Shown piece by piece: positions 1-64,000 of a DNA stretch of 64,000 nucleotides. Every line of letters begins with the position of its first letter. Within the stretch, counting starts at the first letter, position 1. The DNA is from Candidatus Fermentibacteraceae bacterium (GTDB lineage Bacteria > Fermentibacterota > Fermentibacteria > Fermentibacterales > JCC-6): contig JAMOUX010000026.1 of the NCBI GenBank assembly GCA_027067855.1, positions 169,727-233,726 on the forward strand, in the 5' to 3' direction. The notes under the pieces were generated by a model. The model had not been told where the DNA came from. It was given only the letters and a program-made list of their open reading frames with translations, and did no database searches. The position numbers and the translations under genes were made by a program.

Positions 1-992
1 CCGAAATTGAAGTCCAATGCCCTTGCAAGAGCCATGAGAAGATTCCTGGCCTGTCCCGAGGGAACACCGAATGGAGCAAGGGCGCCGTCCTTTATCGAAA
101 GGGCTGTCCTGGGAACCACCAGAAGCGGGTCTATTTTCATCTCGTAACCCAGGCCGGAACATTCGAGACACATTCCCAGAGGGTTGTTGAAACCGAAAAG
201 CTGGGGAGTGAGTTCCGGCATGCTCACCCCGCAGTATGCGCATGCGCTGTGTTCGCTCATCAGGATTTCGGAGCCGGTGTCCGCGTCGATGGCGGCCAGC
301 GTCCCATCCCCCTCCGTCAGGGCGGTTTCAATGGAATCCTGGAGCCTGCCGGATGTTCCTTCCCCCACCTTTATCCTGTCCACGACAAGATGGATGGTGT
401 GTTTTCTTTTGCCATCCAGTATCGGAAGGGAATCCAGGTTTTCCTGGCGTCCGTCAACCAGGATCCTGGCGTAACCACGGTTCCTGAGCGAGGAAAGAAG
501 CTTGGCATGGCCGCCCTTCCTGTTCCTGACGAGGGGAACCGTCAACAGCAACCTGGTTCCGGCGGGAAGTTTCCGCAGCCTGTCCACCATCTGTTCCGGA
601 GATTGACCTATTACTTCTCTGCCGCACTCGGGACAATGCGGAGTGCCTATCCTGGCGAACAGCACCCGCAGGAAATCGGATATCTCCGTAACGGTGCCCA
701 CTGTAGATCTGGGGTTGTGACTCACGGTTTTCTGTTCTATCGAAATGGCGGGAGACAAGCCCTCTATACTTTCATACAAAGGTTTTTCCAATTGTCCGAG
801 AAATTGCCTGGCATAAGCGGACAGGGATTCGACGTAACGACGTTGGCCTTCGGCATAGAGGGTGTCGAAAGCGAAGGAACTCTTACCCGAACCCGACACG
901 CCGGTCAGCACGACGAGCCTGTTGGTGGGAATCTCGACGGTGATGTTCTTCAGGTTGTGCTCCCTGGCGCCCCGTACGATTATCCTGTCCAT
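1..992 (-). CDS. uvrA: UvrA, excinuclease ABC subunit A (N-terminal part, cut by window edge)
   Basis: The reading frame stays open from an ATG whose first base is 992 to the window edge, giving 330 N-terminal residues. UvrA is the damage-sensing ATPase of nucleotide excision repair. Visible marks are the opening [16 protein letters not shown], the Walker A segment GVSGSGKSS, the family stretch [20 protein letters not shown], a zinc-type CPEC pair near residue 117, and the second zinc-module start CAYC near residue 255 followed by CLEC. The rest of the protein, including the signature and second ATPase, lies outside the window. It diverges from dnaK. The family call is very secure. Confidence 0.97.
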
Positions 993-1244
993 TTCTTCCT
1001 TTCGGCATGGACCCCGATACATACGTCAATCTTTAAATATACAAGCCTACGGTCGCGGTGGAATTGTGCCACAATAGCACGTCCCGCCCCGCGAGTGACG
1101 GGTTTTGCGATGGACGAAACGGCTTAACGTAATGTGGTTCCGGGACTTGAAACTTAAAGAATTTCTGGCAAGCGGATTGCTCGAATTCTTCCCGGAATAT
1201 TTGGTAATCACGGTTAATGATCAGGCGAACACGGGGGAGGAATT
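993..1244. other. Intergenic region between uvrA and dnaK
   Basis: About 250 bases separate the divergent uvrA and dnaK starts and should hold both promoters. I looked for a CIRCE operator (the HrcA site) and found none. A CTTGAAA at 1146-1152 resembles a heat-shock -35 element but has no matching CCCCAT-type -10. The only clear signal is the dnaK ribosome site GGGGGAGGAATT just before the start codon. Confidence 0.5.
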
Positions 1245-3149
1245 ATGGACAAGATAATAGGAATCGATTTGGGTACCACGAATTCGTGCGTAGCGGTGAT
1301 GGAAGGTGGCGAGCCTACGGTTATAGCCAATGCCGAGGGCAACAGGACCACGCCTTCCGTGGTGGCTTTCAACGACAAGGGAGAACGGTTGGTAGGTGTG
1401 GTGGCCTACAGGCAGGCCGTCGCGAATCCCCAGAACACCATCTTCTCTATAAAAAGGTTCATGGGAAGAAAGTTCAGCGAGGTTACGGAAGAGATATCGA
1501 GGGTTCCCTACAAAGTGGTGGAAGGGAAGAACGGTGACGCCTGGGTGGAGGTGATGGGGAAGAAGTATTCCCCTCCCGAGATTTCCGCCATGATACTGCA
1601 GAAAATGAAGCAGACGGCGGAGGATTACCTGGGTCAGAAAGTCGAGAAAGCGGTTATCACCGTTCCCGCTTATTTTAACGACAGCCAGAGGCAGGCTACC
1701 AAGGACGCCGGAAGAATAGCCGGGTTGAAGGTCGAGAGGATTGTCAACGAGCCAACCGCGGCGGCCCTGGCTTACGGTTTGGACAAAGAATCCGCCAATC
1801 GAACCATAGCGGTCTATGACTTGGGAGGCGGAACCTTCGATATTTCGATACTCGAGATTGGCGAAGGAGTTTTCGAGGTCAAGTCCACCAACGGAGACAC
1901 CCATCTGGGTGGTGACGACTTCGACCAGAAGATAATCGATTGGATGGTCTCCGAATTCAAGAAGAGCAAAGGCGTGGACCTTTCACAGGATCCCATGGCG
2001 CTCCAGAGGCTGAAGGAAGCCGCGGAAACCGCGAAGTGCGAACTTTCCACTACTCAGAGCACCAGTATAAACCTTCCGTTCATAACCGCGGATTCCACCG
2101 GGGCCAAACACCTGGACATGACTCTCACCAGATCGAAGCTGGAACAGCTGGTGCACGATCTGGTCGAGAGAACGGTGGGACCGTGCAAAACGGCGATGAA
2201 GGACGCCGGGGTAACGCCTTCCGATATAGACGACGTGCTCCTGGTGGGAGGACAGACTAGGATGCCCCTGGTGCAGAAGAAGGTAACGGAAATCTTCGGG
2301 AAAGAGCCCCACAAGGGAGTGAACCCCGATGAGGTAGTCGCAGTGGGTGCGGCAATCCAGGCTGGAGTGCTGTCCGGGGACGTAAAGGACGTGCTTCTAC
2401 TTGATGTCACGCCACTTACTCTGGGTATAGAAACCCTGGGAGGCGTCGCCACTCCGATAATAGAGAAGAACACTACGATCCCCACCAAGAAGAGCCAGAT
2501 CTTCAGCACGGCTATGGACAACCAGCCCCAGGTGGAGATCATAGTCCTTCAGGGTGAACGGAAAATGGCGGCGGACAACAGGGTGATAGGCAGGTTCGTG
2601 CTTGACGGTATTCCTCCGGCTCCCAGGGGCGTCCCCCAGATAGAGGTGACGTTCGACATAGACGCCAACGGCATACTTCACGTGTCGGCCAAGGACAAGG
2701 CCACCGGAAAGGAACAGAAGATAACGGTGGAGGCATCCAGCGGACTTACTGAGGAAGAGATCAAGAAGATGGTCCGCGACGCCGAGATACACGCGGAGGA
2801 GGATGCCCGGAAAAAGGAGAGGATAGAGCGCAGAAACCAGGCGGAATCGATGGTCTTCGAAATAGAGAAACAGCTGAAGGAATACGGGGACAAGGTGTCG
2901 CCGGAGGACAAGTCGAAGCTCGAGGAAGCGATCTCTTCTATGAAGAAAGCTCTCGAGGGCGATGATGACGACCTGGTGCGGAGGGAGTTCGATAAGCTCC
3001 GGGAAACCTGGCAGATGTTCGGCGAGTTGTTTTACAAGCAGCAGCAGGAGGCCCAGCAGGCGGCTTCCGGAGGCGACGCCGGCGGTAGTGCGAGAGAAGA
3101 AGGCGGTGCCGAAACCGTCGATGCCGACTTCGAAGTGGTGGACGACTGA
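1245..3149 (+). CDS. dnaK: Molecular chaperone DnaK (Hsp70)
   Basis: A 634-residue Hsp70, the usual length. The N-terminal ATPase domain opens with [19 protein letters not shown] and carries the phosphate motif [14 protein letters not shown]; the substrate-binding domain contains [17 protein letters not shown], and the acidic tail ends DADFEVVDD. It folds nascent and stress-damaged proteins with GrpE and DnaJ, both encoded directly downstream. The ATG has a strong GGGAGG ribosome site. The stop codon overlaps the grpE start (TGATG), so the two are translationally coupled. Order dnaK-grpE-dnaJ without hrcA differs from the common hrcA-grpE-dnaK-dnaJ arrangement. Confidence 0.98.
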
Positions 3150-3814
3150 TGGCGGATCCGAGGAGAGCATCACCGGTCCGGAGTAAGGGTACCTCTGCCA
3201 GGAGAAGAAAAAAGATAGTGGAAATAAGGGAGCCCGAGGAGGAGGGTATGGAAGAGGCAGCCGGGGAAGAGATCGTCGTCGAGGAGGAGCCCGTACGGCC
3301 GGAACCCCTCGCCGAACTCCGGCAACCCGACCCGGAGAAGAAACACCTGAAGGAACAGCTCATGAGGCTTCAGGCCGAGTTCGATAACTACAGAAAGAGG
3401 CAGGCGAGGGAGTTCCGCAGGCTGTGTAACCAGGGGAAGAGGGACTTGATACTGGAACTTCTGGCCGTGTTGGATAATTTCCATCGTGCCGAGATGCTGA
3501 TGGAGGAGGGGGACCACTCCATGGAGGAAATAGCCGAGGGTCTCCTCAAGACATACGGCCAGATGATGTCGATCCTGAAACAGCAGGGTCTGGAAGTTCT
3601 GGAAGTGAAGAAAAACGATCCTTTCGATCCCAACATACATGAAGCGATGCTGGCCGAGGAAGTGGAGGGATTGGAGAGGGATACGGTCATAGAAGTGTTC
3701 CAGCGCGGATATATGCTGGATGGGGAATTGCTCAGGCCCGCCAGGGTGAAAGTGGGAAAAACTAAGGAACCCCGCACGGAGGAAGCGGAGCCGGAACCCG
3801 GGAAAGGGGAATAA
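3149..3814 (+). CDS. grpE: GrpE, nucleotide exchange factor of DnaK
   Basis: This 221-residue protein has the GrpE layout: an acidic, charged N-terminal third (about residues 15-65), a long helical coiled-coil segment containing the family block LQAEFDNYRKRQAREF near residue 75, and a C-terminal beta-wing domain containing DPFDPNIHEAM and the terminal GYMLDGELLRPARVKV signature. GrpE dimers release ADP from DnaK. The ATG overlaps the dnaK stop codon by one base, and dnaJ follows after six bases, so the three form one operon. The long acidic N-terminus is variable in this family. The call is secure. Confidence 0.96.
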   Translation: MADPRRASPVRSKGTSARRRKKIVEIREPEEEGMEEAAGEEIVVEEEPVRPEPLAELRQPDPEKKHLKEQLMRLQAEFDNYRKRQAREFRRLCNQGKRDLILELLAVLDNFHRAEMLMEEGDHSMEEIAEGLLKTYGQMMSILKQQGLEVLEVKKNDPFDPNIHEAMLAEEVEGLERDTVIEVFQRGYMLDGELLRPARVKVGKTKEPRTEEAEPEPGKGE

Positions 3815-3820
3815 CACCAG

Positions 3821-4834
3821 GTGACCAAAGATCTTTATTCCGTTCTTGGGGTTGAGGAGAACGCTTCCCAGGATGAGCTGAAGAAGGCTTATCGGAAGCT
3901 GGCCAAAAAGTATCATCCCGACGCCAATCCGGGTGACAAGGCCGCCGAAGAGAAATTCAAGGAAGTATCGGAGGCCTACGAGATACTTGGAAATCCCGAG
4001 AAGAGGGCTAAGTACGACCAGGTGCGGAAGGCCGGCGGAGGATTCGCCTGGAATTCGATGGACGGCGGAGACGGCGTCTTCGATGACGGCGGACTGGCCG
4101 ACATCCTGAGATCCATGTTCGGAGGCGGCGCCGGCTTCGAATTCTCGGGTTTCGGTTCCTCCAGGCGCTCTTCCCCGATGGTTGAGGTAAAGGTGCCATT
4201 CAGGACCGCGGCGGCCGGCGGCGTCGTCAGGGCGAATCTTCGACTTCCCGTTACCTGTCCCGCTTGTATGGGTTCCGGAGGATCGGGACGCAGGAAGTGC
4301 GATGCGTGCGGCGGTTCGGGCAGGATGCAGCAGGGGCAGATGGTGATGATGTGCCCCGTCTGTAAGGGTTCCGGGTCCGTCGTGACCGACAGGTGTACCC
4401 GTTGCGGCGGCTCGGGTGAGATTTTCACCACCGAGCAGGTTGATCTCCGGATACCGCCGGGATCCGATGACGGAACCGTTCTCAGGTTGACCACTCCTTC
4501 AAGGAAGACGCTCAAGGTCAGGCTCGTAGTGGAGCCGGACAAGTTCTTCTGGAAGGAGGGAAGGGACATCCACTGCAAGGTCGAAGTAACGGCTCCCCAG
4601 GCGGTGCTGGGAACCAAGATGAAGGTCAAGACCCTGGATGGCAAGGTGGTTCTCAAGATTCATCCGGGAACCCAGCCGGGCACCATATTGAGAATTCCCG
4701 GCAAGGGGGTACAGTACCGGGGAGCCAAGGGTGACCAGCTGGTACACGTTGAAGTAAAGCTTCCCGTGTCGTTGACACCCGAAGAAAAGGAACTCTGGCG
4801 GAAGCTGGCCAGGTTGAGCAAGGGCAAGAAGTGA
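3821..4834 (+). CDS. dnaJ: DnaJ, Hsp40 co-chaperone
   Basis: A 337-residue type I Hsp40 with a GTG start. The J domain (about 1-70) has the HPD motif in [10 protein letters not shown] Gly/Phe-rich linker follows (about 75-115). Four zinc motifs of the CxxCxGxG kind are intact: [24 protein letters not shown] and CTRCGGSG. The C-terminal substrate-binding domain contains [19 protein letters not shown]. It delivers clients to DnaK and stimulates its ATPase. At 337 residues it is somewhat shorter than E. coli DnaJ. It closes the dnaK-grpE-dnaJ operon. Confidence 0.96.
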
Positions 4835-4907
4835 CTTGACTTGAATGTGGTGCGGGGTTATCCCTGCTTATTCCTGTAATGAATTCCACGGTGTAGGGAG
4901 GAATCAC

Positions 4908-5087
4908 GTGGACTACGGTTATCTGGTTTTACTGGTTCCGGGCTTCCTTTTGTCGGTGGCGGGCTTCGTGTTCCTGGGCAAAAAAAAGCTCAATCCACTG
5001 GTTTCCGGCCTGATTTTCCTGGTGGGGACGGTGGCCATGGTTCTGGGGATACTCCTCACGTGTGTCCCCGATTTTTTCAGGGGCTAG
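4908..5087 (+). CDS. Small membrane protein, two transmembrane segments
   Basis: A 59-residue protein is predicted from the GTG at 4908, which has GGGAGG six bases upstream; an in-frame ATG at 4845 has no ribosome site. It consists almost entirely of two hydrophobic segments (LVLLVPGFLLSVAGFVFLG and an equally apolar stretch from LVSGLIFLV) separated by a short basic loop GKKKLN, so it should sit in the inner membrane as a hairpin. I do not recognise the family. It follows dnaJ by 73 bases and converges with the TPR-like gene. It may be transcribed with the chaperones, but nothing in the sequence gives a function. Confidence 0.6.
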   Translation: MDYGYLVLLVPGFLLSVAGFVFLGKKKLNPLVSGLIFLVGTVAMVLGILLTCVPDFFRG

Positions 5088-5093
5088 CAGGAA

Positions 5094-5978
5094 CTACTCC
5101 AGCAATCCCAACTTTTTGAAGTTGTCGACGAATTCCTGGAGAAGGGAATCATCGGGATGTATGGAATGAGCCTTGGCGGCGAGTTTTGCGGCATCGACCA
5201 AGGTGTTTTCCTGAACAAGTTCCCTTATCCGCGCTATGTACTCCTCTGCCGGCGTGATTCCATCGGCGGCTTCGATATCCTCGCCCCGGAATTTTTCGAC
5301 GGACTCTTCCAGGCGGTCGAGTAACCATTCGAGCCCCGGCACTCCGGGATACGTGTTGAAGGCTTCTCGAACCAGTACCACTGCCTTGGCCGGTTCTCCC
5401 GCATCCAGTTCATTTTCGGCGAGCTTTACAAGGCTGGCGGCTTTCATCCTGGTATTGAGCAAGGCGATCTTCTCCTTCACCCTGGGATCTTCCGGGAAGA
5501 GCTTTTGTGCCTTTCTCAGGTGTACCATGGCGTTTTGATGATTGCCGTTGTCGAATTCCATGTCCGAGGCGTCGAAAAGCTTTTTGAGGGTCTTTCCGTC
5601 GTCACGTCGTTTTTCCCTGTTTTCGTAGGGCAGGACGTATTCTTCCTGTGCAGCTTCTGGTCCGGATTCCGGAGCTGGTTGTTCTTCCTGCGTGGTTTCC
5701 GACTCGGCGGCCCGGGATATTTCCTCTATCTTTTCGGCTTGTATCCCGGCATCGAAACCGGCCTTGACCTTTTTCCTTCCGATCACGCTGATGACCTGTA
5801 CCAGCACTCCGCTGTTGTCGTCGAGGCTCACTGCCTTGCGCATTAGTTCCAGGGCTTCTTCCCTCTTGCCCTGGTAAATCTTTTTTTTCGCTTTCCGGAC
5901 CAGGCTGGCGATGGCCTTGACATTCTTCTTCAAAGCGACCTCCAGTATTTGCTTGTGTATTCTGTTGAATCCGTACAT
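5094..5978 (-). CDS. TPR-like helical repeat protein, cytoplasmic
   Basis: A 294-residue protein made of helical pairs that look like degenerate tetratricopeptide repeats: about residues 25-55 (KKIYQGKREEALELMRKAVSL), 135-170 (DMEFDNGNHQNAMVHLRKAQ), 180-215 (AENELDAGEPAKAVVLVREA) and 245-285. A Glu/Pro-rich linker at about 90-125 separates the first repeat from the others. There is no signal peptide or membrane segment. Such proteins act as protein-protein scaffolds; the partner is unknown. It stands alone on the minus strand, convergent with the small membrane protein. The gene is very likely real, the role is open. Confidence 0.75.
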   Translation of the reverse strand: MYGFNRIHKQILEVALKKNVKAIASLVRKAKKKIYQGKREEALELMRKAVSLDDNSGVLVQVISVIGRKKVKAGFDAGIQAEKIEEISRAAESETTQEEQPAPESGPEAAQEEYVLPYENREKRRDDGKTLKKLFDASDMEFDNGNHQNAMVHLRKAQKLFPEDPRVKEKIALLNTRMKAASLVKLAENELDAGEPAKAVVLVREAFNTYPGVPGLEWLLDRLEESVEKFRGEDIEAADGITPAEEYIARIRELVQENTLVDAAKLAAKAHSIHPDDSLLQEFVDNFKKLGLLE

Positions 5979-6039
5979 TTGGGACCCCGCAGTATATCCA
6001 TAAATGTGTCCGGAGACAAGATGGCCGGGAACTTTCCCA

Positions 6040-6068
6040 TTGACGGAGTACCGGTTCCCCTGTAGTAT
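6040..6068 (+). promoter_or_regulatory. Sigma-70-type promoter of metK
   Basis: A -35 box TTGACG (6040-6045) and a -10 box TAGTAT (6063-6068) are separated by exactly 17 bases. Transcription would start near 6075, right at the first stem of the riboswitch-like element. Confidence 0.65.
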
Positions 6069-6072
6069 AAGA

Positions 6073-6130
6073 TTACGTGGAGTGATTTGAGGCGTATTGC
6101 AACCACGTTAAAAAAAGTGCTAAAAAGCCG
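6073..6130 (+). promoter_or_regulatory. SAM-II-type riboswitch in the metK leader
   Basis: The RNA matches the SAM-II class, a compact S-adenosylmethionine-binding H-type pseudoknot. Stem P1 is ACGTGG (6075-6080) with CCACGT (6103-6108). The loop has the class core GATTT (6084-6088) then CGTATTGC (6093-6100). The 3' strand has GCTAAAAAG (6119-6127). Where the well-known Sargasso Sea example pairs CC with GG, this one pairs GGC (6091-6093) with GCC (6127-6129), a compensating change that supports the pseudoknot. It lies before metK, the SAM synthetase gene, and right behind a promoter. SAM-V shares the core, so that related class is the alternative. The match is from memory of the consensus, not from a covariance model. 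Confidence 0.8.
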
Positions 6131-6144
6131 ATAGCCCGCCTCAG

Positions 6145-6168
6145 GCCGCCGGCAGGCGGCTTTTCTTT
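6145..6168 (+). terminator. Intrinsic terminator-like hairpin in the metK leader (possible attenuator)
   Basis: GCCGCC (6145-6150), loop GGCA, GGCGGC (6155-6160), then TTTTCTTT. A competing hairpin is possible: AGCCcGCCT (6133-6141) also pairs with AGGCGGCT (6154-6161). Together with the riboswitch just upstream this could terminate transcription when SAM is plentiful. Confidence 0.55.
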
Positions 6169-6203
6169 ATTCGGCCGGTTTTTTTCAGGAAGGTTAAGAC
6201 ATT

Positions 6204-7358
6204 ATGACGATGTTCACAAGCGAATCGGTATCGGAGGGTCACCCCGACAAGATATGCGACCAGATATCGGACGCCGTGCTCGACGCCCACCTGAAACAGG
6301 ACCCGGATGCACACGTGGCGTGCGAGACCCTGGTTACCACCAACTTCTGCCTCCTCGCGGGGGAAGTGAACAGCAAGGCGGAAGTGGACTATGTCCAGGT
6401 GGCGAAAGATACCATAGAGTCCATCGGCTATGACGTTCACGACCTGGGGTTCCACTTCAGGGAGAATACCTACAGAATAAAGATACATTCCCAGTCGCCG
6501 GACATAGACCACGGCGTGGTCGAAAACCGGGGAGCCGGAGATCAAGGACTGATGTTCGGATTCGCGTGCAACGAGACCGATGTGCTGATGCCGTACCCGA
6601 TACAGCTGGCGCACCGGTTGCTCGAGAAGCTCAGGGAATCGCGAAAAGCCGGTGAGCTTCCTTGGGCCAGGCCCGACGCCAAGAGTCAGGTTACGGTGGA
6701 GTACGACGGTTACGTGCCGGTGGCGATAAACGAGATATTGCTCTCCGTTCATCATGCACCGGATGCCGACAGCGTTTTCATGATGGAGGAAATAAGGAAA
6801 AAGGTCGTGGAACCGGTAGTACGGGACTGCAGGCCGGTCCTGGAATGGAACGGCGACTTTCTTTTCAATCCTTCCGGAAGATTCGCGATAGGAGGACCCC
6901 ACGGTGACACCGGGCTCACCGGGAGAAAGATAATAGTCGATTCGTACGGCGGAACCGGGAGGCATGGAGGCGGCGCCTTTTCCGGCAAGGACTGCACCAA
7001 GGTGGATCGTTCCGCGGCTTACATGGCCAGGCACATAGCGAAGAACCTCGTGAAGGCCGGCGTAGCGGACAGGTGCGAGATTCAGCTCGCGTACGCCATC
7101 GGTCGGCCCGATCCGGTGTCCGTCATGGTGGAAACCTTTGGGACCGGTAAGGTGAAGGATGAAACCAGGATAGAACAGGTGATCCGGGCTCTTTTCCCTC
7201 TTAGCCCCTACCGTATAATAGAATACTTGGGCCTCAGGAACCCCATTTTTTCGAAGACATCTTCATTCGGGCATTTCGGAAGGATTCCCGGGGATGATGG
7301 ATCCTTCTCGTGGGAGAGGGTTCACAGGGCTGATGAGATAGCTTCCATGCTCCTCTGA
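6204..7358 (+). CDS. metK: S-adenosylmethionine synthetase
   Basis: The 384-residue MetK makes S-adenosylmethionine from methionine and ATP. It has the full family length and motifs: GHPDKICDQISDAVLD near residue 14, GAGDQGLMFGFA near 112, GGPHGDTGLTGRKIIVDSYGG near 230, and GGGAFSGKDCTKVDRSAAY just after, where the more usual form is GKDPTKVDRS. The ATG has AGGAAGG ten bases upstream. Its leader carries a SAM-II-like riboswitch and a terminator-like hairpin, so the product probably represses its own synthesis. The next gene begins 21 bases later. The call is certain. Confidence 0.98.
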   Translation: MTMFTSESVSEGHPDKICDQISDAVLDAHLKQDPDAHVACETLVTTNFCLLAGEVNSKAEVDYVQVAKDTIESIGYDVHDLGFHFRENTYRIKIHSQSPDIDHGVVENRGAGDQGLMFGFACNETDVLMPYPIQLAHRLLEKLRESRKAGELPWARPDAKSQVTVEYDGYVPVAINEILLSVHHAPDADSVFMMEEIRKKVVEPVVRDCRPVLEWNGDFLFNPSGRFAIGGPHGDTGLTGRKIIVDSYGGTGRHGGGAFSGKDCTKVDRSAAYMARHIAKNLVKAGVADRCEIQLAYAIGRPDPVSVMVETFGTGKVKDETRIEQVIRALFPLSPYRIIEYLGLRNPIFSKTSSFGHFGRIPGDDGSFSWERVHRADEIASMLL

Positions 7359-7379
7359 TCTTCGGGACGGGAGAACCGC

Positions 7380-8495
7380 TTGACGGCTTTGATTCTTGCG
7401 GCGGCCATCGTTTCGGCGAATTCGCTGGACAGCCTTGATGCATGTCTTCAGCGGATGCAGCGGGAGATATCGCAGATGGAAGAAGAGGAAGGCGCCCTGG
7501 AGACCATACTCGATGCGATTCACCAACACCTGGAGACTTCCCGCGAGTATTACAATCAACTGGCGCTGGAAGAGGCGGCCATTCTCCGCAAACTGGGGGA
7601 ACTTTCCGGGGTCTTCACCAGGGAGGATTCCCTGCGGGGAAAACTTGTCGAGAGCCTTTCGTCGTACATCAGGTATCTATATTCCCATCGTAACCTGGGC
7701 GGACTGGGAAGTTTTTTCGCAAGAGGCGGTTTTCGAAGAATGATGCACCGGCAGGCTTACGTTGATTACCTTGCGTCCAGGGCGGCGCACGAAGTATTCC
7801 TGCTGTCTCTCAGCAGGGATTCCCTGGCCAGGTACAGGGATTCCCTGGAGGTTCTCCTTCTGGATGTGAGGAATCTGAGGAAGCAGATGGAGGATATCCG
7901 TGAGGAAATCTACCTGGAAGAAGCCAAGCAGACCGAGATGCGCAACATGGTTACGGGACGGATAGAAGCGGCCAGGGAGTCACTCCGGGTGATGGAGGAG
8001 AGAAGAAGGGCCCGCTCACGTTTCGTAACGGAACTCATCGTCAGGTCGTCCCCGGCCTCTGCCTCCGGGTTGTTGCCCCAACCCGGCTCGGATGCCTATC
8101 TGGAAAGGAACAGGGGTTCCGTACGCTGGCCTGCGGAGGGGCGCTTGGTTCGCAATTTCGGGATAGAGAAGCAACCCGAATATGGCACCGAAATAAATGT
8201 GGAGGGTATAACGGTGGTCACCCAACCCGGCCGGGAGATCAGGGCTGTCGCTCCCGGGGTGGTGTTGTACGCCACCGACTACCTGAGTATGGGGAAAATG
8301 GTGGTGTTGGATCACCAGGACGGCTACTATACGTTTTACGGTCACCTGGGCCGGGTTTACGTGAGCATAGGCGACCGGGTGGATGACGGATCCCATCTTG
8401 GCCGGGTGGGTACCGTTCAGGGAGGGCAGCCCGGATACTACTTCGAGATAAGGAAAGGAAGCGAGCCTGTAAATCCGGGGCTCTACCTGGAGTGA
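7380..8495 (+). CDS. EnvC/NlpD-like periplasmic coiled-coil protein with degenerate M23 (LytM) domain
   Basis: Starting at TTG 7380 (GGGAG six bases upstream), this 371-residue protein has a short signal peptide (LILAAAIVSA), long coiled coils at about 25-100 and 150-220, and a C-terminal LytM domain at about 255-371. The usual first zinc motif (HxxxD) appears as YGTEINVEG, so both ligands look lost, while the later YGHLGRVYV segment remains. This is the pattern of EnvC-type activators, which switch on cell-wall amidases during septum splitting rather than cutting peptidoglycan themselves. It overlaps or abuts holB downstream. The family is secure; amidase activation is inferred from EnvC. 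Confidence 0.8.
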   Translation: MTALILAAAIVSANSLDSLDACLQRMQREISQMEEEEGALETILDAIHQHLETSREYYNQLALEEAAILRKLGELSGVFTREDSLRGKLVESLSSYIRYLYSHRNLGGLGSFFARGGFRRMMHRQAYVDYLASRAAHEVFLLSLSRDSLARYRDSLEVLLLDVRNLRKQMEDIREEIYLEEAKQTEMRNMVTGRIEAARESLRVMEERRRARSRFVTELIVRSSPASASGLLPQPGSDAYLERNRGSVRWPAEGRLVRNFGIEKQPEYGTEINVEGITVVTQPGREIRAVAPGVVLYATDYLSMGKMVVLDHQDGYYTFYGHLGRVYVSIGDRVDDGSHLGRVGTVQGGQPGYYFEIRKGSEPVNPGLYLE

Positions 8496-8497
8496 AG

Positions 8498-9571
8498 ATG
8501 GGTGTGCTGAAGAAGGTCGGGGGACAGGAAAAGGCGGCGGAACTACTGGGCAGGGCGTACTCTACGGGTAGGCTCGCCCATGCGTACCTGTTCGCGGGCC
8601 CCGGGGGAGTAGGCAGACTGACGGCGGCCCTGGAACTGGCTGCTTCGATTATGTGCGATGAGGCGGAGGACGGTTATTGCGGAACCTGCAGGAATTGTTC
8701 CAGGATTTTCAGTTTCGGCCATCCGGACGTCAGGTTGACGATTCCGGTGAAAGGCTCCACCGGACCGGCGGAACTATCGGCTCTTTTCGAGGCCAGGATA
8801 CGTGACGGAGTGACTCCTCTCAGGTTGGACGGGAATACCAGGATAACCATAGAACAGGTGAGGAATATCGGTGCCAGGCTCTCAGTAAAGGCATTCGAAA
8901 ATCACGGCCACGTGGAGATAATCCTGGATGCCGATCGCATGGGTGTCGAAGCTGCCAATGCGCTTCTCAAGACACTGGAGGAACCGCCGGAAGAAACCCT
9001 GATGATCCTGGTGAGTTCCCGCTGGTCTTCCCTTCTGCCTACCATAAGGTCGAGGACCCATTTGGTCAGATTCAGGAGAGTCGACGATGACCTGGTGAAA
9101 AATATCCTTGTGGAACGGCTGGGTATGTCACCGGAAGATGCTTCCGCCGCCGCCATGATTTCCGACGGCAGGCCCGGACTGGCTCTGTTGAATGCCTCCA
9201 GGGGCGGTTACGGAGAAGTGGAATGTGATCACGTGGCCGTTATCGGGGACCTGGTGAAATGCGCATCGCCGTTCAGCGCATTATCGTTGGCCTCGAAGAC
9301 CGCCTCGGTCCTGGGGAGGGAGGGGGGACTGGAATTATGCCGGATGGTGCAGGCGCTCTTGCACGACGTGAGAAGGCTGTCGGCCGGCCTCCGTCCGATA
9401 GCCCACTCTCCCGAAGGGATCGGGAAACTCGGGATAAGTGAAGACGCCTGTAGGGAAAGTATCGGGGTCTTCGCTCTGGCGGAAAAGATGCTGGCGGGTA
9501 ACGGCAGACCCGAGATAGTGCTCGGCGCGGCGTTTACCGGAATGTGGAAAGTTGTTCATGAAAGCGGATAG
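8498..9571 (+). CDS. holB: DNA polymerase III delta' subunit
   Basis: Read from ATG 8498 (GGAG at 8489-8492), 357 residues; a GTG at 8492 overlapping the previous stop is the alternative start. It is the clamp-loader subunit that helps place the sliding clamp on DNA. Signs are the AAA+ nucleotide-loop region AYLFAGPGGVGRLTAA, where arginine replaces the Walker lysine as expected in a non-hydrolysing delta' subunit, the zinc module with CGTCRNC near residue 57, LLKTLEEPPEETLMILVSS, and LLPTIRSRTHLVRF carrying the arginine of the SRC-like motif. It sits next to ricT, an arrangement also known in Firmicutes. Confidence 0.92.
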   Translation: MGVLKKVGGQEKAAELLGRAYSTGRLAHAYLFAGPGGVGRLTAALELAASIMCDEAEDGYCGTCRNCSRIFSFGHPDVRLTIPVKGSTGPAELSALFEARIRDGVTPLRLDGNTRITIEQVRNIGARLSVKAFENHGHVEIILDADRMGVEAANALLKTLEEPPEETLMILVSSRWSSLLPTIRSRTHLVRFRRVDDDLVKNILVERLGMSPEDASAAAMISDGRPGLALLNASRGGYGEVECDHVAVIGDLVKCASPFSALSLASKTASVLGREGGLELCRMVQALLHDVRRLSAGLRPIAHSPEGIGKLGISEDACRESIGVFALAEKMLAGNGRPEIVLGAAFTGMWKVVHESG

Positions 9572-10484
9572 AGTCGGGAACGGTTCCGTAAACCATCATG
9601 AAGGTGAGAAGAACGGAGCGCTGGAATTATTAAGGTTGATTTTCAGCTCCAAAAGACTGGAGACTTACGTAAACCCGACGGATTGCCCCGTTTCTCTCGG
9701 GGAGATGGTGGTGGTGGCCGTGGACAGGGGCGAGGATCTTGGAATCGTGGTTGCGAAGTACGATCCCGAAGATCACGTTGCTTCGATAGACGGACATTTC
9801 ATCAGGAAAGCGACGCCGGCGGATATCGCGAGGTATCATGACAACAGGGAGTTCGAGAAGAGGATTCTGAAATTCTGCGGCAAGAGGATACAAACCCGCG
9901 GCATGGATATGAAACTTACGGGTTGCGAGGTACAGCTGGACAGGAGAAAGATCAGGATATACTTCACCGCGGACAGCAGAAAGGATTTCAGGGGCCTCGT
10001 CAGGGACTTGGCCAGCAAGTTTCACGCCCGTATAGAGATGAGGCAGATAGGCGTCAGAGATGATGCCAGGCAGAAAGATGGCGTGGGAATATGCGGGAGG
10101 AGGTTGTGTTGCGCGGCGTACCTGTCGCATTTCCGTACGATTACTCTCAAGACCGCCAGGGAGCAGAACCTGACTCCCAATCCTTCGAAGGTGTCCGGAG
10201 TGTGCGGAAGGCTCATGTGCTGCCTTAACTACGAGACCGAGTTCTACCGCAAAGTATCCGGGCTGTATCCGCAGCCGGGAAGCAAGGTATTCATCGGCAA
10301 GAAGGAGTGGACGGTGAAGGAAGTGGACATATTTCATGAAACCGTTTCGCTTCGGGCGCCTAACGACGAAGAGACTGTCATGGACATAGGGAAATTCCAT
10401 CGGAAAAGAAGATCGCCGGGGAAAGTCGGCTCCACCGGGAAAAGGGACGGTGTTTCCCGCGGTTCTTCCAAGGATATGGAGTGA
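9558..10484 (+). CDS. ricT: RicT/YaaT-like PSP1 domain protein
   Basis: From ATG 9558, inside the end of holB, this gives 308 residues. The PSP1 domain occupies about residues 30-270. Two cysteine-rich blocks identify the family: GICGRRLCCAAYL near 175 and GVCGRLMCCLNYE near 220. In Bacillus RicT (YaaT) such cysteines help the RicAFT complex bind iron-sulfur clusters and the complex influences RNase Y-dependent mRNA processing; whether that holds here is inference. The linkage holB-ricT-metG is conserved in other bacteria and supports the call. The C-terminal 35 residues are basic and probably disordered. Confidence 0.9.
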   Translation: MKADRVGNGSVNHHEGEKNGALELLRLIFSSKRLETYVNPTDCPVSLGEMVVVAVDRGEDLGIVVAKYDPEDHVASIDGHFIRKATPADIARYHDNREFEKRILKFCGKRIQTRGMDMKLTGCEVQLDRRKIRIYFTADSRKDFRGLVRDLASKFHARIEMRQIGVRDDARQKDGVGICGRRLCCAAYLSHFRTITLKTAREQNLTPNPSKVSGVCGRLMCCLNYETEFYRKVSGLYPQPGSKVFIGKKEWTVKEVDIFHETVSLRAPNDEETVMDIGKFHRKRRSPGKVGSTGKRDGVSRGSSKDME

Positions 10485-10486
10485 GC

Positions 10487-12487
10487 ATGCCCAGATATCT
10501 GGTAACTAGCGCTTTACCTTACGCTAACGGTCCGGCTCATCTTGGCCATCTTGCCGGGGCTTACCTGCCGGCTGACATCTACGTAAGGTTTCTGAGAATG
10601 TGCGGCGAGGATGTGCTGTACATCAGCGGAAGTGACGAACACGGCGTGCCCATCACCATAAAGGCCGAACAACTGGGGATGACTCCCCGGGAGGTGGTGG
10701 ACAAATACCACGAGGTCATAAAACGGGACTTCGAGGCTTTCGGAATATCATTCGACAATTTTTCCAGGACCGAACGCCCCGAGCATTACGGGTTTGCCCG
10801 GGAAGCCTTTCTCGATCTGCTGAAAAAGAACCACATCACCGAAAAGTCGATGAAGCAATTTCGCTGCGACGAGTGCGGACGTTTTCTTCCCGATCGTTAC
10901 GTCAGGGGAACCTGTCCCCAATGCGGTTCTTCCAATGCGAGAGGAGACCAGTGCGATGACTGCGGCGCCTGGCTCGACGCCCTGGAACTCGTGGATCCCG
11001 TGTGTTCCATTTGCGGTTCGACGCCGGTGCCCATGGAGACGACCCACTGGTTTCTGCGTCTGGACTGTTTTCAGGAATGGCTGGAGGAATGGCTTTCCGG
11101 ACATCCCGAGTGGAAAAACAATGTACTGAATTACTGCAGGGGATGGATGGACAAGGGCCTCAGGGAGAGGGCTATAACCAGGGATCTGGACTGGGGGATT
11201 CCGGTGCCTGTCGAGGGTGCCGAGGGAAAGGTGCTCTACGTCTGGTTCGAAGCATTGCTGGGGTATATAAGCGGCACCATCGAATATTTCGAGAAGAAGG
11301 GGGATCCCGATGGATGGAAGAAGTACTGGAAGGATCCCGAAACAAGGCTCGTCCAGTTTATCGGCAAGGATAATATAGTTTTCCATGCCGTGATACAGCC
11401 TGCGATCCTTCACGGTCTGGGGGGATACGTTCAGCCGTGGAACATCCCGGCCAACGAGTACCTGAACATAAAGGGGGAAAAATTTTCCACCAGCAGGGGA
11501 ACGGCCATCTGGTTGAAAGACTACCTGGCGCATTTTCCTCCCGATCCCATGAGATACGCCTTGGCTATAAACGCTCCTGAGAACCGTGACACGGACTTTT
11601 CCTGGGATGAGTTCAGGGCAAGGAACAACGAACTTGCCGATGTTTTCGGCAACTTCATAAACAGAACTATGAAGTTCGCTCACCATACCTTCGGAGGTGA
11701 GGTTCCGTCACCCGGTCCCGCCGGCGACGAAGAAAGACGCCTCATGGAAGCGATCGCCGCGACAAGAGACGAGATGGAGAAGCTCATGAGGGGTTTCAAT
11801 CTGAAAGCGGCATGCCTGAAGGCTATGGATCTCGCCAGGGAGGGTAACAGGTATTTCGACCGAAACCGCCCGTGGGAAACGGCTAAAAATAACGAACGAG
11901 CTTGTGCCACCACTATATACTACAGCCTTCAATTCGTGGATGCGCTGAGGATACTGTTTGCTCCCTTCGTTCCATTCTCCAGCGCGAAAATAGGCGACAT
12001 GCTGGGTAAGCATGAACTGCTCTGGAAGAAGGCCGGCCTGGAGAACCTGGAGCCCGGTCACGCCCTCGGCAGGCCGGAGATACTCCTGGACAAGCTGAAG
12101 AAGGGTTTCGAGAAGGTGATGTATGAGGCGCCGGAAACCGGAAAGGATTCCGGAGATGCCGGGAAGGTTTCGTACGATTCCTTCATGAAGATGGAAATGA
12201 GAGTGGGACGCATCGTCGAAGTTCACGACGTGAAGGGGGCCGACAAGCTTTACCGTCTTCTGGTGGACATGGGAGGCCGTACCAGGCAGGTCGTGGCCGG
12301 CATGAAACCCTATTACACCCCGGAGGAGCTCCAGGGCAGGAAGGTGGTGGTACTGGTGAACCTTCAACCCGCGAGGATAAGGGGTGTGGAGAGTAACGGC
12401 ATGATTCTGGCATCCGACGGCGGAAGTGACCGGGTAAGGCTTCTCCAGCCGGCGGAAGATGCCGCGCCCGGCGACAGGATACGCTGA
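10487..12487 (+). CDS. metG: Methionyl-tRNA synthetase
   Basis: Read from ATG 10487 (GGAG five bases upstream; GTG 10481 is possible), 666 residues. It charges initiator and elongator tRNA-Met. The class I signature is HLGH in PAHLGHLAGAYLP, and the KMSKS loop reads KFSTS in GEKFSTSRG. Two zinc knuckles are present near residues 125-170 (CDEC, CPQC, CDDC, CSIC). The C-terminus adds a tRNA-binding OB domain of the Trbp111 type (about 560-666, FMKMEMRVGRIVEVHDVKGA). It follows ricT with a short overlap or abutment. Confidence 0.97.
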   Translation: MPRYLVTSALPYANGPAHLGHLAGAYLPADIYVRFLRMCGEDVLYISGSDEHGVPITIKAEQLGMTPREVVDKYHEVIKRDFEAFGISFDNFSRTERPEHYGFAREAFLDLLKKNHITEKSMKQFRCDECGRFLPDRYVRGTCPQCGSSNARGDQCDDCGAWLDALELVDPVCSICGSTPVPMETTHWFLRLDCFQEWLEEWLSGHPEWKNNVLNYCRGWMDKGLRERAITRDLDWGIPVPVEGAEGKVLYVWFEALLGYISGTIEYFEKKGDPDGWKKYWKDPETRLVQFIGKDNIVFHAVIQPAILHGLGGYVQPWNIPANEYLNIKGEKFSTSRGTAIWLKDYLAHFPPDPMRYALAINAPENRDTDFSWDEFRARNNELADVFGNFINRTMKFAHHTFGGEVPSPGPAGDEERRLMEAIAATRDEMEKLMRGFNLKAACLKAMDLAREGNRYFDRNRPWETAKNNERACATTIYYSLQFVDALRILFAPFVPFSSAKIGDMLGKHELLWKKAGLENLEPGHALGRPEILLDKLKKGFEKVMYEAPETGKDSGDAGKVSYDSFMKMEMRVGRIVEVHDVKGADKLYRLLVDMGGRTRQVVAGMKPYYTPEELQGRKVVVLVNLQPARIRGVESNGMILASDGGSDRVRLLQPAEDAAPGDRIR

Positions 12488-12507
12488 GTTTCCCCGGACG
12501 AGGGGTC

Positions 12508-13707
12508 ATGCGTATTCTGGACGCTAATGGTTCCTACTCTTCTTCGGGAGGTGGAATCAGGGTTTACCACCTGGAAAAACTCCGGTATTTCAATGGGAAA
12601 CCGGGTCACCGGGCGGCCCTGGTTATTCCCGGTCCGGCGGAAACCCTGCCCGGAACGGTCGGCAGGGTATACGGGGTTCGTTCGGTTCCGCTGTTTTCTT
12701 CCGGGTACGGCATGATGGCGGCTCCGGGAGACTTGGAAGCGGCGGTTCTCGATTTCGTTCCCGACCTGGTGGAGATAGGCAGTCCTTACGTACTCCCCCA
12801 TATGACCCGGCGCGTATTGACGGGAACCGGAATTCCCATGGTCGGTTTCTACCACGGTGATTTCCCGGGAAGCTACGTGGGACCGTACGCCCGCAAGATC
12901 TTTCCCCGGCGAATCGCTTCGTTTCTGGAGAGATTGGCCGAAAAATACGCCGGGTGGGTATATGGTGACATGACCGCCGTATTTGCGGCATCCAGGTTTG
13001 CCCTGGAAAAGTTGAGGAGCTACGGGGTGACGAGACTCTTCCACACCCCGCTGGGAGTGGACACGGCGAGGTTTACGCCCGAAGCCCGTTCCCGGGCATT
13101 CAGGGACGCCCTCGGGGTTCCCGAAGAAGGAACGCTGGTTCTGTACATGGCCAGGTTTCACTGGGAGAAGGGTCTGGACATGCTCCTGAAGGCTTATCCC
13201 ATGTTCAGGGATCCCGGTAGAATAGTTCTGGCGGTCGCCGGCAGGGGCCCCCATTACAGGTTGGTGAAACAATTTGCGGAACGTTACCCGGAGATCAGGT
13301 TGCTGGGTTTCATAGGGGACAGAGATGAAGTCGCCGGAGTAATGGCATCGGCCGACGTTTTCCTGGCCCTCGGAAACTATGAAACTTTCGGCCTTGCCGC
13401 CCTGGAAGCCGTTTCCGCGGGGACGATACCGGTACTTTCCGGCGCAGGTGCTTCAAGGGAGTTGGCCTGTTCCCTGGGATTGCTGGATCCTTTCGAACCC
13501 GGTGATCCGGAAAGTCTGGCCCGTACCGTGAAGAGAGCCGTATTCCTCTCAAGGCAGGTTCCGGCGGAGGTATTGAGGGAATACGCTCTTGACGGACGTG
13601 ATTGGCGGGATGTTTTCGAACGCATGGAAGGATTCTACCGGCGGATAATGGAGGCTGCGGCTACCGGGGACGTTTCTTCCCTGGAACCGGAGGACGGGTG
13701 GTGGTAA
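12508..13707 (+). CDS. Glycosyltransferase, GT4-like (GT-B fold)
   Basis: A 399-residue cytosolic glycosyltransferase. The N-terminal acceptor half carries a glycine-rich SSSGGGIRVYHLEKL, and the C-terminal donor half has VLYMARFHWEKGLDMLLKA near residue 210 and the family EX7E motif in NYETFGLAALEAVSAG near 290. It would add a sugar from a nucleotide donor to a lipid or glycan. The ATG has GAGGGG a few bases upstream. The stop overlaps the next gene's start, and that gene is a deacetylase-like protein, so the pair may act on one glycan or glycolipid. Donor and acceptor cannot be read from sequence. Confidence 0.85.
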   Translation: MRILDANGSYSSSGGGIRVYHLEKLRYFNGKPGHRAALVIPGPAETLPGTVGRVYGVRSVPLFSSGYGMMAAPGDLEAAVLDFVPDLVEIGSPYVLPHMTRRVLTGTGIPMVGFYHGDFPGSYVGPYARKIFPRRIASFLERLAEKYAGWVYGDMTAVFAASRFALEKLRSYGVTRLFHTPLGVDTARFTPEARSRAFRDALGVPEEGTLVLYMARFHWEKGLDMLLKAYPMFRDPGRIVLAVAGRGPHYRLVKQFAERYPEIRLLGFIGDRDEVAGVMASADVFLALGNYETFGLAALEAVSAGTIPVLSGAGASRELACSLGLLDPFEPGDPESLARTVKRAVFLSRQVPAEVLREYALDGRDWRDVFERMEGFYRRIMEAAATGDVSSLEPEDGWW

Positions 13708-14465
13708 GGGCGAAAAGGCTTCTGGTAAGCGTGCACGACGTATCACCGGCCCACTGGAAAGAGGTCGCGGACCTGGTGGATGCCGTCAGGTCTGCGGGGA
13801 TCGACAGGTTCAGCATGCTGGTGGTTCCCCGTTATCACGGGGAGTATCATCTTGGAAGGTATCCCGATTTCTGCGGCTGGCTTGCCGATCTTGCCGGGGA
13901 AGGAGCGGAGATGGTGCTTCACGGCCTTACCCACGAGGAGGTGAGGCCCGCCGCCGGGGCCTTGGATGGGATCCGTGCCGCCCTGTTCACCCGGGGGGAA
14001 GGTGAATTCCTGGGGCTGGGATGCCGCGAGGCGACGGCCAGGCTCGAGGAGGGCAAATGTATAATGGAGGATTGCCTCGGAGTTTCGCCTTATGCTTTCG
14101 TGGCCCCGGCATGGCTCTACGGTGCGGGAACGATGGATGCGTTGAAGCAAACCGGTTTCCGGGTGGCCGAGAGCAGGTGGAGAATATGGAGCCCGTCCCT
14201 GGGAATGACCATGACCCGGATGCCGGTTGCCAACTACGTTCACGGAAGACCGCTGAAGGAACTTGCCGCTTTGTTCTGGGTCCGGATGTACAGGCATCTG
14301 GCCCGTGGTAAGAGTACCGTGCGCCTGGCTCTGCACCCTTCCGACGCGAAGGATTCCGATTCGCTGAGGAATGTGGTCGGGTTGATTGAGGAACTGGCCC
14401 GAGACAGGGAACGGTTCGTCATGAGTGATTTTCTCCCGGATCATATTACCGCACCTTCGTCCTGA
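13701..14465 (+). CDS. DUF2334-like polysaccharide deacetylase family protein
   Basis: Read from GTG 13701 (GGAGG seven bases upstream), 254 residues overlapping the glycosyltransferase end. The fold family is shown by LVSVHDVSPAHW near the N-terminus, which has the Asp of the NodB-type first motif, by MVLHGLTHEE (His-x3-His metal ligands), and by VAPAWLYGAG. Proteins of this type resemble carbohydrate deacetylases of the CE4 fold. No signal peptide is evident, so action on a cytosolic or membrane-bound glycan intermediate is likely. Coupling to the glycosyltransferase supports a glycan role, which is inference. Confidence 0.78.
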   Translation: MVRAKRLLVSVHDVSPAHWKEVADLVDAVRSAGIDRFSMLVVPRYHGEYHLGRYPDFCGWLADLAGEGAEMVLHGLTHEEVRPAAGALDGIRAALFTRGEGEFLGLGCREATARLEEGKCIMEDCLGVSPYAFVAPAWLYGAGTMDALKQTGFRVAESRWRIWSPSLGMTMTRMPVANYVHGRPLKELAALFWVRMYRHLARGKSTVRLALHPSDAKDSDSLRNVVGLIEELARDRERFVMSDFLPDHITAPSS

Positions 14466-14546
14466 GCGGTTCCCGCAGGCGCCGCCGGAAGCACGGGGAA
14501 CATTTCTTGCTTATATTCCCGGGAGGCGATCGGAGGAGAGAGATAG

Positions 14547-15236
14547 ATGTACCTTGCCTATACTGACATGAACTTCGGATTTCTTCTGATAATAGTTGCG
14601 ACGATACTGGGGCTCATCGCGAAGTCCGGGGTTGAGGCAACGTATAGACGTTACGGCAGGGTATCCACCGGACGGGGGCTGACCGGAGCCCGGGCGGCTA
14701 GAATGATACTGGACAACTACGGTCTCTACAATGTCGATGTACAGGAGGTGGGAGGGTTCCTGACGGATCACTACGATCCGGTGCGAAAGGTCCTCAGACT
14801 TTCTCCCGGGGTTTACGGAGGTTCATCCGTGGCAGCGGTGGGAATCGCCGCTCACGAGGCCGGTCATGCGGTGCAGGACGCCATGGGTTACGGTCCGTTC
14901 AAGGTTCGACAGAGGCTGGTACCCGTCGCCAACCTCGGTTCACAAATGCTGTTTCCCCTGATAATAGGCGGGCTTTTTTTCAGGATGACGGAACTTTATT
15001 ACATAGGGGCCATCCTTTACGCCGCCGCGCTTCTTTTTCAGCTGGTGACGTTGCCCGTGGAATTCGATGCCAGCAGGAGAGCGGTGACTTACCTGGAGCG
15101 GAGCGGCTTGGTGACCGGCGGCGAACTGACCGGGGTGAAAAAGGTGCTCTTCGCTGCGGCGATGACCTACGTAGCGGCCGCGTTGGCGTCGCTCGGACAG
15201 ATGATATGGCTGGTCCTGGCCGGCAGGAGGAGATAG
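14547..15236 (+). CDS. YugP-like neutral zinc metallopeptidase, membrane-bound
   Basis: A 229-residue membrane protein of the zinc-peptidase family represented by Bacillus YugP. It has an N-terminal membrane helix (FGFLLIIVATILGLIA), the zinc motif HEAGHAVQD near residue 108, and further hydrophobic segments at about 130-165 and 195-225. VEFDASRRAVTYLERSGL is a second conserved block. The active site should face the membrane or cytosol; substrates of this family are not well defined. The ATG is preceded by GGAGGAGAG. The stop is immediately followed by the ATG of a site-2 protease, making a two-gene membrane protease unit. Confidence 0.88.
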   Translation: MYLAYTDMNFGFLLIIVATILGLIAKSGVEATYRRYGRVSTGRGLTGARAARMILDNYGLYNVDVQEVGGFLTDHYDPVRKVLRLSPGVYGGSSVAAVGIAAHEAGHAVQDAMGYGPFKVRQRLVPVANLGSQMLFPLIIGGLFFRMTELYYIGAILYAAALLFQLVTLPVEFDASRRAVTYLERSGLVTGGELTGVKKVLFAAAMTYVAAALASLGQMIWLVLAGRRR

Positions 15237-15869
15237 ATGAGTATAGAGACTCCCTTCGTTATCTTCCTGGTGTTTTTCAGCGTGGTGTGCCACGAGATAG
15301 CTCATGGTTACGTCGCCCTCAGGCTTGGAGACCCTACGGCGTACAAGATGGGCCGGCTGACCTTCAACCCCATTTCGCACGTGGATCCCATAGGTACGGT
15401 GATGCTGCCGGCGTTGTTCCTGCTTTCAGGCAGCAGGATCATGCTGGCATGGGCCAAGCCCGTGCCGGTAAATCCTATGTACTTCAGGAATCCCAGAAAA
15501 GGAATGATGTGGGTGGCGCTGGCGGGTCCGGCGGCTAACCTAGCCATCGCCTTGGTGCTGACCGGTTTACTTCACTTGACCGCGGAATTCCTGCCTCGTG
15601 TGCTGGTTCGCAGTCTGGCCATGACTGCGCTGATGAACGTGGTCCTGATGGTTTTCAACCTCATTCCCATCCCTCCCCTGGATGGCAGCAGGGTAGTCGC
15701 CAGATTTCTCTCCAGGGAAGCCCTGATCAGCTACTACAGGATGGAGAGGTATGGGCTTATAATCGTTTTCGGATTGCTATGGCTCGGAGTTATCGGAAAC
15801 ATCCTGGCCCCGGCGTTGAACTTCGCCGTCTATCACCTGAATCTTTTGCCTTACCTCTACAAGTTTTAG
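15237..15869 (+). CDS. Site-2 protease family (M50) membrane metalloprotease
   Basis: The 210-residue protein is almost all membrane helices. It has the M50 zinc motif HEIAHGYVALRLGD near residue 20, with the GRLTFNPISHVDPIGT block typical of the short S2P group, and the third zinc ligand motif NLIPIPPLDGSR near residue 140. Such enzymes cleave substrates inside the membrane, often signalling proteins; the substrate here is unknown. It begins right after the stop of the YugP-like gene, using the GGAGGAG within that gene's last codons. Confidence 0.9.
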   Translation: MSIETPFVIFLVFFSVVCHEIAHGYVALRLGDPTAYKMGRLTFNPISHVDPIGTVMLPALFLLSGSRIMLAWAKPVPVNPMYFRNPRKGMMWVALAGPAANLAIALVLTGLLHLTAEFLPRVLVRSLAMTALMNVVLMVFNLIPIPPLDGSRVVARFLSREALISYYRMERYGLIIVFGLLWLGVIGNILAPALNFAVYHLNLLPYLYKF

Positions 15870-16087
15870 GTATTGTCGGCGGTTATGCTTGTTCCGGCGT
15901 CGATGTACGGTGATGTCTACGACGAGACGCCCATGATCGTGAACCCTGACCTGCATTTGGCCGTATGAGCGCCTACGAGGAACGAATGAAGCGGTAACCC
16001 GACTACGTTCCGTTCTTGGTGAATGTTATTCCGGGTTCGGAGAATGCACGATTCTTCCTCGTGTTCCGGACGGTCTTCGAAAGTCCG
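15870..16087. other. Gene-poor stretch between convergent genes
   Basis: Only a short open stretch (15873-15968, plus strand) stands out. Its predicted peptide starts with a weakly signal-peptide-like LSAVMLVPASMYG and runs 32 codons to a stop. It has no good ribosome site, and I do not call it a gene. I see no clear terminator. Confidence 0.4.
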
Positions 16088-17710
16088 TCAAAGTTCCGCC
16101 CAGAGGCCCGGATCTTCGGGAAGGTATTTAAGGATGTCCTCGTTGACGGTGAAGCCGTATTTTTCTTCCAGCCTGCGGAAGATTTCCACGGTGGCCTTTT
16201 CCTCCAACCCGGCACGGGTCATGTTCCTGATCCTGTCCTCCACTTCTTCCAGCGTGGCGTTACGCTCCGGGAAGACCTGTAGGAGTTTGAACAGGCAGAC
16301 CCTGTCCGAATCGTACAAATCCAGAGGGCCCAGCCATGAAGCCGTGTCCGACGGGTCCATGCCGAATGCTTCTTCACCGTGAAATCCCGGAACCTCGTTG
16401 ACCGTGAGCGGCCTGGTGACCTGAAGATTCGAGGAATCGGCGGCCAGGTATTCGAAGCCCTTTGCGCCGGCGAGAAAATCTTCCCTTTCACCGGGTGGAA
16501 GTTCCAGGAAGGTCGAGGCGGAATCCCTCGAGAGGACAACCGCCCGGAAAATCCTCTTCTCCGGTACGGTCAAGGGTGATTCCATGTTGTTGAAGAATTC
16601 CAGCATATCTTTCCCGGTCACGGTAATCTTCGCAGTTATGCTGTCCGCGTAGAAGCTGTCTGCGGCTATTTCCAGGAGGTATGATTCACCCTCTTCGGCC
16701 AGTGAATCCAGGATTTCCCGGTGTTCGTCCTCCATGGCGGAAGCCGCGTATCGGTTGTAATGGAGAAATTCCAGAACGGTGAGCAGCCATTGTTCGTCGG
16801 AAGGATCCACCTGGAACTTTTTTTCGTAGTACTTCAATTCCCGCATCACTTCTCCCACGGTCCATTTTCCCACCCGGGATTCCATCAGTACTTCCTCCCG
16901 GTCGGGAAGAGGACCTTCTCCGGCGTAATATTCAGCAAGTTTTCCGAGAAGCAGGGTATCCAGGGACAATTCGTAACCGGTCCTGAGGTTCTCGATGAGT
17001 TCATCGTATTTCTCGTTGAAGTTTCTCTCGGCCAGGGAATAGGTGATGTTACGGTGGAGGGCGGCCGAATCCGCCGTTATCCGGGACATGGTTTCCTCGT
17101 CGGCGGCTCGTAGGGAGTCGAGTCTCAGTATCTCACCGGTTTCCGTCACGCCGGTTTCGCCTTCCTCCAGTGAATCCAGCAGGAGAAGCATGTCCATGGG
17201 AAGCGACGGCATGTGTACGGGTCCGTAGGAGTCTTCCGATTCAGTGCCTGGATTAATAGTAAAAAAAGCGAATATTCCTAGTCTTTCCATGGCGGTATCC
17301 ACGTCTTCCCGGGTGACGCCCGCCATGCTGGAATCGTACATCAACTTGCGGAAGGCTTCCCCGGTTTTCTCCTTCAACCACGAGTCCGCGAAAGAGAGCA
17401 ATTCGGGATCATCCGGATAACCGATTCGTTTCAATTCCTTTTCCAGGAGGAGTTTTCTGCCGTATGTGACGATGAATTCTCCCACGGTATTGTCTTTCTC
17501 CAGGAAGATGTTCCTCTGGGCCTGGTCCATATCCAGCCATGTCCTGCCGAGGTCGGCCACCGTGAGGGTATCATCTGCGATCCGGAGCAGCCACGTGGAG
17601 CCGTCCACTTTCCCGGAACCGCATCCCTGGAATATCATAATCGACGATAACAACAGCACCGCCGCCATTCCGCCAGTTGTCAAGATCGAAACCTCCCGTT
17701 TTCTTTTCAT
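16088..17710 (-). CDS. PpiC/SurA-like peptidyl-prolyl isomerase-type lipoprotein
   Basis: A 540-residue exported lipoprotein. The signal peptide ends in a lipobox (IFQGC, cysteine near residue 30). The helical N-terminal region and the overall pattern, including a C-terminal VEDRIRNMTRAGLEEKATVEIFRRLEEKYGF segment, resemble the PpiC/SurA family of outer-membrane protein chaperones, where a parvulin-like domain precedes a last helix. The parvulin core is divergent here, so enzymatic isomerase activity is doubtful. It starts five bases after the mutase stop codon and so is probably cotranscribed with the metabolic genes, which gives no hint to its job. Weak on function, strong on being a real lipoprotein. 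Confidence 0.7.
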   Translation of the reverse strand: MKRKREVSILTTGGMAAVLLLSSIMIFQGCGSGKVDGSTWLLRIADDTLTVADLGRTWLDMDQAQRNIFLEKDNTVGEFIVTYGRKLLLEKELKRIGYPDDPELLSFADSWLKEKTGEAFRKLMYDSSMAGVTREDVDTAMERLGIFAFFTINPGTESEDSYGPVHMPSLPMDMLLLLDSLEEGETGVTETGEILRLDSLRAADEETMSRITADSAALHRNITYSLAERNFNEKYDELIENLRTGYELSLDTLLLGKLAEYYAGEGPLPDREEVLMESRVGKWTVGEVMRELKYYEKKFQVDPSDEQWLLTVLEFLHYNRYAASAMEDEHREILDSLAEEGESYLLEIAADSFYADSITAKITVTGKDMLEFFNNMESPLTVPEKRIFRAVVLSRDSASTFLELPPGEREDFLAGAKGFEYLAADSSNLQVTRPLTVNEVPGFHGEEAFGMDPSDTASWLGPLDLYDSDRVCLFKLLQVFPERNATLEEVEDRIRNMTRAGLEEKATVEIFRRLEEKYGFTVNEDILKYLPEDPGLWAEL

Positions 17711-17714
17711 GGAA

Positions 17715-19379
17715 CTAGAGAACCGTTCTGGGAGAGTACTCTCCGAACTTGTTCCTCAATACCCCGCAGATTTCGCCCAAGGTGGCGTAGGATCGCACCG
17801 CATCAAGTATGAGGGGCATGAGGTTCGAATCACCGTCCGCTGCTTCTCCCAGTGCCCGGAGGGTGGATCGGACCTTTGAATCGTTTCTTCCCGCTTTGAC
17901 CTCGGCCAGTTTTTTCAGCTGCGCCTTCCCGACAGCGGGATTCACCTTGAGAAGCCCCTCGGGTGGAGGCTCTTCAACGACGTACCTGTTGACACCGACC
18001 ACCGTTCTCAGGCCGTCTTCGACTTCCCTCTGGTAATCGTAGGCGGCCTTCTGTATCTGTCGCTGGGGATATCCTTCCTCGATGGCATGCACCATGCCTC
18101 CCATGGCGTCTATTTTTTCGATGTATTCCAAAGCTTTTTCTTCTATGGTATCCGTGAGATGCTCGACGTAATAACTGCCCGCGAGGGGGTCCACCGTGTT
18201 TGTAATTCCGGATTCGTGCGCTACTATCTGCTGGGTTCTCAGGGCGATTCTCACCGCCTGCTCCGTGGGAAGGGCGAGGGCCTCGTCCCGGCTGTTGGTG
18301 TGCAGGCTCTGGGTGCCGCCCAGTACCGCGGCCAGAGTCTGTATGGCTACCCTTACTATGTTGTTGTCGGGCTGCTGGGCCGTCAGGGTGGATCCGCCGG
18401 TCTGGGCGTGGAACCTGAGCATCAGACTCCTGGGATTGGATGCCCCGAACTTTTCCTTCATTATCCCGGCCCACATTCTTCTAGCCGCCCTGAACTTGGC
18501 GACTTCTTCCAGGAGATCGTTGTGGGCATTGAAGAAGAAGCTCAACCTCGGTGCGAAATCGTCCACGGCCAGGCCGGCTTTTATCGCCGCTTCCACGTAC
18601 GCTATCCCGTCGGCCAGGGTGAAAGCGACTTCCTGGGCCGCAGTACTTCCGGCTTCTCTTATGTGGTAGCCTGATATACTGATGGTGTTCCACCGGGGGA
18701 CATGTTCGCTGCAGAAGCTGAATATGTCCGTTATCAATCGCATAGAGGGCTTGGGCGGGAATATGTAGGTGCCCCTGGCCATGTATTCCTTCAGAATATC
18801 GTTCTGGACGGTTCCCCTGAGCTTTTCCGCCGGGACCGACTGCTTCTCGGCCACTGCGATATACATGGCGAGCAGTACCGCGGCGGGGGCGTTTATCGTC
18901 ATGGAGGTTGAAACACCGTCCAGGGGTATGTTCTCGAAGAGAATTTCCATGTCCGCAAGACTGTCGATGGCCACTCCGACCTTCCCGATTTCCCCGGAAC
19001 AAAGAGGATGGTCCGAGTCGTAGCCTATCTGGGTGGGTAGGTCGAAAGCGACGGAAAGGCCGGTTTGACCCTGGTCCAGGAGGTAACGGTACCTCCTGTT
19101 GGATTCTTCGGCGTTGCCGAAACCCGCGTATTGGCGCATGGTCCACAGTTTCCCGCGGTACATCGTGGGTTGCACTCCCCTGGTGTAAGGAAATCCGCCG
19201 GGAAATCCCTGTTTCTCCAGATATTTATCGTCGGGGTTCGGGGGGAAGTACACTCTCTCCACGGGTTCACCGGAACCCGTACGGAACGGGTCCATGCGCT
19301 CCGGGTATTTCTTGAGCACGGGTTCCAGGATCGTACGGCGCCAGTGTTCATATTCCTTGTCGAATTTTTCGTGTTTCAT
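17715..19379 (-). CDS. Methylmalonyl-CoA mutase, large (substrate-binding) subunit
   Basis: The 554-residue protein matches the TIM-barrel half of acyl-CoA mutases: [49 protein letters not shown] and [15 protein letters not shown]. It ends at [19 protein letters not shown] and lacks the C-terminal cobalamin-binding domain (DxHxxG), so the B12 subunit must be separate and is not in this window. It interconverts methylmalonyl-CoA and succinyl-CoA, or isobutyryl-CoA and butyryl-CoA in related enzymes; the butyrate kinase immediately upstream keeps the second option open. Its ATG overlaps the butyrate kinase stop (ATGA). Confidence 0.9.
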
Positions 19380-20476
19380 CTGGAAGGTCCCTTCGCGGGA
19401 TCGTATCTTTTGGCTTCCTCGCTTCCGTTCAGCACCCGCAGGGCACCCTGGGCGAGGGCTTCCATTTCCATCTCTCCGGGATAGACGATGATATCGGCTA
19501 TGAATTCCACCCTCCTGCGTATCCAGCCGATTATGTTCTTATCGTACGCCACTCCTCCTGTTATCACTATGGCGTCAACATTCCCTTCCAGTACCGTGGC
19601 CAACCCCCCTATCTCCTTGGCTATCTGGTAAGCCATGGCCTCGTATACCTCTGAGAACCTCCGGTTGCCTTTCTTCACTTCCTTTTCCACCGCCAGCATG
19701 TCGTTGGTCCCCAGGTACGCTACGATTCCGCCTTCTCCCGTTATCATCTTCTTCACTTCCCTGTGGGTTTTCTTCCCGCTGAAGCAAAGGTCTGCCAGGT
19801 CACCCACGGGAAGTCCTCCCGATCTTTCGGGTGTAAAGGGGCCATCGCCGTTGAGAGCGTTGTTCACGTCTATTATTCTGCCCTTCCTGTGGGCTCCCAC
19901 GGATATCCCGCCCCCCAGGTGGGCGACGATCAGGTTCAACCGGGAGTAGCTTTTTCCAAGCCGGGTCGCGGCTTTCCTGGCCACGGCCTTCTGGTTCAGG
20001 GCGTGGAATATGGATTTCCTTGGAAGTTCCGGGTGGCCGGAATACCTGGCTATGTTTTCCATTTCGTCCACGACCACCGGATCGACGATAAACGACGGGC
20101 AGTCCGCCTCTTCGGCCAGATCTTTCGCGATAAGAGCTCCCAGGTTGGAAACGTGTTCTCCCTGAACCTCCCTGCGGAGGTCGTCGAGCAGCCTGTCGTC
20201 GACGAGATATGTGCCCCCCTCGATGGGGCGGAGCAGTCCGCCGCGGCTCACTATTCCGTGGAATGACGAGATATCTATGCCTGCCTTCTCCAGTTCGTTC
20301 AGGATCACTTCTTTTCTGAAATCATACTGGTCGGAGATGAGATCGTACCCGGCAAGTTCCTCCGCAGAATGCGTTATCTTGGTGGACCACACCTCTTTTT
20401 CGTTTTCAAAGACCGCTATCTTGGTGGATGTGGAACCGGGATTGATGGCCAGGATTCTGAAAGTAGTGTCCGACAT
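19376..20476 (-). CDS. buk: Butyrate kinase
   Basis: From ATG 20476 (GGGAG just upstream; the frame stays open to a GTG at 20557), 366 residues. It belongs to the acetokinase family: [20 protein letters not shown] is the first phosphate loop, [20 protein letters not shown] the second, and [20 protein letters not shown] the third. It transfers phosphate between butyryl-phosphate and ADP, yielding ATP in butyrate or branched-chain fermentation. Its partner phosphate butyryltransferase lies 4 kb away on the other strand. Branched-chain fatty acid kinase is an equivalent reading. It leads the buk-mutase-lipoprotein operon. Confidence 0.94.
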
Positions 20477-20560
20477 TGCTCTCCCATCTGTATATTCTTG
20501 ATGTGAGTCCATGAACGGTCGCGAAGAAAATAACTCAGTTCGGAGGAAAGTGACCACCGT

Positions 20561-20938
20561 ATGAGAAGCAACTTCGAGGTGATCGAAGAGTTCAAGTTCC
20601 TCCTAAGGCAGCTGGAACGGTTGAGAGAAGGGTTCAGGTTGGAGAAGGAGAGTGCCCTGGACGAAAATGAAGAGATGACACTCGAAGATCTCCTGGAGAG
20701 ATCCCGGTCGCATTACAGAATGAAGCTGGCGGGTATCTCGCGTCGCATACGCCGGTTGCGCGGGTACGTATCGCAGGACCGGCCGGCATGGGAGGAAGCG
20801 GTGGACATCTCCGAGGAATGCGTCAGGAAGGCGAAAAAACTCGACGCTTATTTCACGGCTACTCCCCACCGGCTCATAAGGGCGATGAAAAAAATCTCCG
20901 GCACCGGGATTCCCGGCCCGGAACGGGATGAAAATTGA
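20561..20938 (+). CDS. Small helical protein of unknown function
   Basis: A 125-residue, highly charged, probably all-helical protein with no signal peptide or cysteine. It begins MRSNFEVIEEFKFLLRQLER and contains SHYRMKLAGISRRIRRLRGY and ISEECVRKAKKLDAYF. I do not recognise the family. A GGAGG lies 14 bases before the ATG, which is long. The 3' end runs to within ten bases of the best AspRS start, so they are probably cotranscribed. It diverges from butyrate kinase with about 85 bases between. Confidence 0.65.
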   Translation: MRSNFEVIEEFKFLLRQLERLREGFRLEKESALDENEEMTLEDLLERSRSHYRMKLAGISRRIRRLRGYVSQDRPAWEEAVDISEECVRKAKKLDAYFTATPHRLIRAMKKISGTGIPGPERDEN

Positions 20939-20948
20939 AAGGAAGAAG

Positions 20949-22292
20949 ATGAGACACGTCACTGACATGAAAGTCTCACCCCCCCTGTCCGCGGAGGAAC
21001 TCGGCGGAATGGCGGGCCGGACCGTCACCATTCACGGAATCGTTCAGAGGATAAGAAAACTGGGCTGGGGTGCGTTCGTGATTCTCAGGAGGCATGATGG
21101 CCTGGTTCAGTGCGTTATGGGAAGGGAAGGCAACGAGGAAATCCTTGAAAGCCTGGACGTTGAACAGAGCGTGAGGGTCACCGGCACAGTGGAGGAAGCC
21201 AGAGTGAAGGACCTTTCCATAAATCCCAGGACGGTGGAAATCCGGATCGATTCCCTGGAGGTACTTGCGGTTCCCGCGGAACAGTCCCCGGTGGACATGA
21301 CGAAGAAAGTACTGGATCTTCACATTGATACGAATCTGGATCTCAGACCGCTCACCCTGCGACACCCGGTCGAAAGAGCCAGGATACGGGTGGCGGACAC
21401 GCTGGCCGCGACATTCAGGGCCGCCCTGGCCGGGATGGGTTTCACCGAGATACATACGCCTAAGATATGTTCCGCCGGCGCTGAAGGCGGGGCGAACATA
21501 TTCCGGGTGAAATACTTCGACAGGGAAGCGTTCCTGGCACAGTCCCCCCAGTTCTACAAGCAGATGGGAGTGGGTATATTCGAGCGGGTGTTCGAAGTAG
21601 GGCCGGTATTCAGGGCGGAGCCGCACCAGACTTCCAGGCACGTAAATGAATACACATCCCTGGATTTCGAGATGGGATTCATCGAGTCGTTCGAGGATGT
21701 TATGGCTGTTGAGATGGCGGTGCTCAAGCGTATGATGCGAATGGTCCGCGAAAGAAACGGTTACCAACTGGAGATGCTGGGAGCAAAGGTTCCGGAAGTG
21801 CCTTCCGGGATTCCGGCGGTTACCCTGGAGGAAGCCCATAAGGTGGTGCTGGACGTCACGGGGGAAGATTTCACCGGCGAGCCGGATCTGAGCCCGGAGG
21901 AAGAGAAGGTGTTATGCGGGCATTCTTTCCGGGAATGGGGCTCGGAGTTCCTTTTCGTGACCCATTTCCCCACGGAGAAAAGACCCTTTTACACCATGGA
22001 CGATCCCGACAGGCCGGGGACCACTCTGAGTTTTGACCTGTTGCTGAGGGGTCTGGAAGTCACCACCGGGGGACAGAGGATACACGATTACGGGATGCAG
22101 GTAGAGAAAATGAAGGCTTTCGGGCTGGAACCCCGATCCTTCGAAGGTTATCTCCAGGCTCACAAGTACGGTCTTCCGCCCCACGGAGGCCTGGCCATAG
22201 GCCTGGAGCGGTTGACCGCCAGGATTCTCGACGTGGAAAACATTCGCCTTACCACCATGTTTCCCAGGGACGTGAAACGACTGACTCCCTGA
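20949..22292 (+). CDS. aspS: Aspartyl-tRNA synthetase, archaeal/eukaryal type
   Basis: 447 residues from ATG 20949, which has AGGA five bases upstream; an ATG at 20928 is possible. The OB-fold anticodon domain (about 20-110) is followed directly by the class II core: FRAEPHQTSRHVNEYTSLDF (motif 2) and GGLAIGLERLTARIL (motif 3). There is no room for the roughly 100-residue GAD insertion of the usual bacterial enzyme (about 590 residues), so this is the shorter archaeal form, often non-discriminating and paired with GatCAB to make Asn-tRNA. Whether it is non-discriminating here cannot be read directly. It converges with the aldolase gene. Confidence 0.93.
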   Translation: MRHVTDMKVSPPLSAEELGGMAGRTVTIHGIVQRIRKLGWGAFVILRRHDGLVQCVMGREGNEEILESLDVEQSVRVTGTVEEARVKDLSINPRTVEIRIDSLEVLAVPAEQSPVDMTKKVLDLHIDTNLDLRPLTLRHPVERARIRVADTLAATFRAALAGMGFTEIHTPKICSAGAEGGANIFRVKYFDREAFLAQSPQFYKQMGVGIFERVFEVGPVFRAEPHQTSRHVNEYTSLDFEMGFIESFEDVMAVEMAVLKRMMRMVRERNGYQLEMLGAKVPEVPSGIPAVTLEEAHKVVLDVTGEDFTGEPDLSPEEEKVLCGHSFREWGSEFLFVTHFPTEKRPFYTMDDPDRPGTTLSFDLLLRGLEVTTGGQRIHDYGMQVEKMKAFGLEPRSFEGYLQAHKYGLPPHGGLAIGLERLTARILDVENIRLTTMFPRDVKRLTP

Positions 22293-22304
22293 TCCCCGGG
22301 TATT

Positions 22305-23162
22305 TCAGATATCCGGTTCCGGAGCTTCCATGGAAGGCGGCAGATCGTCTTCTTCGTCGGAGTATACCTCGTCGTCATCCACCGGATGCGGCTCGACCCC
22401 GGTCTGGAGCATCAGGTCCCGATCCTTCAGCCCCACGAATTTTCCGAAGGCGGCCTTTTCCATCAGAAGGAGCAGGGCCGCCTTCTCCACTACTTCTACG
22501 GCATCACAGGCGGAATCCAGATCCGGTCCGAGGCCCAGTATACCATGTTTACGCCAGATGACGCAGTCGCTTTCCCGGAATGCCGCCGCCGTTTCCACTC
22601 CCAGTTCCCAGGTTCCCGGCGCCATGAAATCAAGGAATTTCACTCCCCTTCTCATAAGAAGGGATATCTCCGGATGGGAACGGTTTACGGCGTCCTCAAG
22701 CATTTCGGCGGGAAGGTCGCTGGATGACAGGGCCAGCATGTGGGTGGAATGAGTGTGCACCAGCGCTGCAGTGTTCCAGCCCCTGCTCACCGCCTGGGCC
22801 AGCACCAGGACGTGTGTGCTGAACTCAGAGGTGGGTTTCCCGTCGGATGCCGATCTCACTACCTTCATACCGTCAGAAGAAATGCGTACCGGTACGATAT
22901 CCGTTTCCTGTCTGCTTATGAGCTTCCTGAAACGACTTCCGGCGGTGGTTATGAGAAAAGTTCTCCCCGCCAGTTCCGGAATGGGCCGGGGCAGGTCTTC
23001 CGTAGCCACTTCGCTTTGCCAGACCGCCTCGTCGGAACCCGGAGGGAGCAGCACGGAAATATTGCCCGCGTTCGCCTCCGCCCAACCCCGGGAAGCCAGC
23101 TGGGCTGCTATGGAGCTCATTTCCTCCCTGGCCCGCCGAACGATGTCTCCGGGATCATTCAT
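22305..23162 (-). CDS. Class II aldolase/adducin family protein, rhamnulose-1-phosphate aldolase-like
   Basis: A 285-residue zinc-dependent aldolase fold. The motifs are WAEANAGNISVLLP near residue 27, LVHTHSTHMLALSS near 145 with two histidine ligands, and DCVIWRKHGILGLG near 210 with the third. The segment FLDFMAPGTWELGVETAAAF resembles the RhaD branch. The acidic C-terminal tail (about 265-285) is an extra. It lies one base after the lysine aminotransferase stop, so both are cotranscribed. RhaD would split rhamnulose-1-phosphate into dihydroxyacetone phosphate and lactaldehyde, but no other rhamnose genes are nearby; another short-chain hydroxy-phosphate is equally possible. Confidence 0.82.
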   Translation of the reverse strand: MNDPGDIVRRAREEMSSIAAQLASRGWAEANAGNISVLLPPGSDEAVWQSEVATEDLPRPIPELAGRTFLITTAGSRFRKLISRQETDIVPVRISSDGMKVVRSASDGKPTSEFSTHVLVLAQAVSRGWNTAALVHTHSTHMLALSSSDLPAEMLEDAVNRSHPEISLLMRRGVKFLDFMAPGTWELGVETAAAFRESDCVIWRKHGILGLGPDLDSACDAVEVVEKAALLLLMEKAAFGKFVGLKDRDLMLQTGVEPHPVDDDEVYSDEEDDLPPSMEAPEPDI

Positions 23163-23163
23163 G

Positions 23164-24483
23164 TCAGAGTATCGAATCCGCCGCCGCCGTGATTATCTCG
23201 AGGCCTTTCCGCAGGTCTTCGTCGGTGATGTTGAGGGGAGGCCTGAACCTTATGCTCCTGGTGCCGCAGGGAAGTATTATGGCACCCCTGTTCATGATTT
23301 CTTTTACCATTCGGTCCCTGGTTTCGGAATCGGGAAGATCGAAGGCGCACATGAGCCCCCGGCCTCTCACATTGGAGATTTTACCGGTATGTCTCTCCTG
23401 CAGGGCGGCCAGGCCGTTCATAAGAGCTTTGCTCTTGCTCCGGACATTTTCAAGAGTATTCTCTTCAACCATCACTTCCAGGTATTTGGTGCAACGTACC
23501 ATGTCCACCAGGTTCCCGCCCCACGTGGAGTTGAGCCTGCTGGACTCGTGGAAGACATTGTTCTCGACTTCGTCGATTCTCCTGTTGGAAGCGATGCCGC
23601 ATACCTGTGATTTCTTGCCGAAGCAGAAAATGTCCGGTTCCACGCCCAGGCTCTGCCATGCCCACCATTCACCGGTCAGGCCCATTCCCGTCTGAACCTC
23701 GTCGAAAATAAGGAGGAATTCGTGCTTGTCCGCCCTGTTCCTGAGCTGCTGCAGGAACTCGGGCCTGAAATGATTGTCTCCGCCCTCGCCCTGGATCGGC
23801 TCTATTACCAGGCAGGCTATGTCGTCGCCGTACTTTTCCACGACTTCGTCCAGCTGCCGCAGGGCTTTTTTCTCCGCTTCCTCCACTGATTCCAGGTGTT
23901 CTTCGAGTGGGAACATGACCGCCGGAGAATCTATCCTCGGCCAGTCGAACCGGGGGAAGTACATGTACTTCCTGGGATCGGCGGTGTTGGTCAGGGAAAG
24001 AGTATATCCGGTCCTGCCGTGAAAAGCATTTTTGAAGTGGATCACCCTGGTGCCCGATTCTTCCCTGCCGGCTGCCAGGTTTTTCCTTACTTTCCAGTCG
24101 AAAGCGGCCTTGAGGGCATTCTCGACCGCCAGCGCACCGCCGGATATGAAGAACAGGTACGGATGGCTGTCGGGAATCACGGTATCCGCGAAGGTCTTAA
24201 CGAACTCGGCCATTTCCTCGGTGTAGAAGTCCGAGTTGGAAGGTTTGTTAATGGCCACATCGGCCAGGTGAGCCCTGAACTCTTCGGTGCATAGGGCGGG
24301 GTGGTTCATGCCCAGAGGAGCCGATGCGAAGAAGCTGAAGAGGTCCAGGTAATCCTTGCCGGATAGAGCGTCCCTCACGTACGAACCCTTGCTGTTCCTG
24401 AGATCGAGCACCATGTCGAACCCGTCGGCCAGCATGTGACGGGCGATGGTGGGCCTTACTTCCGATGCGGGTATGTTTGCCAC
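23164..24483 (-). CDS. lat: L-lysine 6-aminotransferase (lysine epsilon-aminotransferase)
   Basis: GTG start at 24483, 439 residues, a class III PLP aminotransferase. The subgroup is indicated by LFSFFASAPLGMNHPAL near residue 50, FFISGGALAVENALKAAFDWK near 110, LLIFDEVQTGMGLTG near 255 and the PLP lysine in FCFGKKSQVCG near 285. It removes the epsilon-amino group of lysine, leading to aminoadipate semialdehyde. It is first in a two-gene operon with the class II aldolase. The identification rests on several motif blocks shared with actinobacterial Lat. Confidence 0.88.
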   Translation of the reverse strand: MANIPASEVRPTIARHMLADGFDMVLDLRNSKGSYVRDALSGKDYLDLFSFFASAPLGMNHPALCTEEFRAHLADVAINKPSNSDFYTEEMAEFVKTFADTVIPDSHPYLFFISGGALAVENALKAAFDWKVRKNLAAGREESGTRVIHFKNAFHGRTGYTLSLTNTADPRKYMYFPRFDWPRIDSPAVMFPLEEHLESVEEAEKKALRQLDEVVEKYGDDIACLVIEPIQGEGGDNHFRPEFLQQLRNRADKHEFLLIFDEVQTGMGLTGEWWAWQSLGVEPDIFCFGKKSQVCGIASNRRIDEVENNVFHESSRLNSTWGGNLVDMVRCTKYLEVMVEENTLENVRSKSKALMNGLAALQERHTGKISNVRGRGLMCAFDLPDSETRDRMVKEIMNRGAIILPCGTRSIRFRPPLNITDEDLRKGLEIITAAADSIL

Positions 24484-24687
24484 GGTTCATCCCTTTCCAT
24501 TGCATGCAATTGGGATATTGACTCTGTTCCTATATGTTTACCGATCAGCCCCTTATGAAAGGGATCATGAAATCTTGCACCGCGCTCCGACGTTGTCAAC
24601 ACTTGTTGCAGGGCGGTGGCGGATGGAGCATATTCGACGGTAATCCACGAACACATTTTCACTCACTGCAACGTCAGAGGGGGAACG
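24484..24687. other. Divergent intergenic region between lat and the ptb-rib operon
   Basis: About 200 bases. A possible promoter for the plus-strand operon is TTGCAG (24606-24611), 17 bases, CATATT (24629-24634). No riboswitch is recognisable; in particular no FMN-box pattern, although riboflavin genes lie in the downstream operon. Confidence 0.4.
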
Positions 24688-25614
24688 ATGGAACCGATAA
24701 GGAATCTCGTCGAACTCAAGAACATGGCTAGGAGACTACCTTCGAAAAGGGTAGTCGTGGTCAGGGCGGACGAAGAGGAGACGATGGCCGCAATCGGAGA
24801 AGCTGTGGCCGATAACATGGTGGAAGCGGTGCTGGTGGGTCCGGAAAAGGGGATAAGGGAAGCTGCGGAGAAGACCGGAGTCGATCTGAACGGAATGAAA
24901 GTGATACACGCCGAAGATGACAACACCGCTTCTTACAAGGGCGTGGAAGTTCTCCGCAACGGCGGCGCCGACGTGATAATGAAAGGTCTCGTTTCCACAA
25001 GTTCCTTCCTTCATGCGATTCTCGACAGGGAAACCGGCATAAGGGGACGGGGAGTATTGAGCCACGTGGCCGTATTCGAAGTTCCAGCCTATCACAAGTT
25101 GCTGCTGCTGACCGATGCCGCCATGAATATCGCCCCGAATTTCGAGATGAAAATCGCCATGTTGAAGAACATCATGATAGTGGCGGGCTCTCTCGGCATT
25201 ACGAAGCCCAAAGCCACCTACGTGTGCGCCAAGGAAGTCCCTTACGAAAAGATGCCATGCACCATGGAGGCGGCCAGGATGAAGGAACTGGCCGAAAAAG
25301 GGGAATTCGGAGAAATAATTTTCGATGCTCCACTGGCCATGGATCTTGCCGTCTCGAAAGATGCATGCCGGATAAAGAGGGTGGAGAGTCCCGTGGGCGG
25401 AGACGCCGACATACTGTTGCTGCCGGATATAGAAGCTGCTAACGTTCTGTATAAGACACTGATATTCCTGGCGGAAGGAGAACTGGGAGCGGTGATAATG
25501 GGGGCGCAATATCCCGTGGTGCTTACTTCCAGAGCCGATTCGGCCGAGTCCAAGCTCTGTTCCATAGTCTTGTCCGGCATAGTCGCCGGTTACCAGGCCG
25601 GGAAAGACCGTTAA
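24688..25614 (+). CDS. ptb: Phosphate butyryltransferase
   Basis: From ATG 24688 (GAGGGGG upstream), 308 residues, normal for the phosphate acetyl/butyryltransferase family. Motifs are a conserved GADVIMKGLVSTSSFLHAIL block near residue 95, LSHVAVFEVP, LLLTDAAMNIAPNFEMK near 145, and the closing ITSRADSAESKLCSIVLSG-type sequence (VVLTSRADSAESKLCSI). It exchanges CoA for phosphate on butyryl-CoA, feeding butyrate kinase for ATP formation. The TAA overlaps the rpiB ATG (TAATG), making it the first gene of a ten-gene operon. Confidence 0.93.
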   Translation: MEPIRNLVELKNMARRLPSKRVVVVRADEEETMAAIGEAVADNMVEAVLVGPEKGIREAAEKTGVDLNGMKVIHAEDDNTASYKGVEVLRNGGADVIMKGLVSTSSFLHAILDRETGIRGRGVLSHVAVFEVPAYHKLLLLTDAAMNIAPNFEMKIAMLKNIMIVAGSLGITKPKATYVCAKEVPYEKMPCTMEAARMKELAEKGEFGEIIFDAPLAMDLAVSKDACRIKRVESPVGGDADILLLPDIEAANVLYKTLIFLAEGELGAVIMGAQYPVVLTSRADSAESKLCSIVLSGIVAGYQAGKDR

Positions 25615-26057
25615 TGCGCATCGCCCTGGCCAGTGACCATGCGGGATTTCCCCTGAAGGACGAATTGGTGCGGTGGCTTTCCGGGAAGGAGGAAATCACC
25701 GTCATCGACTTGGGAACCCACAGTACCGACTCGGTGGATTATCCCTATTTCGCCGGTCGACTTTGCATGCATCTGCTGGAGGGTTCTTCCGACAGAGGAA
25801 TACTGATCTGCAATTCAGGTATAGGCATGAGTATGAGCGCCAACCGCTTCAGGGGAATACGGGCGGCCCTGTGCCTGTTCCCCGACATGGCCTACTGGGC
25901 GAGACACCACAATGATGCCAACGTCCTGGTGCTGGGGGGAGGCAATACCGCTCCCTTCCTGGCGAAGGAGATGGTCCGGGTCTTTTTGGATGAACCCTTC
26001 GACGGAGGACGGCACGCCGGGCGGGTGGCCGGCGTGGATGAGTTGGGCGGCGCATGA
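25614..26057 (+). CDS. rpiB: Ribose-5-phosphate isomerase B
   Basis: 147 residues, the family's size. It converts ribose 5-phosphate to ribulose 5-phosphate. The start is typical (MRIALASDHAGFPLKDEL), the catalytic cysteine loop reads LICNSGIGMSMSANRFRGIR near residue 66, and HHNDANVLVLGGGNT near 100 supplies the phosphate-binding histidines. Ribulose 5-phosphate is a direct precursor for the RibBA enzyme encoded in the same operon, a sensible metabolic link. Overlaps ptb by one base and wecB by four. Confidence 0.95.
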   Translation: MRIALASDHAGFPLKDELVRWLSGKEEITVIDLGTHSTDSVDYPYFAGRLCMHLLEGSSDRGILICNSGIGMSMSANRFRGIRAALCLFPDMAYWARHHNDANVLVLGGGNTAPFLAKEMVRVFLDEPFDGGRHAGRVAGVDELGGA

Positions 26058-27118
26058 TAGATCTGATATGCGGTGCCAGGCCCAATTTCATGAAGATAGA
26101 TCCCATCATACGCGCGATTGATCCCGCGGTACGGTTCAGAATAGTCCATACCGGTCAACATTACGACCACATAATGTCCGAAAGCTTTTTTCAGCAACTG
26201 GAACTGCCGTTGCCGGACTTAAACCTCGAAGTGGGATCCGCCTCCGTGACAGCACAGACGGCTGCGGTGATGGTAAAGTACGAGGAAGTGATTAAAAAAC
26301 GTGCCCCGGAAGCGGCGGTTGTGGTGGGAGACGTAAATTCCACCCTCGCATGTTCCCTCGCTGCGGTACGTTACGGAATTCCGGTCATTCACGTTGAGGC
26401 CGGTCTCAGGAGTTTCGACAGGACCATGCCCGAGGAAATAAACCGCGTGCTCACGGACCAGCTTGCGGAGCTGCTGCTCATAACCAGTTCCGAAGCCAGG
26501 GACAATCTTCTGGCGGAGGGCAGGGACGGCGACTCGATAAAGATGGTGGGCAATCCCATGATAGACACGTTGAAACGATTGCTTCCCATCGCCTTGTTCC
26601 GGGAATCCCCTCCGCATGCCGGCGATTACTGCCTGGTTACTCTGCACAGGCCCTCGAACGTGGACGACCCGATCCGCCTGAAGAGGATAATGGAAGTCCT
26701 GGGTGGAATGGATGATATGATGGTGATATTTCCCGCTCATCCCAGGACCTGGAACAACGTAAAACGATGGGACCTGGAAATACCGGGTAACATCCGGTTC
26801 ATGGAGCCCATGCCCTACCTGAAATTCCTCAGAGCACAGGCGGGAGCTTCGGTGGTGGTCACGGATTCCGGTGGAGTACAGGAGGAAACCAGCGTACTGG
26901 GGGTTCCATGCGTCACCATCAGGAATAATACCGAGAGACCCGTCACGCTGGAGTTGGGAACCAACGTACTGTGTCCGGACATTTCGATGTTGGTGGAAAC
27001 CATAAGGAACCGGATGGCATCGAGACCTTCGTCTCCACCGGAAATACCATACTGGGATGGAAGGGCGGGCGTCAGGATAGCCGAGGCCGTACTCGAGTTC
27101 GTCGGAGGAAATGCATGA
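26054..27118 (+). CDS. wecB: UDP-N-acetylglucosamine 2-epimerase (non-hydrolysing)
   Basis: 354 residues, GT-B-like fold. It interconverts UDP-GlcNAc and UDP-ManNAc for surface polysaccharide. Signature blocks are GARPNFMKIDPIIRA at the start, VGDVNSTLACSLAAVRYGIP near 90, IHVEAGLRSFDRTMPEEINR near 115 with catalytic residues, LVTLHRPSNVD near 195 and VVVTDSGGVQEETSVLGVPC near 265. Starts inside the rpiB stop (ATGA) and its own stop overlaps the next gene by four bases. Its place in the riboflavin operon is not explained by function. Confidence 0.94.
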   Translation: MIDLICGARPNFMKIDPIIRAIDPAVRFRIVHTGQHYDHIMSESFFQQLELPLPDLNLEVGSASVTAQTAAVMVKYEEVIKKRAPEAAVVVGDVNSTLACSLAAVRYGIPVIHVEAGLRSFDRTMPEEINRVLTDQLAELLLITSSEARDNLLAEGRDGDSIKMVGNPMIDTLKRLLPIALFRESPPHAGDYCLVTLHRPSNVDDPIRLKRIMEVLGGMDDMMVIFPAHPRTWNNVKRWDLEIPGNIRFMEPMPYLKFLRAQAGASVVVTDSGGVQEETSVLGVPCVTIRNNTERPVTLELGTNVLCPDISMLVETIRNRMASRPSSPPEIPYWDGRAGVRIAEAVLEFVGGNA

Positions 27119-28542
27119 GAAAATACGGATTGTTTGCGGGATACCATCTCCTGGTACTCTGCGTTGTGGCTGCCTGCGATAGCGGGATCCGGGAGACGGC
27201 CGAGGTTCATCCCGGAGAGACGGGAATCCAGAGATTCGCCGTAAGCATAAAGGGTGACCAGGTCGGATACATGCAAATGGAGATCGAAGAGTTGGGGAAC
27301 GATTCCCTTCTGGTTAAGCAGGAGATCGAGTGGGCCATGGTTCTTATGGGAACCCGCAGGGACCTCACGATGTCCATGGCGGCGCACACCGACAGGGTAT
27401 TCGACTTGCATGACCTCGACATGTCGATGTCCGACGGCACCTCCGAGATTTCGGTGAAGGTCTGCAGGGAGAACGGGTTTCTCGTGCATTCCATCGAAAC
27501 CGTTGGAAGGGTGATAGAGGATTCGACGGAAGTGGGTGACGAATATCTCCCCGTGCTGGTGGATCTGGCGTGTGCGGCCATGGAATGGACCGTGGGTCTG
27601 GAGAGATCGTTCAAAACGTTCGATCCCGCTTGCGGCGCCGTACTGGAAGCAGGGGCCGAATGCCTGGGATTCGAGGACGTCGAGTTTCTGGGGGACACGG
27701 TGCGTGCGGCGAAACTGGAGATTTCCCAGGCCGGCACGAGGAATCTCGTGTGGGTTTACGATGGCGAGATAGTCAGGGAATTCGAAGCAGGCCTGGAGAT
27801 GGAGTTGACCAGAGTACCTCCCGGGCAGTACGGCGGGTTGACCGCCACGGTGGACTTGTACAGGACTTTCACCGTTTCTTCGACCCCTATTTCCCATCCG
27901 AGAAAGGTTATGAACAGAACCTTCATTCTCCACGGCGACGTGGACTTGTCCGAACTGGAACTGAATCTGCCGCCGGTACAATCCGCATCGGGATGCACGG
28001 TCAGGGTTTCAAATCGCGAACCCGGAATGACGGTGTCTTTTCCCGTGGCGGGTGTGCCGGACAGCGTAGCCGTGTACCTGGAGCCCGAACCGATGGTGCA
28101 ATCCGGCGATTCCCTCGTGGTCGCCAGGGCCGGTGAGATCACCGCCGGTTCCGTCGATGCGTGGGAAGCGGCGAAAAGGATATCGCATTTCGTGGACAGG
28201 GCCGTGGAGAACGTTACCACCATCTCGCTGCCTTCCGCCGTGGACGTGCTCGAGAACCTCAGGGGCGACTGCAATGAGCACACCATATTGTTCGTGGCCC
28301 TTGCCAGGGCGGCCGGCATTCCTTCCAGGGCGTGTGCCGGGATAGTCTACCTGGACGAAGCTTTCGGTTATCATGCCTGGCCGATGGTCTGGGTGGGAGA
28401 ATGGGTCGCCATGGATCCCACGTTCGGACAGTACGTGGCGGACGGTACCCACGTAATCCTGGCCACCGGGGACCTGCAGTCGCAATACGTGATAAATTCC
28501 GTCATAGGCAGATTGAGCATAGAGGAAATTACCGAACGCTGA
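27115..28542 (+). CDS. Lipoprotein with transglutaminase-like domain
   Basis: From ATG 27115 (GGAGG six bases before), 475 residues. The lipobox VVAAC puts the lipid-anchored cysteine near residue 20. A beta-rich N-terminal domain is followed by a transglutaminase-like cysteine-protease fold at about 340-450: LRGDCNEHTILFVALARAAG has the catalytic cysteine, FGYHAWPMVWVGEW the histidine and WVAMDPTFGQ the aspartate. So the full triad is present and peptidase or cross-linking activity at the cell envelope is plausible; the substrate is unknown. Sits between wecB and ribD with overlapping stop/start codons on both sides. Confidence 0.85.
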   Translation: MRKYGLFAGYHLLVLCVVAACDSGIRETAEVHPGETGIQRFAVSIKGDQVGYMQMEIEELGNDSLLVKQEIEWAMVLMGTRRDLTMSMAAHTDRVFDLHDLDMSMSDGTSEISVKVCRENGFLVHSIETVGRVIEDSTEVGDEYLPVLVDLACAAMEWTVGLERSFKTFDPACGAVLEAGAECLGFEDVEFLGDTVRAAKLEISQAGTRNLVWVYDGEIVREFEAGLEMELTRVPPGQYGGLTATVDLYRTFTVSSTPISHPRKVMNRTFILHGDVDLSELELNLPPVQSASGCTVRVSNREPGMTVSFPVAGVPDSVAVYLEPEPMVQSGDSLVVARAGEITAGSVDAWEAAKRISHFVDRAVENVTTISLPSAVDVLENLRGDCNEHTILFVALARAAGIPSRACAGIVYLDEAFGYHAWPMVWVGEWVAMDPTFGQYVADGTHVILATGDLQSQYVINSVIGRLSIEEITER

Positions 28543-29651
28543 TGTTTACCGACAGGGAAGCGAGAGCCATGGAGAAGGCCTTGGGGCTGGCCCGGCTGGG
28601 GCGCCGTGGTACGTTTCCCAACCCCATGGTAGGGGCGGTGATCCTGGATGAAAACGGGAACGAGGCTGGAGAGGGTTACCACAGGAAATACGGGGAGACC
28701 CATGCCGAGGTATTCGCCTTGGCGGCCGCGGGTGAAAGGGCGAAAGGCGGTACACTGGTCGTGACGCTCGAACCGTGCTGTCACTGGGGCAGGACGGGAC
28801 CGTGCACGGAAAGGATAATACGGGCCGGGATTTCCAGGGTGATCATCGCAATGCGGGATCCGGATTCCAGGGTGAACGGCAAGGGAGAAGAAAGACTCAG
28901 AAACGCCGGAATAGAAGTGGAAACCGGGTTGATGAAAGAAGAAGCGGAACGGTTGAATAGGGGTTACCTCCATTACGGGCGCAAGGGGAGAAGTTTCGTT
29001 GTTCTGAAGTATGCGGTTAGCCTGGACGGAAGAATCGCGGCAGCGGACGGCGGCAGCCGCTGGGTGACCGGCATGGAAGCCAGGAAGATCGTTCACGCCG
29101 TGCGGGCCCGGGTTTCGGCGGTGATGACCGGAGGAGGCACTCTGAGGAGAGACGATCCGGAATTGACCGTGCGTCACCTGGATATCCGTCCCGAGGATCA
29201 GCCTGCAAAGATAATAGTGACCGCTTCCGGAAACCTGGGAAACGCCGGACGGTTTCTTTCTTCTCCGGGCAGGGCGGTGATTGCTGTTCCTTCGGGAACC
29301 GAGGTGAGGTTTCGTGTGGAACCACCCGTGAGACCGGAAATATGGGAAATAGCCCCGGGGCCCGGTGGGCTTGATCTGCGTGAACTGTTGAAGAGAACGG
29401 CGGAAGAGGGAATGGGAGAAATACTGTGCGAGGCCGGTCCGGGGCTTTCCACCCCGCTTCTGTCGGCGGGCCTGGCGGATTCTCTCATGGTGTTCGTTGC
29501 CCCGTTGCTGCTGGGCGCCGGCGGTAAGCCCGCAGTGGGTGATCTCGGGATAGGCGGCATGGATGGAGCTGTCAGGCTGAAGAACGTCAGGCACGAAATC
29601 TGTGGCGAGGATTTCCTGGTGGAGGGTGATATTGTTTACGGGGTTGATTGA
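28542..29651 (+). CDS. ribD: Bifunctional riboflavin deaminase-reductase RibD
   Basis: 369 residues from ATG 28542, overlapping the lipoprotein stop by one base. The deaminase half (1-145) has the zinc motif THAEVFAL and PCCHWGRTGPC; the reductase half (about 150-369) contains VVLKYAVSLDGRIAAADGGS and GGTLRRDDPELTVR and ends in a Rossmann-like region with LLLGAGGKP. It carries out the second and third steps from the GTP cyclohydrolase product in riboflavin synthesis. The ribE start lies inside its last codons. Confidence 0.95.
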   Translation: MFTDREARAMEKALGLARLGRRGTFPNPMVGAVILDENGNEAGEGYHRKYGETHAEVFALAAAGERAKGGTLVVTLEPCCHWGRTGPCTERIIRAGISRVIIAMRDPDSRVNGKGEERLRNAGIEVETGLMKEEAERLNRGYLHYGRKGRSFVVLKYAVSLDGRIAAADGGSRWVTGMEARKIVHAVRARVSAVMTGGGTLRRDDPELTVRHLDIRPEDQPAKIIVTASGNLGNAGRFLSSPGRAVIAVPSGTEVRFRVEPPVRPEIWEIAPGPGGLDLRELLKRTAEEGMGEILCEAGPGLSTPLLSAGLADSLMVFVAPLLLGAGGKPAVGDLGIGGMDGAVRLKNVRHEICGEDFLVEGDIVYGVD

Positions 29652-30246
29652 AGACCGGGGAATCGTAGTGTCGTCATCGGGTGGAAGGCTGGAGGTGAGA
29701 ACCTTCATGGCGGAGGACGTCTCCACCGGAGAAAGCGTGGCGGTGGACGGAGCATGTCTGACCGTCACCGGAAGGACGGACGGGAGGATATCGTTCCTGT
29801 GTTCCCGGGAAACGCTTTCCAGGACCGTGATAGCGGGTTACATTCCCGGGATGTCGGTAAACCTGGAGAGACCTCTGAAAGTTTCGGAGAGGCTTCACGG
29901 TCACATAGTCACCGGGCACGTGGATGAAGTGGCGTCGATCCTGAGGATCCGCAGGGAGGGCGGCTTCATGACCGCCTGGATATCGTGTTCCCGGGAGGGG
30001 GCGGAACTCCTGGTTCCCAAAGGTTCCGTTGCCGTAAACGGCATAAGTCTCACCGTGGTTTCGCTGGAGACGGGAAGGTTTTCCGTGGCCTTGATACCGG
30101 AAACCCTGTCCGGAACCAACGCGGGCGGGTGGAAACCCGGCGCCGGGGTTAACCTGGAATTCGACATTGTGGGCAAGTATGTGTTGAAACGTGTAAAAAA
30201 GGTGGAGGGTTCCGCCGGATTTAGGAAGTATCTTGAAGAACTCTGA
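29632..30246 (+). CDS. ribE: Riboflavin synthase, alpha subunit
   Basis: Start TTG 29632 has GGAGG six bases ahead and gives the classical opening [10 protein letters not shown]; 204 residues. The two homologous lumazine-binding domains are visible: [10 protein letters not shown] and [20 protein letters not shown] in the first, [10 protein letters not shown] and [14 protein letters not shown] in the second. The trimer makes riboflavin from two molecules of lumazine. It overlaps ribD by 20 bases and ribBA by 14. GTG 29626 is a less likely start. Confidence 0.95.
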
Positions 30247-31471
30247 TGATGCTGGAATAGCCCGGGCCGAGGAAGCCATAGAAGCGATAGCCGCCGGCAG
30301 GATGGTGGTGGTGGTGGACGACGAGAACCGCGAGAACGAAGGTGATCTCGTGATAGCCGCTGAGAAGTGCGACGCAGACGCGGTGAACTTCATGACCCTC
30401 GAAGCCAGGGGGCTTATCTGTCTTTCAATGGAAAAAGATGCCCTGGAACGCCTGGATATCCACGAGATGGTTCCCAGGAACACCTCGTTGCACGATACCG
30501 CATTTATGGTCAGTATCGACGCCGCCCGGGGAGTGACTACGGGCATATCGGCTCGGGACAGGGCAAGAACCATCGCAGTGGCCATAGACCCGAATTCGAA
30601 ACCGGAAGACCTGGCCCGCCCCGGCCATGTTTTTCCCTTGGCCGCCAGGTCGGGCGGTGTTCTCTCGAGAACGGGGCACACCGAGGCCGCCGTGGATTTT
30701 GCAAGACTCGCCGGATTGAAGCCGGCCGGGGTCATTTGCGAGATAATGAACAGGGACGGAAGTATGGCGCGTCTTCCCCATCTCACGGAATTTGCCCGCC
30801 GCCACGGCCTTGTTCTCACCTCGGTGGAGGAACTGGTGAGATACCGACGCAGGACCGAGAAACTGGTGAGAGAGGTGGCGTCGGCGGTGCTTCCCACCGA
30901 TTACGGCACTTTCCAGTTGCGGATCTTCGAGAACATCATCGACGGCGAACTTCACACCGCTCTTGTGAAAGGCGAGGTCGCCGGGAAGGAAGACGTGCTG
31001 GTTCGGGTACATTCACAGTGTCTCACAGGAGATGTTTTCGCCTCCAGGAGGTGTGATTGCGGCAGCCAACTCCATGCGGCCATGCGCAGGATAGAAGCTG
31101 AAGGAGCAGGGGTTCTCCTGTACATGGCACAGGAGGGAAGGGGCATAGGTTTGGCCAATAAGATAAAGGCATACCATCTTCAGGATCACGGACTGGATAC
31201 CGTGGAGGCCAATGAAAAATTGGGTTTTCCGCCGGACTTGCGGGACTACGGGACCGGTGCGCAAATACTTTCGGAACTGGGTCTTTCCAGTATACGTCTC
31301 ATGACCAACAATCCGAGGAAGATAGTAGGCCTGAAAGGATATGGCTTGGTGGTGACGGAGCGGGTCAGGATAGAGGCTCCTCCCACGAGAGAGAACCTGG
31401 AATACCTGAAAACCAAGAAGAAAAAGCTGGGACATTTGCTTGAGGAGGTTGACGATGACCAGGGTGTATGA
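30233..31471 (+). CDS. ribBA: Bifunctional DHBP synthase / GTP cyclohydrolase II
   Basis: 412 residues from TTG 30233 (AGGAAG upstream). The N-terminal DHBP synthase (about 1-205) has [20 protein letters not shown] and later [16 protein letters not shown]; it makes the four-carbon unit from ribulose 5-phosphate. The C-terminal GTP cyclohydrolase II (about 210-412) has its zinc cysteines in [18 protein letters not shown] and [18 protein letters not shown]. Both sites look complete, so the enzyme supplies both precursors of riboflavin. The ribH ribosome site lies in its last codons. Confidence 0.96.
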
Positions 31472-31970
31472 GGGGCAACTCGATGGAAGCGGGCTCAAAC
31501 CCGCGGTCATAGTATCCCGCTTCAACAGTTTCGTGACCGGAAAATTACTGGAAGGAGCCTTGGATTGCCTTGGCAGGCATAACGTGGATTCGGACGACAT
31601 TCACGTGTTCTGGGTGCCCGGAGCCTGGGAACTTCCCGCCATGGCTTTCAGAGTAGTGGAGACCGGGCTGTTCGACTGCGTGATTTGTCTCGGTGCCGTG
31701 ATAAGAGGCGAGACGCCGCATTTCGAATATGTTGCGGCGGAAAGCGCGAAAGGAGTGGCCCAGGCGGGGGTGTATTCGGACGTTCCCGTGGTGTACGGCG
31801 TGGTGACCGCCGATACCGTGGAACAGGCGGTGGACAGGGCCGGTACTAAATCCGGGAACAAGGGTTTCGATGCAGCCATGACCGCCCTGGAGATGTCGAG
31901 CCTGTATGAGCAGGTGGCCGACCTGGAGTATTCCGGAGAATTCGACGAATTGGAGGATGAGACGGGGTGA
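31455..31970 (+). CDS. ribH: 6,7-dimethyl-8-ribityllumazine synthase
   Basis: 171 residues from ATG 31455 (GAGGAGG six bases upstream). It condenses the pyrimidine and four-carbon precursors to lumazine. Conserved parts are [19 protein letters not shown] near residue 20, [13 protein letters not shown] near 50, [20 protein letters not shown] near 80 with the catalytic histidine, and [14 protein letters not shown] near 140. The acidic tail beyond residue 155 is extra. It completes riboflavin synthesis within a single operon. Confidence 0.95.
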
Positions 31971-32019
31971 CGCCGGGCTTCGGGCAGCCTTGGAGATATC
32001 CGGAAACGGAGAGATTGTC

Positions 32020-32475
32020 ATGGGTGTCAGGAATAGATGCAGAAGAACGCTGTTGCAGGCCAGGTTCGCCGCCCGGGTGAACGGGATGTCCCTGGCGCGT
32101 AACATAGAGGCGCTGAGAAAGATGCTGGACCATCCGGAGCCCGGTCTCGGGGCGCCGCTGGAACCCGGTGACTGGGCTTGGATAGCTTCCCTGGGCGAGG
32201 CAGTGGAAGCATCCCTGGACGAAATCCGGAAAAGGATAGACGATTCCCTGGAGAACTGGTCCATGGACAGGCTGAGCCTGGTGACGGGCCTGGTTCTCGA
32301 ACAGGCGGTGGGAGAGATGATGTTCCTGGATCCGCCTACGCCGGTACCGGTGGTTATAGACGAGGCGGTCGAGTTGGGCCGCAAGTTCGATTCCGAGGAC
32401 GCGGCGGGACTGATTAACGGAGTTCTGGACACCATAGCCCGGGAGATCGCCCCGGGATCCGACCGGAGGAGATGA
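32020..32475 (+). CDS. nusB: Transcription antitermination factor NusB
   Basis: 151 residues from ATG 32020 (GGAGAG upstream). The all-helical NusB fold is recognised by RRTLLQARFAARVNG at the start and, towards the end, by PPTPVPVVIDEAVELGRKF, which matches the family's conserved segment preceding helix seven, then GLINGVLDTIAREI. NusB binds boxA RNA with NusE (ribosomal protein S10) in rRNA antitermination. The ribH-nusB neighbourhood is widespread in bacteria. It is followed by a phosphoesterase without a gap. Confidence 0.88.
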   Translation: MGVRNRCRRTLLQARFAARVNGMSLARNIEALRKMLDHPEPGLGAPLEPGDWAWIASLGEAVEASLDEIRKRIDDSLENWSMDRLSLVTGLVLEQAVGEMMFLDPPTPVPVVIDEAVELGRKFDSEDAAGLINGVLDTIAREIAPGSDRRR

Positions 32476-33186
32476 ATGCTGCTGAGGGTCATATCGGATG
32501 TTCATGCCAACTTGCCCGCTTTGGAAACTGTATTGGCGGATCCTCCGGGAGCCGCGGCCGACATGACCGTGTGCCTGGGCGACGTGGTGGGCTACGGGGG
32601 TGATCCCGCCGAATGCATCGAATTGGTCAGGGACAGATGCAAGATCGTGGTACGTGGTAACCACGATGCCGGTACCGCCGGCCGGATTCCGCTGGACAGG
32701 TTCAACTGGGAGGGTGGAATGGCCATCAGGTGGACCAGGAGCGTTCTCGGCAAGGCGGATATCAAGTGGCTGTCGATGCTTCCCTATTTTCAGGAACTGG
32801 AGGAGTTTTTCCTGTGTCACAGCCACCCTGCGAAACCCGAAAGTTGGACATATGTTCTCAGGCGGAACCAGGCCCTGGCCGCCATGGAGACCAGGGAGGG
32901 GCAGGTGTCCCTCATAGGTCACACTCATCTTCCGAAGGTTTGGATGGAGGATGGTGGTTCCAGCGGGATGAATTCCGGGAATTTATCCGATGTGAGGATA
33001 ATCAACGTCGGAAGCGTGGGACAGCCCAGGGACAGGGATCCCAGGGCGGCATACCTCCTGGTGGACACGGAGAAGGGAACGTGGGAGCACAGGAGGGTGG
33101 AGTATCCCATAGACGATGCCGCGGCGAGAATAACGAAGGCTTCTCTACCCGACGTGCTCCGGCAAAGACTTTACCGGGGTACCTGA
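32476..33186 (+). CDS. Calcineurin-like metallophosphoesterase
   Basis: 236 residues. The two-metal phosphoesterase motifs are in order: RVISDVHAN near residue 4, LGDVVGYGGDP near 33, VVRGNHDAG near 57, CHSHPAKP near 115 and LIGHTHLPKVW near 148, then INVGSVGQPRDRD. This is the YfcE/diadenosine-tetraphosphatase-like branch; the substrate (cyclic or dinucleotide, or a sugar phosphate) cannot be told. It begins at the nusB stop and is last in the operon. Its 3' end overlaps the convergent glycosyltransferase gene by 16 bases. Confidence 0.88.
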   Translation: MLLRVISDVHANLPALETVLADPPGAAADMTVCLGDVVGYGGDPAECIELVRDRCKIVVRGNHDAGTAGRIPLDRFNWEGGMAIRWTRSVLGKADIKWLSMLPYFQELEEFFLCHSHPAKPESWTYVLRRNQALAAMETREGQVSLIGHTHLPKVWMEDGGSSGMNSGNLSDVRIINVGSVGQPRDRDPRAAYLLVDTEKGTWEHRRVEYPIDDAAARITKASLPDVLRQRLYRGT

Positions 33187-34292
33187 AACCTGCCTGAGGC
33201 GGTTTTCTCCATCGCTTCCAGCATCCTGGCGGTTGTGGAATCCCAATCGAACGATCCGGCCCATTCGATTCCTTCTTCGCCCAGTTGGTGCCTCAGTGCC
33301 TGATGGTCCATGAGTAATCCCATCTTCCGTGCCAGTGCTTCCGGGTCCCCGTGGGGGACCAGGAAGCCGGTTCGTCCGTTCCGCACCGAATCTCTCAATC
33401 CGGGGCTGTCACTGGCGACTACCGGGCTGCCGCAGGCGTTGGCTTCGATTACCGTCAGTCCCCAACCTTCCTTTTCCGAAGGGAAAACCGCCGCCCAGGC
33501 TTTTCTGAGCATACGAAGCTTTTTCTCCCGGGAGACATATCCATGAAAGGTTACCGCTTCTCGCAGACCGAGTTTCTCCGTCAACTTTTCCAGTTCTTCC
33601 AGGTAATCACCCGTCCCGATAACGGCCAGTTCAGCGTCTTTTCCGGAGTCTCTCAGGAGTTTCACGGCTCTTATAGCGAACTGGACTCCCTTGTATTTTT
33701 TCAATCTGCCCAGGTAAAGAAAGGCACCCGGCTCCGGCTCCGGCGGGCCCGGTCCGTAAAATCCGGTGTCTATTCCGCAGGGAATTACGGTGATGTTTTC
33801 CGCCGGGATTCCTCTTGCCACCAAGTCCGCCATGGTTGAATCCGATATCGCTACGAAGGGACTGTCCGCATAGACCTTCGGGACGAATGATTCCATGATA
33901 TTCACGTAGAGCGCCAGGGGGAAGGGTACTTCCCGGTAGGCCGTTGTCCCGAAGAGATGGGGAACCACCGTGAGCACCGGTACGGGTGACCAGGCGGGAC
34001 TGTAGAAGGGGATTTTGCAAAGATCCTCCAACACCAGGTCGAAGTTTTCGGCGATATCCAGGGAAAGGGCGAAGCCCTTCACCGAGAAATTGAAGGTGTT
34101 CCTGCCCCCGTGACGGAGGATAAGCACTCCGTCCATAACTTCCCGGTTCGGCAGGCCGTGCACCCGGTGGGAGACCTGGGTCACCTGATGTCCCATCGAA
34201 GCCGCTCGTTGCAGAATCGCGTGGAGATGCACCTCGGCTCCGCCGGCCTCCGGGTTCTTGGGATCCCTCCAGTTCAGCGCGAGTATTCTCAC
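33171..34292 (-). CDS. Glycosyltransferase, GT4 family
   Basis: From GTG 34292 (overlapping the methyltransferase stop in GTGA), 373 residues. N-terminal block VRILALNWRDPKNPEAGGAE and C-terminal GAFLYLGRLKKYKGVQFAIRA, VFPSEKEGWGLTVIEANACG (EX7E) and PVVASDSPGLRDSVRNGRTG are typical GT-B family 4 retaining enzymes. It would build a surface glycan from a nucleotide sugar at the inner face of the membrane. The upstream partner is a SAM-dependent methyltransferase, so the pair may make a methylated glycan or glycolipid. Exact sugar is unknown. Confidence 0.88.
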   Translation of the reverse strand: MRILALNWRDPKNPEAGGAEVHLHAILQRAASMGHQVTQVSHRVHGLPNREVMDGVLILRHGGRNTFNFSVKGFALSLDIAENFDLVLEDLCKIPFYSPAWSPVPVLTVVPHLFGTTAYREVPFPLALYVNIMESFVPKVYADSPFVAISDSTMADLVARGIPAENITVIPCGIDTGFYGPGPPEPEPGAFLYLGRLKKYKGVQFAIRAVKLLRDSGKDAELAVIGTGDYLEELEKLTEKLGLREAVTFHGYVSREKKLRMLRKAWAAVFPSEKEGWGLTVIEANACGSPVVASDSPGLRDSVRNGRTGFLVPHGDPEALARKMGLLMDHQALRHQLGEEGIEWAGSFDWDSTTARMLEAMEKTASGRFQVPR

Positions 34293-35074
34293 CGGTTCTT
34301 TTCCGGTTTCCTTGCAAAAACGCCCAGCACGTAACCCAGGGCGGGACCCATGGAGGATTTCTCGATGTGTTTCCTGATCGTTTCCCTGAGCCTGTGTATC
34401 GGTGGCACGAGCACCGGCCTCATTGGAAGATTGATCCCCGGTTTCGCGAGAATCTCGCGGAGAATTCTGTATGCAAGCGAAGGAGAGAAGAAGCGCCCGT
34501 ATACTCCGAAAGGCTCGAGACCCGATCCGCGAAGAAGGGAACATAGGGCGGCCCGCGTAAACTGGGTTTCCCAGCCGGCGAACCAGGCTCCGGCCGCTAT
34601 GAGCAGTTTTTTCATCACTGTGTAGATGTGGAAGGTCTGAGGAACGTCCGTCAGTACCACTCCGCCCGGCCTGACGACCCTGGAATTCTCGGCGAGGAAG
34701 GGGACGGGATCTCTGAAATGCTCCAGTACGCCTTGGTGAAATACCAGATCGAAAACATCGTCCCTGAAGGGTAGATTAAGTGCATCACCGCATACCAGCA
34801 TCAGTTGTACTCCGGCCCTTTCCGCCGCCCGTTCCGCCAGGGCCAGGGCTTCCATGGAGTAGTCCAAGGCTACGGCCGAGGCACCGGATCGGGCCAGTGT
34901 CACGCTGTCCCGAGCGGTCGCGGCACCCACTTCCAGGCAGAGCATTCCCTTTATTTCCAGGCGTTTCCCGATTTCTTCCGTGATGCGTCCATCGTTGTCG
35001 TATATCTCGTCGATGTCGCGATCCCGGCGCCAGAAATCGTCCCAGTGTTTCTTTTCGGAGATCTTCACAGCCAT
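34289..35074 (-). CDS. Class I SAM-dependent methyltransferase
   Basis: 261 residues. The SAM-binding motif is CLEVGAATARDSVTLARSG near residue 46, with the acidic post-motif VALDYSMEAL and GDALNLPFRDDVFDLVFHQGVLEHF near 105, which fit the methyltransf-11 group. The C-terminal part (about 165-261) is basic and partly hydrophobic. The target could be a sugar, lipid or small molecule; the coupled glycosyltransferase points to a glycan. Overlap of four bases with that gene. Confidence 0.85.
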   Translation of the reverse strand: MAVKISEKKHWDDFWRRDRDIDEIYDNDGRITEEIGKRLEIKGMLCLEVGAATARDSVTLARSGASAVALDYSMEALALAERAAERAGVQLMLVCGDALNLPFRDDVFDLVFHQGVLEHFRDPVPFLAENSRVVRPGGVVLTDVPQTFHIYTVMKKLLIAAGAWFAGWETQFTRAALCSLLRGSGLEPFGVYGRFFSPSLAYRILREILAKPGINLPMRPVLVPPIHRLRETIRKHIEKSSMGPALGYVLGVFARKPEKNR

Positions 35075-35104
35075 ATCCTAACCTACTAAACGAGGAACGT
35101 GGAA

Positions 35105-36427
35105 CTAAGCCCCGGACTGTCTCATTTTCCCATCTTTCGCGGTATCGGCTGGCCGACGGGTATGGCTCAGGGCATGCCGGAAAAAATTCCGGTACCTGCG
35201 GAGCCTCCTGGGAACCGAGGCCCTGTCCCAGTCGGTAGGTCTGAACGTTCCGGGATCGGGCACCACCAGGGATCCCACGTAGGAACCATCCTCGTAGACC
35301 TTTTCCAGCTCGTCCGCTATCGCATCGATATCCTTCTTCGTGACGATCCCGTTCGACGTGGCCTTGTAAAACTGCACGGTCACCCTTATGGGGAAATTGG
35401 GATCCCTCTCTATCGCGAGGTGATCTATTTCGGTGAAGGGACCTTCGAGTTCACCGTGGCCTATCACCGCCGATTCCACGTCGGCGGAGCGGTCGCTTTC
35501 AATGGCTCTCGCCGCGGGCAGGCATTCCATTTTCACGCAAACGTTGTCGAAACCGGTGTCTACCGGGTTCTTCTGTTTCAGGGGCACCTGGATCAGCAAT
35601 ACCATGTTGAGGTTGTTTTTCTCCGAGATTTCCGCGGGATCCCCGCCCCGGGCGGCGTATTCCTCCCTGTAATCCGATATCCTGGTTCCGGTCAGGCTCG
35701 CCCTCTCGCCGTTGTCGTTGAAGAAGAGTCGCTGACCGTGGGTCCAGGTGCCCGGAACGGCGTCCCTGCTGTTGTCGATGACGGTCACGCTCGTTCCTTC
35801 CCTGGTGACGAGTATGGTCAGTACCGCCGGGTCCCCCCGGTAGGACTGGTAATTGTACAGTACCGGATTGAAGGTGGCGATGCCGTCGGAAGGAATGGGC
35901 AGGAACACTGCTTGTGCGTTCACGAGGACCACACTGTCCCTTGGTGCCAGCAAGCCCGTTTCCGTTCCTTGCCAGGATGTCGGGTCGTGCAGGTAGAATC
36001 TCAGGTTATCCACGAAATCCGTCAGGGAAACGGGGCCGAGTTCCTCTCCCGACTCGTTGCCTACGAGCAGGAAGAAATCGTCGGGATCCATGTCCGCCGA
36101 GAGATCGTGGAAGTTCGGGTACCTTATAACCGGCATGCAGGTGAGAGCGGGATACTCGGCACCGTTTTCGTAACTGTGCACCTGTATGGTCATATCGGAG
36201 ATATTGGGTCCCCAGCAGGAACCGTAATAGCGTCCGGTATCTTCCCAGGTGACGTTGATTACGTCAAGACCACGCTTCGCCGCCATGCGGATCACTTCGT
36301 CGTTCCAGGTCATTTCCGCAACTCTCTTGACCACGGTACCGTAATTCACGATTTCGGGCCTGCCCGGACAGTAGTTTCCTCCGTAGAACACCGAAACCAT
36401 TATAACGGTCATCATCAATTTCATCAT
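35105..36427 (-). CDS. Predicted secreted protein of unknown function
   Basis: Start at ATG 36427, seven bases after GGAGG; the ATG at 36433 is only one base from it. 440 residues. The hydrophobic N-terminus (MMKLMMTVIMVSVFYGG) reads as a signal peptide. The mature part is mixed alpha/beta with segments such as MPVIRYPNFHDLSADMDPDD and PRDSVVLVNAQAVFLPIP, a few cysteines, and a basic, arginine-rich C-terminal 35 residues that looks unlike the rest. I recognise no domain. It is alone, divergent from an ABC transporter. The unusual tail could be a late frameshift or a real extension. Confidence 0.65.
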   Translation of the reverse strand: MMKLMMTVIMVSVFYGGNYCPGRPEIVNYGTVVKRVAEMTWNDEVIRMAAKRGLDVINVTWEDTGRYYGSCWGPNISDMTIQVHSYENGAEYPALTCMPVIRYPNFHDLSADMDPDDFFLLVGNESGEELGPVSLTDFVDNLRFYLHDPTSWQGTETGLLAPRDSVVLVNAQAVFLPIPSDGIATFNPVLYNYQSYRGDPAVLTILVTREGTSVTVIDNSRDAVPGTWTHGQRLFFNDNGERASLTGTRISDYREEYAARGGDPAEISEKNNLNMVLLIQVPLKQKNPVDTGFDNVCVKMECLPAARAIESDRSADVESAVIGHGELEGPFTEIDHLAIERDPNFPIRVTVQFYKATSNGIVTKKDIDAIADELEKVYEDGSYVGSLVVPDPGTFRPTDWDRASVPRRLRRYRNFFRHALSHTRRPADTAKDGKMRQSGA

Positions 36428-36583
36428 TTCCATACCTCCGTTGAAGTGATATTTCTCCTTTCAATGCTGTTACACGGTGAAGGGAGATTTATTCCGGGGA
36501 GCTTGGAAAAGGGCCGTGCCTCCGGCTCCAGGCGGTTCTGCGGCACATCTTTCCCGGTTGACTTGAGTTTCAGCATGTGGGTG

Positions 36584-36612
36584 TTGCGTAAACGAATGGA
36601 ATGGTGTATTCT
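36584..36612 (+). promoter_or_regulatory. Putative promoter of the ABC exporter genes
   Basis: TTGCGT (36584-36589), 17 bases, TATTCT (36607-36612), placing the transcript start near 36619 and leaving a short leader before the ATG at 36653. Confidence 0.45.
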
Positions 36613-36652
36613 CCTCGCTGACGACAGGAATAAATCAACGATGGGAGTTTTG

Positions 36653-37597
36653 ATGGCCGATTCCACGGTGATAAGTGTCAAGGGACTCACCAGGAAGTTC
36701 GGCACCCTGACCGCAGTGGACCGCATTTCCTTCGAAGTTTTCCGCGGGGAGATATTCGGTTTCCTGGGACCCAACGGGGCCGGAAAAACCACTACGATGA
36801 GAATGCTTACCGGAATCATCGAGCCGACGAGTGGATCGGCGTTCATAAACGGTTATGACATCTGCCGCGATTCCATTCTTGCCAGGGAGCACATCGCGGT
36901 GGTTCCCGAACAAGCCAACGTCTACCTGGATTTCACCGTATGGCGTAACATGATGTTGATGGCGGAACTGTACGGTATACCAAGGGAACGCCGGGTTGCT
37001 AAGGGTGAAATGCTTCTCGAAATCATGGGGCTGGAAGACAAGCGCGATACAAAGGCCGCCAGGCTTTCGAAGGGTTTGAAACAAAGGCTGATGTTGTGTG
37101 CGGCCTTGGTGACGGAACCGGAAGTGCTTTTCCTGGACGAACCCACCGGCGGACTGGACGTGCACAGCGCCAGATTGATAAGAAACGTTCTTCGGGATCT
37201 GAACGCGGAAGGACTCACGGTTTTCCTCACTACGCACAACATGGCGGAAGCCGGAGAAATATGTTCCCGGGTGGCGATAATCAAAAGCGGGCGCCTCGTG
37301 GCGGTGGATACTCCCGTAAATCTGAAATCCACGATGAGACGGAACAGGTACGTGGAAGCGGTATTTAACGGAAACGTTCCAACCGGTGACGAACTCGGTT
37401 CGATTCCCGGAATGATAAGGTTCGAGGTGGATGGTATGAAACTCAGGCTCTTTTCCGAGCATCCGGGCAAGGCCGCGGCTGCCCTTGCTTCCATGGCGGC
37501 GGTATCGGGATATGAATTGATGGGGATCAACACTTGCGAGCCTACTTTTGAAGACGTTTTCCTCTTCTATACATCGGAGAAGGGGAGGCGGAAGTGA
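36653..37597 (+). CDS. ABC transporter ATP-binding protein
   Basis: 314 residues from ATG 36653, with GGGAG six bases ahead; the ATG at 36641 in the same frame is the alternative. Motifs: Walker A GPNGAGKTTTMRML near residue 40, signature LSKGLKQRLML near 140 (a LSxGxxQR variant), Walker B VLFLDEPTGGLD near 160 and switch THNMAEAG near 195. The C-terminal 100 residues resemble those of ABC-2 type exporters (drug or polysaccharide). The stop overlaps the permease start by four bases, so the two make one transporter. Confidence 0.93.
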   Translation: MADSTVISVKGLTRKFGTLTAVDRISFEVFRGEIFGFLGPNGAGKTTTMRMLTGIIEPTSGSAFINGYDICRDSILAREHIAVVPEQANVYLDFTVWRNMMLMAELYGIPRERRVAKGEMLLEIMGLEDKRDTKAARLSKGLKQRLMLCAALVTEPEVLFLDEPTGGLDVHSARLIRNVLRDLNAEGLTVFLTTHNMAEAGEICSRVAIIKSGRLVAVDTPVNLKSTMRRNRYVEAVFNGNVPTGDELGSIPGMIRFEVDGMKLRLFSEHPGKAAAALASMAAVSGYELMGINTCEPTFEDVFLFYTSEKGRRK

Positions 37598-38349
37598 GCG
37601 CCGCATCCCCGGGGAGGCAACTGCGCTGTTCCCTGGTGGTGATGAAGAAGAATGTCATGTTGTACTACCTGAAACCCCCGGTGCTCATATTCGGCATTCT
37701 GTTTCCGGTTGTATTCTTCATGGCGTTCAGTATAGGCAGGAAGATGTCGCCGGGGGTCATGGTCCCGGGGATGGTGTCCATGGTCCTGTGGTTCACGGCC
37801 ACCGCCGTCGGTCCCCTGGTTACACCGTGGGAACGCAGGGCGAAGACTTATGAAAGGCTCGTATCGGCCCCGGTCTCCATCGGTTCGATTCTCGCCGGGG
37901 ACGTGTTGAGCGGGTTCCTGTTCGGACTGGTGATATCATCCGTCGCGGCCGCTCTGGGTACGTTTTTTACCGATGCGGTGATCCGGGATCCGTTTCTTCT
38001 GATCGGGGGGATGGTGGCGGGTGCCATGGCGTTTTCTTCAATGGGAGTACTGCTTTCGGCCCCGCCGTCCGCGAACCCTTCCAACATCATGCTCCTGTCA
38101 AACCTGGTGAGGCTGCCCCTTCTTTTCGTCAGCGGCGTGTTCGTTCCCATGGAACGGATGCCCATGTGGGCAAGGTGGATGATGCCGCTTTCGCCGCTGT
38201 CGTACGTGAGTGCCCTGTTCCGCCTTGCCTACGGACAGAATGCTTTTTGCCCGGTGTGGTTCTGCTTCCTTATACTTGCGGCGTTCGCCTTCGTGATGTT
38301 CCACGCCGCCAGGAAGTTTCACGCCATGTACAAGTCGAGGGGTCTATAG
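37594..38349 (+). CDS. ABC-2 type transporter permease
   Basis: 251 residues from GTG 37594 (GTGA overlap with the ATPase). Six hydrophobic segments are evident, beginning with PPVLIFGILFPVVFFMAFSIG and ending with VWFCFLILAAFAFVMF. The loop LLFVSGVFVPMERMPMWARWM is the conserved ABC-2 block before the fifth helix. It forms the membrane channel of an exporter with the upstream ATPase; substrate not evident. A strong terminator follows. Confidence 0.9.
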   Translation: MSAASPGRQLRCSLVVMKKNVMLYYLKPPVLIFGILFPVVFFMAFSIGRKMSPGVMVPGMVSMVLWFTATAVGPLVTPWERRAKTYERLVSAPVSIGSILAGDVLSGFLFGLVISSVAAALGTFFTDAVIRDPFLLIGGMVAGAMAFSSMGVLLSAPPSANPSNIMLLSNLVRLPLLFVSGVFVPMERMPMWARWMMPLSPLSYVSALFRLAYGQNAFCPVWFCFLILAAFAFVMFHAARKFHAMYKSRGL

Positions 38350-38354
38350 GAGGT

Positions 38355-38392
38355 CCGGCGGCGGGAGGCCGTCCACGCCGCCGGGTTTTGTT
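38355..38392 (+). terminator. Rho-independent terminator after the ABC exporter
   Basis: A perfect 9-bp stem, CCGGCGGCG (38355-38363) with CGCCGCCGG (38376-38384), a 12-base loop, then GTTTTGTT. It ends the plus-strand pair just where the convergent lipoprotein gene stops. Confidence 0.75.
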
Positions 38393-39179
38393 ACAAAAGG
38401 TTGAATATCCTGAGATGGTCTATCAACTGGTATTCCCAGAAAAGGATTTCCACTGTGCCGTCAGATTGCTCCCTGACGTACAGTTCAACGAAGTTGTCGT
38501 CCAGCTTGATAAATACATAATCGTTGTACGGAGCTTCCAGGGAGTCGACCCAGGCGGTTGAGCCGGGTTCCGGGGCTATGGGATCCTGGCAACCCCTGAA
38601 GCTGAGTTTTGTGTTTTTGCCGCCGGGATGGCTTTCGGGGTGGGCATTGCCCGAGTACATGTACACGGAACCGCCTGTAACGTCTATGTAGATATCCTGT
38701 GCGAAATCCGAGGCCTCGGCATTTCCGATCGTGCACACGACGCTGTCTTTCCCCACTTTCCGGAAACTCATACCGTTGTTCCCGGCCCCGGTGGTCAGGG
38801 ATACCGAGGAATCGCCGGATACGAAAGCCCACGTATCGGCTTGGTTGGAGTATGCGCTGGAGTAATCGTCACCGTTCTGGGCTTGAAGCAGGTAGCAACC
38901 GGCGGTGGTGATGAAGTGGGTGTAGGTCGTATCGGTGGTGGACCCGACCTTTTTCCAATCTCCGGGGTCCGTTTTCGCATAGAATACATTATAGGAGGTC
39001 ACTTCGACATCCAGAGGGTCCCAGGCGAGTACAACGGTGTCCCCCTTGGTGACGGATTCCACGACCTGGAGGTTCCGTACCTGTGGTAGCGTGCCCGAAG
39101 GTCCGGACGGTTCGCTTTTGCAGCCCGTCGTAACCACCAGGATCGCGACCGCTATCGAGAGTAAAATCATTGTTTTCAT
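38391..39179 (-). CDS. Lipoprotein with fibronectin type III-like domain
   Basis: ATG 39179 with AGGGG upstream gives 262 residues. The signal peptide ends in VVTTGC, so cysteine 19 should be lipidated. Residues about 33-115 resemble a fibronectin type III domain: VRNLQVVESVTKGDTVVLAW then VTSYNVFYAKTDPG and YLLQAQNGDDYSSAYSN. The rest (about 120-262) is beta-rich with GGSVYMYSGNAHPES and is unrecognised. It is probably displayed on the cell envelope. No partner gene is coupled to it. Confidence 0.75.
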   Translation of the reverse strand: MKTMILLSIAVAILVVTTGCKSEPSGPSGTLPQVRNLQVVESVTKGDTVVLAWDPLDVEVTSYNVFYAKTDPGDWKKVGSTTDTTYTHFITTAGCYLLQAQNGDDYSSAYSNQADTWAFVSGDSSVSLTTGAGNNGMSFRKVGKDSVVCTIGNAEASDFAQDIYIDVTGGSVYMYSGNAHPESHPGGKNTKLSFRGCQDPIAPEPGSTAWVDSLEAPYNDYVFIKLDDNFVELYVREQSDGTVEILFWEYQLIDHLRIFNLL

Positions 39180-39389
39180 ATGGCCCCTTTCCGTTGAAAC
39201 CACAACACCGGTAATAACCTACGTCCTGTATGGCTTCTTTTGCAAGTATACGAATATCCGCGGCATGCGGGTACCGGCGTTCATTCTTCTTGCCCGCGAA
39301 GGATGTGAGGTTCATAGTAAGGGGAGAGAGAACCGAGCCGTAAACCGGCCAGACGATTCGCCGGGCAATCGATACCGGAAGGAAGAAGT

Positions 39390-41768
39390 ATGGAAATCAG
39401 GCCTCTCGAACCCCATGAACTCAGGTGGACGTGCCCTGCCGAGGCATTGGATTTCAAGACAACGGAGGACCTGAAGCCGTCGGGCAGGATAGTGGGACAG
39501 GACAGGGCCATCAATGCTCTCAAACTTGGATTGGAAATTCCCTCGATAGGTTACAACATCTTCGTTACCGGGGTCTCCGGCACCGGGCGTGAAACCACCG
39601 TAAAGATGATACTGGACTCCGTGGATACTACTACCGACGATCTCAGGGACATAATGTACGTCGGGAACATGGAAGATCCGCATAGCCCGGTGGTGCTGAC
39701 GTTTCCCGCCGGTGGAGGCAGAAGATTCGCTCAGGCCCTGGAAGAATGCGTGCAGCTTCTCAGGAGTAATATTCCGGCGGTGCTGGAGAGCGAGAAGGCC
39801 GAGGAGGAAGTTCGGTCGATAAGAAGCACCTATGAAACCAGGAAGAAAGAAATGATGGAGAAGGTCCGGGAGAAAGCCGAAAAGGAAGGATTGGCGCTGG
39901 TTAACATACCGGTTTCTCCCAACGAGTTCCGCCCCGACGTTCTTCCGGTGATGGATGATGAGCCGGTGACGTTCGATGCACTGAGAAAACTCGTGGAAGA
40001 GGGCAAACTCACCGAAAAGGATTATGAGGAATTTTCGAGGAAACACGACGAAATCTTCAGGGAACTCACTCAGGTATTCAGGAAGACCAGGGATCTGGAA
40101 ATCGAGCGGAACATCAGGCTGATGAAGATGTTGCGCAGACTGTTACGTCCTACGATAACCGGGATCATATCGATACTCAAGGAGATAGGGAACGAGAAAG
40201 CCGATGCGTGGGCCGATTCATTGGTGGAGATGATACTTGACAATCTCGAGGATTTCACGGGCTCCGACGAGAACGGCGACCCCTACGCGATGTTTGTCCC
40301 CAATCTCATAGTCGACAACTCGGGTGTGACCAGGAGGCCCGTGGTTATAGAGAAATTCCCGGATTCCATCAGTCTCTTCGGCAACATAGACAGGATTGTC
40401 GTCGACGGGAAACCCTACAGCGACCACACCATGATCAGACCCGGGGCGATTCACAGGGCCGACGGGGGCTACTTGATAATGAACGCCCTGGATCTGGTAA
40501 GGGACCCGGCCCTGTGGCAGCGGTTGATACAGACATTAAGGAACAGGACCACCGTAATAAGGAGCCACGATCCCATGGGATTGTATCCGGTCAACCTCCA
40601 CCCGGAACCTCTGGATACCAATGTGAAAGTCATACTCATCGGTTCCTCTTCGCTTTACGGTTTCCTGGCTTCCATGGAGCCGGAATTCGGCCTGCTCTTC
40701 AGGGTGAGGGCAGCGTTCGATTTCACTATGGAGGCCACTCAAGAAAACATCGCCGCTTTCGCCGATGTGATTGCGGGGATAATAGCTTCCGAGGGACTTC
40801 TGCCCATGACGTCGGATGCGGTAGCCGCCATCGTGGAAGAGAGTGCGAGGATGACCGGTATTCACGACAGGATATCCCTGGAATTCAACAGGGTGACCGA
40901 TTACCTCCGTCAGTCCGCCTATTTCGCCAGGATTGCGAATGATCCGGTGGTGACCGTAAAGCACGTCAAAGAAGCCGTACGTCAGAAGATGCTGAGGCTC
41001 AATATGGGTGAGCAGTATGCCTTGAGACAGATTCTCGACGGTACCGTGAAGATAGATACCCGGGGTGCCAAGGTCGGGCAGGTCAACGGACTGGCCGTCT
41101 ACCAGGGAGTGGATTACGCCTTCGGACTTCCGGTGAAGCTGACCACCAGGGTGTCCGCCGGAAGGAAGGGTATAATAAATGTGGAGCGGGAATCCCACAT
41201 GTCGGGCATGACGCACACCAAAGGCATGCTCATAATCGCCGGGTTCATGCAGGGCAAGTTCGCCAGGGAATACCCGCTTTCACTTTCGGCGAGCGTTGTC
41301 TTCGAGCAGAGTTACGGAGGAATAGAGGGTGACAGCGCTTCTTCCACCGAATTGTACGTGTTGTTCAGTGCCCTTTCCGAGCTTCCCATAAGGCAGGATA
41401 TCGCCGTGACCGGTTCGGTGAACCAGTTCGGGGAGATACAGGCGATTGGCGGAGTCAACGAAAAGATCGAGGGATTCTTCAGGGTATGTATGGGAAGAGG
41501 TCTCACCGGCACCCAGGGAGTGATGATACCCAGTGCCAACGTGAAAGACCTGCACCTCAGGGATGAAGTCATAAAAGCGGTGGAAGACGGCAAATTCCAC
41601 GTGTGGCCGGTGGATACCATAGAAGACGGAGCGGAATTGCTGATGGGGATGAAAGCCGGAGAACTGATGCCTGACGGCATGTACCCGGCGGACACCATCT
41701 ACGGGAAAGTGGACCGCAGGCTGAGGTATATGGCGGAAACCCTTCGTGACTTCGCCTATCACGATTGA
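39390..41768 (+). CDS. Lon-family ATP-dependent protease (AAA_32/LonB-like)
   Basis: 792 residues. The N-terminus IGYNIFVTGVSGTGRETTVK has the arginine in place of Walker lysine that marks this Lon-related family. A coiled coil lies at about 130-250. AAA elements include MLIIAGFMQGKFAREYPLS further on, and the Lon protease domain contains the serine in EGDSASSTELYVLFSALSEL near residue 655 and the lysine in GGVNEKIEGFF about 43 residues later. It should degrade damaged or regulatory proteins in the cytosol. Standalone gene; a heat-shock role is common for Lon proteins but is not shown here. Confidence 0.92.
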   Translation: MEIRPLEPHELRWTCPAEALDFKTTEDLKPSGRIVGQDRAINALKLGLEIPSIGYNIFVTGVSGTGRETTVKMILDSVDTTTDDLRDIMYVGNMEDPHSPVVLTFPAGGGRRFAQALEECVQLLRSNIPAVLESEKAEEEVRSIRSTYETRKKEMMEKVREKAEKEGLALVNIPVSPNEFRPDVLPVMDDEPVTFDALRKLVEEGKLTEKDYEEFSRKHDEIFRELTQVFRKTRDLEIERNIRLMKMLRRLLRPTITGIISILKEIGNEKADAWADSLVEMILDNLEDFTGSDENGDPYAMFVPNLIVDNSGVTRRPVVIEKFPDSISLFGNIDRIVVDGKPYSDHTMIRPGAIHRADGGYLIMNALDLVRDPALWQRLIQTLRNRTTVIRSHDPMGLYPVNLHPEPLDTNVKVILIGSSSLYGFLASMEPEFGLLFRVRAAFDFTMEATQENIAAFADVIAGIIASEGLLPMTSDAVAAIVEESARMTGIHDRISLEFNRVTDYLRQSAYFARIANDPVVTVKHVKEAVRQKMLRLNMGEQYALRQILDGTVKIDTRGAKVGQVNGLAVYQGVDYAFGLPVKLTTRVSAGRKGIINVERESHMSGMTHTKGMLIIAGFMQGKFAREYPLSLSASVVFEQSYGGIEGDSASSTELYVLFSALSELPIRQDIAVTGSVNQFGEIQAIGGVNEKIEGFFRVCMGRGLTGTQGVMIPSANVKDLHLRDEVIKAVEDGKFHVWPVDTIEDGAELLMGMKAGELMPDGMYPADTIYGKVDRRLRYMAETLRDFAYHD

Positions 41769-41804
41769 TATCCTGACGATTCGAACCGGATTGGAATTTC
41801 TGCG

Positions 41805-42968
41805 ATGCTGAAGGTGTTCACGTCGTCATGGGGACAGCTCGAAAGGGATGGTTCCAACGTGGGAGACGAGGCGATCTTCGTTTCCCAGGTGAGAGAACTC
41901 TCCACCCTTGGAGACGTGGAAGTAGGGGTCATGTCCGCGGTCCCGGAGAAAACTCGCTCGCGGTACGGAGCGGTTCCCTTCGATGTTTCCCGGGGTCGAC
42001 TTTATGCCATGAAACAAGGTGTAAAATGGGCAGACGTGGTGGTGGTGGGAGGAGGGGAACTGGCGCAGGACCGGTCCTCGCTGCTGTACACTCCTTTCAA
42101 CCTTCACCCGATCAGGATGGCGAAGCGTTACGGAAAACCGGCGTTCGCATGGTCTGTGGGTATCGGCCAGGATAACGAGCTGGCCAGGTGGACACCGGCT
42201 CAACTGAGGAAGTGGCTGGGATATTGCAGGGGCGTTACGGTCAGGGACAGACCTTCTTACGATACCCTCATCGAGCTGGGACTGGATCCCGGACGGGTCA
42301 AACCGGCGTCTGACGCCGCGTTCAGCCTTGCCGCCGATTTTACCGGAATGTACGGTACTACTGACGTGTTGGGAGTCGCCCTGAGAAACGTGTCCAACAG
42401 GAAAGGCAACCTCCTTCCACTGGAGCTCAGAAAAAAATTGAAACTCTACAGGGAGCCCGATCGCCGGGAGGAGAGAAAGAAATGGGCACGGATCCTGGAT
42501 CGCCACGTCGCCATGAAGGGCGGCGAGGTGAAATTCTTCCCCTTTCATACCGGCAGCCTTTCCAACTCGGACGATGAGGAGTGCATAGCCGTGATGTCCA
42601 TGATGGAACACAGCAGGCAGGCTTCCGTAGTGATGCCCGGCGAACTGAAGACATTCCTGGATGCCATATCCCGGTGCAGGGTGTTCATAACCGTGCCTCT
42701 CCACGGCTCGATCCTGTCGGTGGTCACCGGCACCATACCCATAGCGGTGCCCTACGCCTCCAAGGGAGCCCGGTTCATGAAAGAAGCCGGCCTGGAATCC
42801 ATGGTGGTCGATCCCGGCGATCCCCGATGGGACGAGAAACTCCGGGCGCTTTTGGAAAGAACGTGGGAGACCTCGCGTGACGTGTTGAACGATATGGCGG
42901 AGACCAGGAACCGCCTGGCCGAGATGAACAGGGTCACTCTGGAACTTTTCCGCGAGACATGCACGTGA
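41805..42968 (+). CDS. Polysaccharide pyruvyltransferase family protein (CsaB-like)
   Basis: 387 residues. Recognised by VFTSSWGQLERDGSNVGDEA at the start, VVVVGGGELAQDRSSLLYTP near 75 and later VFITVPLHGSILSVVTGTIP near 285, blocks of the pyruvyltransferase family. Such enzymes add ketal-linked pyruvate to cell-wall polysaccharide, which in many bacteria anchors S-layer homology domains. No S-layer protein is encoded nearby, so the target glycan is unknown. Endonuclease IV follows after 15 bases, probably in the same transcript. Confidence 0.82.
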   Translation: MLKVFTSSWGQLERDGSNVGDEAIFVSQVRELSTLGDVEVGVMSAVPEKTRSRYGAVPFDVSRGRLYAMKQGVKWADVVVVGGGELAQDRSSLLYTPFNLHPIRMAKRYGKPAFAWSVGIGQDNELARWTPAQLRKWLGYCRGVTVRDRPSYDTLIELGLDPGRVKPASDAAFSLAADFTGMYGTTDVLGVALRNVSNRKGNLLPLELRKKLKLYREPDRREERKKWARILDRHVAMKGGEVKFFPFHTGSLSNSDDEECIAVMSMMEHSRQASVVMPGELKTFLDAISRCRVFITVPLHGSILSVVTGTIPIAVPYASKGARFMKEAGLESMVVDPGDPRWDEKLRALLERTWETSRDVLNDMAETRNRLAEMNRVTLELFRETCT

Positions 42969-42983
42969 GGCGGGAGTAGGCGG

Positions 42984-43826
42984 TTGATACCCGGAATTCA
43001 TGCGTCTACCGGGGGAGGATTGGTAAAAGCCCTGGATTTCCTCGAGTCCCGGGGACTGGGATGCGGCCAGATATTCACTTCGAACCAGAGACGATGGAAG
43101 GGTCGCGAGATCCGGGAACCGGAGATGAAGAGATTCGCTCGTACCGGGCTGACCGTGATTTCCCATGCTTCTTACCTGATAAATCTGGCATCGACTTCGG
43201 AGGAAACGGTTACGCGTTCCCGTGAAGCCCTGGCGCTGGAGTTGAAGAGAACCTACCTGCTGGGCATGAGGTGGACGGTGATGCATCCGGGGAATCATCT
43301 GGGTTCGGGTGAGGATGGCGCCCTGCGCAGGATAGCGGTTTACACGCGGGATATACTTTTCGAATCTCCCCGATCGGTGGGCGTGCTTTTCGAGAACACC
43401 GCAGGCCGGGGGACGTCGGTAGGTTACTCCTTCGAACACCTGGCACGGATTCTGGATGCGGTGGGATTGCCGGAGCGGACCGGCGTGTGTCTCGATACCT
43501 GCCATGCGTTCGCAGCCGGGTACGACATCTCCACCGTGACGGGAGTCGACGATATGATGGCCGTGTTTCACAGGACGGTTGGGTTGGAGCGGCTTGCGGC
43601 CTTCCATTTGAACGACAGCATGCATCCCTGCGGAAGCAGGCGCGACCGTCATGCAAGGATAGGTCGGGGGATGATGGGGCTAGCTCCTCTTCGGTACCTG
43701 GTTTCCATGGAGGAATTCACCGGATGTCCCGGCGTGGTCGAGACTCCCGGAACCGACGGTGACCGTTTCGAGGATGTCGTACTCCTCACCGGCGGATCCG
43801 GTGAACCGGGTCAGTCGAAGGAATAG
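42984..43826 (+). CDS. nfo: Endonuclease IV (AP endonuclease)
   Basis: 280 residues from TTG 42984 (GGGAG seven bases upstream). It cleaves DNA 5' of abasic sites in base excision repair. The metal ligands of the family appear in order: SHASYL, MHPGNHLG, FENTAGRG, CLDTCHAFAAGYD, HLNDS, RDRHARIGRG and VVETPG. So the three-zinc centre looks intact. The N-terminus PGIHASTGGGLVKAL fits. The last 16 bases overlap the end of a decayed cupin gene on the other strand. Confidence 0.94.
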   Translation: MIPGIHASTGGGLVKALDFLESRGLGCGQIFTSNQRRWKGREIREPEMKRFARTGLTVISHASYLINLASTSEETVTRSREALALELKRTYLLGMRWTVMHPGNHLGSGEDGALRRIAVYTRDILFESPRSVGVLFENTAGRGTSVGYSFEHLARILDAVGLPERTGVCLDTCHAFAAGYDISTVTGVDDMMAVFHRTVGLERLAAFHLNDSMHPCGSRRDRHARIGRGMMGLAPLRYLVSMEEFTGCPGVVETPGTDGDRFEDVVLLTGGSGEPGQSKE

Positions 43827-44100
43827 TGCTTTTTAACCGCCTCGGCAACCTTCCACTCGCAATCCGGGCTCTTCGGGAAAACAACCGGGTCTCCCTCGCC
43901 GAAACTGACCTCGGAGTCAGCGTTTACCGTATTTCATCCTGACCCTGCCTTCCGGGATCTGACAGGTTTCCTGCTGATCACATAATGCCACTTGAAGGTC
44001 GGAGGCTTCCGGGTCCGGATGGGTCACGAATCCGCTCCAATGGATTCCGGCTCTTCCGGAAGGGCGGAAACTATTCCCCGTACTGTGTTGGCTTGCGGTC
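43811..44100 (-). pseudogene. Decayed small cupin (DUF861/EutQ-like)
   Basis: On the minus strand the frame from 43929 to the TGA at 43811 encodes a clear cupin C-terminus: VSFGEGDPVVFPKSPDCEW followed by KVAEAVKKHYSFD, closely like the VxKPVRKHYRF ends of small DUF861 cupins. Reading upstream, the expected earlier parts occur in other frames: DQQETCQIPEGRVRM, and before it PTFKWHY after GADS-stop-PIR, where a TGA stands for the family tryptophan. So there are two frameshifts (one at an extra GT near 43978, one near 43930) and one nonsense codon within about 90 codons. Such cupins are small beta-barrel proteins of unclear function. The 5' end is not definable. Confidence 0.7.
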
Positions 44101-44136
44101 GTGATTCTTTCTCTTCTTCAGGAATTACGGGTACGT

Positions 44137-44162
44137 AAAAAAGGCGGGGTGGTACCCCGCCC
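44137..44162 (-). terminator. Rho-independent terminator of the C25 peptidase gene
   Basis: On the minus strand GGCGGGGT (44161-44154), loop ACC, ACCCCGCC (44150-44143) and six T (44142-44137). Placed 18 bases after the peptidase stop. Confidence 0.85.
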
Positions 44163-44179
44163 TTTCTGATTCTGCGTGA

Positions 44180-46600
44180 TTACCTGGAGACCACTGTTCT
44201 GAAAGCGGCGACCATGCCCCGGGAATCCGAGAAGCGAATTACGTAGATTCCCACGGGCACCCTGGAAACGTCCCATGTCAGGATGTGCCGGCCTGTCGGG
44301 AGTTCACCCTTGTAGATGGTTGCCACCAGCCTGCCCGAGACGTCGTAGGCGCACATCTCGAGGAAACCGTTACCGGAAAGGGAAACGGGAACGGATAACA
44401 GTTCCCGGGCCGGATTGGGCCTGGGCACCCCGACGAGATCGACGGATATCCGTGGTTCGTCTCCTGTTTCGGTTCCGTTTATGATTCCCTGGGCCGGGAG
44501 GGCGTTGTGCGAGGTGACCATCCACGTAATGCCGCTCAGGCTCCCGATGGAATCGAAAGCCAGGGTTACCGAGCCCGTGGAGTCGGTAAGTCCGCTGGCC
44601 CAGAGACTGTCATGGGAGATGCAAACCAGGGCGTTGTTTACGTCACCCTTGGAATCGGACACGTGGAAGGTGGCCTGGGTTGTGCCGGAAGGCAGGGTAT
44701 GCGGAGCGCTCACGTTCAGATCGTGGGGAACTTCCGTCCTCATGTCCATGGTGGGATCGCCGAACCAGTGGAACAGGTCGTACGTTTTTTCGGCGTAGGT
44801 TTTCCAATTTGAGCCGTACGGGCTGGACGGAGCCGCAGTGTACATTTCCGTCTTGGCGCAGGTCAGGGCCTGGCCCGCCAGGTAATTTCCCGACGGATCC
44901 GTGTAGAGAGCGGGCGGAGAGGTGAATTCGTCCACGAACGATTTGTGATGGCCGTAGGTGAGATAATCGTTGAAGTAGCTGTAGCTGACTTCGGTAGCCG
45001 CCAGGACTCCCACCGCACCGCCTTTCATGCATAAGAAATTTTCGGCGAAGCAGTCATCGTAGAACTTTCCGGTTAGGCAGTTCGTGCTCATCACCATTGG
45101 AGTCTTGTCCCCGTTGTTCAGCTTCAAGAGATCTTTTATATGAAAAGCGGGATCGGCCCACCCGCTGACCTCGCCGTGATCCCTGTGCTGAACCAGGAAC
45201 ACGCCGCCGTTGATGGCCTCGATGATTCCCGCCGCGTCACCGTCCCACACGATGTCGGAGGGGATCTTCTGCCCGGCGCTGGGCAGGTCATCCCTATAGT
45301 AGTACGGAGGAGATTGCGAGGTATCCTTTACATACTCGCGTTGTACTTTCTTGTCGTGGATGTTCATGTAGGAGTCACGCACGCTTTCCAGGGTGAAACA
45401 GAACCACCGGGTCGCCACGGTGCCGTTGCCGGCCTGGAGCATACCGGCGGTAAGGGCATGCCCCCAGAAATCCGAGTTCATTAGCGGATCGAATTGCCAT
45501 TTCAGGATTTTTGCTTCAACCACCGAGTAGTTATCGGCGGATGTTACGAGTCGTCCGTGGTGGATGTCCGGGATGTAATCATTACCGTCCACGCATACAT
45601 ACCTGTTATCGCTGTAACATCCCGTCGAAGATTTGTAACCGGTGAGATCTTTATGGTCACCGACGAAGAGAATGAAACTGGGAGGGATTTCCCAGTTATC
45701 ATATGCGTTCTTGATATAATCATGTATCTTTGACTGGCTCCAACTCCCGGCCGCCACCACAGCGGTGAGGTAACCTTGAGCCATCTTCTGTTGAATAAAC
45801 GAGTTCATCAGCGTATCGACGAAGTCGTCCCCGGCCATGATCAGTAGATCCGCGGCGTTTATATCGTCGGCTTCCTCGGCGTTCGTGGCTTTGACCACTT
45901 CGTTGGAAGGGTGGTGTATGCGCAAGTCGGCCCGTCCGAGTATGCTGGAGTTGACGAGGGTCCTGTAGACGTTCCGGAAGAACCTGCTTCTCAGCCTTGG
46001 CTCGACCCGGACCGTTTCCCCGAAATCGACCGTTACCCTGACCCTGGGGTAGATGGTGAGTTCACCCGTGTCGGAGTTCCATGCGAAAGGCACGACGGTG
46101 AAACGTCCTATATTCACCCCCCGGAGTACGCCCGCTTCTTCGAAGAAGGCTTTTTCGGAAGGAATCGAATCCTGATCGTAATACCCTGGAACATATGTGA
46201 AGCGGATTGGCACGGAGCCGTTGTCCGTTGGGATAGGTTGCATGGGATATGGCTTGAAACCGGGTACGACGACCGGTTCGATGATGGGTTTCACGGTTAT
46301 GTCCACGTTCGGCGACTCCGGGACGGCGGCGAGGAAGGACGCCTTGGGCAGCATGGGAGCTCCCTCCGCGTCCGAGTAGGGTGTCATCGAAGGAACCGAT
46401 ATGGTATTGAAGGTCATCCCTTCCTTCGTGACGGTGTTGGTGAAATAACCGGGCACGGTTATTTCCACCGTGAAGCCGGAAGAAGTGCATTCCAGCACAT
46501 CCAACCTGGCATGGGAAATATCGAAAATTCCAAGATCAACCCATTCGCCCGGCGCGAAGGACGCCATGGACAGCAGTATTATTGGTGTCAGGATCTTCAT
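44180..46600 (-). CDS. Gingipain-like C25 family cysteine peptidase with type IX sorting domain
   Basis: 806 residues. A signal peptide (MKILTPIILLSMASFAPG) is followed by a C25 propeptide-like region to about 210 and a caspase-like catalytic domain at about 245-620. Histidine is in LVQHRDHGEVSGW (His475 likely) and cysteine in MSTNCLTGKF (Cys508). The C-terminal 75 residues (from PRPNPARELLSVPV, with YDVSGRLVATIY and PVGIYVIRF) form a type A sorting domain of the type IX secretion system. So it is secreted across the outer membrane and attached or released at the surface. The gene has its own terminator and diverges from a PPC-like lipoprotein. Confidence 0.9.
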   Translation of the reverse strand: MKILTPIILLSMASFAPGEWVDLGIFDISHARLDVLECTSSGFTVEITVPGYFTNTVTKEGMTFNTISVPSMTPYSDAEGAPMLPKASFLAAVPESPNVDITVKPIIEPVVVPGFKPYPMQPIPTDNGSVPIRFTYVPGYYDQDSIPSEKAFFEEAGVLRGVNIGRFTVVPFAWNSDTGELTIYPRVRVTVDFGETVRVEPRLRSRFFRNVYRTLVNSSILGRADLRIHHPSNEVVKATNAEEADDINAADLLIMAGDDFVDTLMNSFIQQKMAQGYLTAVVAAGSWSQSKIHDYIKNAYDNWEIPPSFILFVGDHKDLTGYKSSTGCYSDNRYVCVDGNDYIPDIHHGRLVTSADNYSVVEAKILKWQFDPLMNSDFWGHALTAGMLQAGNGTVATRWFCFTLESVRDSYMNIHDKKVQREYVKDTSQSPPYYYRDDLPSAGQKIPSDIVWDGDAAGIIEAINGGVFLVQHRDHGEVSGWADPAFHIKDLLKLNNGDKTPMVMSTNCLTGKFYDDCFAENFLCMKGGAVGVLAATEVSYSYFNDYLTYGHHKSFVDEFTSPPALYTDPSGNYLAGQALTCAKTEMYTAAPSSPYGSNWKTYAEKTYDLFHWFGDPTMDMRTEVPHDLNVSAPHTLPSGTTQATFHVSDSKGDVNNALVCISHDSLWASGLTDSTGSVTLAFDSIGSLSGITWMVTSHNALPAQGIINGTETGDEPRISVDLVGVPRPNPARELLSVPVSLSGNGFLEMCAYDVSGRLVATIYKGELPTGRHILTWDVSRVPVGIYVIRFSDSRGMVAAFRTVVSR

Positions 46601-46696
46601 ACTTCTCCTTAACAGGTTTGAAGGTTTTGCTTATTGATACGAGAGCGGGACGTTCCGGTAAAGTATTTCCTTCCTCGGGTTCTCCAACCGGTATAG

Positions 46697-46724
46697 TTGA
46701 TTTTTCATGGACGATATATATAAA
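46697..46724 (+). promoter_or_regulatory. Putative promoter of the PPC-like lipoprotein gene
   Basis: TTGATT (46697-46702), 16 bases, TATAAA (46719-46724), inside a TA-repeat GATATATATAAAA. It lies in the 149-base divergent region shared with the peptidase. Confidence 0.45.
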
Positions 46725-46749
46725 ACCTGAATCGATTGGAGGATTCCCT

Positions 46750-48303
46750 ATGAAACGATTGGTGATGGTGGTGGTATTGGCGGTACTGGCTGCGACCGCC
46801 TGCGGCAGGGGCGGCATGGTGTCTCCGGGTGGAAGCGTGACCGGGGAATTTCCCCCCAAGGAGAACACCCTCGCCCTGGCATGGCCCCGGGGTGAAAAAG
46901 AACTCTTTCTGGTAGGAAGGCCCGGTCCCGTGGATGTTTACACCGACGTGTACGACATACGGGAAGGGGGGATGCTGGTTGTGGAGGTCGAGAGCTGGGA
47001 TTTCGATCCGGTGGCCGTGGTAGTGGACGCGGACGGCGGCCTGGTGGACTACGGCGAGGGAAGAGCCGGTGCGCAAAGTGCCGTAATCGTTCTCGACGAA
47101 GTGGGTGACGGGTGGAAGCTTCTTGTCTTCTCCAGGGATGACTCCAGGGGCGATTACCGCATAGTGGCCGAGGCGGGCATCCCGGAGGATATGAAAGCCT
47201 ACAGCGCTATAAAAGCTCTCGCCGAAGGCACGGTGACGGGATATATCGGGGAAGATGCATTCGATCCCTTCCTGGATGACCTGCTCAGGGAAGTCCTTTA
47301 CGATTACGTATTCGTGGGAAGTTTCGGAAAAGCGCGGTTGTATCCCTTTGAAATGGAGGAAGAAGGTTACGTTTCCGTCTCCCTGGAATCCGGGGACTTC
47401 GACACCTACCTGGCCCTGTTGTCGGTAGGAGAGGATGAATATGCCTTCGTAGATCAGAACGATGATTACAACGGAACCGACTCGAAGGTGATTACGCACC
47501 TGGAACCGGGCAGGTACCTGGCGATGGCGATACCTTATGAGAAGGATGGATATGGAGAATTCACGCTGACCCTGGAAAAACTCGATTCGTTGGCCATGAC
47601 GCCGGTGGCGGTCGAAGCGTCCCGCCGTGGAGTCGAGTATCAGGGGGAAATAGCGGAAGAAGCGAACTTCGCCTTGGCCTGGTGGCCGGAGATGCAGACT
47701 GTTGAAACACCGATGTTCCTGGATCCGTTTTCCCCGGTGGCTGCGTTCACCTTTCAGGTGGAAGAGCCCGGGGTTTATTCCATGTCGGCCCGTGCGGATT
47801 TCGATATCTGCCTGACGGTGCTGCTCATGGAGGAGGACGGTGTTGTAATGGTGGAATCCGGCGATGGCTACCGGGATATGGAATCATGTCCGGGGGTCGA
47901 TGCTCCTTTGATCCCCGGTGAATACGTGGTCCTGGTTTCTTCGTGCGAAAGCGGGGAATTCGGCCCCGTGACATTCTCGTGGGATGAGAGCGAAGAAGAA
48001 ATACCCGTCCTGCGACCGGGCGGAGTCATCGAGAAATACTCGCCCTGGGAGGAGAACGCGCTGGCCTTCAAATTGAAGTTGGAAGCCGGAAGGGAATACG
48101 GCCTTTCCGTGGAGAGCGTGGAACTGGACCCGATGATAGACCTGTACATGCCCGATGGAGAGGTCTTAAGTGATGATGACGGTGGCGAGGGTACCAATTC
48201 CCTGCTGATTTTCGTGCCGGAGAAGGAACAGGCCGGAAATGCGTTCCTGGTGGTGAGGAAGTTTTCCGTCGGTGAGGGAACATTCACCGTGACCCTGGAG
48301 TGA
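46750..48303 (+). CDS. Lipoprotein with tandem PPC-like beta-sandwich domains
   Basis: 517 residues from ATG 46750 (GGAGG seven bases upstream). The lipobox is ATAC (cysteine near 18). The mature protein repeats a pattern of about 110-130 residues resembling the bacterial pre-peptidase C-terminal (PPC) domain: blocks with YPFEMEEEGYVSVSLESGDFDTYLALL, ITHLEPGRYLAMAIPYEKDGYGEFTLTLE and, near the end, FKLKLEAGREYGLSVESVELDPMIDLYMPDG. These beta-sandwiches usually accompany secreted peptidases, which fits the divergent C25 peptidase neighbour. Acidic overall. The function as an adhesive or chaperone module is inference. Confidence 0.75.
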   Translation: MKRLVMVVVLAVLAATACGRGGMVSPGGSVTGEFPPKENTLALAWPRGEKELFLVGRPGPVDVYTDVYDIREGGMLVVEVESWDFDPVAVVVDADGGLVDYGEGRAGAQSAVIVLDEVGDGWKLLVFSRDDSRGDYRIVAEAGIPEDMKAYSAIKALAEGTVTGYIGEDAFDPFLDDLLREVLYDYVFVGSFGKARLYPFEMEEEGYVSVSLESGDFDTYLALLSVGEDEYAFVDQNDDYNGTDSKVITHLEPGRYLAMAIPYEKDGYGEFTLTLEKLDSLAMTPVAVEASRRGVEYQGEIAEEANFALAWWPEMQTVETPMFLDPFSPVAAFTFQVEEPGVYSMSARADFDICLTVLLMEEDGVVMVESGDGYRDMESCPGVDAPLIPGEYVVLVSSCESGEFGPVTFSWDESEEEIPVLRPGGVIEKYSPWEENALAFKLKLEAGREYGLSVESVELDPMIDLYMPDGEVLSDDDGGEGTNSLLIFVPEKEQAGNAFLVVRKFSVGEGTFTVTLE

Positions 48304-48312
48304 TGTCGTATT

Positions 48313-49560
48313 TTATCCCTTCCTCCCGGGAAGCGGAGAGCGCATGATCACGGAGGAGGGTATCACGGGATATTCGATGATCGCCCTGTACAACACGAAC
48401 TTGTGTCCGGGCCAGCCCAGTTTTTCGAATGCGTCCCGGAGCATTTCCAGGTACCGCGGGACGAAGGGGGTATAGGCGCTTTCCAGTCCCGGGCCGTGTG
48501 TGGAGACGTCGACTTCGATGGGAAGGATGCTGTTCGGGTTCTTCATGTCCGATGGTTTCCCCCAGTCGTAGCCGGTAAATTCTCCGAATACCAGCAACTC
48601 CGGCTTTTCCGGACCGTCGAGCAGATCCATGTGGACCAGTTGATCCAGCACCAGTTTCTTGACGGGAGTTCTCGCCCTGACCGCCACTTCCCGGTAACGG
48701 TCGTTTGCGGTCCTGAACCTGCTGGATGCGTTCCCGGCGATTTGCGCGGTTATCAGGGTTGTGGTTTCGGTATTGCCTATGGGGGCTTCACGAAGCTCGT
48801 GGATGACTCTTCCTGCGTAACATACCGAGCTGATGACGTCGGGCAGAGGTTCGGAACAGAAACGGCGGTAGAAGGGAACTTCCATGGGATCGGAGTTCCG
48901 TCCCGGTTGATTGTCGAGAGGACGAGGGGAAACCCTGTCCGGCACTGTTCCTTTATCGTCGATGAACCTGCTGCTTTCGAGAATCCACGGGACCTTCGGC
49001 CTGTTCCTGCGGAAGTTCATGAATCCCCTGATGTTTGCGACATCCATATTGACGCCGTCATCGGAGGGATGGAACGCCCAGGTGGATAGTTGGGTGACCG
49101 CCTGGACGCCAAGCAGGTGGCTGTACGCGTTGAATGCCGTCTTTTGTTGAGATAGATAGGCTTTCGATTTGCCCTTGCTGGAGCATGACATGAGCATCAG
49201 GTCGAATTCGCTCCTGCTGTCGGCGTGTCTTTTCACCATCTCTTCGAATGACTTGCAGGCCTGCTTGGCCCTCTTTATCAGTTCCGGCGGCGTACCCAGC
49301 TTGCTGCAGAGCCTGAGGAACTTGCCGCAGGCGACTTTTCCGGGAACGAACTGGGCGGCCAGGAAGGGATCCTCTTCGGAAACAACGTTGAAAATCTTCC
49401 ATCCCAATTTCTTGTCGATTTCCAGGATCCTGTACACATCCCGGGGGTTGTCCACGGGAATATCCAGTTGGACGAGGGTGTCGAGGATAACCGATTTTAT
49501 GGTGGAGATCGTTGATTTCAGGTCCTCGGTGAAGCGAGAATCCCGGGTTTTGTCCGGCAT
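48313..49560 (-). CDS. Conserved protein of unknown function
   Basis: 415 residues, no signal peptide, probably cytosolic. The first part is helical, with KKLGWKIFNVVSEEDPFLAAQFVPG, a sequence I have seen in planctomycete-type hypothetical proteins that begin with a DNA-binding-like helical region; the middle has KTAFNAYSHLLGVQAVTQLS and the second half is beta-rich (PIEVDVSTHGPGLESAYTPF). Not a named domain to me. The ATG has GAGGAAAGGA upstream. It converges with the PPC-like lipoprotein and diverges from the selenoprotein candidate. Confidence 0.7.
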   Translation of the reverse strand: MPDKTRDSRFTEDLKSTISTIKSVILDTLVQLDIPVDNPRDVYRILEIDKKLGWKIFNVVSEEDPFLAAQFVPGKVACGKFLRLCSKLGTPPELIKRAKQACKSFEEMVKRHADSRSEFDLMLMSCSSKGKSKAYLSQQKTAFNAYSHLLGVQAVTQLSTWAFHPSDDGVNMDVANIRGFMNFRRNRPKVPWILESSRFIDDKGTVPDRVSPRPLDNQPGRNSDPMEVPFYRRFCSEPLPDVISSVCYAGRVIHELREAPIGNTETTTLITAQIAGNASSRFRTANDRYREVAVRARTPVKKLVLDQLVHMDLLDGPEKPELLVFGEFTGYDWGKPSDMKNPNSILPIEVDVSTHGPGLESAYTPFVPRYLEMLRDAFEKLGWPGHKFVLYRAIIEYPVIPSSVIMRSPLPGRKG

Positions 49561-49669
49561 TTGACTATCCTTTCCTCAGGTTAATTTAATATGCTTCTTG
49601 AGAATGAGGCGGGCAAGCCTGTTTCAGACCCCGTTTCGGGAAACCGAGCGAGAAAGAATCGCCGTATGC

Positions 49670-49711
49670 TTGACGCTGCTGAAAATATTACATATTCATG
49701 TAGTATGTAAT
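49670..49711 (+). promoter_or_regulatory. Putative promoter with overlapping 8-bp dyad before the selenoprotein gene
   Basis: TTGACG (49670-49675), 17 bases, TATTCA (49693-49698). The inverted repeat ATTACATA (49687-49694) / TATGTAAT (49704-49711), spaced by nine bases, covers the -10 box and the start region, as a repressor site would. Confidence 0.4.
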
Positions 49712-49748
49712 GGAGGAGCTATTAATCAACTAATGAAAAGGAGGCAAC

Positions 49749-50741
49749 ATGAAGGTTATGTTTTTACTGCTGCTGCTTTCGATGTCGGTATTCGCCGCGG
49801 AAAGGGTGGTCCTGTTCGAATACTTCACGCAGACCGGTTGAGGAACTTGTTACGACAGTTGGTCAACTGTCAAGAGCAAGCTTGAACCTTACGTTTCATC
49901 GGGTGACCTGGCGCCGTTGTACATCTTCTACAACGGCCCGGCGGCGAATTCGTTCAATTCCGGCAGGTTCAAATTCTACTCGGTCGACGCCACGCCCACT
50001 GTGAAGATGGATGGTTTGAAAGCATCATCCACGCCGTCCACTTATCCCGATGCGATAGACGAAAGGCTCAAAGTACCATCGTACACGGAAATAAATGTCA
50101 ACATCGTCGGGAATGTTTCAGGGGGTACCGCATACATCTCCGTCAAGGCGGAACAAGAACCCTCGGAAACCGATTCGATCAGGGTGTGGTGCGCGATAAT
50201 CGAGGATAAAGAGACCGCCGACTCCGACTGGGGTGGATACAGCGGTATGGAGATGATGTGGATTCCCGTATCGTTTCCCCTGGGCAAAGACGGTCGCTTC
50301 CTCAACTTCACCGGGCCGTATCCGCAGACGATAAACGTTTCGGGCGAATACAAGCTGAAACCGTCGGAGCACACATTCGAAAACCTCAGGGTTGTTACGT
50401 TCGTGCAGTACACCGGCGGAACGAAGGAATGCCTCAACGCCCACTACATGGATCTGCCCGACACGGCTACCGGGATTTACGATCCGGAGGCCGAGGCCAT
50501 GACAGGCGCCGGGCTTTCCGTTTGGCCCAACCCCTGCACCGGAGACATGAACATCGAGTGTTCCATTCCGGAAGGGATTTCGGGAACGGTACGGGTTTAC
50601 GATGTTTCCGGAAGGATCGTGGAGAGTTTCGCCGCGGGCGAAGCCACGTGCATACGTCTCGAGGAAGACGGCGTGTACTTCGTCACGCTGAACACCTCGG
50701 ACGGCGAGGTCGTCAGGCGGATGCTCACCGTTCTGAAGTAG
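49749..50741 (+). CDS. Predicted secreted selenoprotein: thioredoxin-like (Omp28-like) protein with UxxC motif and type IX sorting domain
   Basis: ATG 49749 (AGGAGG four bases before) opens a frame that runs to TAG 50741 with one interruption, UGA at 49839-49841 (codon 31). Reading it as selenocysteine gives 330 residues: a signal peptide (MKVMFLLLLLSMSVFAA), then VVLFEYFTQTG-U-GTCYDSW, which puts U in the first position of a CxxC redox motif. ATPTV at 81-85 supplies the thioredoxin cis-proline. The C-terminal 70 residues (VWPNPCTGDMNIEC, YDVSGRIVESF, GVYFVTLNT) are a type A sorting domain of the type IX system. A SECIS-like hairpin follows the UGA. Without recoding one would call only 49917-50741, which lacks signal peptide and active site. 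Selenocysteine insertion genes are not in this window. Confidence 0.85.
49839..49880 (+). promoter_or_regulatory. Bacterial SECIS-like element following the in-frame UGA
   Basis: After UGA (49839-49841) and 12 bases, GACAGTT (49854-49860) pairs perfectly with AACTGTC (49865-49871) around the loop GGTC (49861-49864). A lower helix CTTG (49846-49849) / CAAG (49877-49880) is possible across an internal loop. The first loop G is base 23 counting U of UGA as 1; the E. coli fdhF element has its GGU loop at 22-24. The loop sequence GGUC is the SelB-contacting kind. Confidence 0.8.
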
Positions 50742-50767
50742 GTGTTCCATACGAAGTTTGTCCCGGG

Positions 50768-50796
50768 AAGGGCGGCCCATGACGGTCGCCTTTCCC
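50768..50796 (+). terminator. Probable terminator after the selenoprotein gene
   Basis: AAGGGCGGCC (50768-50777) pairs with GGTCGCCTT (50784-50792) with one bulged G and one G-T pair, followed by TCCCTTT. Located 27 bases past the stop. Confidence 0.45.
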
Positions 50797-50989
50797 TTTC
50801 CGGGAAAGACGAAAAAGAATCATCGGGATCCGAAATGTTTCGCCGCGAAATCTTCCGGGAGCTTCTCGGTTTTTTCCCGCACTGTCCGCAGTATGTACCC
50901 GGTTTGATCATTTTCCGGAACCGGTGATGGTTGCGTATGCCCTCCGGAACGGCATGTCCCATATTTTCAAGTCACGTTTCCGGGATTAA

Positions 50990-52093
50990 TTAAATGCTCT
51001 CCGAGTCCGTCTGAATCGTATTCCTGCTTGATTTTAAAAAATCCAGATACCAATCCACAGACTTGTCGATTCCCTCCTGGATGGGGGTGGCAGGTTGATA
51101 ATCCAGATCTTCAACCAGGTCGGTCACGTCGGCAAAGGTTGCCGGAACATCTCCCGGTTGGATGGGCATCATGTTTTTTTCGATGGTCTTACCCAGTTTT
51201 TTCTCGATGGCGGTAATGAAATCCATCAGTTTAACGGGATTGTTATTGCCGATATTGTAGATCTTGTAGGGGGCTGAAGAACGAGATCTTTTGCCATCGA
51301 TACCATTCCATGTGGGATCCGGTTTTGCAGGATTATCTATGACACGGATTATTCCTTCGATAATATCATCAATATAGGTGAAATCCCGGAGCATTTCTCC
51401 ATTGTTGAAAACATCGATCTTTTTCCCCTCCAGCGCTGTTTTGATAAATAAAAACAGCGCCATGTCGGGCCGTCCCCAGGGGCCGTAAACGGTAAAGAAC
51501 CGCAAGCCTGTGGTTGAGATACCATAGAGATGAGCGTAGGTGTGCGCCATGAGTTCATTGGTTTTCTTGCTTGCAGCATACAAGGAAATGGGATGATCAA
51601 CACTGTCTTCTGTAGAGAATGGCAAGTTCTCATTGAGTCCATAGACCGATGAACTGGAGGCGTAGGATAGGTTGGTGACCCCATGATGTCGACACGCCTC
51701 CAGAATATTGAAAAATCCTATGATATTGCTATTGATATAGGCCTCAGGATTGATCAGACTGTAACGAACTCCCGTTTGGGCTGCAAGGTTACAGACGGCA
51801 TCAAACCGTTGCTCTTCAAAGAGCCGCATTACTGCGTTTTTATTCTCTAAATCGAGCTTAATAAACTTGTATTTTTTATTTTTTGTGGAAGTGAGAAGCT
51901 TATTGTAAGGGATATGTTCGCCATCTTCCTGGCTTGGGATGATTCCGCTGCGTTGCAGTCGTGCATACTTGAGATTGATATCATAGTAGTCATTGATACA
52001 ATCCAGGCCAATCGTTTCATCCCCTCGTTCAACCAACTTTTGTGCCAAATGCGACCCGATGAATCCAGCTGTTCCTGTAACCAGAATTTTCAT
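50990..52093 (-). CDS. UDP-glucuronate 4-epimerase-like NAD-dependent epimerase
   Basis: 367 residues, short-chain dehydrogenase fold. NAD motif GTAGFIGSHLAQKL at the start, catalytic SSSVYG near 150 and YAASKK near 175, and GLRFFTVYGPWGRPDMALF near 195, the block characteristic of UDP-glucuronate 4-epimerases (UDP-galacturonate formation for surface polysaccharide). The gene and its flanks are visibly richer in A and T than the rest of the window, with runs of TTTT and AAAA and codons such as ATA, TTA and AAA used more freely. That suggests recent horizontal acquisition. It is a single-gene unit. Confidence 0.9.
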   Translation of the reverse strand: MKILVTGTAGFIGSHLAQKLVERGDETIGLDCINDYYDINLKYARLQRSGIIPSQEDGEHIPYNKLLTSTKNKKYKFIKLDLENKNAVMRLFEEQRFDAVCNLAAQTGVRYSLINPEAYINSNIIGFFNILEACRHHGVTNLSYASSSSVYGLNENLPFSTEDSVDHPISLYAASKKTNELMAHTYAHLYGISTTGLRFFTVYGPWGRPDMALFLFIKTALEGKKIDVFNNGEMLRDFTYIDDIIEGIIRVIDNPAKPDPTWNGIDGKRSRSSAPYKIYNIGNNNPVKLMDFITAIEKKLGKTIEKNMMPIQPGDVPATFADVTDLVEDLDYQPATPIQEGIDKSVDWYLDFLKSSRNTIQTDSESI

Positions 52094-52511
52094 TTTTACT
52101 CCAAAGGTATATTTCTTCTGCTGAAATTATAACCGATCCGGCATTTAAGCATAGATCCGGCAAAAACGATCTTTTCTCCGAAGTCTATTTTACAGTGCCG
52201 AGGTCGCCATTTCTTGCTATAAATAATTTTTTCGAATATTTGACCTCGGGGAAATATAGTGAAATGACCATATTCTTTTGTGTACGGTCTGATAGGAATT
52301 TGTGTCAGGCTCAGGTTGCTTCATCGGTTTCATTCTTTGCGGTTCTCAACGTCTACGGCACTTTCGGCAGGTTCGTGACATTCCGCCGGGATATGGGACA
52401 CGATGTCTTCCGGTTGGAAGATTCCGGAGTTTACTTCCCGGTTCTCCGGAATGGTGAAGATACAGGATGTCGCCAAGATGTCGGTATTTTACTGATGGCC
52501 GATTTTCGTTT
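52094..52511. other. AT-rich intergenic region upstream of the epimerase, with an inverted repeat
   Basis: No credible gene in 418 bases. A perfect inverted repeat CCGAGGTC (52198-52205) / GACCTCGG (52242-52249) encloses 36 AT-rich bases. The AT-rich composition begins near here and ends near 50960, so this may mark one edge of the acquired segment or a regulatory site of the epimerase gene. Confidence 0.4.
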
Positions 52512-54794
52512 TCAAACCAGTTCCGAGATGGTATCCAGTAGTTCGTCCATCGAGTAGGGTTTTCCCAGGAACCTGCACTTCTCACCGAACCTGCTCAGGA
52601 ATTCCGCTTTTTCGTCCATGTCGTACCCGCTGCAGAATATCAGCAGCATGTCCGGTCGTATCTCCCTGATTTTTTCAGCCGCGGAGATACCCCCCATACC
52701 CGGCATGGCCACGTCGAGGATAACCAGGTCCACGCTGTCCGGAGAATCGGAAAGCAGTATCACGGCACCTTCCCCGCTCGTCGCCGTGAAGACGTCGTGA
52801 CCTTGGTCCATCAGTACCTCGCATACCAGGTTTCTCACATTCTCATCGTCCTCCGCGAGGATTATCGAAAGTGAACGTCCTCCCAGGGGCTTCCGGACTG
52901 CAACCGGTTCGGTGTCTTTCGGCGGGCCGTCCGTAACCGGCAGGTAAATCGTGAACTTTGCTCCTTTTCCCGGGGAACCATCCGCCGTAACAATACCTTC
53001 ATGCTGCGTAACGATACCGTACACGGTGGACAGTCCCAATCCTGCTCCCTCCGTTATATCCTTGGTGCTGAAGAACGGCTCGAAAACCCTGGCCAACGTC
53101 GCGTCGTCCATGCCTTCACCGTTGTCCGTAATGGAGAACATTCCGAATTCGCCCGGTCGGGCCTGCGGATACATGCTGCAAAAGTCAGCGTCCAGACGGA
53201 CTTTCTTCGTTTCGATTATGACGGTTCCCCGGCCCTTTAGCGCATCCCTGGCATTCAGACATAGGTTGAGAAAGACCTGCCCCATCATTCCCGGGTCCAC
53301 ATTGACGTAGACCGGTTTCCCGGATGATCTGAAAAGGATTCTCACTCCTTCGCCCAGCGCCCGTTCCATTAATCCCATGTTGTCGGATACCAGGGTGTCG
53401 AGTTCGGTTATCTGGAGCTTCATGACATTATCCCTGCTGAAGAGCAGGAGTTCTTTTACCAGTTCCACCGCCCGTTTCCCGGCCTCCGAGACCTGTGCCA
53501 ACATTTCCAGTACGGGATGACCTTCCTCCAGGGATGCTCCAGCGAGTTCCACGTAGCCGTTTATCACTTGTAGTATATTGTTGAAGTCGTGGGCCATACC
53601 TCCGGCAAGCCGGCCCACCGCGTCCATCATCTGTGCTTGGCGCAGCCTGTCCTCCAGCCGTTTTCGGGTGGTGAGGTCCCTGGCGAATACCATGAAGGCC
53701 CCTTCACCCTCCAGGGGAATCGGCGTTACATTTACTTCAATAGGCATCCTTTTCCCATTCTTGCCCATCAGCTCCACGTCATATATTACAGGTACGTCAC
53801 CGCCCTCGTACCGCTCCCGCATGTTCCGTCTGACCGTGTCGAGGTGTTCGGGGGTCACCAGGTTCAGAATTTCATGTCCCGTCAGTTCCGCCCTGGAGTA
53901 GCCGGTCATGGAAGCTGCCGCTTCGTTGGCGTAAACTATTATCCCGTTGTTATGAATGATTATTCCGTCGGTGCTGTTCTCGACCAGGATCCTGTATCTC
54001 TTCTCGCTCTTTTTGGTGGTTTCAAGTTCGTTTTTCATCCCGGTGACGTCGGTGAGGAACAGTTGCAGCGAGGGGATTCCGTCGATGTCGATCCGGCAGA
54101 GAGCCGCGAGGACATGAACCTTTACGCCGTCCGGCCTCTGTATGGTGTATTCCATGGAGGCACGCTCTTCGCCGGATCCGATGGTATCGAGCCTTGTCCT
54201 TATGTCGTTCCATGATTCCGGTTCGAATATCTTACCGACCTCTCCGTCGGTCAGTTCCAGGAGACGTGGCTTCTCCATGCCCAGTATGGATTCGGTATCA
54301 CCATCTGCGGCGATTATGGATAGGGGGTCGGAACGGATGGTGATGGCGCAGTGCAAGGGATTGTCATACGGGCATCCGCATATTTCGAGGCGGTCGGATT
54401 TCTTCTCCGTCGTTTTCCCGCTCGCGTGGCCCGAGACGAGTATGCACATCACTATGCCGTCTTCGTCTCTTGCGGCGATGTTCCTGAACTCGGCGGGGAT
54501 GATCTTCCCCCCGGCGGTCAATATGGGATACTCCTGACGGAATGACCGGTGATCACCCGATGCCAGTCCGTCCCTGAATTCCTTCTTGACCTGCTCCCGA
54601 ACATCCTCGGGTACGAAGTCGTCGAAGAAGTTTCGACCGGAAAGTTCCCTTTCACCGCATTCGAGTATCTCCGGAGCCCTGGCGTTTGCGGCGATTATCT
54701 TTCCGGTCCTGGTTATGCACAGAGTTATTTCGTCGGCGCTTTCAAAAACCGTCGGCAACGACGTGTACGAGAGAACCGATCCCGGTGTTTCCAT
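52512..54794 (-). CDS. Soluble hybrid histidine kinase with PAS domains and receiver
   Basis: 760 residues without membrane segments. Three PAS-type sensor regions at about 15-135, 150-255 and 265-385 (the last with [20 protein letters not shown]), then the H box [20 protein letters not shown] near 405, N box LCLNARDA, G1 [12 protein letters not shown] box FEPFFSTKD and G2 [12 protein letters not shown] receiver domain at about 640-760 holds the phospho-acceptor aspartate in [25 protein letters not shown] cluster in the second sensor region could bind a metal or be redox active. No partner regulator is adjacent; the output is unknown. Confidence 0.93.
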
Positions 54795-55251
54795 TAGTTA
54801 CCACCGTTCCCACCAGAATAAGATTTATAAACTAACAATAATACATTAGAAACCGGGAACCAGTACCGGCGGAATTCCATCCGCAAGGCCGATGCGTGAA
54901 GTCCGAAACGCTCGGATTCCGGCCCGGTCGATTCTTCCTGTTGTCGCCCGGGACGTTCGTCATCGAGCGGTCCGGTGGATCCGACGCTCATGTACCCGGG
55001 TTCCGGTCTTCGCCGTTACGGTGGCCTGATCCTTTCCGTTCGATGCATCGCTTTCGGGAGATTCCCGCCGGTATTCCCGGTTTCTTGCGGTGCCGTTCCG
55101 GGCGCGTGATATTATCCTTGGTCGACGTATTATTCCCCTAGAGGTTTGGACTGTTTCGAATGAACTTGCCCAGGATCGCCGGTCGTTTTCTTGCAGCAAG
55201 AACCCGATGCACCGCTCAGGCGGGCTCCGCTTCCGCATTCCGGAAGATCTC
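54795..55251. other. Intergenic stretch with no recognised feature
   Basis: About 450 bases between the kinase start and trmO. Open frames exist but none has family likeness or a ribosome site. The end next to the kinase is AT-rich and should hold its promoter. I see no RNA gene. Confidence 0.5.
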
Positions 55252-55680
55252 ATGAAAACGATATCGTACGAACCCATAGGAATCATCCACACTCCGTACG
55301 GCGACATGGCCCCCTTCCAGGCCAGGGAGGATGACTTCTCCGGGGATTTCTACCTGGAGCTGCTGCCGCGGTACCGTGGAGCATTGGAAGGCCTCATGGA
55401 ATGGGAGTACGTCATCGTCCTCTACCACATGGACAGGGTTTCCGGATACAATGGTTCCAACGTCGCCCATCCTCCCCGCCTCGGGGGAGGAACCGTCGGT
55501 CTTTTCGCGAGCCGTTCCCCCAACCGTCCCAATCCCTTAGGTCTTGACGTGGCCAGGTTGCTGAGGGTGGAGGACCTGAGGGTTTACACAACCGGGCTCA
55601 GCGCCCTGGACGGGACCCCTCTGCTGGACCTCAAACCGTATATTCCCAACGATTCCAGGCTCTGCGAAAGCCCCTGGTGA
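55252..55680 (+). CDS. trmO: tRNA methyltransferase TrmO (TsaA/YaeB family)
   Basis: 142 residues from ATG 55252 (GGAAG five bases upstream). The core is YEPIGIIHTPYGDMAPFQAR, LEGLMEWEYVIVLYHMDRVSG, then VGLFASRSPNRPNPLGLDVARLL, the family signature, and LSALDGTPLLDLKPYIPNDS. In E. coli TrmO methylates N6-threonylcarbamoyladenosine at position 37 of tRNA-Thr. The protein is the short form with only the catalytic domain (E. coli has about 235 residues). A single gene next to the biotin operon. Confidence 0.88.
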   Translation: MKTISYEPIGIIHTPYGDMAPFQAREDDFSGDFYLELLPRYRGALEGLMEWEYVIVLYHMDRVSGYNGSNVAHPPRLGGGTVGLFASRSPNRPNPLGLDVARLLRVEDLRVYTTGLSALDGTPLLDLKPYIPNDSRLCESPW

Positions 55681-55687
55681 TCCGAGT

Positions 55688-55743
55688 AACGTCAACCCAT
55701 TAGCCTGTTCCAGGTTGACGTTGTCCGGGCATATCAAGATACT
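55688..55743 (+). promoter_or_regulatory. BirA-type operator overlapping the biotin operon promoter
   Basis: The inverted repeat AACGTCAACC (55688-55697) / GGTTGACGTT (55713-55722), spaced by 15 bases, matches the layout of BirA operators (consensus like TTGTAAACC-N14/15-GGTTTACAA). The right half contains the -35 box TTGACG (55715-55720), and after 17 bases GATACT (55738-55743) serves as -10. The bound repressor would block the polymerase site. The encoded BirA has the needed winged-helix domain. Confidence 0.75.
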
Positions 55744-55769
55744 ACTCCGACTCTCGGGGGAAGGAAGCC

Positions 55770-56780
55770 ATGGGTGACAATACCGCCGGAATTCTTCGGA
55801 TGCTGAGGGAAGGCAACGGTTACGTCTCCGGGCAACGCATGTCCGGGAAACTCGGTATATCCAGGACCGCAGTATGGAAGAGCATAGAAAAATTGAGGAA
55901 GGCGGGCTACCTTATCGATGCCGTTCCCAGGATGGGGTACCTGCTGTTGAGTGGCGCCGACGTTCCCACCTCTGACGAAATCTACAGGTTATGCAATGCT
56001 GAAACTTTCGGTCGTAACGTGGTTTTCGTGGAATCACTGGTATCCACTAATGATATGGCCGCGATGCTGGCGTCCAAGGGTGCTGTCCAGGGTACCGTAG
56101 TGACGGCGGACGCCCAGACGGGCGGCAGGGGCAGAAGAGAAAGGTCCTGGTATTCGCCTCCGGGATGTAACATCTACATGTCCGTCATCCTCAGACCCCG
56201 GGTGCCTCCGGTGGACGCTTCGCAGATACCGGTGCTGGCGGTGATCGGAATCACGAGGGTGCTTCAGTCCGTATGTCCCGGCCTGGAATGCCTCGTCAAA
56301 TGGCCCAACGACGTATACTGCGGCGGTGGGAAGGTGAGCGGCACGCTGTGCGAAATGAAGGCCGAGCCCGACATGGTGAACCATGTTGTGGTGGGCATAG
56401 GTTTGAACGTTAACATGGAGAAAAGGGATGATCTTCCTCCGGGAGCCACGTCTCTCTTCATCGAGACTGGGAAGAAGTTTTCCAGGGCTGAAATTGTCGC
56501 GAGACTCCTGGAATCATTCGAAAAGATTTACATGCGATGGATTGATGAGCGTACCGTCGCACCCTTCGCCGAGGAATGGCGCGAGCGGTCCATGCTGCTG
56601 GGCAGAAAGGTGGAGGTTCGTTCCGGAAACGAAACGGTGGTCGGAACGTCTGTGGGCATAACCGGGGAAGGCGCCTTGAAGCTCCGGCTGGAAGACGGAA
56701 ATCTCAGGACGGTGTACGCCGGGGATGCCACCCTTCGGAAAGAAGGTCTGCGGGAGGGGAATCCGGTTGCGGGCGATTAA
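55770..56780 (+). CDS. birA: BirA, biotin-protein ligase and biotin operon repressor
   Basis: 336 residues. The N-terminal winged helix (about 1-65: GQRMSGKLGISRTAVWKSIE then GYLIDAVPRMGYLLLS) is a DNA-binding domain, so this is the regulatory class. The catalytic domain (about 80-270) has GGRGRRERSWYSPPGCN, the biotinyl-AMP loop, and VKWPNDVYCGGGKVSGTL; a small C-terminal domain follows. It attaches biotin to carboxylase carrier proteins and, as biotinyl-AMP complex, represses its own operon. First gene of the biotin operon; overlaps bioB by 14 bases. Confidence 0.95.
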   Translation: MGDNTAGILRMLREGNGYVSGQRMSGKLGISRTAVWKSIEKLRKAGYLIDAVPRMGYLLLSGADVPTSDEIYRLCNAETFGRNVVFVESLVSTNDMAAMLASKGAVQGTVVTADAQTGGRGRRERSWYSPPGCNIYMSVILRPRVPPVDASQIPVLAVIGITRVLQSVCPGLECLVKWPNDVYCGGGKVSGTLCEMKAEPDMVNHVVVGIGLNVNMEKRDDLPPGATSLFIETGKKFSRAEIVARLLESFEKIYMRWIDERTVAPFAEEWRERSMLLGRKVEVRSGNETVVGTSVGITGEGALKLRLEDGNLRTVYAGDATLRKEGLREGNPVAGD

Positions 56781-57681
56781 CCGTGGAGAAGCTCTGGGAA
56801 TCCTCGGCTGCGATTTTAAGGAGTTGGCTGGGCTCCTGGAGGCGGAACGGCTTTACCGGGGCGGAATGTCTTTCTGTGCGATTCTCAACGCGAAATCCGG
56901 ACGTTGTGGCGAAGACTGTATTTTTTGTGCGCAATCGAGCGTTTCCGGGGGAGCATGCGACGGGTACCCTCTTATGGATCATCAAACGATGAAAAGTTGC
57001 AGGGAGAAATATGAGGGGACCCGGGTGAACTACTTCTCCATCGTCACCAGCGGGGGATCGCCGTCTCCCGGGGAGCTCCGGGAAGTTTGCCTCGCCTTGC
57101 GCGGATCGAACCGCGGAAGGCCCGAATGGTGCGCGTCCCTGGGGATACTGGAACCCCCGGAACTCGGTATGCTCGCCGATTCGGGTCTTACCCGGTACCA
57201 CCACAACGTGGAGACCGCCGAGAGTTTCTTCCCCGGAATTTGTAGCACACACTCATGGAGGAGTAGGGCCGCAACCGTGGAAAGCGCCGTCGATGCCGGG
57301 TTGCAGGTGTGTTCGGGAGGCGTTCTCGGGTTAGGCGAAAGCCTTGAGCAGAGGGTTGAGTTCGCGTTTCAACTCAGGGCTCTCGGGGTGGATTCGATAG
57401 CCTTGAATTTCTTCGTGGAGGCGCCCGGGGTGAGTATTTCACGGGATGCTCCGTTTACTTCGTCCCTGGATTTCTTCAGAGCGGTGGTGATGATCCGCCT
57501 GGTATGTACCGATAGCGAACTCAGGATATGCGCCGGAAGAAAACGGCTTGGGATGTACGAAAAACTGCTGCCGGCCGCCGGGGTGAACGGTGTCATGACC
57601 GGTGACCTGCTTACAACGGCGGGATACTCCCTGGAACGGGACCTGGAATTCTTCGGGGAAAACGGAGAAACCGTTGGCTGA
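56767..57681 (+). CDS. bioB: Biotin synthase
   Basis: 304 residues from TTG 56767 (GGGAGGGG seven bases before). A radical SAM enzyme that inserts sulfur into dethiobiotin. The cluster motif is CGEDCIFC within NAKSGRCGEDCIFCAQS near residue 45. Other family blocks are GLTRYHHNVETAESFF near 140 and LQVCSGGVLGLGES near 180, with ALNFFVEAPG later. It is about 20-40 residues shorter than E. coli BioB. Overlaps birA and bioF. Confidence 0.94.
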   Translation: MRAINRGEALGILGCDFKELAGLLEAERLYRGGMSFCAILNAKSGRCGEDCIFCAQSSVSGGACDGYPLMDHQTMKSCREKYEGTRVNYFSIVTSGGSPSPGELREVCLALRGSNRGRPEWCASLGILEPPELGMLADSGLTRYHHNVETAESFFPGICSTHSWRSRAATVESAVDAGLQVCSGGVLGLGESLEQRVEFAFQLRALGVDSIALNFFVEAPGVSISRDAPFTSSLDFFRAVVMIRLVCTDSELRICAGRKRLGMYEKLLPAAGVNGVMTGDLLTTAGYSLERDLEFFGENGETVG

Positions 57682-58795
57682 CAGGTACGGAAGAATTCTC
57701 GGTGATCTGCGGACCAAGGGGTTGTTGAGAAGGTTGGAACTCCATCCCGGGGGAATGCTGGAGTTCTCGTCCAACGATTACCTGAACCTGTCTACCCACC
57801 CGGATCTGAAGAACGCGGCGGCCGGGGCGGTCATGCGTAACGGTTGCAGTGCTTCCGCTTCGAGGTTGATGTCGGGCAATCTTTCACTGCACGAGGAGTT
57901 GGAAAGGGAACTCGCGGATATGACCGGCATGGAGTCCGCCCTTCTCTTCGGAAGCGGGTTCCTCGCCAACGTGGGTGTTCTCAACGCCGTGGCGGGACGT
58001 GACGACGTCATCTTTGCAGACAGGCTCAACCATGCCAGCCTGGTGGACGGTGCCTTGGTGAGCAGGGCCAGGGTCGTTCGTTACACCCATGGGGACACGG
58101 AACACCTGGAGGAGTTGCTGTCCGGAACGGAGTGCAGGGGCAGGCGTTTCATCGTTACCGATTCGCTGTTCAGCATGGATGGGGACCGGGCTCCGTTGAA
58201 AAAACTGGACGAGCTTTCGAAGCGGTTCGGTTGCGATCTCGTGGTGGACGAAGCGCACGCCGTGGGAGTTTTCGGGGAAGGCGGCGGTTTATGCGTAGAG
58301 CAGGGGATAAGACCACGGATACTCGTGGGCACTTTGAGCAAAGCGCTGGGAAGTTACGGAGGATTCATCGCGTGTGATTCCGTCATCAGGGAATTCCTGG
58401 TCAACCGGGCACGGACATTCATCTACTCCACGGGGCTTCCCCCGGCTTCCGTGGCGGCGGGTAAGGCCGCCGTGAACCTGGTGAGAAGCCATCCGTCTAT
58501 GGGAAAGAAGTTACTGGAGAAGGCCGCCGTGTTTCGTGGAATGCTGAAAAAACGGGGATTTTCCACGGACCCTTCGGAATCCCAGATAGTGCCCCTGGTG
58601 ATAGGAGCCGGCGATGACGCTCTCGCCGTTGCCGGGCGCTTGAGGAGAGAAGGTGTATCAGCGGTTGCTATTCGGCCTCCTACGGTTCCCGCCGGAACGG
58701 CGAGAATCAGGTTTTCGGTTACCCTGGCGCATTCCCGGGCTGATTTGGAAAGAGTGGTGTCGGCGGTGGCCGGGATTGGCGGGATTGCGCGGTGA
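57674..58795 (+). CDS. bioF: 8-amino-7-oxononanoate synthase
   Basis: TTG 57674 (GGAG six bases before) overlaps the bioB stop; 373 residues. A PLP-dependent enzyme joining pimeloyl-ACP or -CoA with alanine. Motifs: LEFSSNDYLNLSTHPDLKNA, GNLSLHEELERELAD, LVVDEAHAVGVFGEGGG near 195, and the PLP lysine in VGTLSKALGSYGGF near 225. No acyl extension is seen. The bioH start overlaps its stop (GTGA). Confidence 0.95.
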   Translation: MADRYGRILGDLRTKGLLRRLELHPGGMLEFSSNDYLNLSTHPDLKNAAAGAVMRNGCSASASRLMSGNLSLHEELERELADMTGMESALLFGSGFLANVGVLNAVAGRDDVIFADRLNHASLVDGALVSRARVVRYTHGDTEHLEELLSGTECRGRRFIVTDSLFSMDGDRAPLKKLDELSKRFGCDLVVDEAHAVGVFGEGGGLCVEQGIRPRILVGTLSKALGSYGGFIACDSVIREFLVNRARTFIYSTGLPPASVAAGKAAVNLVRSHPSMGKKLLEKAAVFRGMLKKRGFSTDPSESQIVPLVIGAGDDALAVAGRLRREGVSAVAIRPPTVPAGTARIRFSVTLAHSRADLERVVSAVAGIGGIAR

Positions 58796-59472
58796 ACCTT
58801 CTTTTAATAGGAGGATGGGCCGTGGGCGGAAACGTATGGAACCCGGTATTGGAATTGCTTGACGATGGTTACCGGGCGCAAGTGGTCGAATGGTGGGAGG
58901 CGGCTGACCTGGGCTTGGAGATTCTCGGAGGGATGCGAAGCCGTGAAACCGTGGTGGCTGGCTGGTCGCTGGGAGGACAGGTCGCATTGAGACTCGCCGC
59001 GGAATCGAGATTCGCGGGAGTCGTGATGGTGTCGTCCATGGTGAACCTGGTGAAGGGCGAAAGCAGACCTGGAGTGGATCCCGGTGTACCCCGGGCCATA
59101 GAAGGCATGCTCGACCGGAATAGAAGAGCGTATCTGCGGGCTTTTTTCGAAAGATGCCTCAGTCCGGTCGCAGACCCGGAACTGGTGCGACTTCTCCTCG
59201 AGGAAAGCGGGAAGCAATCGACGGAACTTCTCGTGAAAGGACTGAATTACATGCAGGAGGATGCTCCGGTTCCGGCGGACGTGCCTATCGCCCTGCTCCA
59301 CGGGCTGGAAGACGAGATAATCCCACCCGCATGCTCAGGATACGTGAAAGAACTCTCCGGAGGGAATGCGGAAGTCGAGTACCTGCCCGGAACGGGCCAC
59401 ATGGTTCCCATACTGGAGGCGTCCGTCACAGCGGAGAAAATAGATGGTTTCTGCAGGTACCGTTCATCCTGA
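58792..59472 (+). CDS. bioH: BioH-like pimeloyl-ACP methyl ester esterase
   Basis: 226 residues, alpha/beta hydrolase. The nucleophile serine is in VVAGWSLGGQVALRL near residue 60, the acid in LLHGLEDEIIPP near 170 and the histidine in PGTGHMVPILEA near 203. Position between bioF and bioC identifies it as the enzyme that removes the methyl ester from pimeloyl-ACP at the end of the BioC-initiated cycle. BioG is another esterase that can fill the step, but the GxSxG hydrolase core fits BioH. GTG start, four-base overlap. Confidence 0.85.
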   Translation: MNLLLIGGWAVGGNVWNPVLELLDDGYRAQVVEWWEAADLGLEILGGMRSRETVVAGWSLGGQVALRLAAESRFAGVVMVSSMVNLVKGESRPGVDPGVPRAIEGMLDRNRRAYLRAFFERCLSPVADPELVRLLLEESGKQSTELLVKGLNYMQEDAPVPADVPIALLHGLEDEIIPPACSGYVKELSGGNAEVEYLPGTGHMVPILEASVTAEKIDGFCRYRSS

Positions 59473-60259
59473 TAAGGCATCGGTCGCCGATTCCTTCTCC
59501 AGGGCGGCCTCCACGTACGATCTCCATGCGAGGCATCACGAGGTGATAGCTTCCATCCTGGCCGGCCTGTTCGCCGGATTGCCGCAACCGGGGAAAATAC
59601 TGGAGATAGGCTGTGGTACCGGGATCATGACCGGGAAGATACTCCGCGCCTTTCCCGGAATCGCGGTGCATGCGCTGGACATTTCTCCCGGAATGATCGA
59701 AGCATGCCGGTCGAAATTTCGGGGGAATCGCGCCCTTTCCGTGATGCCGGGGGATGCCGAGGAGTACCTGGAGAAATCTCCCGGTTATGACATGGTGGTA
59801 TCCAGCTGCAGCTTCCAGTGGTTGCACGATACCGGGAAAATCGCCCGCCGGGTGGCGAATTCCCTTGTTTCGGGGGGATCCGTGGTCCTGGCCGTTCCCG
59901 TCGAGGGAACCCTGTTCGAACTCGCCGAGAGTTTCCGGACCGGGGCGGGAAGAATCATCTGTTCTCTGGAAATGGATACCGGCGAAACCTGGATGAAACG
60001 TTTCGTGGAAGCCGGATTCGATGTGGTGGAAGCCTTCACGCGCAAGGTGACCGTTTCCTTCCCGGATCCCATTGATGTACTCAAGTCCGTCAGGGGGATA
60101 GGCGCCTCGCTTGGACGGGAAGGATCCGGGATCGGTCCTCACGAAGTAGCCGCCATGAGGAGGTACTACCGGAATGTGTTTTCATCGCCCCGGGGTGGCG
60201 GGGTGGATTCCAGTTACCGCGTGTTTTTCATTTCCTGCATTACGGGGAGAAACCGATGA
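59444..60259 (+). CDS. bioC: Malonyl-ACP O-methyltransferase
   Basis: 271 residues; ATG 59444 has GGAG eight bases before and lies inside bioH. The class I SAM motif is ILEIGCGTGIMTGKIL near residue 52. VADSFSRAASTYDLHARHHEV near the N-terminus and VSSCSFQWLHD near 125 are BioC hallmarks. It methylates malonyl-ACP to start pimelate synthesis through the fatty acid cycle. Directly precedes bioD with a four-base overlap. Confidence 0.92.
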   Translation: MVSAGTVHPDKASVADSFSRAASTYDLHARHHEVIASILAGLFAGLPQPGKILEIGCGTGIMTGKILRAFPGIAVHALDISPGMIEACRSKFRGNRALSVMPGDAEEYLEKSPGYDMVVSSCSFQWLHDTGKIARRVANSLVSGGSVVLAVPVEGTLFELAESFRTGAGRIICSLEMDTGETWMKRFVEAGFDVVEAFTRKVTVSFPDPIDVLKSVRGIGASLGREGSGIGPHEVAAMRRYYRNVFSSPRGGGVDSSYRVFFISCITGRNR

Positions 60260-60966
60260 AGGGTGTTTTTATTACCGGGACGGACACGGGGGTGGGAAAG
60301 ACCCTCGTGGCCGGGGGATTGTTGTGGGCCGTCCGGAAGATGGGAATTCAGGCCCTGCCGTTCAAGCCGGTGCAAACCGGTTGTGCCGCCGGTTCCGGGG
60401 ATCCGGAGGCCCAGGACCTGGACTTCGTGCTACGGGCGGCGGAAATCGGAACCGACCGGATTGATGAGAAGCTGTCGTGTCCTTTCCGTTTTCGCCATGC
60501 ATGCTCTCCACACCTCGCCGGGGAACTGGAAGGGGGGAGTGTGACGGTGGAGGCGGTGCTCGATAAATTCTTCCTGCTGGGGGATAAATGTGATGCCGTG
60601 ATTGCCGAGGGGGCGGGCGGCGTTCTGGTTCCCCTGAACCGCAGAGAGGTCATGGCTGATCTCATCGCAGCCTTGGGCCTGCCGGTGCTCGTAGTGGCGA
60701 GGGCGGGGCTGGGAACGATAAACCACACGCTGATGACCCTGGAGACTCTTCGCGGAAGAAATATCGAAGTAGCCGGAGTGGTGATGAACCACGTCGACGA
60801 GGGTGAGTCCTACATATCCGGGGATAACCCGGGAACGATCGCGAATTTCGGTGGGGTCGCGATACTTGCCGAGGTGCCTTTCATAGTGCCTCCGGTGCTT
60901 CCGTCATCGATTCGTGAATTGTCCGGAGTGTTCCTGGAAACAGCCGGGAAGCTGGGGTTTCAGTGA
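60256..60966 (+). CDS. bioD: Dethiobiotin synthetase
   Basis: 236 residues. P-loop VFITGTDTGVGKTLVAGGLL at the start, the substrate loop PFKPVQTGC near 38, and EGAGGVLVPLNRREVMADLI near 115. It closes the ureido ring from diaminopelargonate, CO2 and ATP. Both ends overlap neighbouring genes by four bases. Confidence 0.95.
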   Translation: MKGVFITGTDTGVGKTLVAGGLLWAVRKMGIQALPFKPVQTGCAAGSGDPEAQDLDFVLRAAEIGTDRIDEKLSCPFRFRHACSPHLAGELEGGSVTVEAVLDKFFLLGDKCDAVIAEGAGGVLVPLNRREVMADLIAALGLPVLVVARAGLGTINHTLMTLETLRGRNIEVAGVVMNHVDEGESYISGDNPGTIANFGGVAILAEVPFIVPPVLPSSIRELSGVFLETAGKLGFQ

Positions 60967-62288
60967 ACGGAACGGATGTGCTGAGAGGACTCGACCGGGA
61001 TCATTTCTGGCACCCGTACACTCCCGTGGAGAGTATCGGGAAGGATGATTTCCCGGTGATACGGGAAGCAAGCGGAGTATACCTGGTGGACACCGACGGT
61101 TTCAGGATGCTGGACGGAATAAGTTCGTGGTGGTGCGTGAACCTGGGTCATTGCAACCCGGCGCTGGTGTCCGCGGTAAGGGAACAGGTCGGAAGGCTGC
61201 ATCACTCGATTACCGGCGGGATGTCCCACGAGCCTGTGATCAGGCTTGCCGCCGGGTTGGCCGGAATATCCCCCGAAGGACTTTCCAGGACCTACTTCGC
61301 TTCGGACGGCGCGTCGGCGGTGGAGGCCGCCGTCAGGATGGCGATCCAGTACTGGTGGAACTTGGGGAATCCCCGGAAGAGGAAGATAATCTCCCTGGAA
61401 GGGGGGTATCACGGCGACACTTTGGGATGCGTGGGACTCGGATTCGTGGAAAAGTTCCATGGAAGCCTGGCACACGTGGTGGACAGGTCGGTGACCGGTC
61501 CCTCCCCCCGCTGTTTTCACTGTCCTCACCGATCCGAACAGCCGCATTGCGGTCTCTCGTGCCTGGATGAATTCGAGAGAGTGATCCGCGGGAATGCCCG
61601 GGATACGGCCGCGGTCATAGTCGAACCCGTGTGCCAGGGTGCATCGGGCATGCGGATATATCCGCCGGAGTATATCGGGGGATTGAGAAGGATATGCGAC
61701 GAGAACGACGTGCTTCTCATCCTGGACGAAATAGCGGTGGGTTTCATGCGGACGGGGGAAATGTTCGCGTCCGGGCTGGCGGGAATAACCCCGGACCTGA
61801 TGTGCATAGGAAAGGGTCTGACCGGTGGAACACTGCCCATGAGCGCCGTACTGGTGCGCGAGCACGTATACGATTCCTTCCGGGCGACCGGGAAGAGGGA
61901 CGGAACCTTCTACCACGGACACACGTTCTGCGGAAACCCGGTGGCGGCGTCGGCGGCTTTGGCCGCCCTGGATTTGTACGATTCCGATTTCATTCGGGAG
62001 AATACCTCGATGATTGCCGGAATGCTGGCCGGGGCTTTCGGAGAACTGGATGGTATGCGGGGAGTGCGCGGCGCGACGGCCCTCGGGTGCATGAGTTCCC
62101 TGGAGTTGGAAGGAGATGACGGCTCCGGAGCGGCCCGCGTGGCCGCCCGCGCCCGGAAGATGGGCCTGTTCATAAGACCCCTGGGTCCGGTTCTTTATCT
62201 TTGGCCGCCCCTGGTGACCACGGCGGAGGAGATGAGTTCCATGCTGGAGATATTCACCGGGGCGCTGACTGTGGAACTGAGCCGGTAA
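60963..62288 (+). CDS. bioA: Adenosylmethionine-8-amino-7-oxononanoate aminotransferase
   Basis: 441 residues from GTG 60963. A class III PLP aminotransferase using SAM as amino donor. Specific blocks are FWHPYTPVESIG, LDGISSWWCVNLGH with the WW of BioA near residue 60, LILDEIAVGFMRTGEMFA near 255 and the lysine in MCIGKGLTGGTLPMSAVL near 285. A four-cysteine stretch CFHCPHRSEQPHCGLSC near 180 is a feature I recall in many BioA proteins. Last gene of the biotin operon, which is therefore complete from pimelate to biotin. Confidence 0.95.
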   Translation: MNGTDVLRGLDRDHFWHPYTPVESIGKDDFPVIREASGVYLVDTDGFRMLDGISSWWCVNLGHCNPALVSAVREQVGRLHHSITGGMSHEPVIRLAAGLAGISPEGLSRTYFASDGASAVEAAVRMAIQYWWNLGNPRKRKIISLEGGYHGDTLGCVGLGFVEKFHGSLAHVVDRSVTGPSPRCFHCPHRSEQPHCGLSCLDEFERVIRGNARDTAAVIVEPVCQGASGMRIYPPEYIGGLRRICDENDVLLILDEIAVGFMRTGEMFASGLAGITPDLMCIGKGLTGGTLPMSAVLVREHVYDSFRATGKRDGTFYHGHTFCGNPVAASAALAALDLYDSDFIRENTSMIAGMLAGAFGELDGMRGVRGATALGCMSSLELEGDDGSGAARVAARARKMGLFIRPLGPVLYLWPPLVTTAEEMSSMLEIFTGALTVELSR

Positions 62289-62337
62289 CGTGAGTGAACG
62301 TGACCGGAAAGGATGTTCGCCGCGGCGTCCGGTGCAC

Positions 62338-63648
62338 TCACTCCTCCAGGATCATGTCTTCCGCGGTTATCTTGAATTTACGCTTCTGCTTGTCTTTCAT
62401 CATCATCAAATCGGCTTTGCTCAGGAGAGAGGCTACCTGGGTCTGGTAGGACAGGACCGTGGAATAGTATCCTAGGCTCAGCGCGACTTTGAACGGAAGA
62501 CGGGTTTCATCCAGGATTTCCCGGATGCGGACCTCGATTCTCGTCCTTATGGATTCCAGGGTTAAACCTTCGGTGAACATGAAGAGGATGGCGAATTCGT
62601 CTTCCTCCAGGCGGGCCACTATATCGGATTCACGAAAACACCGGCTGAGTACCTTGGCCGTCACGACGAGGGCCTGATCCCCGGCTGAACGTCCGAGTTT
62701 ATCGTTGATTACACCCAGGTTGTCCATATCGACATAGAGCAGCCCGATTTCGGGTTGTTTCCTCTTGACGGAGTTGAGGAGCTGCCTGCTTATGGTCATG
62801 AAACCCCGCTTGTTATACAATCCGGTAAGTTCGTCGAAGAACGAGATCTCTCTCAATCTCTTCTGCAATTCGGACTTATCGCTCACGTCCAGGAAAGAGA
62901 ACACGAAACACTTATTCGCATTATCGATTTCGACGGCCATGGCGGATGTCATGGCCATGAACGTCGTGGTATCCCTTCTCAGGCATTCCATATCGCCTTC
63001 CCATTTGCCCCGGGTCTCGAGAATCGTGCGAACCTCCCCGAAATCCCCGATAAAGGAAAATAAGTCCGCGACTTCCATTCCGAGGATCTCGGCCCTGCCG
63101 TAACGCCAATAATCCAGGGTTCCGGAGTTGGCATAGGTTATCCGCCAGGAATCGTCGGTTATCAGTATTGCGCTTATCGCGTTATCCAGGGCGCTGTTCT
63201 TCTTGATCATCTCCTGCTGGACGCGGCGGCGATCCGATGGCGTACGCAACGTTACCAGGGTGGAATCACTTCCCACGCCGCTTATGTGAGAGGTTGACAG
63301 GTTCATGGGTTTCACGATGCCATCTGCGCAGAGAATCTTTACCGGCACGGCTTCTTCGCCTCTCGGTACTGACGGAACCCATTGGCTGTCGTCGCCGCTC
63401 CCGTCTTCCTCGTTCATGATTATTTCGTTGATCTTTTTTGTCAGGAGATGCTTTTTGGAGTAACCCAGCAGGTCTTCGGCGGCTTTCGAGAATCGCTTTA
63501 TCTTTCCTGTTTTGTAATCAACTTCTATGACAGCATCGGCCGTGTTGCGAAAGAGATGTTCGAGTTTTTTTACCCGCATTTTGAGAAGCAGGTTTTCCCG
63601 CTTCAGCTTTTCCAGTTCCCCGGGTTTTTTCTCAGAGGGTTCGTCCAC
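62338..63648 (-). CDS. PAS-GGDEF protein with degenerate GGDEF motif
   Basis: GTG 63648 follows a strong GAGGAG by seven bases; upstream in-frame ATGs lack one. 436 residues: N-terminal coiled coil (about 5-30), two PAS regions (about 32-150 and 150-275) and a GGDEF-like domain (about 280-436) with DELTGLYNKRGFM and VDMDNLGVINDKLGRSAGD. The signature is EEDEF (ARLEEDEFAIL), with both nucleotide-binding glycines replaced, so diguanylate cyclase activity is doubtful; it may instead be a sensor or effector. No membrane segment. Stands at the end of the biotin operon on the opposite strand. Confidence 0.88.
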   Translation of the reverse strand: MDEPSEKKPGELEKLKRENLLLKMRVKKLEHLFRNTADAVIEVDYKTGKIKRFSKAAEDLLGYSKKHLLTKKINEIIMNEEDGSGDDSQWVPSVPRGEEAVPVKILCADGIVKPMNLSTSHISGVGSDSTLVTLRTPSDRRRVQQEMIKKNSALDNAISAILITDDSWRITYANSGTLDYWRYGRAEILGMEVADLFSFIGDFGEVRTILETRGKWEGDMECLRRDTTTFMAMTSAMAVEIDNANKCFVFSFLDVSDKSELQKRLREISFFDELTGLYNKRGFMTISRQLLNSVKRKQPEIGLLYVDMDNLGVINDKLGRSAGDQALVVTAKVLSRCFRESDIVARLEEDEFAILFMFTEGLTLESIRTRIEVRIREILDETRLPFKVALSLGYYSTVLSYQTQVASLLSKADLMMMKDKQKRKFKITAEDMILEE

Positions 63649-63770
63649 TTGAGTTCTCCTCGACAAAATATCCGGTTTCATACTGAAGATATGACGACCG
63701 TTTACCGATGGAAAGACCCCTCCGGGGTGGTTGCGACCGGACTTCCGCACGGTGTAATACCATTCATTCT

Positions 63771-64000
63771 TCAGTTGCGGATTCCCTGAGTATCCGGATC
63801 CCGGCCGTTTCCGGCCATCACCGCTTTTATCATTTCCCGTTCCGTTTCGATGTCACCCGGTTTCGTGGAAATGCAAGCGCCGACCGCCGAAAAGAGACGG
63901 GGGAAACGGCATCGCGAATGACCGCACCATACTGTCTTCCACCCCGGATTCTTCCACCAGCTCCGCCAGGGCTTCCATGCAGGCGGATTCGTCGAGAATT
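63771..64000 (-). CDS. 3' end of a further gene, apparently frameshifted, cut by window edge
   Basis: The minus strand is open from the edge to TGA at 63853 (ILDESACMEALAELVEESG, then VEDSMVRSFAMPF). A second frame from about 63893 continues plausibly as AVGACISTKPGDIETEREM to a stop at 63771. Joining them needs one base fewer in the AAAA run at 63890-63893 (TTTT on the coding strand). VGACISTKPGD followed by ETEREM recalls the end of a GGDEF-type domain, but this is a weak likeness. A frameshifted or pseudogene end, or a sequencing error, are both possible. Confidence 0.35.
   Translation of the reverse strand, partial: FSTNPPAWKPWRSWWKNPGWKTVWCGHSRCRFPRLFSAVGACISTKPGDIETEREMIKAVMAGNGRDPDTQGIRN

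Follow-up and report, generated by a model that had tools for sequence, protein, structure and literature searches.

A UGA at codon 31 of a 330-codon frame from this Candidatus Fermentibacteraceae genome is very probably read as selenocysteine (Sec); the product would be a redox protein with a UxxC site in a thioredoxin-like domain followed by an Omp28-like one, predicted to reach the cell surface by type IX export. The frame lies in the window, the whole 64,000-nucleotide stretch of DNA that was analysed, and all positions below without another contig or locus name are window positions. The protein resembles a selenoprotein type that had already been predicted, to which it adds a type IX sorting tail, and relatives with the same UGA recur through the order to which the genome belongs and in genomes outside it.

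The frame runs on the plus strand from an ATG at 49749 to a TAG at 50739-50741, and the TGA at codon 31 is the sole in-frame stop ahead of the TAG. An earlier note, made from the letters alone, had described the frame as uninterrupted save for this codon, and re-translation confirmed this over 330 codons (Table 1). Codon 31 stands in the context FTQTG-U-GTC, so that the motif reads U-G-T-C with Cys34 as its second redox residue. The N-terminal start, MKVMFLLLLLSMSVFAA, was judged by eye to be signal-peptide-like. In the standard-code (table 11) ORF list the gene opens at TTG 49917 and encodes 274 aa, so the signal peptide and the active site are lost from the call, just as the earlier note had expected of a gene caller starting downstream of the UGA. 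The nearest long ORFs on either side, at 48313-49560 and 50990-52093, are both on the minus strand; the downstream one encodes an NAD-dependent epimerase/dehydratase (PF01370, 192.3 bits).

Table 1. Features of the predicted selenoprotein gene, in window coordinates
Feature	Position	Strand	Basis
Shine-Dalgarno-like AAGGAGG	49738-49744	+	sequence; immediately 5' of ATG 49749
Whole gene, UGA at codon 31	49749-50741	+	frame translation
Predicted signal peptide, residues 1-17	49749-49799	+	hydrophobic stretch ending FAA, judged by eye; helix 2-13 in structure model
Thioredoxin-like domain, residues about 19-107, conserved P83 in TPT motif	49803-50069	+	
UGA codon 31, predicted selenocysteine, first UxxC position	49839-49841	+	UGA/Cys pattern in homologues
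Cys34 of UxxC, predicted resolving residue	49848-49850	+	Cys in all aligned homologues covering the position
Predicted bacterial SECIS hairpin	49854-49871	+	folding, pairing and covariation in relatives
Omp28-like beta domain, residues about 110-240	50076-50468	+	
Type IX secretion type A sorting domain, residues 258-325	50520-50723	+	Por_Secre_tail, TIGR04183

The predicted structure contained a thioredoxin-like (Trx-like) and an Omp28-like domain, the latter with the Omp28 domain fold, and so agreed in its fold with the proposal of an Omp28-like, thioredoxin-like secreted protein. At the sequence level the match to Pfam Omp28 was below threshold (15.4 bits against a gathering score of 34.9), and in missing that score the window protein differs from the Omp28 family proper (PF11551, NF033782; structure 2r2c). 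The structure model matched HBP35 of Porphyromonas gingivalis (5y1a), which has the same order of Trx-like domain, Omp28-like domain and CTD. HBP35 is a known type IX cargo whose active pair is Cys48 and Cys51, where the window protein has U and C; it also binds hemin, and identity over the superposition is 15%. The whole-chain Foldseek superposition had an rmsd of 15.3 and TM-scores of 0.57-0.59, and the good match is therefore limited to the Trx and Omp28 part. Foldseek rows below HBP35 (transglutaminases, factor XIII, Vps26 and antibody-type folds) had low TM-scores and were rejected as shared beta-sandwich architecture. Searched with the tail-less profile, PDB sequences yielded weak thioredoxin-like matches only, and a phage sequence search gave no match. 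Another of the nearest families is DUF1223 (PF06764; structure 2axo), which is not known to have a sorting tail or Sec.

The C-terminus, read in the earlier note as a type A sorting domain, scored over the curated cut-offs of both relevant models: 33.4 bits for Por_Secre_tail (PF18962; gathering score 27) and 34.6 bits for TIGR04183 (cut-off 23). The same tail was found in the Sec relatives described below, in 40/40 by TIGR04183 at E 0.1 and in 38/40 by PF18962 at E 0.01. Elsewhere in the genome there were further tails, making 33 matches with 31 over the cut-off (window gene included), and a PorU-type sortase at 435.1 bits (cut-off 420). SprA, on the other hand, was represented by one weak stretch that scored 18.6 bits (cut-off 200). 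This last result would suit a selenoprotein that stays in the periplasm or outer membrane, its tail not acting through a classical type IX system. So would the many relatives outside the lineage that, by eye, join the same Sec domain to other C-termini, among them dockerin-like and FlgD-like ends and, at the Phycisphaerae locus L140, a cytochrome-like region with multiple CxxCH motifs. The over-cut-off tail, its near-universal presence in the Sec relatives, the sortase and the other tail matches in the genome nevertheless make such a location unlikely. The 33 tail matches together with the PorU-type sortase favour a working type IX system, and export of the window protein by the type IX route is, on these profile matches, probable.

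Two further observations concern type IX components and cargo. The over-cut-off sortase lies at G000:C38:6750-14356 in tandem with a second at 403.7 bits (cut-off 420), and a third, weaker PorU-type match is found on a separate contig (G000 C2:47890-50925). Within the window, the minus strand at 44180-46600 encodes an 806-aa protein with a gingipain-type Peptidase_C25 domain and its propeptide domain. Its sorting tail is under the Pfam cut-off and over that of TIGR04183, and it is likely another type IX cargo near the Sec gene.

To read codon 31 in homologues, we used a read-through search of 99 related genomes, the bacterium's own included (E 0.001), and took the codon from the alignment. Matches were obtained in at least 49 of the 99 genomes, part of them to the sorting tail alone. 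The earlier note had asked whether homologues carry Cys or Sec at this codon, and among the 89 distinct genes read from the matches listed, 52 had UGA and 37 had Cys; genes were distinct when no protein segment was identical to, or contained within, another. The first reading batch gave 52 TGA and 30 TGC/TGT, and seven stop-free matches fetched later all carried Cys. Codon 34 was Cys in every homologue row that covered it. The 52 UGA genes came from 29 genomes, comprising 27 of the 42 genomes of the order together with G048 and G071; from outside the order came the UGA genes L097 and L098 and the Cys genes L099 and L100. Tail-only or weaker rows were left out of this reading. Also set aside were eight distinct fragments lacking position 31, L213 (whose UGA is at query position 269, at a break in the frame), L214 (which begins at residue 34) and G025:C186, a fragment short of position 31 with an internal TGA and TAA.

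By taxonomy, 34 of the 35 loci examined belong to Candidatus Fermentibacteria, Fermentibacteraceae, Fermentibacterales, Aegiribacteria, Sabulitectum or Hyd24-12. The remaining locus, L140, is from a Phycisphaerae genome and has UGA too (FTSVYUGSC). Database relatives were searched for the motif with a simple pattern, and the longer proteins P0122, P0131 and P0132 yielded none. Two others, P0105 and P0110 of the L085-type subfamily, have neither Cys nor Sec at the position (FTWNASPYD). As they lack both redox residues, members of the family can lose the pair, and not all of them are redox-active; P0105 and P0110 are possibly a non-catalytic branch. For the window gene, we consider it almost certain that codon 31 specifies selenocysteine.

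The window's own assembly (1,861,467 bases in 44 contigs, 98.86% complete) was searched for selA, selB, selC and selD, as the earlier note had proposed, and all were found over their cut-offs. On contig C15, selA (505.7 bits, cut-off 267.9) adjoins selB (324.7 bits, cut-off 242.25); selD scored 328.3 bits (cut-off 125), and the tRNA-Sec scored 76.4 bits (cut-off 47) and was called SeC with anticodon tca (UCA) by ARAGORN. Judged by its genes, then, this genome is able to make selenocysteine. Its selD (L102, on C44) carries an in-frame UGA of its own, in MAASVGUAAKM, and SelD is likely a second selenoprotein of the genome; Table 1 of a 2026 review (PMC13188914) has SelD as a verified selenoprotein with UxxK. 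SelB was over the cut-off in 25 of the 29 genomes bearing the UGA form. Its matches in G002 and G035 were split, partial and below the cut-off, and in G004 (67% complete) and G041 (77%) the best matches of the SelB search read as other elongation factors. Outside the order, SelB was over the cut-off in all three genomes examined (G048, G071 and that of L140).

Twelve nucleotides after the UGA lies the hairpin GACAGUU-GGUC-AACUGUC, a 7-bp stem (49854-49860 with 49865-49871) closed by the loop GGUC (49861-49864). The region 49839-49880, which had been singled out for SECIS prediction, folded at -12.5 kcal/mol (z -2.5, with 6/200 shuffles equally good), and a hairpin that covaries among relatives stands right after the UGA. 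At least six of the seven pairs were present at the same spacing, ungapped, in 44/52 UGA genes as against 2/37 Cys genes (1/30 in the first batch and 1/7 in the later one), and eight of the 52 UGA genes fell short of six pairs at the 12-nt spacing. At the other offsets tried, at most 10/52 UGA genes reached this level. Over 50 UGA genes, 91.5% of cells were paired, compared with at most 63.8% in slid versions, and 37 cells had changed on both sides (shuffled mean 11, 0/500 as high; slid maximum 9). Two of the five covariation measures in these 50 genes were not above shuffles, namely the number of pairs with change on both sides (4 versus a shuffled 3.1, 145/500; one slid version had 5) and the number of further pair types (11 versus 10.3, 209/500).

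In 2000 trials of random synonymous recoding, the 50 genes formed 172 pairs on average and never more than 206. The 321 pairs observed exceed every one of these recodings, so the hairpin does not simply follow from the encoded protein. In the window gene by itself, 7/7 pairs were reached in 109/20000 synonymous recodings, and the case for the hairpin is therefore made by the family. The commonest loop was GGUC, in 26/52 UGA genes; the SECIS loop of E. coli fdhF likewise contains GGUC. Rfam had no family at the hairpin, its single match (E 0.97) being an opposite-strand riboswitch far under the gathering score. A hairpin model, R1, run against the bacterium's own genome raised only the window gene above noise (next best E 1.15), and selD was absent from its 11 matches; the model is thus unusable for listing other selenoproteins.

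These results bear on other accounts of the UGA. If it were a true stop, the real gene would start downstream, for instance at TTG 49917, and encode 274 aa lacking a signal peptide. Gene callers do place the start there, and the matches to 92 close database proteins, among them the window's own (P0002), all leave out residue 31, which may explain why the family has been missed. The frame ahead of the UGA, however, is under strong synonymous bias, opens with a signal-peptide-like start behind a good ribosome site and aligns with full-length, stop-free Cys homologues. With either UGA or Cys at codon 31 in all 89 genes read, a downstream start is very improbable. An equally slight chance attaches to a reassigned code or suppressor tRNA that would insert Cys, Trp or some other residue at the UGA. 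Cys does occur at the same place in paralogues, but UGA terminates 25 of the 44 long ORFs of the window (200 aa or more, chosen longest first, overlap under 60 bases), the selenocysteine machinery with its tRNA-Sec is present, and the hairpin accompanies UGA far more often than Cys. A nonsense mutation, a pseudogene or a sequencing or assembly error, for which a single base would suffice in a metagenome-type assembly of 44 contigs, is negligibly probable when the same codon is UGA in 52 distinct genes of 29 genomes and in 19 more genes of 11 others. Conservation, machinery, hairpin and the ordinary use of UGA as a stop accordingly led us to reject all of these accounts.

With codon 31 taken as selenocysteine, the history of the site was followed in a tree of 69 proteins, all full-length, of which 40 have Sec and 29 Cys; on it the Sec/Cys label requires two changes. 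All Sec rows fall on one side, which has 41 rows (support 100/92) and includes a single Cys gene, L058. This gene (from G026, with CGPC) is nested in a four-row group (support 100/99) and retains 2/7 hairpin pairs. Loss of the hairpin inside the Sec clade makes L058 look like a Sec gene that returned to Cys. Sec genes also stand in tandem, with three in G039:C41, three in G040:C31, two in G021:C12 and two in G022:C107. At L062 (G022:C41), the family has a Sec gene (UPSC) and a Cys gene (CGPC) next to each other.

The bacterium's own genome had one match to the tail-less profile, and a search of 385 genomes with this profile matched at least 91. In 46 stretches outside the order, chosen from the matches listed, plus L140, 19 genes had UGA at the same codon and 29 had CxxC; one row of L186, without the codon 31 position, was uncounted. 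L097-L100, already in the first set, were left out of these stretches, as were a few listed rows (e.g. G332:C81:20055, G369:C55:148229 and G219:C30). Eighteen of the 19 UGA genes were in G100, G141, G144, G146, G219, G252, G296, G299, G328 and G354, and the other was L140. Adding the genomes of L140, L097 (G048) and L098 (G071) to these ten, the Sec form is present in 13 outside genomes. By eye, the outside Sec proteins have signal-peptide-like starts and differing C-termini. The L140 protein (3520-5320 of its locus, UGSC) continues into a long C-terminal part that looks cytochrome-like, with Cys-x-x-Cys-His occurring several times. In L166, Cys occupies the usual Sec position and a UGA follows two codons on (CGU), which may be a shifted Sec site.

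The nearest described selenoprotein is GOS_C, predicted in 2008 from 74 Sec sequences with a Trx-like fold and UxxC (PMC2398784), which appears as NF045500 in Table 1 of the 2026 review (PMC13188914) and is named Omp28-related selenoprotein in NCBIfam. It shares the Trx-like fold, the UxxC and the relation to Omp28 with the window protein; the accessible text of PMC2398784 names no secretion route for GOS_C, whereas the window protein is tailed for type IX. The NF045500 profile, whose curated cut-off is 200, matched 20/40 Sec relatives at E 0.1, and neither the window protein nor L020 matched it at E 10. The scan that assigned TIGR04183 to the window protein likewise gave it no selenoprotein model. 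Scores were 16.7-40.2 bits for five other Sec proteins and 17.8-61 bits for 8/10 of the outside Sec domains (Trx and Omp28 part), in both cases against the cut-off of 200. The best stretches end by profile position 285 of 377, and the sorting tail belongs to another model. Since NF045500 exists and leaves the window protein unmatched, we regard the latter as a distant, type IX-tailed form of an already predicted selenoprotein type. The description in the earlier note, a likely new exported selenoprotein, is thus upheld in its Sec reading and not in the novelty of its kind.

The combination of selenocysteine with a type IX sorting tail, which the earlier note did not recall being described, was not found in the literature searched, two recent selenoprotein surveys being outside its coverage. 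Nor did that literature include a paper joining a selenoprotein with Omp28, selenocysteine with Fermentibacter, or Fermentibacter with type IX secretion; the one paper that mentions both selenoproteins and type IX secretion deals with rabbit feed. The accessible part of Table 1 of PMC13188914 has a TonB-dependent receptor and an MtrB/PioB-type barrel among its envelope selenoproteins, and none noticed there is labelled type IX cargo. What is new is the T9SS-tailed Sec subfamily in 27 of the 42 genomes of the order, along with the Sec forms in the 13 genomes outside it.

We propose that SelB, bringing Sec-tRNA(Sec), would dock on the hairpin that lies 12 nt after the UGA, and that export to the periplasm would depend on the predicted signal peptide. 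The C-terminal domain would then direct the protein through the type IX translocon, and a PorU-type sortase would remove the tail, leaving the protein attached or released. On the outer surface, the Sec31-Cys34 pair may reduce or isomerise disulfides, perhaps those of surface or extracellular proteins. HBP35, a Cys protein, reduces insulin in vitro and offers an analogy for this role; we lean towards the window protein being an outer-surface thiol-disulfide oxidoreductase.

On balance, we favour a broader picture in which Fermentibacterota have duplicated Sec-containing, HBP35-like oxidoreductases that leave the cell by the type IX route. In this picture a Sec site recurs in Omp28-like, signal-peptide-bearing proteins of 13 outside genomes (ten further families plus Phycisphaerae), forming a hidden extracytoplasmic class truncated by annotation. 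Annotators would have a concrete fix to make, since the database matches leave out the active site. The change from Sec to Cys in L058, with its loss of the hairpin, provides a natural experiment on giving up Sec. If the picture is true, an uncultured lineage spends the cost of selenocysteine on redox enzymes at its surface, and has duplicated them.
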